From the NCBI RefSeq assembly GCF_021155765.1, contig NC_060115.1, forward strand, positions 6,614,493 through 6,678,492: a DNA stretch of 64,000 nt, read 5' to 3'. Positions 1-64,000 of this stretch are shown one piece after another; position 1 is the first letter of the stretch, and the number at the start of each line of letters is the position of its first letter. The translations under genes were made by a program, and so were the position numbers. The DNA is from Diprion similis (Eukaryota > Arthropoda > Insecta > Hymenoptera > Diprionidae). The notes under the pieces are model-generated. The model ran no database searches. It saw only the letters and a list, made by a program, of their open reading frames with translations, and was not told where the DNA came from.

Positions 1-25
1 GAATGTCATTATGTCTACTCCAAAA

Positions 26-50
26 CGGCGACGGCGACGGCGACGGCGAC
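26..50. repeat. (GGCGAC)n short tandem repeat
   Basis: About four copies of a 6-bp GC-rich unit lie near the left edge. No coding frame is associated with it. Confidence 0.8.
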
Positions 51-1899
51 GTACTCTTGACGAGGTTCCTCGTATCTCTTGATTCGCATCAGAAGTCCTC
101 TTCGTTTTTAACAGCCACCGTATAAATCCGTTTCGCACACGACCCTCCCACCAAATTGCCAATTTTCACTCGCATTATTATCGCCACGGAAACACAGAAT
201 TATTTATTTCCCATTTGAAACAGCAACGCCGGCAAAGCACCTCTCCGCTTCTACGCTAGCTGTCAACCAGTAGCGGAGCTAGCAGACAAATCGGCTTTCT
301 CGACCTCCGCGTCTGCGCATCACGACTATTAGGCCTCCACTGCTGCTACTGCGCGCCTGTAATTCTCGATATAGTCTTCTTAGTGTACTATATAGACGTT
401 TATATCCTTCTCTTTTTCTAACGCTCTACCTTCTCCTTTTCATCTTCTCTGCCACATCTCTCTTCCACGAATCGTACCTGCGATCTGAACCAGCGGCGTT
501 TTACCTGCATCGAGTTAACTGACCGGCTCACTTCAGGCCTACTATTTCTGGCTTTACGGTCAACGCCATCGGACGGGTATTAATCAAGTCTCAGTTACTG
601 GATTTTTTCGATAGAGCAGTACGACCTTCTTATATTATAAGAGGAGGGAATTAATTATATCAGCGAAAAATTATGTGCTTGGAAGGCTTAAGCCAGTTTC
701 AACCTGCAGATATTTCATTCATTTAAAGATTAGAGATGTGGGAAAAAACTGGTGATTCGAATTCTGTCAATTTGTCGATCAAGAACTCGATCACCATAAA
801 TGCAGACAATACTTGCCTTCCCTAATAGTCAATCAGAAGTCATATTAATAACCGTTGTTATTATTTTCGACTGATTTAGTTGAGATCATGAGTTGATCAT
901 TGTGCCCAGCGTGCTCACTGATCCTGATTCCGAAAGAATTGAACCCTTTACCTCATTCAAATGGGGTATTCAAATGGACGCGGTGGCGCCTCGATCGCGA
1001 CCTGCGCATGAGATCCGTTGGTTACGATACGAATTTTTTATCAGTCACTCATCCGCCCGATATCGAAGTTATTTGACGAATTGTCATCGTACAGATATTG
1101 AAAATATTGAAGATAATGAATTGTTTCTTGCTACGATGTACGCAGATGACATGATGGCCAAGCAGCCCATTATTGTCTAGTGAAAATTTCTTAATAATTC
1201 AAGTCTTTTCAATTCTGTTATAATTCTCATTTCACTCACTTCTATTTAACGCAATTAATCTTATTAGTAGATAACACGAGGAGGATTGTGTGAGCAGTTT
1301 TACAAACGTTATGTCATGTCACCTTTTGTTAGAAGCGGCTTATCCGTCACTCCGATATCATAGGTAAATAATAGCGTTAGCACCAAGGTTGAAAAGAGAA
1401 AGTATCCTTAATTTTTCCATAAAATTATATCATAGAAGTATATTGTTCAGTTTCGGCTGTAGAACATTGTTCGAATTGCTCCGCGATCGTGTGAAATGAA
1501 ATTTTTTGCAATCGAATTACGGAAACGAATCTTTCACGAAAACTACCAACTTACTTTTGGACTGACGAATTCAACCGAAGTTCCATCACGAGTGATCTCG
1601 GCTTTTGCCTAGGCGGGACTATTACGCAATCGCCCTTGTAAAAGAAAAAAAGAACGTAGTTCTAGCTTCAAGTTCGAAATATTCATCAAAGAATTGGCAA
1701 GTTTATCCGGTGCGGAAATTTCTTTCCCACCGCAATACAAGGAAATCAGACGAATTTAGTGAAATCGAAATTAAGAGTGTTTAACAACGAAAAGTGTGTG
1801 ACTCCGTTAAAGATTGGCTATTTTCTCGTCTATTTCCTCAATTCCAGCTCCAAACTTTCTCCAACTTTTTCACAGGTCGAACACTTTTAGCCATAGGAG
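51..1899. other. Upstream region of PVR-A, no supported gene
   Basis: This is the 5' flank of the first receptor gene. An open frame ending at 1180 codes for about 95 residues, but it has no ATG at its beginning, no recognisable domain and no convincing splice partner, so I do not call it. The rest is AT-rich sequence. The first exon of PVR-A begins at 1900, and its 5' UTR and promoter should lie here. Confidence 0.5.
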
Positions 1900-4800
1900 A
1901 TGCGGTGTCTTACAGCAACCTGTATTTTACTCCTGACGGTAATGGAATTGAAAGGTAATTATGGTGAAGCGTGTGTTTCGTGCTATTTCTCTTTTATACA
2001 ATGGCTGTGTTGCCGTGAGTTCATTAGCTGCCGATTTCACGGCCCATTCTCGTTTTCAAGGCCTATGTCAAAGTTTCGAGACGCATTTCTATGGTGATTC
2101 TAGCGATCAGCTTTTTGGTTATTCTTTTAGAGTTTCGGATACTACGTATGGGGTTATCGAACGTGAAATATGATTTCATCCATACGATAGTTTAGACCGA
2201 AAGGTAAAGAGAGCGAGAGAAAAAAAATCATTTAACCTATCCAATCGCTTTTTAATCCAACCGAAATACTAAAGCTTAGCTCTAATCTATTCTGAGACTA
2301 GACAATTCAGATATTTTCACATTTTTCAGCCCACACGTAAGCACGAATGAAGGTATCGTATATATAATAAATACTAGCTATTATCATACACGTACCGCCA
2401 ATCGTCAAAGTTTTAGTATTCGGTTGGCATTCGATCGTGTTCACAAGAGAATTCCTTGTATTTTCCAATCTTGCTTTCAATTCTGCACCAAAATACAGAC
2501 GGGTATTTATAGTCAATTTACAGTTTGATGTATAGAGCCTTCAGGCCACGTTAAACGAAACAGCTGGCGCGGCGGTCAGTTCCGGCTTTACGGGAGTTTC
2601 TAGTCCACGGCGATAGAACTTTATTTTGGTCAATCACACTAGTCGATAAGAGAATATTTTTTATCAGGCAATATTTCATTCAATAAAGCTTATCACCGCA
2701 GACGAACTTGGGATTGTTTAATTTTCTCCTTTTTATTTTCTCAGGTTGGCACAGCACGTTAAAAATTCTTCATTATTTCCTCGTACTTGACTATATTTAA
2801 TCACGACATTATTTCTCATCCGTTTAGAGACTGGAGCACGGAAGCCAACGATGATTCCTGACAAAGAGCAGCTTGTTATCCAGGAAGGAGCGGAGTTGAG
2901 AATATCCTGTCAGGGCGATAGTCCTATTCAGTTTTCTACCATGGACCTGTCAGGATATGCATACGTACGATCCATCATTTGATCTGTACCGAAACTCATT
3001 TGCGCTCTCCGTTCGTCGGTATCTCGGCAAGATTGTAACTTAATTTTTATTCATTAATAATGGTAAACTTGCAGTCTCAGCAATCGAATCATACTATCGT
3101 TGTCGATAACAATACTCACGAGTATACCTTCATTGTACCTCGTGCCACGGCAGTGGATACCGGTTGGTACGCTTGTTCCGAGGAAGGGATGACGATTATC
3201 AATGACGAGCAAACCATCAATCGTTCGAGCGAAAATGTTAATTGGATTTATGTCTACGTCAATTGTAAGCATGAACACACCGACGTCCACCATTGAATAT
3301 AAATGAACAGATTGTATTACCTAATTTACATACGATCATATGAAACAAGGATGTCTGCTTGTTGGCTAATTATATTTATTTATACTATCATGCAGCACAA
3401 CATCAGAGGTCCTCTAGGCGTTAGGAATCTCAGATGTGATTTACGTAAATCTGTTCAGCATTCATTAAGATTCGTTCGCTCGATTCTCGAATCTATAACA
3501 CTCAATTAACAGTAGTCATATGGATATATATATATGTACTCTTTTCAGCCGCGAACCGATCATTTGCTACTGATTTGGGCTATACGATAATCAGATTGCC
3601 TGGAAGTTCCTTCGTCGTACCATGTCGGCCAACAGCGGAAGATCTGAAGCCAAAACTTCTGTTCAATTATCAGGTAATTGTAGGTCTTACGCGTACATGA
3701 ATCTTACTTATTCTTTCATTATCACAGAAGGAAATATTATTTAATTCAATATCAAAGTGACCGTAATATTCAACAATTATTTAAATTTTTTTTAGTTAAA
3801 TTTTTATTATTTCATTCAAAATAATAATAATTCCTGGAACACAAGTGCCGATAGAATTATCATGCTGATGTAAATCCCAACTCACAATTTTCTCTGTAGA
3901 TATTAGACGAATATTTAATATTCACAGGAAGACGATTCGGAACTAGACAATTTCAAATTCGATTCGAAAATAGGATTCATCAAAGATGACGTCAACGTTA
4001 ATGACGCTGGCGTTTACAATTGTATACTTCCGTTTTCCAATAATCCCGAAAAAGTCGAAGAACTGGATTACGAATTGGATCTAGGTAATAACTTTCGTTA
4101 ACTCTAGCAGCTGAGCGAAAGTACAACAACGTGTGCATAGATTTCAACTTGTTTCGTTTATCTTCGTACTTACGGATCTTTATAATATTCATAAGAAAAT
4201 TATACCTCCGTTTGATGACGACAATAGTCACTTGTATTCTACTTTTGCTGAATTTTTCTTCACTCTCCAAATATTCGGATGATTTAACAAATATCTTTTC
4301 CAACAACAGATTTAGACGATTTACAGCCTCCGTTCTTCGATGATAACGAACTTCGTCACTTGGTCTGGGGAAGAAACCAGACTATCACCTGCCACATCAG
4401 TTTTGAAACTCCCGACTCGTATCGGGAACCCTATAGCGTGGAGTGGACAGTTCCGAGTTCAGTACCAGTAGGATTCACTGATAACTGATATTTTCAATGT
4501 TAAAAATTATTTTAAAAAATTATTTCAGGTGATGGTATGTCTGTAATAACAATTGCGCGTCCAATGTGTGGGATTGTGTATTGAGCAGTTAGTTTTGTCA
4601 CGTGATTGATTGTAGTGACCCTGCAATGGACATCTCGCACTTAAAAATGATGAAATTTCAGGAAACAAGATTGGTTCGCACGCATCCTACTCGTGACAGT
4701 AGTCAATTGACAATAATAGATGTTCAAGAAAGTGATAGCGGGGTATATAATTGCACCGTGAGGAAAATGGGAAAGCAAGAAAGCGTAGGGAGAAACGTTC

Positions 4801-7437
4801 AATTTCATGGTAAATATAAAAATCGCTAATAATTTAAACCCAAACTCTGAAAATTCATTTTTTACTTCGAATTTACTTTGCACTTATTTTTTATGAAATA
4901 TACAATATTTCCAAAGATAATGCATCATCGGTCTTATTAGACTTTCGCAATTCGTTATCGATGTAAATTCTCTTATGAATTTTCCCAGATCCTAATCGTC
5001 CGCATCTCAAGGTAATCGAATCTAGTGAGAATGCGTCATTTATACATGTTACCGAAAAATCAACGGCAATTTGGGCGATAGATATTGACACGTATCCCAA
5101 AGCAACAGTGACATGGTGAGCCTTCCACAGGATATTTATCTTTTTTTTTATTTTCACAAAATTGTTTCCTTTTCGAGCATTCCGTTTTACTAGAGTTTTC
5201 CTCGTGTCGGATGTCCGTGAATTAAATTGGTTTTGATAAACTTTTTCTTGGATATCAACAGCTAATGCAGATTCAAACGCTCGTTTTTGATTTCATGTAT
5301 GATTCTGAAATGCATAGGTTCTCTAAGGATAAAACGGAAATCACCAATACCAGCAAGTACTCGCATGCTGTACATGGATTACGTCACGTGTTCCAAATAT
5401 CCGATGTAAGAATTGCTGACGCTGGCGTATACACCATCCACATTGACACTTCGAACCAAACTAGAGACCATGAACTTCTATTAGTGGTTCAAGGTGGTAA
5501 ACCATTTAAATCTCCGATTACTCTTGATTAACCTGACGAGAATTTTTTAAACTTTCTTTGATACACTTTTCAGCCGCACCGGTGGCTCGCATCGTCGAAG
5601 CTTCGTCATATTATGCAGTGGGAGAATCCGCAAGATTTTCTTGTCACATATCAGGTTCACCGTTACCGAATGTAACGTGGAGTTATTTGGAATACCCTGA
5701 TTTTCCATCGAAGAGTATCTCCAATCGTCCAAATTTTTTGGCAAGTATCAGTTGGTCCAACTGACCAGTTTTGTGATATTTCACTGCTGCACTTTCAGTA
5801 ATTACAATTTGTACACTGATATTATATGCCTTTTCATTTATACGATTTTGCTGCAGTAACAATAACCCAATTATCTTTTCCCGTCTAGGAACTCGTAATG
5901 AAATCTTCCGAATTTTCCACCGCTGGATTCATTTCACAGGTCAACATAACGATCAAAATGGAGGGAGATCTGATATGTAAAAGCTGCAATAACATTGGCT
6001 GTGTCGAAGATAGAAAATCAATATTTGTTTCCGGTAAGCTGATGTCGAAAATATTTTTACTTATGCTATAGAGAATGAAAATCGATTCTCTGCTATTGAA
6101 AGCATCATTTAATGGAAATCGTTGATTTAAATTACTTGTTTATCACAGACGCAAATGGATCTTTCGGCATAATTGATCCAGGCTTCGTTGTGGAAGGCGA
6201 TAACATCGATCTTACGTGCGGTGCTTCTGTTCACAATTATACCGATGACATTACATGGGACGTGAAGAACGCTTCTAGAAACGGTATCGCTACTAAGTTC
6301 ATTGCAATTCTGTTACAAAGCCGAGATTTCCAGTAAAGACCGCGGTATTTCTGTTCTGACTACACAAGTGCAACAGCCAAAAGTCATCTTCGATCTTGAA
6401 ATGTATGTGTAAAATTTATTTCAGAAAGCATGATAATCAATAAACGGAAGACGAACTTTACGTTTCAGTCAATTCTTAAAATAGAAAATGTGCTGAAATC
6501 GGATTCAGGAGATTATTTCTGCAAAGCCGTAAATAAGAATAATCAGGAAGAAACGATTGCATATCGTTTGTCGGTACTGGGTATGTAAATATATTTGCGA
6601 AAATGGCTGAAGGCAAGTTAAAATTTTCATTCATGTGAATACTCGTTTTACAATTACATATTCCTTGGCTCTTTCAGACGCGCAAGTGCCGTCAATCATT
6701 GAATCGAATATGAATAATTCTCAAATTATAATCGATCTGGGAAAGGATGAGAAGGCTACTCGTAGACTAACTTGTTCTGTCGAAGGAATGCCGTTTCCAG
6801 AAATAACGTGGCTCAAGGTAATAGAGTCACGGTATGCTCGGCTGAATTATAAAAAAACACCAACCATCGTCATTTCATTATCGTCAACTTTTTGAAATTA
6901 CACAGAACGGTGAAAGGCTTGAAAATAACGAACAGTACGCCATTTCGTTCAACAAGTCTGAGCTGCACATAAAATACTTCTTTAGTACTGACGGTGGAAA
7001 TTACTCCTGCCGAGCGAAGAGTCGTCTTGGTGTTAGTGAGAAATCTTTGAGCATTTTGATCGAAGGTAAAGTTGCAAAAAATTCCTTTTTCAAAAATATC
7101 ATTTACGTATACGTGGCGAAAGTATAAATGATCATCGTATTTCTAGAAGCACCTCGTAACAATGGAATATGGATCGCTTTGATCTGTGTTCTCATCGTCG
7201 TCATTGTCGGAGTGGTAATTTACATGAGATTCAAAGTAAAGCGAGAAGAGGTAAGTTAAATCGTCAGGCTGCAGTGCAACAAGGATATTCATTACATCTG
7301 AACTGTTGCAGCGTTTGAAGAAAGAATATCGCAACATCGCACTTTCGCAAATTCAACAAAGGTCCCCCGAGTTCAATCTCAATGACGAAGATGAGCTGAT
7401 ACCAGTTTATCAGGGAATAGTGCGGCAACAACTCTAA
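1900..7437 (+). CDS. PVR-A: PDGF/VEGF receptor-like membrane protein without a kinase
   Basis: Seventeen exons join in frame: 1900-1954, 2828-2964, 3075-3264, 3549-3673, 3928-4084, 4310-4467, 4662-4809, 4989-5115, 5318-5496, 5574-5740, 5889-6033, 6149-6283, 6425-6580, 6678-6817, 6906-7065, 7147-7250, 7312-7437. They give 802 residues. Residues 1-19 are a signal peptide. Seven Ig domains follow, ending near residues 128, 222, 324, 426, 530, 627 and 727. Domain 4 has no cysteine, as in class III/V receptor kinases. One transmembrane helix lies near 733-755. The cytoplasmic tail is about 47 residues and ends at TAA; no kinase exon follows before PVR-B. The last exon aligns weakly with the juxtamembrane exon of PVR-B (DELIP against AELLP). 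The donor of exon 10 is GC, not GT. I infer a ligand-binding decoy or co-receptor. Transcript evidence could change the ends of exon 9, which has two possible donors. Confidence 0.85.
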
Positions 7438-8041
7438 CCCACAGAGTTACACTCAAGGTCATTAGAATCTTTCAATTTATTACTAACAAACTAATAAGTC
7501 TTATATAAATAATGCATAATACACGTATATGTATATGTATTTCTTATATGAGACGCAAGTATGGTTTACACGTTTTTTCCCCTGCGGCTGTACTTAAAGT
7601 AATTTCTTCTACGATAAGTAGAAGGAAAAACTTGTAAGCCATACTTTTGTTGTGTAAAGTATCATTTGCATCATGGCGGCCGAGTCTTTTTCACTTAACG
7701 TAAAATAGTGCAAACTTACGCTCCTCCTAAAAAGATTTATTTAGCCTCCATGGTGTGCAATCTACTTCATAACTGTACAACTAATTGAAATAATTTGTAT
7801 AATTTTTATCTCGAGGATGTTGGCATTAAAAATACAAAACAACCATTACAATTGAATTCAATTTGAGGACTCCAAAGTGAATAGGCTCACACAGTTCGAA
7901 GCGGCAGGATGAAATTTTATTACAACCGTCTCGCGGTGTATGAAAAAGGTTCGTGAAAATATTTGGGTCTTTAATTGAGAAAGTCACGAATGAAATGGGC
8001 CACTTCAATTCGGTCAGAAGGAATACTTCTAAGTACGTATA
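7438..8041. other. 3' flank of PVR-A
   Basis: AT-rich sequence between the PVR-A stop and the end of the next gene on the minus strand. I looked for kinase remnants (glycine loop, [11 protein letters not shown]) on the + strand and saw none. It probably contains the PVR-A 3' UTR. Confidence 0.5.
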
Positions 8042-9631
8042 TCACACATGATCAGAATCCCCCGTGTATTTCATGCCGTAATGGGTATCCGGTAGCATGT
8101 TGTTCGTAATCGAGGATAAAACAGACGTATCTGCAGGATGTGGAATCTGAGGGTTTTCACAGAAATATCGTATCATTTCTTGTGCGGTCGGTTCCGTAAC
8201 ACTAAGTGGCTACGATACTTCTCGATGCAGAGTATTCAATAATTATAACTTTACGAAAATGCGATGGACCAACAAAGTCGGCGAGACGTAATCCCTAACA
8301 TAAATACGAAAAATTGTCTTGTCAAAGAATAATAATTAAGAACGCAAAAATGTATACTTAAATTCGTACTGAAAATTTTTCCTGTGAATGAAAAAGATTC
8401 CGTAAAGCAAAGCTCCAAAACTGCAGAGCATTTCAATGGTCAACTGTTTGAACATCCTGCTGGGATTTCGACCTTTGAACGAAGTTGGAATTCGCGTGAC
8501 ACTGATTTTAGCTGCTACGACAATGATCGCCTTTCCGATTATTCATATGCCCGACATATGCACTCGCATGTATGGTATTAAAAAAGGCAAATACCAAGAA
8601 TTTCGATGACTGCAGATTGCTTGGAGTAATGTAAACTAAATGAATGAAGTGACGAAACTCATGTGGTAAGAATCAGCTTCCTAAGATATTCATTCTTTTT
8701 CTGCGACAGAGTTAGCTGCCTTATAATCCTAATATTCAACTAATGATTTCCTTCTATGGTGTTTAAAATCCGGTGCATGTCTTTATTGTTATAATTTTGA
8801 TCGGACATTTGGACGTCAAATATTTCAATGGATTTCTTTGCACAATTTTTAAATATTAGAAAGTGCAGACTGGCAGAATTGGTTTTGGCAAAAAGCCAAT
8901 TTCTACCATTTTCAGTCGACCTTCATGGAATTGGATGCGTGACCTTGTGCTATCTATTTTTGTACTGTCAAAGTTTTTCAGAATTCGAAACGGTACGTAC
9001 CGAAGTTGTCAAATGAAGATAAATCTCGGATTGATCTTTTGCTCACGTACTTCGATAGCAATACTGAGAATGCACGGATACCGACTGAAAATATTATACA
9101 GACACAGGAGGACCACTTTTTCGATTAAAACACTCTTCAGCCTCTCGATGTCGACTGATTAACTTCAATAACGCTCTTCCCCAATATCACGACACGTCAC
9201 GACACAAGACGTTTTAAAACATGGAATTACACTAAATAAGATTAACGCGTCTAGAGGTAAAGCTACCATCTCCTTGCTACACTATCTATTCCGCAGTTCA
9301 TGGAGACTGTAGATTTCTTTCACTGTCCCGTTCCGTCTTCCCCGCAACTCGGTGACGGCGATAATGCTCACGTCGAGTGTGCAGTATTCGATTGATCAGC
9401 ACTTGCTGCCAAATCATACCGGTTTTTCCAAATTCCCGGACGGGCCTTCGTTTGTATCATTCCGAAAACCGGTCCACCACTGTTGCATTCCTGCGACGAT
9501 TGGATTGGCGAAGGTGTAAATCTGATGCCCCAAAGCCATGCGCGAAGCCCAAAATGTGACAACTATGTAACTTATTAGGATTGGATTAACAATGTCGACG
9601 GTGACTATCGACGATCGCAAAACACACTCGA
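8042..9631 (-). CDS. Probable membrane protein of unknown family, partial model
   Basis: I do not recognise this gene. Two exons join cleanly on the minus strand: 8530-8370 (AG before, GT after, phase 2) and 8201-8042, which ends at a TGA. Together they encode 106 residues with two hydrophobic stretches (AIIVVAA and a helix around MLCSFGALLYGIFFI) and a polar C-terminus ending in SDHV. A third open segment at 9631-9437 ends in phase 0 at a GTATGA donor and fits the phase of the 8530 exon. It holds another hydrophobic helix (ILISYIVVTFWA) and a Trp-rich loop. An exon at 9084-9001 may also belong. No start codon was identified. The C-terminal exon has a decayed copy at 13303-13359, which argues that it is or was a real gene. 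It could still be a pseudogene. Confidence 0.4.
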
Positions 9632-10976
9632 TCTACTATAGAAAATAGTCAACTTTACTGTGCAGGATGGAGAAAATCGACTGTTAGAAAAGCTAAATGA
9701 AGTATTAACATAGTTGAAGCTTGTGCTACATTCAAACAGTTGGACTTTCGATATCACTTCTCTTATTGGTACTGTAGAAATCAGCTGTATCACTTTTCCA
9801 ATTAAAACGGTAATTAGTAGCCCATTGTCGAACGGTATCTAAATTGAACAGCGTTCAACGTTTAGATGAGATTATTGCACGCATTTCCTTGAGTTTCTTC
9901 ACCATAATTACTTATACATTATTAGTTTAACATACATATTTTCATCGGCGCATGTTGATTATTATGATTTTTTTCTCTTTGTTCTGCACTTTATCAACGC
10001 TATCAACTGGAACTTCCTGTTTTTTTAGTAGAGCACACGTGCATCGGACGCCGGAAAACAAGCAACCAACTTTACACAACGGTAAGGTGTATCGCCGTGA
10101 TGTAAGGAGAAGTAGAGATGGTGAAAATTTTGCACACCTCATTTTTGCAGTCTTTATTGATAGTTCAGTTCATATACAGTCATAATATACATAATTATTA
10201 GTGCATAAATCAGAGTTCTGATTTGGTACATTTAACCAGGATTCAATGAACCTACGTTTTCATCATATATGTTCGGTGTGATAATAATTCTAATTAAAAA
10301 CTGACGATGAGTCTCACGATGTTTACTCATGTATTTCTCCGTGTACATTTTATCTGGTGTTACATATTGACGTTGACAGAATCAGGAGTGGTTCTGTTTG
10401 TGCAAGATTTTTACTTCAACTGCCGTACAAACCTGATGGCAGCAATGAATTTTATAGAATACATGTATGTATACATTTTTGTAAGAATTTGAATCACGCA
10501 TAATTGAACAAGGTTTGAATAGTTTTACTGCAATGCGCCAAAATCATGTCCTCTGGAAGATACCGTTGTCTACCAAATGCCGATCCGATTATGCATCAGG
10601 AAAAATCGGTCACCTGAAGTCCCGCGAATCAAAATTCATCCAGTAAAAGTTACTCGCGGATCAGCTAGTTATTTAATATTCATTGTTGGATTGTTACACG
10701 TAAGCGTGTTCTTCGGAAGTGTCTGGTGACGTCAAAAGTTGATTGTTGACGAACAGAAGTGGGAGATCGAAGGCGGTGTAACGTTGTGCTGTCTGCCTCG
10801 CGGAGTTAGTGAACAGTTGTCGCTAGGATGAGAAAGTGATCGCGGTGTTCGTTTGGTTAACGATAAGTCTTCGGGAAACGCACCGGGTAGTCGGTGAATT
10901 TCGGCTGGCGGGTTCCAAGTCAAGTTTTTTCTCGATGTCGAGATCTGACTGAATGCTCCACCGCCAAAAAAACAAT
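9632..10976. other. Intergenic region upstream of PVR-B
   Basis: No gene was found. Short open frames here have no recognisable domain. The last 250 bases before the PVR-B start hold candidate regulatory sites, listed separately. Confidence 0.5.
10713..10734. promoter_or_regulatory. ETS-like and CRE-like sites upstream of PVR-B
   Basis: TTCGGAAGT at 10712-10720 resembles an ETS-factor site. The palindrome TGACGTCA at 10727-10734 is a full cAMP-response/ATF element. Both lie about 250 bp before the PVR-B start codon. Matches this short can arise by chance; their closeness to each other and to the first exon is the only support. Confidence 0.3.
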
Positions 10977-11701
10977 ATGGATCGCGTGATGATCGTCAAG
11001 GTGTTGCTCTTCGCGATCTTCGGGATTCAGCAAGGTAACGTCAATGACTAAGTGCGCGGTTTTGTACGCTTTTCTCATTCCTTGTTAGCAGGTGTCTCAC
11101 CTGGCTGCTGTCCACGTGACGGAATGCCATTCAGGTGCGGTGTCCCTCCGAACCAATAAGCACGTTCACCTGAACGATCGTTGCTTCGGATTGGCTACGA
11201 GCCTGTTCATTCTCTCGCTAACGAACCTTCGATATTCATGTCAAGTCCAAACGCTGAATGTATCATTACTTGTATTACTCATACCCATAATCACGCGAAA
11301 TTTTTTTTTCCCTATTTAAGCCTGAGTTTTTCCTGCAAATGCGCCAAACGACCTGCCGATGTCTGTGTTTACCTGTAAAATCTTACTTTTACTACTTGTC
11401 AAATTCTTAATCAGTTTCGTTGAAAGCGAGTGGATATATCGCTGCATTTTTAGGCTTCATTACTTTATTAACTGTGCTTGATGGTATCGCTTCTTTTTGT
11501 TATATTTATGTCACTATAATTCTAAGTATTGTTATGCGTTTATGAGGTTGGGTATTGTTACAATTATTTCCGAGTGTATTATTTACAGCGCAGTGTAAAG
11601 CTTTAGTACGTCATTTATCTTGCTAGTTAAACCGCAGATAAAAAGAAAAAACCCAGGTCTGATTGCATATCTAGATCATATTGAGCAGATTGACGGCTAA
11701 T

Positions 11702-11764
<63 letters not shown>

Positions 11765-14700
11765 GTATATGTATTTGTGTGTATATATATATATATATAT
11801 ATACACGAGCGATCGATGCTGCTGTCTTATTACTTGTTGATCAAATGATAATACGGTACCAATTTCGCCCTTACCACCCTTCCAGTAATTGAACTCTGAA
11901 CGTAATTGGTTTTATAGGTTATTCTTATGAGGAGTTTTATTACTCCCGTGGCTTATTCACATTTTTTCTTTTCCTCCAATTTGACACAAATGATACAACC
12001 AGATGTAGTTTCCGTTCCAACAGAGATAAGCGTTCTCTGGTTTTTTCACAGAGGTTGATAGTGAGCAATTTGTTTTCAAGGCATTCTAAGTTTCCTCTTA
12101 GTTTTAGTCATTCCCATGTTATACGATGTTTCTCATGAAATCATTTCCGCAGACTTTGAATTCAATCCGTAGATTGTTGTTCTTTTATTAAAATGTATAA
12201 TTAACAAACCTGCAGTATACAAGCCTATGTTTATTGATTACTTGCGACAGTGCCTGGAACAGAATGCAACTCAGTGACTTATTGAATTCGAATTATCTCT
12301 ACTCGGATAAATATCAGAATGCTTTTGTCTTTTTTTGAATGTTCTACAATCAGGAAAGGACAGCCAACCGGATGTAGCCGAGCGAATATCTCACCCACTC
12401 CCTTTTCCTTTCAGTGATCAGCGGGCGGGGATACCGGGCCCTTATCAACTACCGTTCTTGCGTTTGACTCTTAAAAACCTTCCTCAGCCGGAGAATATTG
12501 TAATTTAACTACCAACTGCAAAAGCTTAGATTATTTTCCGGATGTTTTGCTTTGCCAGTGAAAAAACAGATTTTAATCTTTTCCCTCCGACCGGTTCTTC
12601 GCGATTCTTTGAACGACGCTGTAACTGTAATTCGATATAACTCGAAAAGACTGCAAGTATTGCAGCAGAATGAATATGCGATTTCGAAGAATGAAAGAGA
12701 AAGCTGTTGCGTGAACTAAACTTCTCGAAAGATGTGCCATTTCAGGATGGTTACGTTTCACGAGCGTTTCTGATTCGTCAACTGGACGTAAACCACGTAG
12801 AGCTAGGGAATAATTTTCAGAATGTGGTTTCTACTGGTCAGGAGAATATTGATATTCGATTATGTAACCAGTTAGCGAATGTTAGTCAAATTTTCCGCTG
12901 CGTTTTTCTGGAATTTTCGGCTCCTTTCACCATCTTCCCATCTTTCACTGCGGCCAATAAGCCGGAGGCAATGGTTTCTTGCTACGGTAAAAATAATCTC
13001 CACAGATTATGAGGGAAGAACAATTCGCTGCTGGACGAATAGAATGCTTGGGAATTGTAGAAATTCTGAAAGAATGACTTTAGACGAATACCGCTCCTTT
13101 GGTATCGACGACTATTTTGCTTTGTAAAATACTTGGAACTGCGCAGTCTACATAGGCATGGAAATACTCCGCATGTTTGATACTGTGAGCATAATTATCG
13201 CTGATGGAAGAAAGAGAGAAATGAACGTTGTACTTCCTGTGCGGTAGTATGTTTTACCATGTTTTGTGATTACGTCCTTTTCAGGATTCAAATGCAAACC
13301 AAGCGTATCCGCAGGACGTGGGAATAAGAGTATTTCACAGAATAAAATTTCTTCATCTTTTATGGTCTTGCTCTTACTTACCGTGAATGTTACAGACGAT
13401 GTTATGGATCTGCATAAACGTAGTAGATGCGTAGTAATTATTTAGATACGCGGAATGCGATAAACTGTCACCTCGAATCGGTCGAGGCTTGATTTACCGA
13501 GACTTTTACTTAACAGGCACGCCTATCGTACGTCACATATGTACAAGATACATACCGATCGAAGAAATTTAGACTTGTGTTGGGTACTTGAAGATGCAAA
13601 TCAACCCCAAGAGAGATGAACAAGAACCTGATCTATAAAAGGGTACTGATAGTACCTCGCGTGAAAATTTCTGTAACGATGATATGAAAGCGTGAATAAC
13701 TAGACAGGCTGTGAGCCGCCGGTTGGAGGGGATAGCCGAAACGATCGAACCGTTCCGGTGAATTTACATGTACTCTTATGGATGCACGCCCGCTATGATC
13801 GGTGGCAACCGCTTTAACTAAATTTTCCCCATAAGATTTAACATAGACGTTACGCCAAAATGAGGGCTCGACTAGCGTGGCTAGTGATTATTTCAATGCG
13901 AAGTATTAGATGTATCGACTAGTGGAATAATTGAGCAACGTGTAACGTATATAAAACGAACAATCATATCATGTTTTTTTTGGCAGGTGTCACGGCATGG
14001 AAACCAACAATGAATCCTGATGTCGAGCAGCTTGTTATCCAAGAAGGAGAGGAGTTGAGAATTTCATGTCGGGGTGACGGCCCTATTCACTTTTCAACCA
14101 TGAATATATCGAGGAATGTACGTGTCGGTTGTTACACTCAAACTCAGTTCCGCGCGCAATTCGTTACCGGCATGGCCAAAATAACATCCGATACCGTCAA
14201 CTTTGAATTTACAGATACACGATATCAGCGTCGACGGAAATTCTGGTGAACATACTTTCCACATCCATAATGCACTTGCGAGCGATACTGGTTGGTACGC
14301 CTGTGCCGAGGAAGGTGTCGAGATCAGAAATGACGAGCAAACGATCGATCATCCCGACGCAGAGATCTCTTGGATCTATGTTTACGTGAATTGTAAGTAA
14401 TGAAAAACACGTCTTCACTTACGGGGCTGAACTTTTTGGTGACGATTCTTACAAGTGTTGGGAGTGACGGCCGTTTGAATACGCGCTCTGATGCCATATA
14501 CCTCACATCCTGAAAGGAAAGAAGTTATTCTATGACTTGTAATATCACTTTACTCGATGAACTCGTTCTATATTGAAGGTATTGAATCGAAAATTCGTTA
14601 CGTGCTGTTAATATACGCTTGTAGGAAGAGTTTGAAAAAGAATGTTCGCCTATTTTCAAAATGTATTTCATCCTTTTTTGAAATCTGACAGCAAGTTCTG

Positions 14701-17700
14701 GTGTTTGAAATTGAGACATTCGTTTTAGCTACAAATCCTTTCGCCGTCGCGCATAGTCTTCACTCGTTATGGTTACAAGTGGGGACAACAGGAGTCATTC
14801 CGTGTCGGCCGACGTTACCCACGATTCAAGTGAAACTTTACAAGAAGTTCGGTGTAAGTGACTGTATATAAAAAGTGAATAATTAATGAGATTGTTTTGC
14901 ACGAGAGAAAAAGGAAATCGATAAAATTAGTACCGTAGAACGCAGATTGATAATTATCCGTGAAATTTATGATTAGCATAATCCTCCTCCCTACCCATAC
15001 TTATGTTGAAGATACTAAATACTTGACCGCGATTTGCAGGATCCAGAGATACCAGAAGAAGCCGAATTTGACCCAAAAATTGGATTCATCTTGAAAAATT
15101 TGTCACTTGCACTGTTAGACGAAATGTTAGAGTGTAAAATAGTTGGCATCGAAAACTCGGACAGTGAGGCGTCGTATATTTTAACCGTGACAGGTGAGTT
15201 TGTGCTTATGCATTTTCGAGCTTATAATCCACTCGATTGTGTATTCTTAATGAATTTCCCAAGTGACTTTCATTCTTTGAGTCCATTCCCTCTACAAGTG
15301 TGCGTCACGCTATTTCTTCGGTCAAGTTCGGTTCGAAATCATTGATGATTTGTTTTTTCTCCTTTCCACACGAAGTGCCGAAAATTCTGCCAAAGCCGAT
15401 AATCGACGGAGCTGCGTTGCGTCACGTTGTCTGGGGTAAAAATCAGACTTTGACGTGCTCGATAGTTATGAGAAAATCTGATTTATTTACTCTGAAATGG
15501 AAAGCTCCATCTTCCGTTTCGGTGAGTTTTAGCAACAATGTTACTCAAGTCATAAACAATTATTGGCGGTTCAGATTTTCATGACGAATCGTTCAAATTA
15601 TACGAATATTATGCTTCTTTCTCGAACTCATGATATGCTGCGTCTGATAATATCAAATTATCACGTGAGTAAAGAGCTGCAATTCATATCTATTTTTCTC
15701 AACTCTCGCGGCATTTGATTGCCCATTTCATGTTTTTGATTAACGCGATGGCGTGAATACGGTGGAAAAAATATTTCAGGAAGACAGACTTATTCCGGAC
15801 GAAAAATCGGTAACCGGGTTAAACAACGTGACTCACAGAGCCTTCCTCACAATAGTCAATGTTCAGAAAAGTGACGAAGGTGAATATATTTGTACCTTGA
15901 AGGATAATGCTAACAACGTAACGACCAAAACACACCTTAAAATTTGGGGTAAGCATAAATACCGTCGCGTTCTATTTTTATCCAGCCCGTTCTATTTGGT
16001 CCTTCCAGATGCGAGAATTTTTATAATAATTTGATCAATCGATCCATTCAAAATTTTCCAAGATCCAAATTATGTGTACCTCAACGTGAGCCTGGATGAT
16101 GGTAGCAGTGCTTCGTTGCAAGGCCGCGAAGGAGGCACTGCTCGATGGAAGATGACTGTCGACAGTTACCCCGAGAACGTTACTTGGACGTGGTGAGTCT
16201 CAGTACGAGGTTGACAGAATCTTTTTTTATTTCGAGACTGAATCAGTTTGGTCATGTAGGCAATTACGTCTGCGGTCTTCCGTGCAGAATTTTCTCACCT
16301 CCGATTTGCTCGGAAAAGAATGGCACCCATGCACCGTAACCGACTAAATGGGAAACAACGCACTCGCGCTTTCCTTCGATGCAAAATAAGCCGCCATTGC
16401 ATCGCATTTCAGTAAACCCACCGATCCTGTTATACGAGATTGATAAATACATGTTTACTGTCGATACAGGTTCAAAGGTAATTCTGACGATCCAATTAAA
16501 GATGTCACATCGCTTTTGCAAAGCAAATACTCGCACATCCAAGATGAACGCGGAAGAACGCACGTCTTCAGAATAGCTCGCCTGAGCGTTCGCGACACGG
16601 CCAATTACACAATTCGTGCATCCACTCGAAGTAACATGACCGACACCATCCTTCATTTGAATGTCGAGGGTAAGATCTTTGCCGAGTAATACTTCGTATT
16701 CATCAAATTCCACAGTCATCGTTAATGATTCGTGACAATTTCCAGGACAGCCAATTGCTCACATGACAAATACCTTGTCGTACTTCATGCCAGGCCAGTC
16801 TGTCGATTTCATATGCAAAATTCTAAGCAATCCACAGGCTAATGTGACATGGATTTATCGAGAATACCCGAAGTTTCCCAGCAGAACCGAGTCAAAATCT
16901 ATCACTTTATCGGCAAGTACCAATTAATTTTACTCGATCAATTCCGCGTGTCTAGGTTAAATAAACGTTAGACGGTAACATTTGTAATACGAGTGTCCTG
17001 ATTTTAAGATTGATTGTAATTCCGTATTTATTTTACCCAGAACACGACGTCTATAGAAGCGAAACGCGAGCCGTTTACTATTTTTTCTCGTGTGACCGTA
17101 AAGATCAACGAAACCGGTGATCTGGTGTGTAAGAGCTGTAACAGGATTAATTGTACGGAAGTTACAGATCTAATTTATGTTTCCGGTATGTTCATTCCCT
17201 TGTTTTTCATCTCTCGCATTATTTCTAGCACCGTTGAAATAGATTTTTCACTAACCTAATCTCTAATGGAACGCATTTTCGGTTCTGCGATTGTTGTAGA
17301 CGTGGCTTCACCTTTTGAGATATTGGAACCAAAATCGGTCACGGAGGGTGATACGATCAGTGTATTATGCGGAGCTTCGGTGTATAACTACAGCGATAAA
17401 ATTGAATGGGACGATGTCACCAATTCCGAGGACGGTATGTTTTTCGAAATTTGTTCGAAGTGTTTTCTAAATCTTCACATGCAAGTACTCATAATTTACA
17501 CGTAAAAATATCAATGAATCGGAACTATTGAAATATATTTATAAAACTTTTCCCAGGAAGAATATCGGTTGAGTATAAAACTACGAAGTTCACCCATCAA
17601 GCGATACTTATAATACGTGACGTACAGATGTCCGATTCAGGAAATTATACTTGCCATGCGTTTGATCCGGAGAATAACAACAAGGAACCGCAAACCTACA

Positions 17701-20700
17701 TATTGTCGGTGAAAAGTACGTATGGCTTATACTTGTGGTCAGACTTTCAGGATGTTCAAAGTATCAATCGTGTTTCAGATGCGCGTGCACCGGATATTTA
17801 CGAAACGAATTTGAATAATTCTCAGATAGTGAAAGAGAAAAAGGATAGTTTGCATCTATCGTGTAGTGCCAATGGAGCACCAGTACCAACAGTAACCTGG
17901 TTAAAGGTAAAATCTCATTTTCGTATACTGTCTCTTGATGAAGTATGTTTAGAAGAAGCGATTTGTTGTGTCAAGTAACCGGTGAATGTTAACTCCGGAA
18001 AAAATTACTAGCAAGTTTGGTTCACAGAATGTGATTAGTTTTCCTAGTTTTGTTAGAAAACCTCATAATCATTTGGTTAAACTTTATAGGATGGTTATCC
18101 AATAAAAAAGAGTCAGCAGTACGAAATTTCCTCAGACAATTCCACGCTTTATATACAATACTTTTTGGATGGAGATAACGGACATTACGCGTGTCGAGCA
18201 GAGAATCGTATAAAAGCCGTCGAACGATATGTGGACATCGTTATTGAAGGTGAAACTTGGGCAACGATGACACGACGTGTCATCACTGCCAACAAGATTA
18301 GATCTTGGGAATCATTTCCTTGATCAATGTCTTCCGGACAATCTATACAACTAATCACTATATGCCATTTTCAGGAAACCGAAGTGACTTAATTTGGATC
18401 AGTTTGATATGTGTCCTTATCCTAATCATCATCATTGTCATCACTTACATGGGGTACAGAGTACACCGAGAAAGGGTAAGTGAGAACTTCGGATTACTGT
18501 CGGGTAACGGAATACGATGTTGTTAATCGAGATTCCTTCCAGCTGACGAAGAAGGTCTTGTTCGAGGCTGGCTTGACGCATTTCGAAGAAGGTGCTCTCG
18601 AGTGTTTGAATCCCGATCTGACGATCGATGACCAAGCCGAGCTTTTACCCTATGATAAGAAATGGGAATTTCCGCGGGAGAATTTGAAACTCGGTATGTT
18701 GCTGAAGCTCTCTCTGACGATAAACGTCCGTGAACATATCGTTCAACGGTCGACAGGCGTCAGTCCTTTGATGCTGACAATATCTCATAACTGTATAATA
18801 ATATCACGTCAGGTAAACAACTGGGAAGCGGTGCATTCGGTGTAGTGATGAAAGCTGAAGCACGGGGCATTTGCGAAGATGGAAAGGATACCACTGTTGC
18901 GGTGAAAATGGTTCGACGATCGGCGGAACCGAGTTACATGAAAGCTCTCTCCAGCGAACTCAAGATCATGATTCATCTCGGCAAACATTTGAATGTCGTC
19001 AATCTGCTCGGGGCTTGCACCAAGACCATCCTTACTAAGCGTGAGTTCCGTCTTTTTCATCGGCAACTTGTTCGTACGCGGTTGTTTCCACCACGTTGAC
19101 ATGGCGGTAATCGGTGAAAAATCGGCAACCATTGTTATTTTACTGTTTCCCAAAGGTGAACTTTACGTCATCGTCGAATATTGCCGTTTCGGGAACTTGC
19201 ACAACTACTTGCAGCGTCACCGAGCAAGTTTCGTCGACCAAATCGATCCGGCTACACAAAAAATTGATCCAAATATTGGTATGGAGCGTTTGACCCGAAG
19301 TGAAAGTATCGGAAGTCAGAATAGGTATGCAATATGTACCCAGCATTTGTAGATCTAATTCTCTGATCAGTGAATCATCGCCATAGTTCTTGCGGTATTG
19401 GATTATCATCATGTGCTCACTGAACTATTTTCTCGTTTCATGCGACAAAGTCATTCCATTTACAATCACAATTAACCACATCTAATACCTTTAAAAAATC
19501 GCGTCTTTTGAAGGTACTTCAATATTCCCTCCAGCTTATTGACTATCAAATTCTATTACATGCTTACACGACTAAACTAAAACTGACATGGCACAACAAA
19601 TTTCTGTCAAGTACTTCAATAGTTGATAGTCGTTACTTGGCATGTCGAAGAGAATATTTAATTCGATATGAAATCATAACTGTGTTGATTAAAATGAATC
19701 TTTGACCCGATATTCCCCACTTCAATCCTAATTCGCTTGTCGTAAGTAGCAGCTTATATTTATAACTTTAACAAAACTCTGGTAACAATGGTGAATGGTG
19801 CATGCAATGTGTTGGCTAACATGGTGTTGTTTTCCTCCGATCATACAGGATAAAGTACGCAGCGTTGTCCTTTTCCCGTAGCGTCAGTGTAAAGTCATCG
19901 GATAGCAATAGTGGTTCCGAACTAGTCGATTATCGTCAGGCGACAGAATTCGGAGATGTGAACATGTCGCCTGACGGTGGCGTCTTGAGCAACAATTCGG
20001 TGCAACCTGGATGGAGGTCGAATTATCGGGGCGATTATAAAGACCATAATTTGAAACCAATTCGCACGCAAGATTTACTCTGCTGGGCTTGGCAGGTGTC
20101 ACGTGGTATGGATTATCTCAGCAGTAGAAACGTGAGTGCCATTCGTAATGCCGATGATCCGGTTTTATCGGTCCGTTGAACCGCGTCGCCTCCCAAAATT
20201 CCGAAATTTTAACCCATCGTGTTTCAGGTTTTACACGGCGATTTAGCAGCGAGGAACATACTGCTCGCCGACGACAATGTCGTAAAGATCTGCGACTTTG
20301 GCTTGGCCAAAAACATGTACAAGGACGACAATTACAAGAAGAAAGGAGACGGACCCTTGCCGATAAAATGGATGGCAATCGAATCGATCAGAGACAGAAT
20401 ATTCTCAACTCAGTCGGATGTCTGGTCCTTCGGTATAGTCTTATGGGAGTTTTTCACTTTGGCACGTACTCCGTATCCCGGAATGGAAGCTGAAAAGCAA
20501 TACGACAGACTTATCGAAGGATACCGCATGGAGAAACCGGAACATGCAACAGACGAGATGTGAGTTAGAAAAATAATCTATTAGCGTGGGAAGGTGATAA
20601 TAATATATACTTATATATGTATATGTATATACTCCGATAACAAACCTTCAACCGTTGCGGTCAATTCCTAGATACGCCTGCATTCAACAGTGTTGGAAGG

Positions 20701-21551
20701 CGAAACCGTCTCTTCGCCCTACGTTTCCGGAGCTTGTCGAAAAACTCGGTACTCTGTTGAACGAAAGTGTTAAAATGGTGAGTTGGCCATACAGGGAGAA
20801 CTCGCTGGAGAAAAACCCTTCCGGACCCGTGAAATAATGCTAAAAAATGGCAACTGTCGTGCAATATAATCTTTTCACGTTTCAGATTTATTTCGACTTG
20901 AACACTCCGTACATGGACATGAACACTGCGAACCTTGCAAATGGGCAAAGCGATTACTTGACCATGATGTCGGCGCCGAGCCACGATTATCACAATTCGC
21001 CCGAGCCGTCATGGGAGTCTCGCCCGGATTCAGCCTACCTGTCGATGAGTCCGTTAAACAAGAGCACCGATCCTGGGATCTTCAGTCCCCGACCGGAGGT
21101 CAGCGAAACTCACTTCGACTTTTCTCCTCTCGGCAAGACTACTCCGGTGAATTCGGATTCGGAAGACTGCATTGAGTCAGCACCGATGCTCACTCCCGAA
21201 GAGCCATACTTGAATCCCATCAATGTGCAACAGAGGAGGGCCGAATTCGTCAAGCAACAAAAGGAAAAAAGTCCCAGCAGAACGAACTTGGATTACTGCA
21301 ATGTTGCCACGAGCCCGCCGAACAATCAAATATCAGATTCGATGAATACGTCTGATCGAAATTTGAACAAATCAAACATGCAGAATATTTATGCGAATCG
21401 ATCGCCCCCGCCCATAATAACAGGGCATGACAATTACGTCAATATGCCCCAGCAAAAAAATGAACGGCTCAAGGATATGAACGACAGTTTCAGTAACCCA
21501 AGCTATGTTACCATGTCGAATTTGGAACTCCAAGACAGACAAATTGTCTAA
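10977..21551 (+). CDS. Pvr: PVR-B: full-length PDGF/VEGF receptor-like tyrosine kinase
   Basis: Twenty-three exons join in frame to give 1406 residues: 10977-11034, 13987-14117, 14215-14392, 14729-14853, 15040-15193, 15376-15521, 15780-15948, 16063-16192, 16470-16669, 16746-16912, 17041-17185, 17300-17434, 17557-17715, 17779-17906, 18090-18249, 18375-18475, 18543-18693, 18813-19040, 19156-19324, 19849-20131, 20228-20559, 20672-20777, 20886-21551. A signal peptide is followed by seven Ig domains (20-729; domain 4 lacks cysteines) and a transmembrane helix near 734-757. The split kinase has GSGAFG at 817-822, the VAVK lysine 844, an insert around 930-1015, HGDLAARN at 1042 and DFG at 1062. The activation loop has two tyrosines. 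The 221-residue tail carries five YxxM motifs (YMDM, YLTM, YLSM, YVNM, YVTM), typical PI3-kinase docking sites, plus YCNV and YANR. An in-frame ATG at 10953 would add eight residues; I prefer 10977 because PVR-C also starts with MDR. The exon 10 donor is GC. In flies the family responds to PVF ligands. Confidence 0.93.
11706..11802. repeat. (TA)n microsatellite
   Basis: About 53 bp of pure TA (11706-11758) is followed by TATG variants and a second TA block at 11782-11802, inside intron 1 of PVR-B. Confidence 0.95.
13243..13470 (-). pseudogene. Decayed copy of the 8.1-kb membrane-protein exon
   Basis: Bases 13303-13359 match 8126-8183 at roughly three quarters of positions. The shared block includes CGTATCYGCAGGAYGTGG and the TTTCACAGAA that follows. 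Weaker similarity continues to both sides. Read on the minus strand, the PADT motif is kept, but the surrounding residues differ and I found no intact splice sites or matching stop. It is probably a duplicated fragment now sitting in intron 1 of PVR-B. Confidence 0.5.
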
Positions 21552-24500
21552 CATTTTATAGACGAATTTTCCAATACGTCCAGTGCCATGATGATTTTTT
21601 TATTTTTTTTATCGACAGCGTAACGTTTGAACTGAATTTACCGAATCTATAATAATAATGTTCAGTCATTCTGTTTCCACTTATCAGCTCCTTATTATAT
21701 TATTCATACACCGTAATTGTAAATAATAGCATCTAATTTAAGCAAATTCTGGTCATATATCTTTCTTCGAACTTCATATCCGTTGTACACTATCCATTAA
21801 TGTGAAAAAATTGAAATTTACATTGCATTCTTATTTTCGTTTCACTCATTATTACGACATCGCGAAGCATACTTTTATAGACACCTTTCTATCTGCTCGG
21901 AACATTTATACTCGTCTTCCGGATAGCAGATTACTTTTCTGATCAAAATTAATTACAAATACTTATATCCACGTAGAATGTAGATTCTAGATTCTATGAG
22001 TGGAAAATTCTTAAGCCAGTGCGTTGGACTAGTTTCAATATCAAATTAGAGTAAGTTCTCTTAAGTACGATGTGACTCAAATGCTTCCTTAATTACTTAC
22101 AGTAATCTTAACATTACTGAACAAACAGAGGCGCTGGATTTCATAATTTTTTTCTACCCAATACGATACTCGATAACGCGGTTTGTTTTAAAGCCGAGTA
22201 AATTCATTATCTCAATTCATTTATACATACCGCGTGCCATACCGATGACTCAATGTTACCCATCGATATTTTGTACCCTACTGGTAATTTGTCCATTAAG
22301 TAGCATATCAAACACTTGCAATATCTGTTAAGGTACAAAAAGTTTTCATTTTCTTTTAGGCTATATTGACTAACAAGGGGAATACACGCATTCGGGGTGA
22401 CCGATTTTTATACAATTTGAACTGGTGAAACTAGAACTAGATTTCATTAGACCCATTTTTTTCCATCCCATGGGCAGCGATTCCTGAGAAATTACATATG
22501 GTTTGTTTTTTTTATAAAAAAATCATTCCTCCCTATTTTTATTACTTTCAGGTATACTTTAATGATACTATTTTCTTTCAACGGAATGTATCGTACGAAT
22601 TTATCGTACGCATATACTATTGAGAAAAACTTCGTTTACATTCGTGAAAACATTTCTTCGGATTCGGTTAATTTTTCTGCGAATCAAGCGTTTTTTGCAG
22701 CATATATCGGAAAACCGAAGCAGACCATTGACTATGGATCAATGAAAAACTCTACATAAAAAAAAAAAAAATGTAATTCAATTTCTCCGGAGACGGAAAA
22801 AAATATGGGTGAAATGAAATTCAATCTAGTTTTACCGGTTCAAATTTGATAAAAATCGGTCACTCTAATGAGTGTACCGGTGTACCCCCATTGCAAGTGT
22901 GAATCACAGCGTTATTTCAATGTATAGAAATGTATGCATGGTATTCACGTTGACAAGTACTTTGAATAATTTGTATCTGAATAATTTTAAGTAAAACCTC
23001 GATGATTATTTCTAATGAATTCATGATGAATATATTAATTATTTTTTATAGGGAATAGAGTTACGTTTCGATAAAGAAGGAGAGCGTAAATGATTGTTCA
23101 CTCAATATACATTACCTTTAGGTTAAATTTTTTTATAGACTTAGGCCAGTGGTTTTCCAAAAATTCCAAATAAAGATTTCACGCTAACTTTACGAACGAC
23201 AACTTGAACACACTTGTAATTTACCCAATTAAGTGTTTCATGAGAGAGGACAGAGTAGGAATCGGAGGTGGAGGAAAATTCGACGCGGAAATAATGACAT
23301 GTCATCTTGAGAGTGAAAAAGATTTTACAACTTATAATTTCTCGTTATTTACAATATTTAGTTCGTCACGTATTTAAGATAAAAATTCTTATTGCACGCT
23401 CTTCTGTCCGAGTAACGTTAGTCATGACCGGAACTCGATTCACCACATGGTAAGAGAGCACGAGCTTCTACTTGCCACAGTGTAAACGAATACTCATTAC
23501 GCCATCGTCTGGAATATCACTTTTGTTCTTGATATTTTACCACGTAGCATCTGAAGACAGGCAATCCTGTGGGGGAAAAAAAATTTACTTTGCAGTTATC
23601 ATTTCATCGAATATCTGCCACGGTAGGAGGAAATGACGAAGAGCTTGTTAATCGTAAGACTAATATGAGGGCAGGGATTCGAATGATTTATTTTACCAGC
23701 AATCACGAATGAAAGGTGAACATTTCGTCGAACGAAATGAAGTGCATAACGTCTACCTGCATCGCCATTTTCGTCATATCTGGACTGCATGAAGGTAACT
23801 TCGAAAATTGCAATCCAATATAGCGATATACAAATTTTATTTTTTCTCAACAATTCACCATGATTTATGGATATATTTGAAAAACAGTGCAGTTTATCAC
23901 TAAGCTGAAAATTTTGCATGGATAGATAAGAAATGTGCGAGGTTCATGTGAACTCCTTCCGGAATAAGTTACAGTTATAAGCCACAAGCGATAAGTGCTG
24001 ACCCTAGAATGCGTTGTATGCATTGTCAAGTACATTCTCAGTGCAAAAAGCGCTCCAAAGCTTTGTACGATATTTTGAAAATAAACATTTTTTATTATTA
24101 TTAAACAATCGTTTTTTCACTTCAAACATGTATTCGGTATTGCAAAAGTAATTGTTATTACGGACAAAAGACGTACGTGACATATACGACATGCGTTATT
24201 GTATTCTTAATAATCCCTTGCAACATAATTTTCCTCTTTAAATACTGAAAAAGCCGTCTTCTACGAGTGAAAATTTTGCTATATATAAACATACACACAC
24301 ACATACATACACATATACATAATTCTCAACTTCTGAGATGATTGTGGCAAAGAAAAGATGCGGTGATTGATATGGGAAGTGGCGGGGAAATGGATAATTT
24401 GTTAACACCGAGTATCACTGCAGTAAAAACAGTGGCGGATGGCATAAGGATGTCGTCGCTCCTGACCCGAGAGTTTAGCTTGAGTTGAAAAAAGTCTTAC

Positions 24501-24592
24501 AAATCTAAAGACGTTTGAATAACCCATGATTTTGTAAAAACGTAAAATTAATCCGCATGTGAGAGCGAAGGAGAACTATTCAGCGTCACGAA
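21552..24592. other. Intergenic region between PVR-B and PVR-C
   Basis: Three kb without a supported gene. It includes the PVR-B 3' UTR, a 520-bp foldback element at 22374-22893 and AT-rich sequence. A 106-codon minus-strand open frame at 23599-23919 shows no recognisable domain. Confidence 0.6.
22374..22893. mobile_element. Foldback (MITE-like) element
   Basis: Two arms of roughly 200 bp are inverted copies of each other. The left arm reads CAAGGGGAATACAC then GGGTGACCGATTTTTAT. The reverse complement of the right arm reads CAATGGGGGTACAC then AGTGACCGATTTTTAT, and similarity continues inward past the CATTTCA and GAGAAATT blocks. No transposase is encoded. This architecture fits a non-autonomous DNA transposon. 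I cannot assign a family, and the target-site duplication is not clear. Confidence 0.75.
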
Positions 24593-27500
24593 ATGGATCG
24601 CATGAAGTTCACTTGCGTTATTATTTGCGGTATTTTTGGACTTTTTGATCAAGGTAATTTCACAAACTATACTTCAAGTTATACTCTATGGTATTTGGCT
24701 TCGGTAGTGCACTCGACGTTGTTTAATACGTGGTTCACACGGCAAATGACCAGACTCATTTTCATTACAATGTCAAATTCATTTCACAGTTTTAATTTCT
24801 CTAATTTTCGAAATCTAAGAGAAACTCATCTGTACATATATTCGTGACAAAATACCAACCCGAGTTTAGAAAATCCATGATTAGCGCGATGATGTTTTAT
24901 TTATTTATTTAATTATTTATTACTCTTATCTGCTAGTGTTTAAAAAAAAAAAAAAAAAAAAAAAAAACAATATGCATAGTTTCTGAGTAAATATAATGTT
25001 CATTGAACTAAATGAAAAATTGTTTTTTTTTCCACGTATCATGAATACGGTAAAATAATTTCAATCCAAACTTTCAAAATATTTGTAGTTGCAACGAAAT
25101 TGTACAGAATTATTTTTATCGTCATTTCAAGGCGAGATTACTTATTTTGGAATAAGTTAAATTGCAATCGGTGGACACAGTGACTACTTTCTTAATTTTC
25201 TACGAGTAATACGAATGAAAAGTTTGAATACATGATCGTTGGTCACAGAAATTGGCAATCAATCTGAGAGCTTTTCTAGCCGTCAGATGATGTCGACTCA
25301 GTTTTAGGAGGGAATAACTTTTGGAAAATATTTATATCGCATGTTCCTGAAAGGCAGTTGTTACACTAGATATTGTGCAAAGAGTCTGTAAACGTTTCGA
25401 CACTTTTCACGTAATTATCATTATCGACCATTCCCAGAGTTACAAAGTGCGCAACTTCCTCTTTGTACGAGCTGCTCGATCCTTGCGGTTCGACTTTCCT
25501 GAATTGGAAAATTACTTAATCCGAACATCCGCTGAAAGACGTTGCAACTTTCCTGAACAGTAAAAGAAACCAAATTGGTTTTCCGTTTTTGAAAATCGTT
25601 ATCTACGTCGGTTAAGCATTCTAACGTCCGTTTGTGGTGCATTTTTTTTCTTATATCTTCTAGTATTATTACGACACCGCGAAGAAAATTTTCCTTATTC
25701 AAAGAAATAACGTTAATTTTAATTGAAAATCACTTTGTCTCATAAAATCTTGCAGTTTTAACTAAGTTTTTTTTTGACCTTATGAAGCCTTTGCTTGCAT
25801 TCACGAAAGGAAAATATTGATATATATGATAATATTGTAAAATATTGTACATGATGTATCGACATGATGAAATCCTGATAGAATGCGTTGTTTTTCTTGT
25901 TAGTGTTACTTTTTTCACTTGAATTTCATATTAACCTACATTCTAACGAGTACATTACTTGCGTTTATTTTCACAGGCGTCGCAGCTGGAAAACCAAATA
26001 TGTACCCTACAGAGGATGAAATTATCATCCAAGAAGGAGCCGAGTTGAAAATCTCATGCTCCGGTGTCAGTACCATCCATTTTTCAGCCATGAATATTTC
26101 CGGAATAAAAGTACGTTAATAATCACACTTGAAATCAGTCGCATATCCTTAGTTCGCTCGTTTAGATTTTTAGAAGCAATTATGTACTCGCAGGCTTCAT
26201 TGTCAAGGACTGAAATCGATAAATCTTCCGGCGTATGTACGTTCATTGTGCCTAACATGAGACGAACCGATGCTGGATGGTATGCTTGCGCGGAGGAAGG
26301 AATCCAGATTCAGAACGACGAGCAAACTGTGGAACATCCTACCGAAAATATCAGCTGGATCTACGTATATGTGAATTGTGAGAAATGAATATCATTTAAA
26401 GCAGCTATTTTGACAAATTTCTTTGGTGCTTATCTATTAGTCGTACGATACTGATGATGCTTGTGTTCCTTACAGCGTCAGATCCATTTGCTGGCTATTT
26501 TCCGCCTGTCGGTAAAACGATAAAAAGACCAATTTCGAGTTCTCTGGTCATACCGTGTCGGCCAACGTTGCGCCACATGCAAATACCGATCTTATTGAAA
26601 GTTGAGCAGGTGAGTACACATTTCACAAAAATTTGAATCTGGGCCTTAGATTATGAAGCGGATCAAAATAGACTCAATTGATGCTCTTGAATCCTTAAAG
26701 TTTAGGTTTTCCGCTGCATGAAGTCCATAGTAAAGGCAGTTTACACTGTGAAAGTAACGCGGTGGAGTTTTATCTTTTTTTTTTTTTTTATAAAAAAGAT
26801 TTGCTTTTTCCTGACTACGTATCGTAGCTTGCATACGGCGAATGCGATTGACCTCAACTGTATTTTATAACAACTCAGAACTTGCTCAACAAAATATAAT
26901 GAACGAATATTTATTAATCGTTCAGGTGGTTGACCTATCACGTGAGGGTTTCCGATTCGACCCGAAAATTGGATTCATCAAAGATAACGTGAATGAATCT
27001 TCTACCATCGAATACACCTGTATATCATCACCGTTGGAAGGAGGGGTTGCTGGCGAAGTAGTAGTCATCGTGAAAATAGGTGATCAAGCGAATGCTTATA
27101 TATGTGTAGCAATCACACGTGACAGAAGTAAAATTTGTGAAATTTATATGAGAGATCTTACGTGACCTCAACTACCCAAAAAAACGATCGTTTCAAGAAC
27201 TTTTTTTTTCTGCCATAATCCCGACACCCTTCCATGTTTTTTTTTTGCATTACAAACGGTGATATTCAGCACACATACGGACATTAAAAAAGTGGCATTA
27301 TTGTTGTTTTATTTTTATTTAGATTGCCGTAGCGTTTTGAAAACTTTTTGCTTCATCATTTTTCATCTTTTGTATCGCTAATATGCAGAATATATCATTT
27401 TCGTTTTTATTTTGGTGAATTGTTAAGCATGTTAAATGTTTTTCGATTTTTTACACAATTTGTAAGTAAATTTACTTTGTGTTATAGAAAAAATGACAAT

Positions 27501-30500
27501 GGCACCTCCAATCATCGACGAGGACAAACTCCGACACTTAGTATGGGGGCAGAACCACACTTTCAGCTGTCACATCACCAATACAACTCATAAGCCGGGT
27601 ATTGATATATATCAACTGACGTGGGAAGCCCCGGATTCGATACCAGTAAGTTTCATTGTCAACGGCACCGAAGAATAAGCAACTCATTGCATCTAATCAA
27701 GCTACATGCAGCTACGAGTGTTTGATTAGGCGAGAAATAACAAGTAATTGAACGGAAATACATGCTACGCTTGTATGTGTGTATCGGAAACTTATGCTTT
27801 GCTAACTGTACAACATCCATGTCAATCGTCTAACGTCAAATCTTACGATTAAATTCCGAGGTCGATTAGAATGTATAATTTCAGGAGGAGAGACTGCGGC
27901 GCAAGAATCTTACTGGAACAGAAGTCGTGTTGACTATACTAGATGTGCAGAAAAGTGATAGCGGGAAATATACTTGTATTCTGGAGGGAAGATCCCACAT
28001 AAATCCCACTTCCAAATCAGTAGACATTAAATTTTATGGTAAGATATTTAATCATCACTGAACCTTTTCCACTTGGACTGGTAATTATTCATCTAAAAGT
28101 TTCGTGTTTTTTTCTTTACGAATTATTTCCAAGCTACAGTTTTTTACTTCTTCGATACACTAATTTATAATCACATGGCATACAATGTATACCTAATACT
28201 ATGTTCATTAGTTATTTACGCATACCATGGTGTGATTTATTCCAGACCCCCATGCTGCGTACATTAATGTGACTGCAATTTCGCCCTCGACTCAAACCGT
28301 AAATGCAACACAAACAGCAGTTTGGGAAGTTGATATCGACACGTATCCTGAAGCCAACATCACATGGTACGCTTTGTTTGTAACTATTGATTTTCGATAA
28401 TCGGAGAAAAGTGGAAAAAATGGGTTTGGCCGTCGCGGGACGCCCGGCAGAAAGGATTTCCTAAGCGGTTTTATGTTTTTATATTAAATTCATATCAAGT
28501 TATACACATTTATGGATGCTCGTGGTTGAATGAAGTCATAAAGGCCTGGGGGGGAGGGTTACGATTTTGCGTCGCAGTTTTGTGTGACGGCTCATTGATT
28601 AGCTCTCCATTTAAAAAGTCTAGTTTTAGAAAAATTTCTGTGTCTGACAGGTATGCACAAAAGTACGAGACTTGCTCAGCAAATCAGTTCGATACGTAAC
28701 ACGGCAGTTGAATTCCATACTGAAACTGAAATTCGTTTCCCCATGAACCAATTCGTACATGTTTTTAGAAATCGGAGTCTAAATTCTTTCCAAGTCTGAG
28801 CAGTGTTACAGAATCTGAGAATCAATTTTTCAATTTCACTTGTTTCCGATTTCACATATGTTTTGGAACACAGGCTCGATACGGAAGGAACAAGAATTTC
28901 CAATTCAACCGAGTACTCGCATCATGTATCAGGGACAAATCACAAGTTCCAAATACACAATGTGAAAATTGCTGATTTTGGTAACTACACAATTCGTATC
29001 GACTATGGGAACGAAACTAAAGACCATCTACTTGAATTGAAGGTTCGAGGTGAGTGGAGTGAACCCATAATTATCTTTGATTTTCCTGATCCAATGGCGT
29101 TGACGTGAACGGACTCATTTCGCAGCGCCACCAACTGCTGAGATCGAGGCTCTATATCTTTCGCACAAACGAAACAAAGTTCGCGAATTCCTTTGCCGGA
29201 TATCCGGGTATCCGTTACCAAACGTAACATGGCGTTACTCGGAATTCGCCGATCTTGAATCAGACAATAAATCTGTCTACACAGTACTTCCGGTAAGTAT
29301 CGATTGATAGGACCGTTTGATTCCAGTACTCGATCAATGATCCTCTCGCTCTAGCAGCGATGTAAATAAAAATTCACCAAAGCCGCTGTCGATAATAACA
29401 CGAAACTTTCTCTATCTAGCCAACAAGAAACGAGTCGTTAGATAATCCCTTAGCCGGCTTTCGCTCGTTTTTAAAAATATCGATCAACGCAACAGGTAAT
29501 CTGACATGCAGAAGTTGCAACGAAATCCATTGTGCCGAATCCATCAAGAAAATCCACGTTGATGGTAAGTCGATTTCGCTGAGTGTTCTCTACTTCTGTT
29601 ACTTGCGGACTTGAAGTACTTTCGCAGCAGAGACGGTCGAAAATATTCTCACTAAGTGGAAAATCGTCTTGAAATCGCGGAAGCATGGAGTATGATTAAA
29701 ATCTGAGGTGGGATCATCCCAAGTCACAGAAAATGCGCATTGCTTTGGCTACGTTCTTTGTTGGCGTAAAACTAACGATCGTTTAATTTTCAGACAGTTA
29801 CCCAACGGCAGAAGCATCTTCCCATAAAGATATCATCTGGATCAGCTCGATCTGTATCCTCATCACAATCATCATCGTAGTTATTATTTGTATGGGAGTC
29901 AGAATGAACCGTGAAAAAGTAAGTAGGATTCGAGATCGCCGTGTATGAACGTGTGACGTAAATTGCGAACGTATTTCAGCGCCGGATAATGGAATTGCTC
30001 GACGCAGGATTGACGCATTTCGAAGATGGAGCACTGGAGTGTTTAAATCCCGACTTGACCGTAGGTGAACAAGCGGAGTTGTTACCCTACGACAAGAAAT
30101 GGGAATTTCCGCGAGAGGATCTGAAACTTGGTATTTAAAGTTATTCAATCGAATGAGAAAGTTGCAGAAACATGCAGGGAATTACGTACTTTGGTTAATG
30201 GACTTGTAGCAGCACATGGTGAAGATAAGAATTTATTGTCCGACAGGTAAACAACTGGGAAGTGGTGCCTTCGGCGTTGTGATGAAAGCTGAGGCGCGAG
30301 GGATTTGTGTCGCAGGTGAAATCACCACCGTGGCTGTAAAAATGGTTCGACGATCGGTGGATCCGAGTTACATGAAAGCTCTATCCGGTGAACTCAAGAT
30401 CTTGATTCACCTCGGCCGACATTTGAATGTCGTCAATCTTCTCGGTGCTTGCACCAAAACCATCCTCACTAAGCGTAAGTTTTACCATTATTGCCATTAT

Positions 30501-32770
30501 TATTATCATTATTGTTTAAAATAAATAAAAAATTCGCATCTTTCATTATCATGCAATGACTTTCCAAAGGTGAATTGTACGTAATTGTGGAATACTGTCG
30601 GTTCGGGAATTTGAACAACTATTTGCAACGTCATCGAGCAAGTTTCATCGACCAAATCGATCCCTCTACAAAAAAATTCAATCCGAATATCGGTATGGAG
30701 TTTTTGGTCGGAAGCGAAAGCATTTGTAGCCAGAATAGGTAAGCTTTGTTACTACTCTATACACGCCTATGCATGATCCAGTGATCCGCTATCACGTATC
30801 ATCGGGTATCTGAGCAGCTGCTTCATTTTAACTTTGTGAATATTTGTCAATCACTTTGCCATCGAATAATTAAAATCACAACCTCCTCATTCCGTATTTC
30901 ATGATTGGCAAAATGTGAATTTTGTTTTTCTGATTTTTTCACAGCGAGTAGTGAACTCGTCAAGTCATAAAAGTCATATTCGTGACTAAACCGATATCTT
31001 CTACTGTGACTTTAATATAGTATCATTTCAATTTGATGGCATAGATTCAACTGCACAGAACTTTTCCGCAGCATTAGTACACAGTCATCTAGCAGCAATA
31101 GTGGTACTTCGAGGGTTGATTACCGCCAAAGCATGCATTTCGATGACGTGAACATGTCTCCCGATGGTGCCATTTTGAGTAACAATTCAGTTCAGCCTGG
31201 CTGGCGGTCTAATTACCGAGGCGACTACAAAGATCAGAATTTAAATCCCGTTTGTACACGAGACTTGCTCTCCTGGGCTTGGCAGGTTTCACGGGGTATG
31301 GAATATCTCAGCAGTAGAAACGTAAGTCGAATTCATGGAACAAGAGTAACCTGATCATTCAGGAGGCGTGTCTGCGTTTTCGTTTTGTTTAATTTCTCTG
31401 ATTGTAAAAGTACTTTTGAACCCGCGATAAATAATAAAAAGATAATTATCATTTTTCCACCAGGCGCTTCTTCTAATTTGCATTGCATGTCACAGGTTCT
31501 ACACGGCGATTTAGCAGCAAGGAACATACTCCTTGCAGACGATAACGTGGTAAAAATTTGTGATTTCGGATTGGCAAAAAATATGTACAACGATAAAAAT
31601 TATACGAAAAAAGAAGATTGTCTCTTGCCGGTGAAGTGGATGGCAATTGAGTCGATCAGAGACCGAATCTTTTCAACTCAGTCAGACGTTTGGTCCTTTG
31701 GGATAGTCTTGTGGGAGTTTTTCACGTTGGCACGTACTCCGTATCCTAGTATGGGAGCCAAAGAACAATATGACCAATTAACCGATGGCTATCGTATGGA
31801 AAAACCGGAATATGCAACCGAAGAAATGTAAGTGCATTCTATTACAGGTATTTGTCAATGTTCTAAATACAGTCTATTCGATGCTGAGATTAATTCCTCT
31901 GGTATGTTTTCAGATACGACATTATTTTAAATTGTTGGAAAGAAAAACCTAATTTGCGTCCCTCGTTTTCTGAGCTGGTTGAAAATATTGGAACTCTGTT
32001 GGATGAAGACCTTAAAATCGTAAGTTTTTTGTGCAACAGAAATCAACAATTAATTTTAATACGCGTTCGGCGACTGAATGAATCATTGCTGCTTGACGCC
32101 AAAATAAATCGGACAGAGGAATTCTGTGAGAATTTTCTTACGACGTTTATATATGTTTCAGCATTATGCGAACCTGAATTTTCCCTACGAGAACGTGAAT
32201 ATCGAAACTTCGCGAAATAGGGAAAGCGATTACTTGATCATGATGTCTGCTCCAAATCATAGCCATCACATTTCACCTAATCTAGCGTTGGAAGTATCAT
32301 CACACTCAGATTACCTACCAATGACTGCGGTTAACAAAAGTGGCCAGGGGACCACGTACGGCATTCGCCCAGAACTTCATAAACCTCGTTCCGAGTTTCC
32401 TTCGCCGAAAGAGGACGCCCTATACAATTCTGATTCGGGAATTTGTATTGAGCCAAAACTAAAACTCGAAAATGAAACCTCTCTGAAACCGCCGATCACG
32501 AATCTCCATAAAAGATATTGCAATATACCGAATGTTTTACAAAATCAGTCTTCAGTGAATGACAAGATTTCCAACGACATTCTACATGTTTCGAAAAACA
32601 TAACGAATAACTTGCCTTCGTTCTTGCACGGTAACCAGAATGAGTATGTCAATACGCTGCCACTGAATATTGACACTGCCAATGATAAAGCAAATAGCTG
32701 TAGAAATTCAAGTTACGTCATTGTACCCACAACAAATATCGATGAGCAGTTTGCCCAGCAGCTTACTTGA
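24593..32770 (+). CDS. PVR-C: PVR-like tyrosine kinase with five Ig domains
   Basis: Nineteen exons join in frame to give 1185 residues: 24593-24653, 25977-26110, 26194-26377, 26476-26609, 26926-27079, 27488-27645, 27885-28038, 28246-28366, 28874-29049, 29126-29292, 29420-29564, 29794-29918, 29980-30130, 30247-30474, 30570-30738, 31072-31321, 31496-31827, 31914-32019, 32162-32770. A signal peptide is followed by Ig domains 1-5 (domain 4 without cysteines). The next exon is the transmembrane one (helix near 542-564), so domains 6 and 7 are absent; only 229 bp separate those exons. Kinase hallmarks are intact: GSGAFG, VAVK lysine 653, HGDLAARN at 840, DFG at 860. Most kinase exons have the same length as in PVR-B (151, 228, 169, 332, 106). 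The tail keeps two YxxM motifs (YLIM, YLPM) but has YENV, YCNI and YVNT, which are YxN Grb2-type sites. It is probably an active receptor with altered dimerisation and signalling. Confidence 0.92.
24654..25976. other. Intron 1 of PVR-C
   Basis: A 1.3-kb intron after the signal-peptide exon, matching the position and phase of intron 1 in the other two copies. It contains a 26-bp A-tract at 24942-24967 and no supported exon. Confidence 0.75.
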
Positions 32771-33296
32771 GATGTTCCCAACTATAAAGTTTCGTTAATA
32801 GCGCTTCCATTCACTCATACTTCTATCTTGTCTGATTTAATTTTGTCACAAGTTAATTGGTGTAGTTTGATCAAATGATCTTTGTTTCATTGCTGACCTT
32901 ACTTTCAACACAATAATTCTAGCTGTAACCTCTTTGACCTTTCTCAGGTATCCTCGATGCTTGGATTCGAGATACACACAGAATATCTCCTTAATTTACG
33001 CTTAAACTAGTTTCTCCCAATGTACAATGTATGTATTACACGTCGTTCATTATATTAATATTGCATTGCTGGATCAATACTTTCTTTTGTTAGCTTCGAA
33101 TGTCTCGAAAAAAAAACAAAAACTGAGTTGCTGAAGAACACGCATTATTTGTTTATATTCAAGACTTAATACAAATTATATACGTTTTAAAACATTATAT
33201 TACATGAACATTTATTACACACATGCCTAGAGAGTTCTCGTTTGCAATATTATTTCCGATTTCCTTGCATAGTCAGGTATTTTCGTTGAAATAATT
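32771..33296. other. Convergent 3' flanks of PVR-C and the CNBD gene
   Basis: A 526-bp tail-to-tail spacer. On the minus strand an AATAAA (TTTATT at 33211-33216 on +) lies about 80 bp after the CNBD stop and is a likely poly(A) signal. No clear AATAAA was seen for PVR-C. Confidence 0.6.
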
Positions 33297-35907
33297 TCAT
33301 TCAATTTTCTCAATCGTTTCTATTTCATCGGTAATTCTGATCGAGTAAGGTACATCGTGAATAGTCGTGGAATTTGGTACTTTCCGTCCATTTTCAATGA
33401 TATGGTGTACCAATCCCTTTTTGTAATTCATCCATCTATTTCACGAAACAACAAAGTATTCGATAAGTTATATGATTAATAATATAATAAGTAAATTTGT
33501 AATACTCTAAGCAAGTACCTGCGATTCATGACAAATTTTTTAAACAGTTGTTCAGTTGTAGGGTACTTCGAATCTATGAACAACCTGACTTGTTCCCAAA
33601 TATTAGCACGGTTGTGTTCTAGTAACCAGTAACGTGGAACAAGTAGACAGCGAGTCGGGGATATAGACACTATCCGACGGTTGTGCATTTTTTCTCCTAC
33701 AAAAATGTTCACTTGCAGCCGCTATTTTATTGTGTGCAATGTCTACAGTATAAGCCTTGGCAAGGATACAGCTCAACTAAAATTGTTGTTACTTACCTAA
33801 ACCGAAGCAGGCACCGCGATAAAATAAACAAATCTGCATGAAAACGGTGTGAACATTCTTGGGGTAAGTTTTTTCTGAAGTCGTCGATGGTTCTCTCATT
33901 AGCATCTCAGTCACGTCCGTTATTTCGTGCCACTCATTTACCTAATTTTTTTTTTGTTTTGTTTATGACAGGATGATTTTTAATTTATTTTACAGACTCA
34001 TTTAAAAAACATATGGCACTATAGAAGAAATCATCGATGATAGTGGCTCACCACGTCCTGCAGAGTCAGTGTGAAAATGCTTGTTCTCTCCATATCGACA
34101 TTCATCGGTCGCCTGGATAACATTAACTGCGTGTAATCGATCTCGGATGGTACGGACTGGAGTCCTTTGCTATCAGAAAGTTTACCCTGCCGTGACATTA
34201 TACGTAAGACTTTTTAGTTCTAACGAAAAACTTGATTCAAAATGTTTGAAAATTTTTTAAGAATCATGAATCATGATATCAGCGGACCTGTAACGTGGAG
34301 GTGGAGACTCGTTCGGTCGTTTCGACGTCGTTAACTTGGTCTTGGAATGTTGTTCCAGCTTCGTGTAAAGATTCTGAATTTTTAAAGTCTTGTGGGTCGT
34401 AAAGCTTGTATTTGACTTTATTGACAACAAGCTCCTCGTGGATAACCATGTGCTCAATTACTCTACACTTTCCGTGTAATATGAAATGCACGTAATTGAC
34501 CATACCCTTCGCATCTCCGAGTAATACCTGAAAGACCATTAATTTCACATCGATTGGTAGTGAAAAGCGTTCAATTTCTGCAATTCAACTATAATTGTGC
34601 GCTCAGTGTTCTACTGATAAGCTTATTCACCTCGTCAGGTCGATAGTCCCTAATTTTACTCAAAATACAGCATTCTCTCATTGTTTCTTCATCCCATCCT
34701 TTGAAGTAATTGAAGTTAACTATGGCGTCTTTAAAAATTTCCCACTGCTCTGTTAGCCATGGCCTCAAAACGACATTAAAGTCTCCGCGAGTTATGGTCA
34801 GCAAATCGACGGAAGCTGCGATGAAACGTAAAATGAATTTAGTCGATCATTGCATGTCATTACTCGTTCTACAAACCGTGGCGTACGATTTCATAATTCT
34901 ACTATTTTCTCAAGTACTTTTTGTTACGACAGTAGCAGATCGAGGAATAGCATGGAGTATTGCAACTTCACCGAACATGTCTCCCGGGCCGAGTGTTTCC
35001 ATAACCCTTTCGATTCTGTCTCCTGTTTTGAACAACAATAACAATAACAACAACAATAATATTCATAATATTAATAAGATTATTCGATAGAAATATCAAT
35101 ATCGGGAATTATAGCGATCACAAATAAGTATCAGAGGAACGTTTCAATCATCTGAGAGTCGTTCTTAAGATTCGAATGACAAAATTTGAAGAAAAAAAAA
35201 TTAAAAAAAATTACGATAACTAAATACAAACCAGTAACACTATCTTCGGCAATTTTGGACACCTTGACCTCCCCCCTGACAATGTAGTAAAGCATTTGTG
35301 GCATGTGTCCTTGCCGAACGAGGACTCGTTCTGCACCAAAATACTGGTAGCCGGTCACGGCAGCAATTTGATCCCACATGGACTCTGGATACTTTTTATA
35401 GGGTTGTAGATTCCTCATCAGCACTGCTAAGTAGGCTCGATTTTCCTTTGATCTGCTAGGTATGTCCGTAAGGAGTATCGAACGGTCCTGCAAGTGATAC
35501 AAGACTATCACGGTCATCGATAAGATGGTCAAAAATCCTGGCCAATATTATGGAACTGACTTTGATTGTGAGCTTTTTTCTTTCAGGTACTCGCTTACGC
35601 TGTGCCATCTTCACGTTCTTTGTTACGTCGTCACCTACAAACTCTTCGAGTACAGGCACTTCCTGTATCCATTCCATATATTCTAGAATCAACCGTGTTA
35701 CAGCACGGAAACGATAGCGACCTCGAAGTTTCTTCGGCTGTGTAAATAGAGATGTTTTACAAACAGTTTTTCCGGAAATTTCCTTTTGAATTCTAGGCGG
35801 TTGGTATACATACGCACTATTGGCTTTTTTTTCTCCGATTTCTTTTTCTTTGTGGCCGCAGGTTTCACAAACATGTCTTTAAGAGAACTTGACCTGGATC
35901 TGCTCAT
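33297..35907 (-). CDS. Cyclic nucleotide-binding domain protein (CNBD2-like)
   Basis: Nine minus-strand exons join in frame to 468 residues: 35907-35818, 35737-35561, 35487-35232, 35022-34918, 34815-34631, 34527-34288, 33833-33797, 33696-33519, 33435-33297. The N-terminus is basic and Ser/Lys-rich. The first cyclic-nucleotide domain has YYIVRGEVKV and a complete phosphate-binding cassette, FGEVAILHAIPRSATV, with the Glu and Arg that contact the cyclic phosphate. A second, more divergent domain follows (FILHGKCRVI, then ACFGLGEKMHNRRIVSISP), without the canonical PRSA arginine. No kinase, channel or GEF domain is present, so this fits the poorly studied CNBD2-like family rather than a PKA regulatory subunit, which also would have a docking domain. 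The first intron (about 80 bp, GTGCGT donor) and the start codon are the least certain parts. Nucleotide binding is inferred. Confidence 0.75.
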
Positions 35908-38586
35908 TTTAACATCAAATTTTTTCACTGTCTACGCGTCTAAGCAATTAATTGAATATCCGGACAAACTTAACACGTCAACGTTCGAATCACCTCGGAG
36001 GAAAACTCGCTGCGCCATTTTGGTTTGATCAATAAATCTATCCCCGAGTTTTCCATAGCAACGCATTCTTTTTATAAATTGTACGACGAAATGCGAATTC
36101 AACGATGTTTCAACTTTGACCAGCTATTTAATTTTCTAAGGAAATAATATAGTATATACTGCATGTTCTCGGAGTGTACCGTTACTACACATATTTCAGT
36201 GCGCAAAGAGTTACTTGATGCTCACAGCAAATCGCCTCTGCAATTTCCGAATACATTTTTTTGTTCTTATCTTCCTTTATTTATAATATTATTCTTCGGT
36301 ACTCACAAAGTAGAAAAGTTTGAAAACCATTCCGCCGAAAAGTCTAATTTACAGTGACCATGCAACTATGCAAGTATTTGCAAACAGCTTTGGACCTTAT
36401 AATGCGACGCTTAGGGCTACACATTATTGTCGTAATATAAATAATAGCAGAGTAAACAATAAACAATCTCTGCATGGGAAATGATAACATGATTTACGTT
36501 CCGAGATCAGTTAACTCTCTCGATCGATGTTTCAAACAAAGTGTGCATGATCTCTACATTACTTCAATGCTTCTGTGGACAGTCCCTATATTTCCGATTG
36601 AAAGTATTTGATCTAGTTTAGTCAACAAATAGAGGCCACTTTCAAAATTTGGACGCTGGTCTCTCGCCTTGTCTCCAAGTGATACGCCTGACGCCAAGAC
36701 CAATGGCAATTCGGTAAGCACCGGTGCGCATCGCCTGCAGAGACGAAACTCCGTAGAACAAAGTTTGGCCAGATATTGGGCACAGAGTTGTTTAGTACAA
36801 GACTCCACCGCGCGGAGCGCTGTTGATGTTCGGTCCGCTCTGAACAAACAAAATGGCGTTGCAAAATGTGAAACAACGTCAAGGACGTGCGGGCATCTCA
36901 ATCCATTGACCCTGGGTTTTTCTGGAACTGCCGCAGGGTTGACGGATGGTTGAAATGTAAGATGCGATGAATTTTTTGTACTGTATAACAGTTTATCGTC
37001 TTAAAGATTCTCGGGAGTGTCTGTTTTATACTGGATTGTAAACCAGGCTATCTAGACGCGTGGCTGAAAAATGAAGAAGCTGTAATAAAAAAAACCAAGC
37101 TGGTTTGGGATTGCATTGTAAGTATTTATTTTTGTGGACTTTTTCTTCCTGGCTGTCATTTGAATTCAATAGTAACATTATTTTAGAGAACCGCACATCA
37201 AGTGCGCTCGGTTCGGTGTAGCCTTGTACTAAATAACTCTCTGCCGTTTTCTGGCCCACTTTTTATTGCTGGTAGGCACGCTTGAGTTTCTTCTAACGCG
37301 TAACAAATATCTGAAGTTGGATTCTTCCGAACTTCTCGTTGCAAATTGATACTCAGTTCAAATCTATAAGCAATTATTTACAAATTTCTGAATGTTGTTT
37401 TGCCGTCATAGGTGTATGAAATCTGTAGTAAGTTTCGAACAGACTTAGAATTTTTGCAACTGTAATCCGAGCAATATGAATCTTCGAATATAATGTGGAA
37501 AAATTAATCGATCATTAGATTGGAGAAAATAACAGATACGTAGTCGGAATGATTTTTCATCGCCATGAAATTTTCATCAACCGCCATTTATTTCAGCGTT
37601 TAGTTTTTGTTAATATTGAAGTGTATTCGCTTGTTTGTCATGCTTATGTAATTCGTATTCTACATATTTCCGCGTATCTATAGTTCGTTTATCCGTTCTG
37701 TAAAACGCTCTGACAAATTATCGAAAAGTGTTTTGTTCACTCAGCTTGTAGAGACATGGCAAATTAAATGGGTGAATAAATATTCCGTCCTATTCTTCTT
37801 CCAGTGCAACTCGTGTGGATCTTCAACGTTAGACCTGGAAAGATGGTACGAAAGCTACTTCTAATGGATAAACCGATCTAGAGACGGTAAGAAAATTTCC
37901 CTAAACTATTTTCTGGTAATTTAAGGTGTTGATACATATAAACGTGAATTATTTGTTCTGCGTTTCGACTAATTACGCGAATCGCTCGCGCCTTTTGCGC
38001 GTCAATTTCGTGAACGCAAAATCGTAAGTTGTGTTCAAAGTGCTGAAAGTGAGTGATTCCGTGTCACATACGCGTTTCTTTTTCAACACCTGAAATGAAA
38101 ATGAGAAGCCATGTTCCACGGCCTTTTGTTTTCCAATGATTATCTAGTGAATTTTGATGTTTCAAGTCAGACCATGCCTGTTGCGATTCTGAGAAATACT
38201 ACGCAGTATCTTACTAAAAATCCTATCGTATAGATCTATTTGATATTGCTGTTCATTATGGTGATCAAAAATATAAATATCAAATAGTAACAATTCATTA
38301 TGTAGCAAATTATCAACTGACTTCGTGATGGTAAGTACAGATCAGTTACCGACATGTTCTCACTTACCATCAAGAATCTCGGTAAATTAGTTTGAAAAAC
38401 TTGTCGTCAGAGGGCGTCATTACTCTCAGCTAACTTCACACCATTACCGCTCACTTGGCGAATCGCGATCAGCCATCAATGCCTGTGGATAACATATTAT
38501 ATTCCACCGAAGCCGTTCGTCGAGTCGACAGCGAACGAAATATTATTTAATACACACTTCCAGAAGTCGTTCAGAAAGTAATCAAT
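35908..38586. other. Divergent upstream region between the CNBD gene and POMP
   Basis: About 2.7 kb between two genes read in opposite directions. It should hold both promoters and the POMP 5' UTR. It contains an inverted pair of about 70-85 bp (36758-36843 and 37186-37253). An open stretch at 37007-37117 is bounded by AG and GT signals and contains CFILDCKPGYLDAWL, but I could not join it to other exons or identify it. Confidence 0.5.
36758..37253. repeat. Diverged inverted repeat pair with internal spacer
   Basis: The minus strand of 36758-36843 and the plus strand of 37186-37253 share a run of about 70-85 bp at roughly 75% identity, including ACATCAA and CTTGTACTAAA(C/T)AACTCT. Both begin just after an AG preceded by T-rich sequence. 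In one frame both encode SLVLNNS. It may be a small foldback element or an inverted duplicate of an exon; I cannot decide. Confidence 0.5.
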
Positions 38587-39692
38587 ATGGTAAGATTAAC
38601 AGCATCATTTTATTACAAATTTGCGATACTTCAATTCTTTTCTCTACTCGATTATTCCACAAGTTCGTTCACATTCTTCAACATGACATTTGCAATATTT
38701 TATTAAGGTTATGTTTACCCCTGTATCAATGACATGTATATCTGTTTTACATCGATGAATACTGAAGCTTTTTCTAATACGCTGTGATCTCATTTGAATA
38801 CATTGTTAATCCGAAATGTCGCCGCATGTTTTATTTGATGAATTGCAATTTTCTGCGGTTTAAAAAGCCCACAGTTACGAAGTAGCTTAGGCAAGATTAT
38901 CCTTCAACGGCAAATCAACAAATTTTTGCTCACACTTTTCCACTCAGAGTTTTGGTCTACCTTCCGTGAAGCCCAAGCCCTCGACTGCCGATATAATTAG
39001 CATCCCGGACGACACGCATGGTGTTCCGAATGCACTTGTTTCCGGGTAAGTCACAATTGAGCATCAAGATATTTGTCGTTGTTCCATTGGTTGCCTTTCA
39101 TCTGCAGCTACTTTTCGCCATATAATTACTTTTTCAAACAGAAGCAGAATAGTTGAATAAAATTTAATATCGCAGGCTATCTTCGACTAGAGCAAATCTT
39201 GGATTTTCACATCCACTGCAAGCCTCCGAGCAAAACGTAAGTCGTCGTCAGACTGGCTATTGCTTCTCTACATTAAGGCGTTTACAGTTTTCATATTTTT
39301 TTTATACTGTTCTCCAGTACGTGCAGAATAAATTGCGCATGGATATGGTTATGCTGAGAAACACGCAAGGACTTCACGCGCCGATGCGCTTAGCCATGGA
39401 GCTCAAAGCTGCCGATAAAGTTGGGAGACTACCTTTTCTTCCATCTTCCGGTCTTATGAGGGATGTTATTCTTGGTAGAGACGAAGAAATTGGGTAAGAG
39501 GCGTAATCACGGTGGATCACGGACCAAAAACAACGCAGCTTAGAGTCTGAATGAAATCTTATCTCGTGTCAAACAAGTGACGACTTTAATTTTACAATTC
39601 ACAGGTTCGAAGACATCTTCAACAACGCTGAGTTTAGGGAACAAATGTGCCAGCCTCACGCGATGGTTGAAAAGAGCTTGGGAATTCTCTAG
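38587..39692 (+). CDS. Pomp: Proteasome maturation protein (POMP/UMP1)
   Basis: Five coding exons join in frame: 38587-38589, 38948-39045, 39176-39236, 39318-39493, 39605-39692. They give 141 residues, the same length as I recall for human POMP. The C-terminal half carries the family signature: MRLAMELKAADKVGRLPFLP, then SSGLMRDVILGRDEEIGFED and a C-terminus ending in MVEKSLGIL. POMP is the short-lived chaperone that helps assemble the 20S proteasome half-mer and is degraded when the two halves join. The first coding exon contributes only the ATG, followed at once by a GTAAGA donor. The gene is tail-to-tail with the OHCU decarboxylase gene, and AATAAA at 39902-39907 is its probable poly(A) signal. 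No other family fits this signature. Confidence 0.9.
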
Positions 39693-40024
39693 ACACCGAT
39701 CGAATCCTTATTTTTAAGCTTGTAATATCATAACTTGCACTCTGTTATTGTGCTAAATGGCAGTGGCTATTAATGAATACCTTTTTCGATACTTGTGCAG
39801 TTCTTTTTATTTGATATTTACGTATGAATCCTCGTTCACATGATTAAAAAAATTTCGTCAAATTGTCGAACAGTCAGCAATGGCTTACGAAAATACTTAA
39901 GAATAAATACCAATTTATTATGTTACATGTATGGTAAGATTCTTAATCGGCATATTATCTCCGAGTAAAAAAAGTAAAAATTATCCACGCTTACGAGGCA
40001 TGTAAACAAATTACTTCAACAAAC
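39693..40024. terminator. Shared convergent poly(A) region
   Basis: AATAAA at 39902-39907 (+ strand, for POMP) and TTTATT at 39914-39919 (AATAAA on the minus strand, for the OHCU decarboxylase gene) are separated by six bases. The two 3' ends therefore probably overlap or abut. Confidence 0.55.
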
Positions 40025-40766
40025 TTATCGAGCATCCGACCAGACGACGTCTAGAAGGCGAATCCTGCATATCTTCTTGACTTCTTGAATTCCGATGTCA
40101 AGTTCCGTCTCGGGAGAATTGTTCAAACGATTTTCTATGCCACTCAGAATTGCTGCGACTTTATTTTCCCGGGCACATATGACAAATGGAAAGTGAAATT
40201 TTTCCTTGTACCTGAAATTTGAAACCACATATTTTCCCCCGTGTACCAACAATACAAGATATCGTAAAATCGGCGTTTTTACTCACATGGCATTAAAATT
40301 CCCCAACGTTTGTTTTTCTTCCCGCGTCATCTCGTCGAGTCCTGCACACTTTTGCTCGTTCTGTGATTCGGTGGTCAATTTTCCCTCCTCGGCCAATTTA
40401 CCCGCCAAATCTGGATGCTTGATCAGCACATTTTCTTTCTCTGGAAACCAAGTCAGAGACACGTAGACCAATATTTTTACCAAATAAACACATTCAGACT
40501 TAAAACCTGCATTTTATTCTATCGGGTCTTACAGGTTCGTCAATTTTACTCAATAAAAATCTAATCTTCTCACCGTGCACCTTCAGGTTGTCCAAATAAT
40601 CGTCGAAGGCATTTCTTAACGATTCCGTTGAAAGAAAAGGTCGTTTTGATGCCACCCATCCAGCCGCCTCCGGACAGTGTTCGATCACGTTTCCAAAAAG
40701 CCATTCGAACTGTTCCGTGGGTAGAGCATTAACTTCAAGTATACTCAAAATCCCGTTGGGAGGCAT
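40025..40766 (-). CDS. Urad: 2-oxo-4-hydroxy-4-carboxy-5-ureidoimidazoline decarboxylase
   Basis: Three minus-strand exons (40766-40574, 40440-40287, 40211-40025) join in frame to 177 residues, the usual size for this family. Signature residues are present: the catalytic-site HPDLAG at 73-78, the LTTESQNEQKCAGLD segment at 86-100 with its conserved Ser and Glu, FPFVICARENK, and a C-terminal EVKKICRIRLLDVV helix. The enzyme converts OHCU to S-allantoin after urate oxidase and hydroxyisourate hydrolase. The first junction was chosen because GTGAGA/AG gives exact length agreement with the family through the helix before HPDLAG. An upstream ATG at 40793 would add nine residues. The C-terminus is SDAR, not the peroxisomal SKL seen in mammals, so peroxisomal import is not obvious. 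Confidence 0.9.
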
Positions 40767-42515
40767 TATTCTAAACAAGCTATTTAAAAACAATTTATTA
40801 TCGAGTTATGTTAAACTTATTCACTCAATATTGTCGTCACGCCGCAGTTTACCGACTGTATGAAATAACGCGATGATCTTACAATTGAAATAGATACTAA
40901 CAAGTATCAGGATTAAATTGTTGACTTGCAATTTTTCACGCATTTTTAGTTGTACCCGAGTGCTTCTGGAAGATCAGCTACTCGCAATAAGTAAACTGAT
41001 GTGAGCTAACAATCCGCCTAACTTTTTAGAATTCTGAAACTTTTACAATACGCCGAACTGAGCGAATTTGTTATTATAACTGTGAAAAAAGATACCTGTG
41101 CAAACGTTTATGCAGGTGTGAGTATAATAATATAATCTGATATAACATTTTCGTATCATTACAAAATTTGGATACAAACAATATTTCACCTGAGTTATTC
41201 TGCAAATTTGTTTCATTGAAATTAAGGGCTCGTCAAAACGGGCGCGTTTTTTTTTTTTTATTTGTTCTATCTTTTTACCGTAAATTATCGTTTGTAAATG
41301 CTAGTGAATCATGCGCTGCCACGTGATTCTTTGCGTCGAACGAGTACAAAGATTCACTCTCGTACACTTGTTTACACCGTCTACTGTAATTTGTCTCAGT
41401 TATCGCATCTTCGTATCGAGAATGTTGCGTAACATTTGACAAACGTGCGATATTGTATACGTATATACATGTAACGACACGTTCACCTGCGGCGTATCGC
41501 TATATTCGATATAAAACTGACGTTACGTTACTCACCTACTGCTTCGAATCGTTCCTAATCGCCATTATGTTTCACTAAAGAATTTCTGGACTATAATCGT
41601 AATCTCTGCCACGGGAGACTGGAGCAAAGGTCGTCGTATAATTACGCGATACTGCTTATTTCGTGAAAACATTTTTCCAGATAACGTTCGGCAATTAAAA
41701 CAAATCTATGACTGACATATCGAACGAAATCCCGTATTTCCCGTTTTTCATACGCATGACTACTTCTGAACGGCGATTGTTACTCACAATTTTTTATTCA
41801 AACACCGCAATCAAATTGTAAATTTTAAATTCATCGCGAAGTTTTGATGTAATTCTCTATCAGTAGTCATCTTATGTCAGTCGACGTCGTTTTTTTTTGT
41901 TTTTATCTCATTGTCGACGAAACTCGTTTCCGTATAATTAAGGAAAAACATACAGCATTATTCCGATATATTTTTAATTTTGACATTTACCGCCTTTCCT
42001 ATGTGTCACACTTCCGGTATTACACTTCCGCACATCCATCAATCTATACCAATGAAACCGAACTATCAGCTCAGCCATACTCATTGCAGTCAGTCGTTTC
42101 CGTAGTCAGATAGAAATGCACCTTGAACGGAGTACAGCAACTTGTGCAGAACTTTATCCCTCTAGACACTGCATAGTCTATGGCCGCCTGACACCTAGCC
42201 CGCGAAATTTCAAATTCAAATATTCCAAATGACCAATTCATTCCGCGCCGTATTTTTACCACGATCGAATTCGTCGTGATTTCGATTATTGATCAGACTG
42301 TCGATTTTAGATATTGTTTCATTCCTGATCGTGAATACTGGTAAAGGGCGTGATCGTGCTGTTGTAACGTTTTTGTTTCTTTTTTTTTTTTTGGGTTTTA
42401 CCTAGGGAATTATTTTCATAGAGATGGTCTTCTTAGATGTTTTTTTTTATCTTCGTGCACGCGTCACTCCAAAATTACGTGTATCAAAGAGCGACGAATG
42501 GGCTTCTTGAAGCTG

Positions 42516-42528
42516 CCCCCCCCCCCCC
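42516..42528. repeat. C homopolymer
   Basis: A run of 13 cytosines between unique flanks. Confidence 0.9.
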
Positions 42529-45500
42529 ATAATTCTTCCTCCTTCTCACTTTCTCTGTTTCTGTCTAGATGCATCCAACGAGAGGCTGCTAGACGGCAAT
42601 TGGGTAGACCTGCCATTGACGTGGTCACCAATAATGAATGCAGGTGTAACATTATGCTCGTGAGTATACAGTGATAATCCACCATTTTGTTTTCGACCTG
42701 AAACTCAGGTATATTCTCTGGTCGTAGGAATTGAAATGATTCTCGTCTGAACGAATTCCACGCGAATATTCATTAATAAAGTAGACGCAATTTGGAGAAT
42801 AGAAGAAAGTAAACGAAGCTATAGAAATAAGAAGTCATTTTGAAATCTTCATACCAAGCAATCATCATTCAAATTGCCGTGATGTTTTGCACTCTGCGAA
42901 TGTAGATACAATTTTTTCTTTCATAATGTTTGATTATTTAGTGTCAGATTCTTTTTATCCTACTCAATCAAAGTAGAAGGGTTAAGCGTACGTCCACGTC
43001 GATAAAAAATTTTATTTGTTACAATTTCTACAAGATTATAATAAAATTGGTATTGTTACAATAATTGTTTCGATATTATTGGAATAATCAGAAAACGGGG
43101 TACAAGTAAATAGGTATTGCAGCTTGTTGCAACATTGTATCCCTTTGTTTAGTTCACTACTTTTTTTTCTCTTGAACAAGGCCTTAACATGAATTTATTG
43201 TTGCATCCAATTATCGCAAATAGGCGTGAAAAAATATAGTACAAGTAATTATAATTAAAAATAATAGTAACACCAGGTTAAACAGTGGGTCCCCTATTTC
43301 CCCAAAATACTATTCTTTTTTCTTCTCTCTCTCTCTCTATAAGCGCTCCAAAATGAAGGTTTCCCCGAATGTACCTTAAAACAGTCAATTTCCGCCTAAA
43401 ACCCCCTACATTTGCCAGTCAGTTATTTGTTTTTATAAACCAACATGGACTGGAGAAATGAATTTGATGCTTAAGAACAGTGTTTATACTTCCATATTAA
43501 CATGGGAACAAAAAAATCGAAATGCATTGAATCTCCAAACTCTCTCATAATCCTCAAGATCATAATTTTGTAAGGTTTGAGTGTCGTTACCTACGGAATA
43601 CGTGCACTCATCTCAATTTATTTTGTTCATACATTTAGTTGGAACCATAAACATTGTTCTCAAGCATCAAAATAATTTCTTCAGTTTACGAAAAACAAAT
43701 AATTGAAAAACATCGAATATTTCGATTATCCAACAACAATATTTGTCAATAGCAATTATTATTTCATTTTATGTAAAACATTTCAATCGTCTCAATCAAT
43801 TATTATATTTTTATATAATATGAACATACTTTTACGGTACGATCGAAAAAATTCCAAAACCTTCAATATAACGGACACTTCAGTGCGTAGCTAATTTTGC
43901 TTTATTTGATCGGTACTACGAAAAATTATGGAAACCCCAAAAACCCCCTTATTTTCGCAAAGCTTTCCCCTATTTAACCTAAAATTACCTACCGAGCACT
44001 CAGAACCCTCTTACACACATTAGATTTTCCGGTTACACCTATAAAACACTAATTTTCATTTTGTACCCAAACCAATATTTTTTGGTTACGGTAAAAAAAA
44101 AACCAAAAAAAAAAAAATCCCAAATTGAAAATTTCCTTCGGTGCACGCGTTACTTATACATCTGGACGCACGCGTGTTGAGCTTGGAAAGTTTTTTCTAA
44201 AACGGGTTTTCGTAGGTCCTTCGGTACGAAGCGCATGTAGGTATAAAGGACGCGTCGATCCTGCCGAGTAGGAAACGGGAGGAATGGAATGGAAAAGAAG
44301 AGAAAAGGACTGGACGTTTTATTACAGTTTTCATCCTCAGATTAGTCCCTTTGGAAGCGTCGATACTCGATTCCGCAGCTAGCCGGGTCTTTATTGCCAC
44401 CATAAAAGTATCTATTTGGCGTTTTCAGCCGTACCCTGTGCTGCACGCACCGCTCGCTACGTTGTATATGGGTATGACGGGTGCAAAGCGCGAGGGTAGG
44501 AATGAAAAGTAGAGGCAAAGTTTCAGGCGAGGGGAACCGTTTCTGTGCTCTCCGTCAACCCTTGAGGATCTGAAAAATTCCAAAAATCCTCCGAATCTTG
44601 AGGATCTACAACGACGGACGCGGTGGGTCGAGCTTTTCTTCTCTGTGCCGGTTCCTCTTCCGCAACGCAGTCTGTGTGCATCAACGTAGTACAGATAGAT
44701 CAGACGTATATATGTATATAATAATTGCAAAATGGAGATTTTTTACGCAGACGTTACGTTAGGTTAAATCTGACTAATTTCAAACTCGAATTTAAATTTG
44801 ATGAAAAATCGCCATGCAGTTATTAGTACCGAAAATACGAAGCTACTTTTCAACAAATTCCTTATTCTTTTTTTCCTCTTTTTTTCGACTAACTATATGT
44901 ATTTTCTAATCAGAAATTCGCCAAAAGAAGCCGATAATTTCAAATCGCACAAGCTTGAAAACGGAGTCAGATAACGTTTGCCGCATTTTTCATCGCGTTA
45001 TAGTTTTTCTAATCTTTGAGTAAATCTGTTGGGGAAAAATTAGGCCTTGCAATTTCCACGTCTGCAGTTGCACATGCGTTAAAAATAACCATTCATAAAT
45101 TGTGTAAATAAAATATAGACGACAAGACACTGCAGCCTATTTCGACGTTTATATTTTAATTGCAGATGTCAGATAATTCGACGACAATCGCGGTGAACGC
45201 ACCTTTGTTAACATTTTATAAACGTCTCCCGAAGTTTCCTTACAAGCAACGACCACGATGCTTTGCCATATCTCTCTCTCGCTCTGTCTTTCTCTATCTT
45301 TCTCTTTTTTTAGGAACCGTTTACTGTGTCAGAAAATGTTGCCCTCGATTTCGGTCAAATCATGCGTTGGGAAACCGAAAATTGTATAATCTTACAAGGT
45401 ATATTGCACCTGCGAGTAGGCTGTGCAATTTGTTAAAGAAAAAATAAATAAATAAACGAATAAAGAACAAAAACAAAAATAAAAAAAAAAAACGAATAAA

Positions 45501-46452
45501 GCGGCGCCCTGTAATTGTGCTTTGTTTTCTAATCGTTGTAGGTATTCGTGGTCCCGCCACCTCAATTCAAAGCTCGTAGGTATAAATTCGTACGCTCTAA
45601 ACCTCGATTATACTTCCAAGCTGATCCCGCCCTGCGGATTAAGTCGCGTCTTATACGAATTTAGGAAGAAAACCCGCACGACGATTATGGAATTTAGTAG
45701 ATCTTTCAGTTTACCCTGGAATTAGCTGGAAACTCTGTATCCACGTGACCTATTCTCTTCTTTACGGGTTTCATGCGATTACTGTGTGTGTGGCGATTAG
45801 CTAATCGAGGCTTTGGTGGCGAGTTATGGCTATCAGAATCGTAATATAACGAACACCGTATGTAAGAGAGAACGGATTTGCCTAATCCGACGCAAATCTC
45901 ACGGCTCAGCAATTTCTTTTTTGTACGGTTACAATTGAATTGGCCGTAGGTTTTTAAAATATTTTTATTTTTATGCGATGCAATTCGATCAACGTATGAA
46001 TTCTCATTTCGTCAAATGCAGATGTTAGCATACCTCAAAAACGTACCGATCTCTTATCCGTTTTCCAAAATTAACTTCCTAGACCACCTGTGCTCTTATC
46101 GCTATAGATCGGATCTTTCGATCTTCGGAATATTTCGTTGTTGCACACTCGCGTGCGGTAGGTGTTACAATATGAAAGGATTTTGCCGAAAAGGAAACAA
46201 ATAAATTGACTCACGTAATTTGATTGCCCGTTTATCGAAATACCTCGAAACGATTTGAGATATACGATAAGCTCGCCGTGCTGACGTCACTGCTTTGCTA
46301 CGAGGTCGGCAATAAAACATATTTAGAGCAAGGCTCGCGCAGTAAAAATCCATAAGATTTTATCAATGTCGTCTTTTCATAAATCCTATATACCCACCCA
46401 CCCGTGCACTGCCTGTTGTTGCGTGTGTTCATTTCTATATCTATATACCTGT

Positions 46453-46467
46453 ACACACACACACACG

Positions 46468-46502
<35 letters not shown>
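46453..46502. repeat. (CA)n microsatellite
   Basis: About 50 bp of CA with two CACG interruptions. It generates spurious Cys/Val- and Thr/His-rich open frames on both strands. Confidence 0.95.
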
Positions 46503-46505
<3 letters not shown>

Positions 46506-47126
46506 AAGCCTCAGAAAACTTTCAGGACTATATACGTCTCACATTTTCATTCTCTCCTCTTCGTCAACCTTGTATATCTATTATTCTTAGGCTTCTGCAG
46601 TGAATGGAGATTTAGCGAATGAATTGCTCGCTGTTGTGTATCCATTGTATATACATACACCACGTAGTAGGTATTGAATGCCGGGTAAACGCACGTCTAT
46701 GAGCGAAGTGACCGCGAGGCTAACAAGTCACTTTCAACTTTGTTGTTGTTAGTTTGACAAAGTCACTGATCGATACACCTGTGCCTGTGCCTTAACTTGA
46801 CTTGACACTTGACTTCGCAGTATCAATGATCTCATGAACAGAGTAAGTCGTGAATTGTGAATGACTCTTCATCAAACCCCCTTCAAATTTATAGGCATGG
46901 TGAAAAAAATTCTCCCCTTCATTCCCCGCGTTGGAGGAATCGAATGAGTATACTATCCATGTCATGTATTCCGCACCCTCTCTGTAGACCAACAAGATAA
47001 TATTGGCACGGCGGCTGGTTTTAGCACGCTTGGCACAACGCATTGGATGATGTGATGCTAGGTCATAACGCGCAACGAGGAAACGGCATAAATTGGATGA
47101 GGGTGAAGAACCGAGCGCTTCTCTTG

Positions 47127-47127
<1 letters not shown>

Positions 47128-47175
<48 letters not shown>

Positions 47176-47242
47176 GATTATACACATGGATCTCCCGCCA
47201 TTTCCTCACTCACACTCTCTTCCTCTCTCTCTCTCTCTCTCT
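47128..47242. repeat. (CT)n microsatellite in two blocks
   Basis: A 46-bp CT block (47128-47173) and a 19-bp block near 47224-47242 flank a short unique segment. Open frames through it are Ser/Leu or Arg/Glu repeats and are not genes. Confidence 0.95.
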
Positions 47243-49424
47243 CGGTGGCTGGTAAATAATTGGAGTGCGTTCGAAACCACCCCTGAGGCAATCCGTGCAG
47301 GATGTGATATTTCATGATTTATCCCGCGAATGAATATAGGTATCAGCTATTCTAGAGTCTCCTCGATCGTCGGTAACGTAGGTGAATAAATCCGATGACG
47401 ATCTTGAGCCGCAGATACTTGCAGACGAAATGGATTATTAAGCGGCGTCTTTGTCGTTCTTCAAATTAATTTTACTGCAATTTCTTTCACCGAGAATAAT
47501 TCGCGTTCAAATTCATGTCCGTGAAGAATTTCATCGGGTATTTATAGAAGAAGCGGAAAAATATATGAAAAAGTGATACACACATATATATATATATATA
47601 TATCACACTTGATAATAAAATCGCGGAAAAATCGCCGACTGCTCGGCGACTACGGACTTGCGGCGATGTTAAAACGCTTCGCGGGTTAGGAGGGAAAAAA
47701 TTAAAGAAGTTGTTCGAAAGTGGGCGGAGGAGTTCAACCGGGGATGCAGGGGTGCTTCAGGGAAACCGCAGGGGTCAGGGGGGTCGGACATCGATCTGGC
47801 AGTTAAGTTAAGGGCCCCCCAGGGACTCGTTGCCGCAACCACCGTCGCTCGCTGCTTCTGCCCCCGACTTCCCCCCTTCCTTCTCTCTCTCCCTCTCTCT
47901 CTCTCTTTCAGCGAGACGAAAATCCAGAGGTTTCACTACCCCCGGTTACCTCCCTGCTAGCTCCCTGCGTAACCACATAACCACCCTGCAACACACACAC
48001 ACACATACACACGTGTGATGTGCCGTTTTTACGGACGTTTTCAAGTCCCAAAAACAGTACGACGCCGGCTATGCGACTAGAGCTTGTTTGCTTCCCTTTC
48101 CGGAGTTTGGCAGTTTTTATTTCGCTCTCATTATGGCCCTTGATATTTTTCTATGGAAATGTAAACACGTGATACATTCTTGTGCTATAATATCACGTGT
48201 AGGTGTAATATACTAGATAGATGCACAAGAACGTGGCGTACAATGCAATAGAAAATGTCGGTGAATTTTTTTGGAAAAACTTTGAAAAATGGGATGAGTC
48301 AGACGAATCGTTGTAATATTTAAAAAAGAAAGCTTTATTTTTACCTCATGAAAGTATATAAAAAAAATCATTGGTGATAATCAATGATTTCATTGGATTT
48401 CCGGTAGGCATTGAAAATTTTTTACTTTCCGAGGAGAAATTTTATTACCGTCGCGTCGGTTAATTTTTCGATTTATATTGTATACGCAAAAATTGGCGAA
48501 CGTTTCTTAGAGACGTAATCGAAAAAATTAGTCGACTCGTTTTGCACAAGAAATGAAAAATATTTATGTCCCCATTCTTTTTATTTATTTTTTTTATTTT
48601 TTTTTTTACGAACAACTTTAGCTACACAATTCGAAAGATTCCATTGAAATCGCAAATCTAGACGGTAGAATCGTTTCGCAGAGATAGTAAAGTGACTTTT
48701 CGACAGTTATTTTATGGTTGAAAAAATTAACGTTTCAACGTAACGAACGCTGCATGAAATGCGGCATCTAACGACGTCAACGCAATGCGCCATTGTTAGT
48801 TTATAATTAATTGTTAATTGGCAGGTTAACCCAGAGTAGTCTGAAGCCGCTGCGATGACTGGTTCAAAAAACTATACAATCGGTGCGCGAACGAAGACAT
48901 TCTTGTCGTATTTTCCTCAGCTGTTGATTCAAAGATTTCCCAGTAAGGTATTTTTATTATCGAATTCCCGAAAGAACGTCGTCCGTACTTTTCCGACTTT
49001 TCAAATTTTCACCCACAATTTTTCGCTCACATCCGGTACCCTAATGGCGACGTGGTTGTGTCAGTTTGAGACAGAGTCTCAAAAATTTGAGCCCTCCGAA
49101 TCTAAAACACCCGCGCACAGGTATAAAAATGGCTATTGAAATATCTTTTGTATTTATTTTTGCTGTAAAACAGACCAGAGTCATCGTTATATTAATTAAT
49201 CCGTTGGTTAAATCCCTCCTCGCAAGCGATTCATGTTTCTCCTTTCCTCCCCTCCCCCATATTGTTTGTTCTAGGCATACCTCTAAATTGTTTTCTTCAA
49301 TTAGCGTCCGCTCGGATTTGTATTTTATTTACAACGGTAGATAGGAGACTGTCGATTCTAGGATCGGCAGATTGGCGGTTATACCAGAGAGTCAAACGCC
49401 GCCGCGCCTGAGTAAATACCAATA

Positions 49425-49453
<29 letters not shown>
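49425..49453. repeat. C homopolymer of 29 bases
   Basis: An unusually long C run following AATA. Its length may be an assembly estimate. Confidence 0.9.
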
Positions 49454-49456
<3 letters not shown>

Positions 49457-49869
49457 TCCTTAGCGAGAAAAAATATTTACATTTACACGTCATTCTTTTT
49501 TTCCCTGCATCCTAAGCTTTTCTACCAGGAAATAAGAAAATCTTTTTCACCGATACGTAGCTTGATGGTTTACTAATCGGCGGCGTAGAATTTTATCTTT
49601 TCTAAACCTCTAACAATAATATAAGATATATTTCATTTGAAATGCAAAATTGCAACAACGAAACGATTGTCACTGAGCGGGTTTTCAACGAGAATCAACA
49701 GAATCATGAGGAGTATTTATACATACGTGGTGTGAAAAAAAGCTTACGATCAAATTCAGTTTTCTTGGATGTTTTAAAATTTTTTTTTTTTTTTTTATTA
49801 AACGTAAGATTGTATATTTCGAAATTTGTAATGCGATCACAAATTTTAGTAACACTAGGCTTAACAAGG

Positions 49870-49870
49870 A

Positions 49871-49902
<32 letters not shown>
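49870..49902. repeat. (AAT)n microsatellite
   Basis: Eleven copies of a TAA/AAT unit, followed by imperfect copies to about 49940. Confidence 0.95.
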
Positions 49903-49905
<3 letters not shown>

Positions 49906-50384
49906 CAGTAATAATGACAATAATAATAATTAAAATAATAATAACTTACGATTTGTTACATCTATATTTACAATTTGAATCATAATAACGTGAGATTTTT
50001 TTTTTCTTGTTTTATTTCGTTGTGTTTAAATTCAATTACACTCTCTACTTTCCTCCTTTCGCATCCGCATATCGCGCACGCTTTTTCGTTAGACGTCTAA
50101 TGTATATGTATATGTATATGGAAATATACATAGGCAACGTGTTACGTATATAGATTTATTAGATGTACAGGAAAAACATGTGGTCAGATTGATCTGAAAC
50201 TTCGCGTCGTTGTTAAAGGTCTATTTTTCTAGAGAGAGAGAGAGAGAGCGAGAGAGAGAAAGAAAGATAAAAAAAGTGGATTTTTATACGTCGAATTTAT
50301 TTACGTTACGTCGCTGCAGAGTTGAATTATTATACCGGTTTTTAGTGCCTATTTTAACGCTAAACTTGTCCAACTATTATATAC

Positions 50385-50388
<4 letters not shown>

Positions 50389-50418
<30 letters not shown>
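50389..50418. repeat. (TA)n microsatellite
   Basis: About 30 bp of alternating TA in AT-rich sequence. Confidence 0.95.
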
Positions 50419-50668
50419 CACTAATTTCAAGTAAATATAATACTCTTAAACATGCGTCTGCGGATCTGGGGTAAGATTCCGGTTTTTTTATTTTATTTGG
50501 ACCGTTCAAAATCAAAAATCAGAAATATCAAATTCATCGCAATTCCGACCCGCAGATCCACCGACTTTATACCGCGCGTATTTTGCTTTTATTATCTCTC
50601 TTAAAAAATAACACAACCATAATATATCTAACATTTAACGCCGTCAGGCTGATTTTCTTTGCTTATCG

Positions 50669-50797
50669 ACTGGTCCTATGGAAACTGACGTATTTCGGCG
50701 GGTCATCTAGAAACGAGGGATTTCGTAAACTCTTTGGCGAAATACCTACCTTCTATGGTGGGATGGCGAAATACGTTTGTTTCCATAGGACACGTCC
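50669..50797. mobile_element. Short foldback element
   Basis: Two arms of about 60 bp are inverted copies. GTCCTATGGAAAC then CGTATTTCG on the left matches the reverse complement of the right arm, and a second GTATTTCG-type block repeats further in. It is about 130 bp long with no coding capacity, like a small MITE. Confidence 0.6.
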
Positions 50798-51106
50798 TTA
50801 TATCGTAAAGTGAATTAAAAACTGTTGAAACGAATTAAAACAAAGCAGCGATTGCCGTGTATATTATATCTATGTATGTATAAATAAAAGTATTCGGTGA
50901 TTTGAATGAATCTGATGATCGTTTCGTCCATTTCTCACTTTCGTAAAATTATTACTACTCCCCTACCCCCTCTCTTTCTAAATACTTTTTTATTCGATTT
51001 TCTTGACCGTTCGATCTGCTGACTTGATTCGTCAAACTGTCTGGATAATAATTGCAGTGCAGAAATGATTAAACGCCTATCGTGTTATATTATATATATA
51101 TGTTTA

Positions 51107-51603
51107 TTAGGGTGGTCCTTATTTAGGGTGTTGACGAATTTTTGCTACCCCAACCCCCAAATCAATTTCAAACAATTCGAAAACAATTGCTTAATTTTTT
51201 CAGATTCTTATTTCAACTCTGGGATAGTCCGCTTTGTGATAAAAGTTTCTTATGGAAATGACGTGGGAAAAACTTGTTTCCTCGGTATATATTTTCTTGC
51301 AAGAGTAATAATATTTTTTAAAAATCTGTAACTACGAGGTTTTAGTGGGCATTAGTGCTACTATCTGTAAAAAAAATTTTACATCACGATACCGGCAAAT
51401 CTAGACGAATTGCACTTCCTATAAATAAAAAGGTCAGATTTCGAGGATGTGCAATTCGTCGAATTACGTGAATTTTTTGTTCAGACAGTAGCACTAATAC
51501 CGACTAAAACCTCACAGTTAAAAATTTCTTTTAACATTATTATTTTCACAATAAAACATATACATAAAATTTGACAACACCCTAAATAAGAAAACCACCC
51601 CAA
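51107..51603. mobile_element. Palindromic foldback element with TTAGGGTGG ends
   Basis: A nearly 500-bp palindrome. Left end TTAGGGTGGTCCTTATTTAG and right end (reverse complement) TTGGGGTGGTTTTCTTATTT match. Similarity continues through GGTGTTG, GAGGTTTTAGT and ATTAGTGCTACT to a central GACGAATTGCAC/GTGCAATTCGTC pair. No transposase is encoded. It would fold into one long hairpin. Confidence 0.8.
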
Positions 51604-51874
51604 TGTATATAACTGCAAGAGCTCTCGATTCTCGTCAGCATTACAGACGTGCAGCAGCTGCCTTCACTGAAGGTACCGTAGTTCAATACATATATAAAAA
51701 AATATTCACACGTTATATATGTATGTATAATGTACATTAGCAACGCGAACTTACCCTGATCTAAACTTGACCCGAGTGTAGCACAAGTTAATTTCTACCG
51801 ATGGGCGTGTTCAATTATAATTAATTCCTCACCTATACGTGACAACGTCATTTCCATACATACATGCATATACG

Positions 51875-52662
51875 TTAGGGTGGTTGAAAAAAAAACTGCA
51901 TTCGAATTTTTTTCGCGCATGCATTTTGAAGGCTTTGAACTGTTGAATGAACGAGGACGTGTGTCATGAACTTTTAGAGACCTCTCAACGCGTTTGAAGA
52001 TCTTTTTTCAGCGGTTTCGGCTGGTTTTTTTCGTTAAAAACATGATTTTTCCTAAATAAAGTTCAAATCGATGTAAACCCAAGTTCCTATATGTTTTCCA
52101 TATACGGGAAAACTTGATAAAAATTATAATCGCGCAAAGAAACCGTTGAGTGAAGAGTGGAATATAAAATTATCTTAGTTTTCGTCTTTTTTCGTACTTA
52201 TTTCCATCTTTTCGAAATATTCTCGTGACTTTCGTTTTCAAAGGATTTTTTTCTTCCTAGTCCAGATTTGTTCTTTGTTAAGCCTATGGAAATTGTGGAA
52301 AAATTCATCAAGCAATAGAATATTTATTTTTATTCTTATCGTCTTGAGAATTTTCCGAAAAGTATCGGGAACTTTTATTCTGCTCTTTACTCAACGGTTT
52401 CTTAGCGCAATTATAATTTTTTCAAGTTTGCCGAGATTTCGAAGACTTTTTGGAACTCGGCTTTACCTCGATCTGAATTTTTTTCAAACTAAAAGGCAGT
52501 AAAAACTGATGAATAAAGACCTTCAAACGCGATGACCGACCTGGAAAAGTTGATTACATACGTTCTCCTTATGACTGCGATATTCATTTTGTATAGCTCG
52601 AAACTTTCAGAAGGCGTAAACGAAAAAATCTCGAAGCTCGAGTCTTTTTGAACCGCACTAAA
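51875..52662. mobile_element. Second foldback element with TTAGGGTGG-type ends
   Basis: The left arm starts TTAGGGTGGTTGAAAAA. The right arm, reverse-complemented, starts TTAGTGCGGTTCAAAAA. The arms stay alignable for about 170 bp, including CGCGTTTGAAG(A/G)TCTTT. They are more diverged than in the element at 51107. It is probably a related, older non-autonomous element. Confidence 0.65.
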
Positions 52663-52874
52663 ATACTGTATATACATATATAAAATTACAATATAGCGGG
52701 AAAGAACATATGTATAATTATAGAACATATATATCATTTTCCGCGGTCAATTAATTATGTTATACACAACGTACGTTATACATTAGACAAAAAAAATTTA
52801 GACAGTTTGAAATCTTAATCGCTATTAGGTAACGCTTGAGAAATTATTAGCATGCTTTATCGACCTTATCAACG

Positions 52875-52896
52875 TATATATATATATATATATATA
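52875..52896. repeat. (TA)n microsatellite
   Basis: Short TA run followed by TATACATATATATAC. Confidence 0.9.
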
Positions 52897-53670
52897 CATA
52901 TATATACTTATACGTAGGCTCACGGTGGCAAAGGTTCGATGAGAAAAATACTGTCAAGTACTTGGCGTTTGGACCCTTTAAGGGGGGGCCTCCTAAGAAG
53001 CTGGTTGAATATATTTCCAAGAATTACTAATTATACAGAAAGTACAATCAGAAAAAGAGCCAGGAACCAGAAATATATTTAATCAGCCGAATAAAGTTAA
53101 AGGGCCGAATAAAGGAAACGTCAAGTATTTGAGGGTCTTTTTTTTTATCGGACCATTCACACAGTGAACCTAAATAAAAATTCTTGAGAAAATTGCAGGA
53201 CGATTATAATCCATGCTTGTATGTATTACCGATTATAACAGCGAAATTATGCAGTAAAATTTTGTTTAAGCTATAGTCTAGTAAGATGATGATAACAAGC
53301 GTTCCGTACTGTTTATCTTATAATCAAGTAACTATTGCACAAATTAGCGTACAATTTTTATTCGAATAATTGGCTCGTGGATCGGAGGTGGTGAAAAATT
53401 CAATTTTTACAATAATTATCGCAGCAGTTTGGATCAAGGTTCAGCCCGATACGTTTACCGGATGTGTTTACACGTTTATACTTTAAATTAAACTTTTCTC
53501 AACTGTTGTTAGTGGAAGAAAAATGAAGTTTTTCACCCTCAATCTTCCCTGCGAAAATCCTCCTACAATGCAGACAACGCTTTTCACCACCGGCACAGAA
53601 ACTCTCCAGTTTCTTGATTTTAGGTGAGCGCGTGGCTCGGCCACGCTTCCGTCGAATCTCCCAGTTCCGG

Positions 53671-55961
53671 TCACAAACCCAACACCGTGTGGGGATGCGG
53701 ATGCCCGTGGGGGTGGGGGTGGGGATGGGGGTGAAGCGGCGGCGGGGGCGCCAGAGACAAGGACGTCAGGCCCCCGAGCATCCCCCCCATTCCCCCCAGG
53801 GCTGCCAACCCCGTCATTCCACCGTTCGCCAGACCCCCCTCACTTTTCGGCTCCTTTTGGTCCAGCTCTTCCCTCTTTTTAGTTTGCTTTCGCTCCTTCG
53901 CCCGCCGGTTTTGAAACCAGATTTTTACCTGTCGAGACGAGATGGAACAAGAGTTACAACATATGATCATCGATGTGTAATCCGGGTCTTGAGATTTGGA
54001 CTTTTTCAGGACTGAAGCTAATGTCACGTGTAGAAATAACCCGTAAATTATAACCTGTCATAAATAACGCGTGACCAATAATAATCTGTGAAAACAGTAA
54101 CTTGTAGGAAAAATAAACCATGGCAAAAAAAAAAAAAAAAAAAAAAAGTTATAGACCATCAAGTTATAGTAAATTAAGTTTCAAACGTGATATTAAACAT
54201 TGATGAAAATCATAATTATCGTTAATATTTGGTGTTCATGATTCTTTTTTATTTATGATTGGGGAATGGGTTATTTTTTATTTTTTTTTTTGCTAGGTCT
54301 TGTATATATTTTAAATTATACAAGCGCGTATCAGTAGTCTAAAGTCGGTGGATTAATTAAAGTTTAAATTGGAGTATCTTTTTTAATTTATAAATATCGA
54401 GGCAGGGATTTGACTTTGGAAAAAGAAAACGTGAATATTGATTTTGAAGGAGGTTCCTGCATCGTAGCTTAATCATTGATTGATGAGGATCTTTAGTTTT
54501 TCAAGATTCTACGGACTCGTTGGTTTTGATTGGATAACAGCAATATCGGATTTACTATAGATAAAAAGGCAAATAACAAAAAACAATTATTTCAATAAAT
54601 TTATGAAAATAAGATGTTCTTATAACTAACGATTACATGAATTTTGATTAAAGTTTCAACGTTCGATTATCTCGACGAAAAGGTAACGAATTTCGACTCA
54701 CGAAAAAACTCGCGGCGGCGAAAATCATAGAACAAAATTTTTAATCGATCGTAACGAAGTGTTCATACCTGTCGTTCGGATAGTGCGAGATTCGCGGCAA
54801 GTTCCGCCTTGCGTCTAATCGTGATGTAGCGACTGTAGTGGAACTCCTTCTCGAGTTCCAGCCTCTGGTGATCCGTGTAGACTACTCTGTACTTGTCCTT
54901 GGTTCTTGTCTTTCCTGGAACATCATTCATTACGAATATGTATTGACGTTAAGCTCAACAATCTGCAACCGTCGATCAAATCACAGAGGCGACATCGTTA
55001 CGTCTGTCTAATGACATAATGTGACATAACTTATTGTGCAACGTCATAACGAATTCGTGGAGAAATTTAATTACACGCTAAACGAAATTTTAGTGCTTAG
55101 TTTTTTTGAAGTAACGACGTACACATTAAATTGCAGCATTTTGTATCTATTGTCGTTCCGACGGAATGGTAGAAGCTTGATTTTTTTAACACGCGATAAT
55201 TCAGTCATCGACTCTTTGATCTCAGGATTACAAAAAATTCACATCAGACGTGCAGCGTAATGCGAAACAACAATCAATTTTGAAACCGTGCTAATTTGTT
55301 GAAAAAAAAAGAATACAAAATATATAATTCCACTACACAGAAAAAAGGTAAATCAGGTACTGTTTGGTAAAATCATTTGCTAAAATTTTAGATATCAAAA
55401 CTTATAACGTAACCGACTCTACCATTATTAGCACACCACTTTGCAAATCTTTTATAACGACGGAAGAAAAAAGTCGAGTGATTCATCCGATGATGAGAGA
55501 CAAGACAAACGTTTCAATGCACAAGTAAATACACGATTGTATAATAATATATATATATATATAATCCTTAGTATCTTATACATTATACGTATCATATGTA
55601 TATATATATATGTATGTACTCGCACCTAGGTATATATAAAAGTATGAGAATTTGGGAGAGGGATGAAAAAGAGGCTCGTGCGATGTCACGTGACAATTAG
55701 ATAGATTCGGAGGTATATAACATACCGATCAATTAAATCGATCGTCGATGTAACGCAGACACAAAGCGAGAGCCATGCAGACTACGAACCCGAACGATCG
55801 CCGGGAATATCTACCTGCCTATCATAATAATCGCCGCTGAATATATCCGTTATCGCGGGTTAGCCGGCCAAATGATCATGCATCACCGTCACACGTCGAG
55901 CCGATCATGCCAGGAGGCATGCATGTAACGTCAACGTCACTCGCTCGTTGTTGCGCCTTCC

Positions 55962-56000
<39 letters not shown>

Positions 56001-58751
56001 GTATATATCCGAAAGATAAGAACGCGAAAAATTTTAACCCGCGAGAAAAATAATCAGGGGGTGTAAAAATAATTCGCTAAAATCGTGATGGAAATATATG
56101 TAATACCTATATGTATATATATTCGAATTACGCTGCGTTTTACGTTTTATCACGCCTCGAGACCCGCTGCATGCGTTTTTCTCCACCGCGGGACCAGCGA
56201 AGATGTGCAGGCCAGGGTGCGAGGAGACGCGAGGCGGTGACAACGACGATTAGATAAGGCGGCGGACGATCAAAGGCGAGGCGTTAATCCGCCACTCCTC
56301 GATAACCGAGAGAGGCCTTCGTATGCCGCCTCTATTTCTTCCCTTCCCTTCTCTGTCTCGTTTTCTTTTTCTTTTTTTTTATCCCTTTATTTTTGTGTTA
56401 TCGAATTCTCACCCCCCCCCCCCCCCCCCCTGCGATTTGTTACAGTCTCCGAACGATTCGCAATCATTAACGACAATTTGGTTACATAGTGAAATAAGGT
56501 ACTTGAGTATTTGAGTATTTTACTCATTCAGTATGGGTAAGATTTATCTTACGATTAGAGCATCTTACAATTGCCTCGGTGGGATTAGTCATGTTAAATT
56601 TTTTGCTTGATAATATCAAATATCAGCTGATAATTTGTTTCTAATTCCTGAATGATTTTGTATAGAGATAACGTACAAAGCTGTGACATGTTTCATACAC
56701 TTGTGTACAGAGTGAATTTATAACGATTGAACGGTTCGAGGCGCATGCGCTAAAATTCCAGAGAACGAACGGTTGTTTTGTCAGGACGACCAACATCTTT
56801 CAGGTTACATACGTCGCGGCGACCTGTTATCTGAATTTATGAATGTTGGTCACCCTGACTAAACAACTGCGCTTGCTCTGGAATTTCAACGCATTCGCAT
56901 CTAGCCGTGCAGTCGTTAGGAATTCACTCTAGTTATAATATGTGTATACGGATTACGATAATTAGTGATCGCGATGATTCGCGTGTACAAAAAACGATGA
57001 AAAATAACAATTTGTACATAAAGCGTAAAGGCGATGTAATAAAGGCGTTAAAAATTTGATGAAAAAAGAAGAGAAAACAACAAAAACTCGAGGAATGCGC
57101 GTCTGCTGCTGCTGCTGCTGCGGTCGTTTTGAGTCTACTTCTTTTGTCTCGGTTTCCACTGCAGGTATAATAAATATGTATGCGTATAAGGTATAAGGTA
57201 AGATGCAGCCTGTGCCTATAAGAGAGAACATTTAACTGCCATGGTCGTCGAATCTCTTCCCACATACTCTGGACGTTCAGATCTTTTTTTTTTACTTCCA
57301 TTTTTTCCTTTCTTCTCTTTTGTTCCTTTTATCGCGTCTCCTGCGTTGTCGTTTCCCATTATTATACACATCTTGCAGCTTAATTAATTTTGCAATGTCG
57401 GATTGATAATTACGAAATTAATCCGAGAACCAGATTTTGTGAACTTGTTACGGACGTACAAGTATTACTTGATGCATATACGTACATATATATATGTATA
57501 TGTTAATTATTAGCCGCCATTATATCGGGGAATATCTAGATAAAATAATTAAAGAAGTATGAGGCATTATGAGGTATGTAGGTACGAAAGTTACATGCGT
57601 TATATTGTATCTGTACTTACATATCTAAGCGTGGCGGCAAATACCGCATGTGTATGCCAATCTAATAGAATTTTATTCCCCCTCTCCACCTTTTTTTTTT
57701 TTCGTCTCGTTCGCTGATTAATTATCCGGATAATTAACCTAAGCGTGCACACCAAGAGGTATATCTACCTAATACGTTCGCGGTACAGATGGTATCGAAC
57801 CATATCTCCCAGGGAAGTAATAAATATCGATAATAATTGCGATAGCTGCTTTAGATCTGCAGGATTAAAGCTGCGAAAGCTGGTGTTTGCAGATTATACA
57901 TTCAATATTGCTATATAGGAATTATGTGTATAGATTTCTGTCTTGGCCGAGTTGCTTTTTTCTTTGCGCCAATTATTTCACGTGTATTTATATATGTATA
58001 GGTATATATACGAGAAATCTATCGCAATTTGGTACAATATCATATCTTTTCGTTTATGGATATGTTATACCTGCTGCAGGAGAGTAAAAAAGTAACAGGC
58101 AATTCTGAAACGCTGCGGGACGTCTCGAAAGAATTCTTTCGTCACGCTGTTTCGTCGCAGTTGTGGTTGACGATCTTCTTTCCAAATTTAACGATTTGAA
58201 AATCGGATTTCCAGGGACGCTGCGGGCTTTGTTCTCGCAGCTGCGCTGTTTTGAAAAATTTCAGGCCAAGAGAAACGATCTATAAACGCTTGGATCTAAA
58301 AGAAAAAAAAAAAAAAACACACGCACATCCACTTTTGATCGCGTTACAGAAAAATCAAAATCAAAAATATATATAGGATGTATATATATATAAATTTTTT
58401 TCAAGAAAAAACACAAAATTTTAATCAATCCTTCGATACGCTAACGACGCGAAATCAGCGACTTACGGACACTTGATGCTTGCGCTGGTGACGAAGAGTG
58501 ACGTTATACAACGAATGAGAGGGACAAAAAATGGGTAAAAAAGCGCTCTTCTCCGTGTTATGTGAATTCCACATATCGCGGGCACGAAACGCGCGTGTGC
58601 GAGTCGCGTGGATTAGAGAAGAGCTGGCGGCGTTCCGTTTCATCTAGCTGATAGTACGTCAGCTACGAACTGTGACGCGATACATATTTTATATTTACCT
58701 TTACCCATGTGCCTAAGGTTCGGAGGGAAAGTGTAACCGGGTGTGTAGCCG
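53671..58751 (-). CDS. cad: Caudal homeodomain protein, core and C-terminal exons
   Basis: Three minus-strand exons join in phase: 58751-58699, 54914-54769 and 53928-53671. The first encodes [18 protein letters not shown] and runs directly into [20 protein letters not shown]. The homeodomain is split by an intron just before [18 protein letters not shown], and [20 protein letters not shown] identifies the Caudal/Cdx class. The C-terminal exon adds a Gly/Met-rich stretch and a His-Pro repeat, ending at TGA after VLGL. Caudal is a nuclear transcription factor acting in posterior patterning and gut identity. A TTTATT at 53357-53362 (AATAAA on the minus strand) may be its poly(A) signal. The exon at 58751 needs a phase-2 upstream exon, which I could not place with confidence, so the N-terminus is incomplete here. 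Confidence 0.92.
53689..53735 (-). repeat. His-Pro coding repeat in caudal
   Basis: Repeated CCCCAC/CCCCAT units on the minus strand encode alternating His and Pro near the Caudal C-terminus. The opposite strand is G-rich (GGGGTGGGG). Confidence 0.85.
54125..54147. repeat. A homopolymer
   Basis: A run of 23 adenines in a caudal intron. Confidence 0.9.
55968..55999. repeat. (TA)n microsatellite
   Basis: About 32 bp of alternating AT in a caudal intron. Confidence 0.95.
56412..56430. repeat. C homopolymer
   Basis: A run of 19 cytosines in a caudal intron. Confidence 0.9.
56721..56918. mobile_element. Foldback element inside a caudal intron
   Basis: TAACGATTGAACGG at the left matches TAACGACTGCACGG, the reverse complement of the right end. 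The inner arms share AAATTCCAGAG, GTTGTTT and ACCAACAT. The loop holds GTCGCGGCGAC. It is about 200 bp, non-coding and MITE-like. Confidence 0.7.
57103..57121. repeat. (CTG)n trinucleotide repeat
   Basis: Six CTG units on the + strand (CAG on the minus strand) in a caudal intron. Confidence 0.9.
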
Positions 58752-61700
58752 CTGGGTAAAAGGAAAAAAATCAACAAAAAAAAGAAATTAAATAAATAAA
58801 TAAATATTCGCCGACGTACGTAAAAAACAAAAGTGTTAATTAACCAACATCGCGACGCGTGAGTTTCTCTATTTTTTTTAAAATTAATCTTCCGACCTCT
58901 CTTTCTATCTCTCTCTTTCTCCAAGTTTGCAAGAAATTTGGTGTAAAGCGTTTTAGGTACGAAGTGTTCCGATTTTCCTATTCTTTGTTTCAATTTTTTT
59001 ATGGAATATCCCTGCAATGCTTTTTTTTGGGATTTAGTGAAACGAAATCGCGGCCTCGTTATGGACCCGTTAATAAGTTCAACCGTAAAATCTGCGAAGA
59101 GTGAATAATGTTGATTATTACGCGATTTTCGCGTTGAAATCCGTCGATCGGTTACAAAAATTTTTTGTGCATAAAAAAATAGGTAGAAAATTAATTACGG
59201 TGCATTGTTTTTTCTTACGGATGCATTGGACACGTTGTGTTGTGAAGTAGTCTAGGATGATAGGCACGTATATAGGTGGAGACGCGTTCGTCCCTAATCA
59301 CTATCGTACTACGAGCTTATATTGAAAAGTACCGACATTTGAAATAAGCTGATTTTGGAAAGTCGGGGATTTGTGGGGATTTGTCGGTCCCCTTTGATCC
59401 TGCGCCGTCGTCACGATTGCAGCTATCACGCGACTCGATCCGATGTACGAGATAAAATAACGTAGATGACCAGATAATCGCGAGATAACTCATCGTTTCT
59501 AACATCCCGGTTCGAGCGAGTCGCGACCAAAGATTCTTACATTCTACTTTCTATGTGTAACTATATATTAATATTTTGATCCCCATCTATCGCCTCGATC
59601 GAATTTTTATTTACGCGCTTATATACGTACGCAAAATTTTTGTATTTTCATTTTTATATTATTCTCGTCATATCGATCTCTGAGGAAGAAGGGGGGGAGG
59701 GGGGGGGAGGCACGAGACACCTCAGTCGCATAGGCTTATCCCTTCTCCCCGTCTAGTTCATCTTCGAAACATGACTGGAACAGCTCGACCTACGTGAATT
59801 GTATTCATTCTCGATAGGTCTTGCGAAGCGGTGGATCGCAAATAAATTTTGTTCCCCATAATTGGTGTGGTTCATCTGAGTTTTACATATGAGTAAGACT
59901 ATTTTCACGTAATTAAATTATTATTTTCGTTAACAATGTTAAGTATGAACTCGAGATTTATTTTTACATTCGGCCGCTGAAAATGTACGTTGAATTAACA
60001 AACTGTGCTCATGTTTTTCAGATTTCTTTTACGACAATTTCAAGTCAGCAAAATATTCCGGTAGTTTCGCTAGCTTCACGTACCCAACGATTCATATTTT
60101 CAAAAGAAGAGAGTTAAAAAAAAAAATGTATATTCATATTTCCGCCATAGACCGTGACTGATTCTGTAAATGCCGCGTGAAAAAAAAATGTCTCTTTATT
60201 TTTTGCGAAAAGTTCGATTGAAGAAATGGAAAAAACTAGAGACAGTCGATCTCGTTGAAATTTTGAAAAGAAATGTTTCGTTGTTGAAACACTGAGGCTG
60301 TACACATACATTTACAAATCGCTGCTGCGATTTATTCTCTTCTCGCAAAAGTTGTCATTAGAAATTGATTAGATCATATTAAATCAACTCCAATCCATCA
60401 GACCGAGTTTTTTTCTTTCACGAGCGACATAATCGAAAATTCGAAATTCGATTCAAGGGATGTCCGTTTTTTCGCACGTTTTCTAACTCGCCTACCCTCG
60501 CGAATTTCAGCCTTTCGCTTTCCCCGAAGATGCACCGCAACGGCGAAGAAAACGTCACGTAATAGCGCGTAGCCCGCGCACCCTGAATACCAAAGCGAAG
60601 ACAACCGAGAGGGGGGAGGGGGGGAGATTAAACTGGACCCCCGGGGCTCGTTGGCACCCCATTACACCGTTTGGTCTTCCATTCCGGCAGTGAGAAACGC
60701 GACACCATCCGAGGACCGTCGGGGTGATCGCCGTTTGTCAGGGGCGTCACAATTACCCCTATTGTACTATCTCCGTGCTTTATATATACAGACTCGTTTT
60801 ATCTCTCGACAGGTGCTGCGGCATATGTTGAGGTATTCCTTGCGCGAAGGGCAGTATTTTCGGGGGGCATAAGAAGGGCCCCTTTTCGTCGATTCGTTAG
60901 TTAGATCGGTTCTCGATGAAAATTGTTAGAATTCATTATTTTGCATAACGACAAGCTAGAATTGAAAATTTTTGATGAATTTTGTCACGAATGCAACCTC
61001 TAAAAATTCGTGGTTACACACACACACATGTGTTTCAGTGAATTTGTAAAAAACAGTCTTTAATTTATAATAAAATGACCCATCGTAGAATAAAATCGTA
61101 CAAATCAACCAGATTTTGAAGCGATTTGAAACAATGCATCGATGTGAATTATAGGTCAAGAAATAAAAACGCGATATATTTAAACTTCCGTTTATAATTC
61201 CATTATTTTCAATTATTTATTTATTTTTTCTCCGATTTTCAATGAAATCTTCGTATATACCTTACGAATGCAATAATTTAAAAAATTCTCAACGTACGAT
61301 CATCTCGTGATAAAAACTTGTATATCGTGTAGTTTTCGTTCTCCACCTACCTACAGCATTATACTATTGTAAAAATTTATAATGTTATATATCTACCGAT
61401 TAAGGATAAAAAAAAAAAAAAAAGAAGAAAAGAAAATGAAAAAGAAACAAAAAAAAAAAAAAAAAAAAAAATCCCCACTCGGCGGTGTCGCGTGGTTATA
61501 AATTCATGGGGAAGTTTCGAAACTTTGTAGATAAATCTGCAGTTAATAATAAACAATATATCTAAGTATATTTACACCCCGCAGGTCTGCAAGGAAAAGA
61601 AGCCACGCTCCGGTCGGTGAGAAGTTGCTAAGCCGGATTGATTTTACGGCGGATGTCAACATCAGAGACTCGTCGAAGAAACCCTTCGGCCCTGCTGCTG

Positions 61701-61805
61701 CCTTCGCTTCCTTTGCTTCGACGTCGTACGTATATAGGTATGTAGGTATGGTATATTCTATAGATATTCCTACAAGCGGCCGGCGAGTTTTATTGGAGAG
61801 CTTAC
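58752..61805. other. Probable caudal intron or unresolved upstream exons
   Basis: Three kb between the GYTPGY exon and the candidate N-terminal exon. The phases of those two exons do not match directly, so at least one exon may be hidden here. The GC-richer stretch at 60600-60760 is the best place to look. A-rich tracts lie at 61408-61471. Confidence 0.45.
61408..61471. repeat. A-rich low-complexity tract
   Basis: About 64 bp of almost pure A with GAAG interruptions. Confidence 0.9.
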
Positions 61806-61968
61806 ACGCTTTTTGGCCGATTGAACGGACGAGTGGCTGCATGGCGGCCTGGCTTCCATCCATGGTTGCACGTTGCTGTGCCCATGGTGTCCATGGTGTG
61901 CATGGTGTGCATGGTGTCCATCGTAGACAATAGCACCGGGCACATAGCCACCTCCAGGTCCGGTCAAA
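61806..61968 (-). CDS. cad: Candidate N-terminal exon of caudal
   Basis: On the minus strand an open segment encodes GGGYVPGAIVYDG, a His-rich stretch of HHA/HHG triplets, NVQPWMEARPP and SAKKR. It then meets a GTAAGC donor at 61805. A YVPG motif followed by a His-rich region before QPW is what I would expect in the N-terminal part of an insect Caudal, but that is from memory. The acceptor at 61969 (GGTTAAG) is weak, there is no in-frame ATG, and the donor phase (0) does not fit the exon at 58751 (needs phase 2). An additional exon or a different boundary is needed. The true first exon may lie beyond the right edge. Confidence 0.45.
61876..61921. repeat. 9-bp tandem repeat (CATGGTGTS)n
   Basis: About five copies of CATGGTGTC/CATGGTGTG. 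On the minus strand they encode the HHA/HHG triplets of the candidate caudal exon. Confidence 0.85.
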
Positions 61969-62332
61969 CTTAACCCTCACTCGGAGTGACGGTCCTGCGA
62001 CTCGGTAGGGTTTCACCCTCCTCGATTTTATAGTCCAGCCTGTGGAGACGCACAATGGGAGAATCCCGGAATGCATCGAATACGCGTGATTCCCCGGTAC
62101 AAGTAGGTACGGATGAGAACAATACGACGACGATCAAATTGTCGAGACATGCGAAACCGAGCGAAAACCGACGAGTTCTTCACCTGAAAACCTACCCCCC
62201 ACACCCACCCTCGCCCGAAACCTTTGCAACGCTTTGTTCGCCTCGCACTGCAGTATTGCAATTAAATTTTATTGTTGGCAAAACAAACAAACAAGGAACC
62301 GTTTGTAGGTAGGTACCTTGAAGGTACCTATG

Positions 62333-62354
62333 CCTACCTACCTACCTACCTACC
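62333..62354. repeat. (TACC)n tetranucleotide repeat
   Basis: Five copies of CTAC, with related GGTA/TACC motifs on both sides. Confidence 0.9.
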
Positions 62355-62501
62355 CTCCTTCGGTACCTACATAACTGCACCGCAATCGACGATGTTCAGG
62401 TAGTTTATACTTGTACACAGGATACTGTGTACCTACTTATACTTATAGGTATGCGAATGTCGCGACGCGTTGAATTCTCAAAAATTGCAATTTGCCCGGG
62501 A

Positions 62502-62521
62502 GGGGGGGGGGGGGGGGGGGG
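62502..62521. repeat. G homopolymer
   Basis: A run of 20 guanines following CCCGGGA. Confidence 0.9.
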
Positions 62522-64000
62522 TGGCTGTTGAATAGCCAATTTCTGGATGTCAGTTTTCGATGTTTTTTTTTCATTTATTGATATTTAGGGCTTGCCTCGT
62601 GCAATAAGCATTGCCTGATATTATCATACATTGTATTTCTGGCTACGACCACCATTTTACATTGTTCATTTGACACGTAGGTGTACGTAAACTGTTGAGT
62701 GATTCCTCGATGTCCAATTTTTTTCTTTTTCTTTTTTTTTTTTTTTTTTACCAAGCGATAATTGTTTTTATAGATTGACGCATGATGTCGAAGCGAACAG
62801 ACAACGAATAACGAATCAGAATCAACGAAACTTAAATTAGCGCAAGTAATAAAGTAGAAAGGTGATAAAATTTGAAAAATTTATGTTCGATCATCGAGCG
62901 GATGTACCTACTATATCGCAGGGGATCTTAATTAGTCGGAAGAGCTGGAGATTTTTGCGAACGTAATTACGTACGCGACGTAATTTCACGATCAGGCAAA
63001 AAATTGGAGGGTAAAAAACGTGAGCAAATGGAACGAGAGTTTATAAAGGGACGGGACGAAGATCATCGAAGCGTGTGTATTATTATTAGGGGCGGCTTTA
63101 TCCAAGGCGTCGCGTTGCGGCGAAACAAGATGGCGGTGACGATGTTTCAGGTAATACGGATCTGGCGAAAGGAATCGCGTGCATGTCGGCCGGCACAATT
63201 ATCTGGCCAATAATTGCCGAGCGGAGGGTGAGGAGCACCGAAATTATAATATACAACCGCTGTTTGCCTGCAGCCTGAATCACGCGATCGTTCCTTCGAC
63301 CCGCGTCTCTCTAACACTTTTCTCCGCCATGCTTTACCGGCCTTTTCGTGCAACGACGCGCGGCCAAACCGCGCCTCTGTATTATGCTGTATGCGGCCAT
63401 AAAATGCAGATAATGGCCGCCGGCTAAGGGTATCGGGGGAATGAAATTCAACAAGAAACTACCTCTCTCTCTCTCTCTCTCTTTTTCTCTCCCTTCAAGC
63501 CCCGGGTTCAAGGGGTGCGGGGACCACCAAACGGAGAACCAGAGTTGGAATAACTACCAACGGATTCGGCTGCACGCAACTTCGTGTCGATTCTATATCA
63601 TCCGTATACTCGCGGCGTGTATAATCCTTTCAACTTTGTGTAGGTTCCTTGTACATAGCTCGATTGTATGTACCTATACACGATTACCGGCTCTCTCGCA
63701 AGGGCTGATACGACGTCGTAGACTCCCTTCGGAAATTAAAAAGGGGAGGAAAAACTCTGCGGAATACACGAAGCGAGGAGCTTTCCGTTACATCGATTGC
63801 ATTCTCGTTTAGAGTTCGTTCCGAAAATTAATTTTTTATCATCGATGCGAGAAAAGAGTCTAATTACTGTTAATTAATAAACGTAGGTATATTTCGATAC
63901 GGTGGAATAAATTTTTTGTTAATATTATCAAATTTTAGTTGCGACATTTACGATTTGTTAACTATATTGACAAATTTCTATCGAACGATATTTCGATCAA

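Follow-up and report, generated by a model that had tools for sequence, protein, structure and literature searches.

Kinase-less receptors are already known. A truncated Pvr without its kinase serves as a dominant negative in Drosophila, and paralogues of the insect insulin receptor were reportedly described as decoys by Smykal in 2020. According to passages of two papers, FGFRL1 is a separate gene that combines a receptor ectodomain with a cytoplasmic part lacking a kinase (PMC12026108; PMC3820611). Soluble VEGFR1 (sFlt1) acts as a decoy, and mouse development is normal when VEGFR1 has no working kinase, as stated in a section of another (PMC7765180). A separate kinase-less gene of the PVR/VEGFR class was not found among the open-licence papers of PubMed Central that our literature searches listed.

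The gene described here, PVR-A, lies in a window (the whole stretch of 64,000 nucleotides analysed) that is part of contig C11 in an assembly of 269 Mb. Its splice signals and phases were read by hand and checked with a script, giving a model of 17 exons and 801 aa with the sole stop at the end (Table 1). All 16 introns had AG acceptors and 15 of them had GT donors, the remaining one being the GC donor of intron 10. The original prediction of an intact seven-Ig ectodomain was upheld by the spliced model, since exons 1-15 (1900-7065) encoded a signal peptide and seven Ig domains in the VEGFR order without any stop. The predicted membrane anchoring also held: exon 16 encoded a single membrane segment, as in PVR/VEGFR receptors, with GIWIALICVLIVVIVGVVIYM as its hydrophobic run (recognised by eye), and was homologous to the corresponding exon of PVR-B, C, D, E and F. 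Borders and phases of exons 16 and 17 were consistent. The frame did stop in the cytoplasm, after 49 residues and not the predicted 47 or so.

Table 1. Positions of PVR-A, its tandem neighbours and the intervening stretch within the window.
Feature	Positions	Strand	Remarks
PVR-A coding exons 1-17	1900..7437	+	spliced model; above the Pfam cut-off only Ig-type families, no kinase
PVR-A exon 1, ATG and signal peptide	1900..1954	+	phase 1 junction common to PVR-B and PVR-C
PVR-A exons 2-15, Ig domains 1-7, two exons per domain	2828..7065	+	
PVR-A exons 4-7, Ig2-Ig3	3549..4809	+	ligand-recognising domains in VEGFR1/2
PVR-A exon 16, membrane segment	7147..7250	+	homologous in PVR-A to PVR-F
PVR-A exon 17, kinase-less cytoplasmic tail, TAA end	7312..7437	+	homologous to the PVR-D tail
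Stretch between PVR-A and PVR-B	7438..10976	.	kinase relic not found by HMM scan
PVR-B, 23 exons, 1406 aa	10977..21551	+	seven Ig domains, membrane segment, kinase with HGDLAARN; PF07714 E=1.5e-88
PVR-C, 19 exons, 1185 aa	24593..32770	+	Ig1-5, then membrane segment and kinase; PF07714 E=1.9e-86

PVR-A shared with the insect and crustacean PVRs the seven Ig domains in the VEGFR order, the exon layout of PVR-B and an exon 17 that goes back to the PVR juxtamembrane exon. In contrast to them, PVR-A and its relative PVR-D (see below) were kinase-less and had a short tail end of their own. The HGDLAARN motif of the kinase-bearing neighbours PVR-B and PVR-C also occurs in the decapod PVR consensus given in a passage of PMC11024359. 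Similar to FGFRL1, PVR-A was a separate gene with a receptor ectodomain and a kinase-less cytoplasmic part; however, FGFRL1 has an FGFR-type ectodomain of three Ig domains, whereas that of PVR-A had seven, and the growth-factor receptor matched across most of it was VEGFR1. PVR-A also resembled sFlt1 and the kinase-deleted VEGFR1 in having an Ig ectodomain without a kinase. As far as the section on sFlt1 goes, this form binds ligand as a decoy, while ligand binding by PVR-A is putative; moreover, sFlt1 is a soluble splice form and PVR-A is a membrane-anchored product of its own gene. The insect insulin decoy receptors were likewise insect receptor paralogues but belonged to a different receptor class.

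To look for a kinase downstream of PVR-A, we scanned both strands of the stretch between PVR-A and PVR-B, which like the rest of the window contained no N, with HMMs built from these PVR genes, one for each of exons 1-23 plus the A/D tail. PVR exons 17-23 were absent among the six best matches in this stretch (E 0.51-2.2), and the PVR-B exons were recovered in the same scan as a positive control, with E down to 2.5e-117. The earlier statement that no kinase exon was visible before the next gene was thus confirmed, and hidden kinase exons between the two genes were rejected because none were found in the scan. A Pfam kinase was not found in the PVR-A or PVR-D protein. Since PVR-A lacked the split tyrosine kinase domain of the PVR/VEGFR receptors, we did not file it as a receptor tyrosine kinase but as a variant among kinase-less receptor paralogues; the absence of a signalling kinase is what a decoy receptor should have.

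The assembly was searched with PVR-A and with the PVR-B kinase, only the best candidates of each search being scored. A second gene of the same type, PVR-D, was located on another contig (C10:6038928-6047191); its 17 exons encoded 821 aa without any internal stop. It was 47.6% identical to PVR-A over 792 aligned positions, compared with 40.0% over 773 for PVR-A and PVR-B. The PVR-D tail NLKREVRRMALSELDQQPYDDSVNDEDEVISNNQESSRDRLIRL and the PVR-A tail RLKKEYRNIALSQIQQRSPEFNLNDEDELIPVYQGIVRQQL both ended in a stop and were homologous, their match covering 40 aa at 42.5% (E=3e-5). Within 8.8 kb downstream of PVR-D, exons 18-23 were not among the six best HMM matches (E 0.1-1.0), and one exon 17 match lay on the opposite strand at chance level (E=0.34). 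No kinase match was found near PVR-D in two genome searches that scored the best 124 of 423 and the best 99 of 260 candidates, and the closest PVR-type kinase exons on C10 among the matches listed were at 3.46M and 10.44M. Upstream of PVR-D, a decayed fragment with exons 11 and 13 and an in-frame stop (read by eye) was seen at positions 1878-2284 of locus L017.

The two kinase-less genes were also compared at the nucleotide level by global alignment against 300 shuffles. The tail exon (z=9.0, 60% identity) and the membrane exon (z=18.5) were clearly similar, whereas introns 16, 15 and 11 (z=-0.5, 0.1 and -1.2, respectively) and the 3' flank (z=0.9 for 130 nt, z=-0.2 for 400 nt) were at chance. 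Thus, among the parts tested only the coding ones were still similar, and the kinase was probably lost before PVR-A and PVR-D separated. Compared with PVR-B exon 17, the tail exon of PVR-A had z=-0.3 and that of PVR-D z=3.2 (PVR-A against PVR-F, z=0.4); because these values were low, the homology of the tails to the juxtamembrane exon was recognised mainly by position, phase and protein alignment. Both tails had a common five-codon deletion, PVR-E having its own four-codon gap nearby. They followed the pattern LK[KR]E.R..ALS...NDEDE[LV]I, in which NDEDE was identical in PVR-A and PVR-D and replaced by other residues in PVR-B, C and F.

By the common definitions of dileucine and YxxPhi motifs, the PVR-A tail contained a dileucine-like DEDELI and two YxxPhi motifs. 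None of these was retained in PVR-D, and we therefore rejected endocytosis motifs as the role of the tail. Similarly, the tail motifs of FGFRL1 (dileucine, a tandem tyrosine-based motif and a histidine-rich sequence) were not common to both genes; instead of conserved trafficking motifs, PVR-A and PVR-D retained a different, acidic block. A genome search with the membrane segment and tail of PVR-D returned eight matches at E<=10, namely the two PVR-D exons, the membrane exons of PVR-A, F and C, the PVR-A tail (E=0.30) and two matches at chance level. Tails of this type were found by this search at PVR-D and PVR-A only, and other diverged tails could be missed since the PVR-A tail itself reached only E=0.30.

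In the best ectodomain tree (FLU+R2), the branch between A+D and the other genes, grouped as (C,(B,(E,F))), had a support of 93.7/91. Nine topologies were compared under LG+G4: one was best, seven had AU p<0.001 (two of these also paired A with D but had the remaining genes in another arrangement) and the one pairing A with C had AU p=0.043 and SH p=0.41. Unusually high nucleotide identity was observed between PVR-A and PVR-B in exon 2 (2828-2964, 0.73) and between PVR-A and PVR-C in exon 9 (5318-5493, 0.66; third positions 0.74), which suggests gene conversion in the PVR cluster. Such conversion can distort trees and rates; in addition, dS was high (1.33 for A-D).

The ectodomains of the kinase-less genes were under purifying selection similar to that on their kinase-bearing paralogues. 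In the codon tree with four taxa and 700 codons, dN/dS was 0.35 for PVR-A (p=2.6e-4 against 1) and 0.35 for PVR-D (p=3.5e-5 against 1), and the kinase-bearing background had 0.34 (p=0.81 for A/D against background). With five taxa, the values for PVR-A and PVR-D were 0.40 (p=3.8e-4) and 0.46 (p=9.8e-4) over Ig1-5, and 0.50 (p=0.021) and 0.46 (p=0.0018) over Ig2-5. Three-taxon fits gave the PVR-A branch 0.33 with PVR-B as the third taxon (p=0.002), 0.46 with PVR-F (p=0.09) and 0.44 with PVR-C over Ig1-5 (p=0.003); without Ig1 these were 0.35 with PVR-B (p=0.015) and 0.55 with PVR-F (p=0.31). The original prediction had proposed that the ectodomain was selectively kept and had named a ratio near 1 as evidence to the contrary. 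The fullest fit agreed with selection, as expected for a decoy receptor (0.35, p=2.6e-4), and was far from such a ratio, although two smaller fits were not significantly below 1.

Pairwise comparison of PVR-A and PVR-D over 721 codons gave a dN/dS of 0.355 (dN 0.47, dS 1.33, p=7e-21). Domain by domain, Ig6 (0.215) and Ig7 (0.18) were the most constrained, followed by Ig1 (0.25), Ig3 (0.26), Ig2 (0.30) and Ig4 (0.47), and Ig5 (0.71, p=0.22) was the least constrained. The membrane exon had 0.56 (p=0.28) and the tail 0.40 (41 codons, p=0.085). For the kinase-bearing pair B-F, Ig7 was at 0.58 (p=0.09) and Ig5 at 0.17. The comparison set consisted of PVR-E, F and G, recent copies whose ectodomains were at dN/dS of about 1, including the kinase-bearing PVR-F. 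Namely, E-F had 1.07 over 737 codons, and in the exons common to PVR-G the ratios were 0.99 (E-F), 1.00 (E-G) and 0.97 (F-G). This set shows that the method gives 1 for unconstrained divergence; since it includes PVR-F with its intact kinase, a ratio near 1 alone was no proof of decay. Neutral drift of the PVR-A coding sequence was simulated as well (300 simulations per rate). At 0.05 substitutions per site 3% of the runs were stop-free, the mean over all runs being 4.4 stops, and at 0.1, 0.3 and 0.5 none were. Thus, the stop-free frame of PVR-A was not due to chance, because a neutral sequence gains stops at a drift far below the A-D dS.

With respect to ligand binding, residues 32-620 of PVR-A matched the VEGFR1 chain 5t89_X in the PDB in one stretch (E=6.1e-24). 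The first match by E-value was a two-domain match to titin (residues 589-728, 3.4e-26), and a shorter titin match ranking first is expected for Ig domains. When Ig2-Ig3 were taken alone, the best PDB match was VEGFR1 D2-D3 (E=3.6e-8). Ig2 of PVR-D was above the cut-off of the Pfam VEGFR-1-like Ig model (32.5 vs 27 bits), and Ig2 of PVR-A did not match this model at E<=0.01, so its ligand binding could have changed. According to a section of PMC7765180, VEGF-A is recognised by domains 2 and 3 of VEGFR1 and VEGFR2, and homotypic contacts in VEGFR1 involve domains 4, 5 and 7. The weak constraint on Ig5, a homotypic contact domain in VEGFR1, argued against a fully kept dimer interface; since Ig6-7 were the most constrained, the dimer part of the model below was half supported.

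On balance, we favored the view that PVR-A was a dedicated membrane-anchored kinase-less PVR, which would bind PVF and/or pair with PVR-B and PVR-C and so damp signalling. In the evolutionary scenario that we propose, the loss of the kinase exons by a duplicated full-length PVR would most likely have been a single event, after which the ectodomain, the membrane segment and, made from the former juxtamembrane exon, a short tail were retained. This kinase-less gene would then have been duplicated again, giving PVR-A in the window and PVR-D on contig C10. The PVR-A ectodomain might bind PVF dimers via Ig2-Ig3, and/or pair with kinase-bearing PVRs via the membrane-proximal Ig domains. Being unable to phosphorylate, PVR-A would take ligand away and enter inactive heterodimers, and PVR signalling would be damped or spatially restricted. 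Seven PDGF-domain matches were present in the genome, all of them above the Pfam cut-off; with these, a receptor that binds and pairs without phosphorylation would most simply be a sink or a dominant-negative partner. PVR-A probably acts as an intrinsic brake on growth-factor signalling, although the conserved tail fitted a job beyond that of a passive decoy. Of the original prediction, the anchoring, the missing kinase and the selectively kept ectodomain were thus supported, and the decoy or dominant-negative role is putative.

Tentatively, PVR-A and PVR-D may be considered as a class of their own among the PDGF/VEGF-type receptors, kinase-less and kept for a long time, as the counterpart of FGFRL1 in the PVR family, with an ectodomain constrained like that of the signalling PVRs and a tail with its own conserved function, in a genome with multiplied receptors and PVF ligands. 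It was possible, but rather unlikely, that both were active kinase-less receptors whose tail binds cytoplasmic partners or sorting adaptors, with a co-receptor, trafficking or adhesion role and not that of a passive decoy. Such a role would agree with the similarity of the tail exons next to introns and a 3' flank at chance, with the NDEDE block and with FGFRL1, which, according to a passage of PMC12026108, was once seen as a decoy, gained further roles and retains trafficking motifs in its tail. However, the dN/dS of the tail was not significantly below 1, and the DEDELI and YxxPhi motifs were not retained in PVR-D. We considered it unlikely that PVR-A and PVR-D lost the kinase independently and recently, so that the measured selection was mostly older than the loss. 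Their stop positions differed, that of PVR-D being about three codons further, the A-C topology was not rejected by the SH test (it was at AU p=0.043), and PVR-E illustrated a separate stop-caused loss with its own gap near the A/D deletion. On the other hand, the five-codon deletion and the tail residues common to A and D were absent from PVR-B, C and F, the A+D split was supported, and no kinase relic was found near either gene.

The original prediction had itself named splicing from exon 16 into kinase exons as a counter-case. A kinase-bearing product by read-through from exon 16 (7250) to PVR-B exon 17 (18543) was conceivable, as the donor and the acceptor were both phase 0 and the two genes lay in tandem on the same strand. 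It was nevertheless improbable, because PVR-D had the same type of terminal tail exon ending in a stop, and the scan of the 8.8 kb behind it revealed no kinase exon; moreover, PVR-A exon 17 was conserved with PVR-D, and PVR-B had its own signal-peptide exon. A PVR-A/PVR-B kinase fusion as the main product was thus disfavored by PVR-D. Least probable of all was a decaying functionless duplicate, in spite of the missing kinase and the decayed appearance of PVR-E (juxtamembrane stop) and PVR-G (two stops, truncated) on C7. The dN/dS on both the A and D branches, the 801 stop-free codons against the stops expected under even slight neutral drift, and splice sites that were all intact spoke against it, and PVR-A as a pseudogene was rejected by the selection results together with the intact frames.

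If the preferred reading of PVR-A as a kinase-less brake is true, the Pvr pathway would carry a heritable, gene-encoded brake; according to published abstracts, Drosophila Pvr has roles in the number and survival of blood cells, in the response of larvae to wounds and in cell size. With two gene copies and a conserved tail, the question of a sink only versus a task of its own becomes directly testable. Moreover, one genome held the possible steps together: full receptors (PVR-B, PVR-F), one without Ig6-7 (PVR-C), a freshly truncated one (PVR-E), a pseudogene (PVR-G) and long-kept kinase-less ones (PVR-A, PVR-D).

Three relatives were located on contig C7. PVR-F (8.13M) had an intact kinase. 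PVR-E (6.737M) was its recent relative, with 76-89% identity in Ig1-6 and 54% in Ig7, and a stop replaced W in the KWEFPR of its juxtamembrane exon. Beyond this stop, a short piece resembling the start of the next exon and interrupted by an inverted-repeat insertion was seen by eye; it was not among the HMM scan matches listed. In PVR-G (9.30M), a stop lay in exon 5 and another in exon 10, and no exon was found past 11. PVR-D, E, F and G had a common GC donor in intron 2, and GC-AG introns occurred at equivalent sites of PVR-A (intron 10, 5741-5742) and PVR-B (16913-16914).

PVR-type kinase exon 21, with 50-65% identity, was present at at least 17 loci on C1, C5, C9 and C10 among the best 99 of 260 candidates, and at an additional partial locus on C1. 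Upstream Ig-like ORFs were seen at three of the four loci examined, and both of those given to Pfam matched Ig families. These loci represented a second, large group of receptors whose ectodomain was different and shorter. Of the seven PDGF-domain matches, four were within 11.40-11.60M of C8, and the PVF ligand genes may likewise have multiplied in tandem. In viral contigs, five stretches fitted a pattern for PVR relatives and none was confirmed.

Within the window, PVR-C lacked exons 12-15 (Ig6-7) and kept its kinase; its Ig5 ran straight into the membrane exon (PVR-C intron at 29565-29793). PVR-C may thus be without the usual membrane-proximal control. Between PVR-B and PVR-C, an orphan signal-peptide exon MKCITSTCIAIFVISGLHEG followed by GT was detected at 23737-23793 (HMM E=1.6e-4), which could be what is left of a further copy or could serve PVR-C as an alternative first exon. 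Finally, an ORF at 53671-54057 on the minus strand was presumably a caudal-type homeobox.
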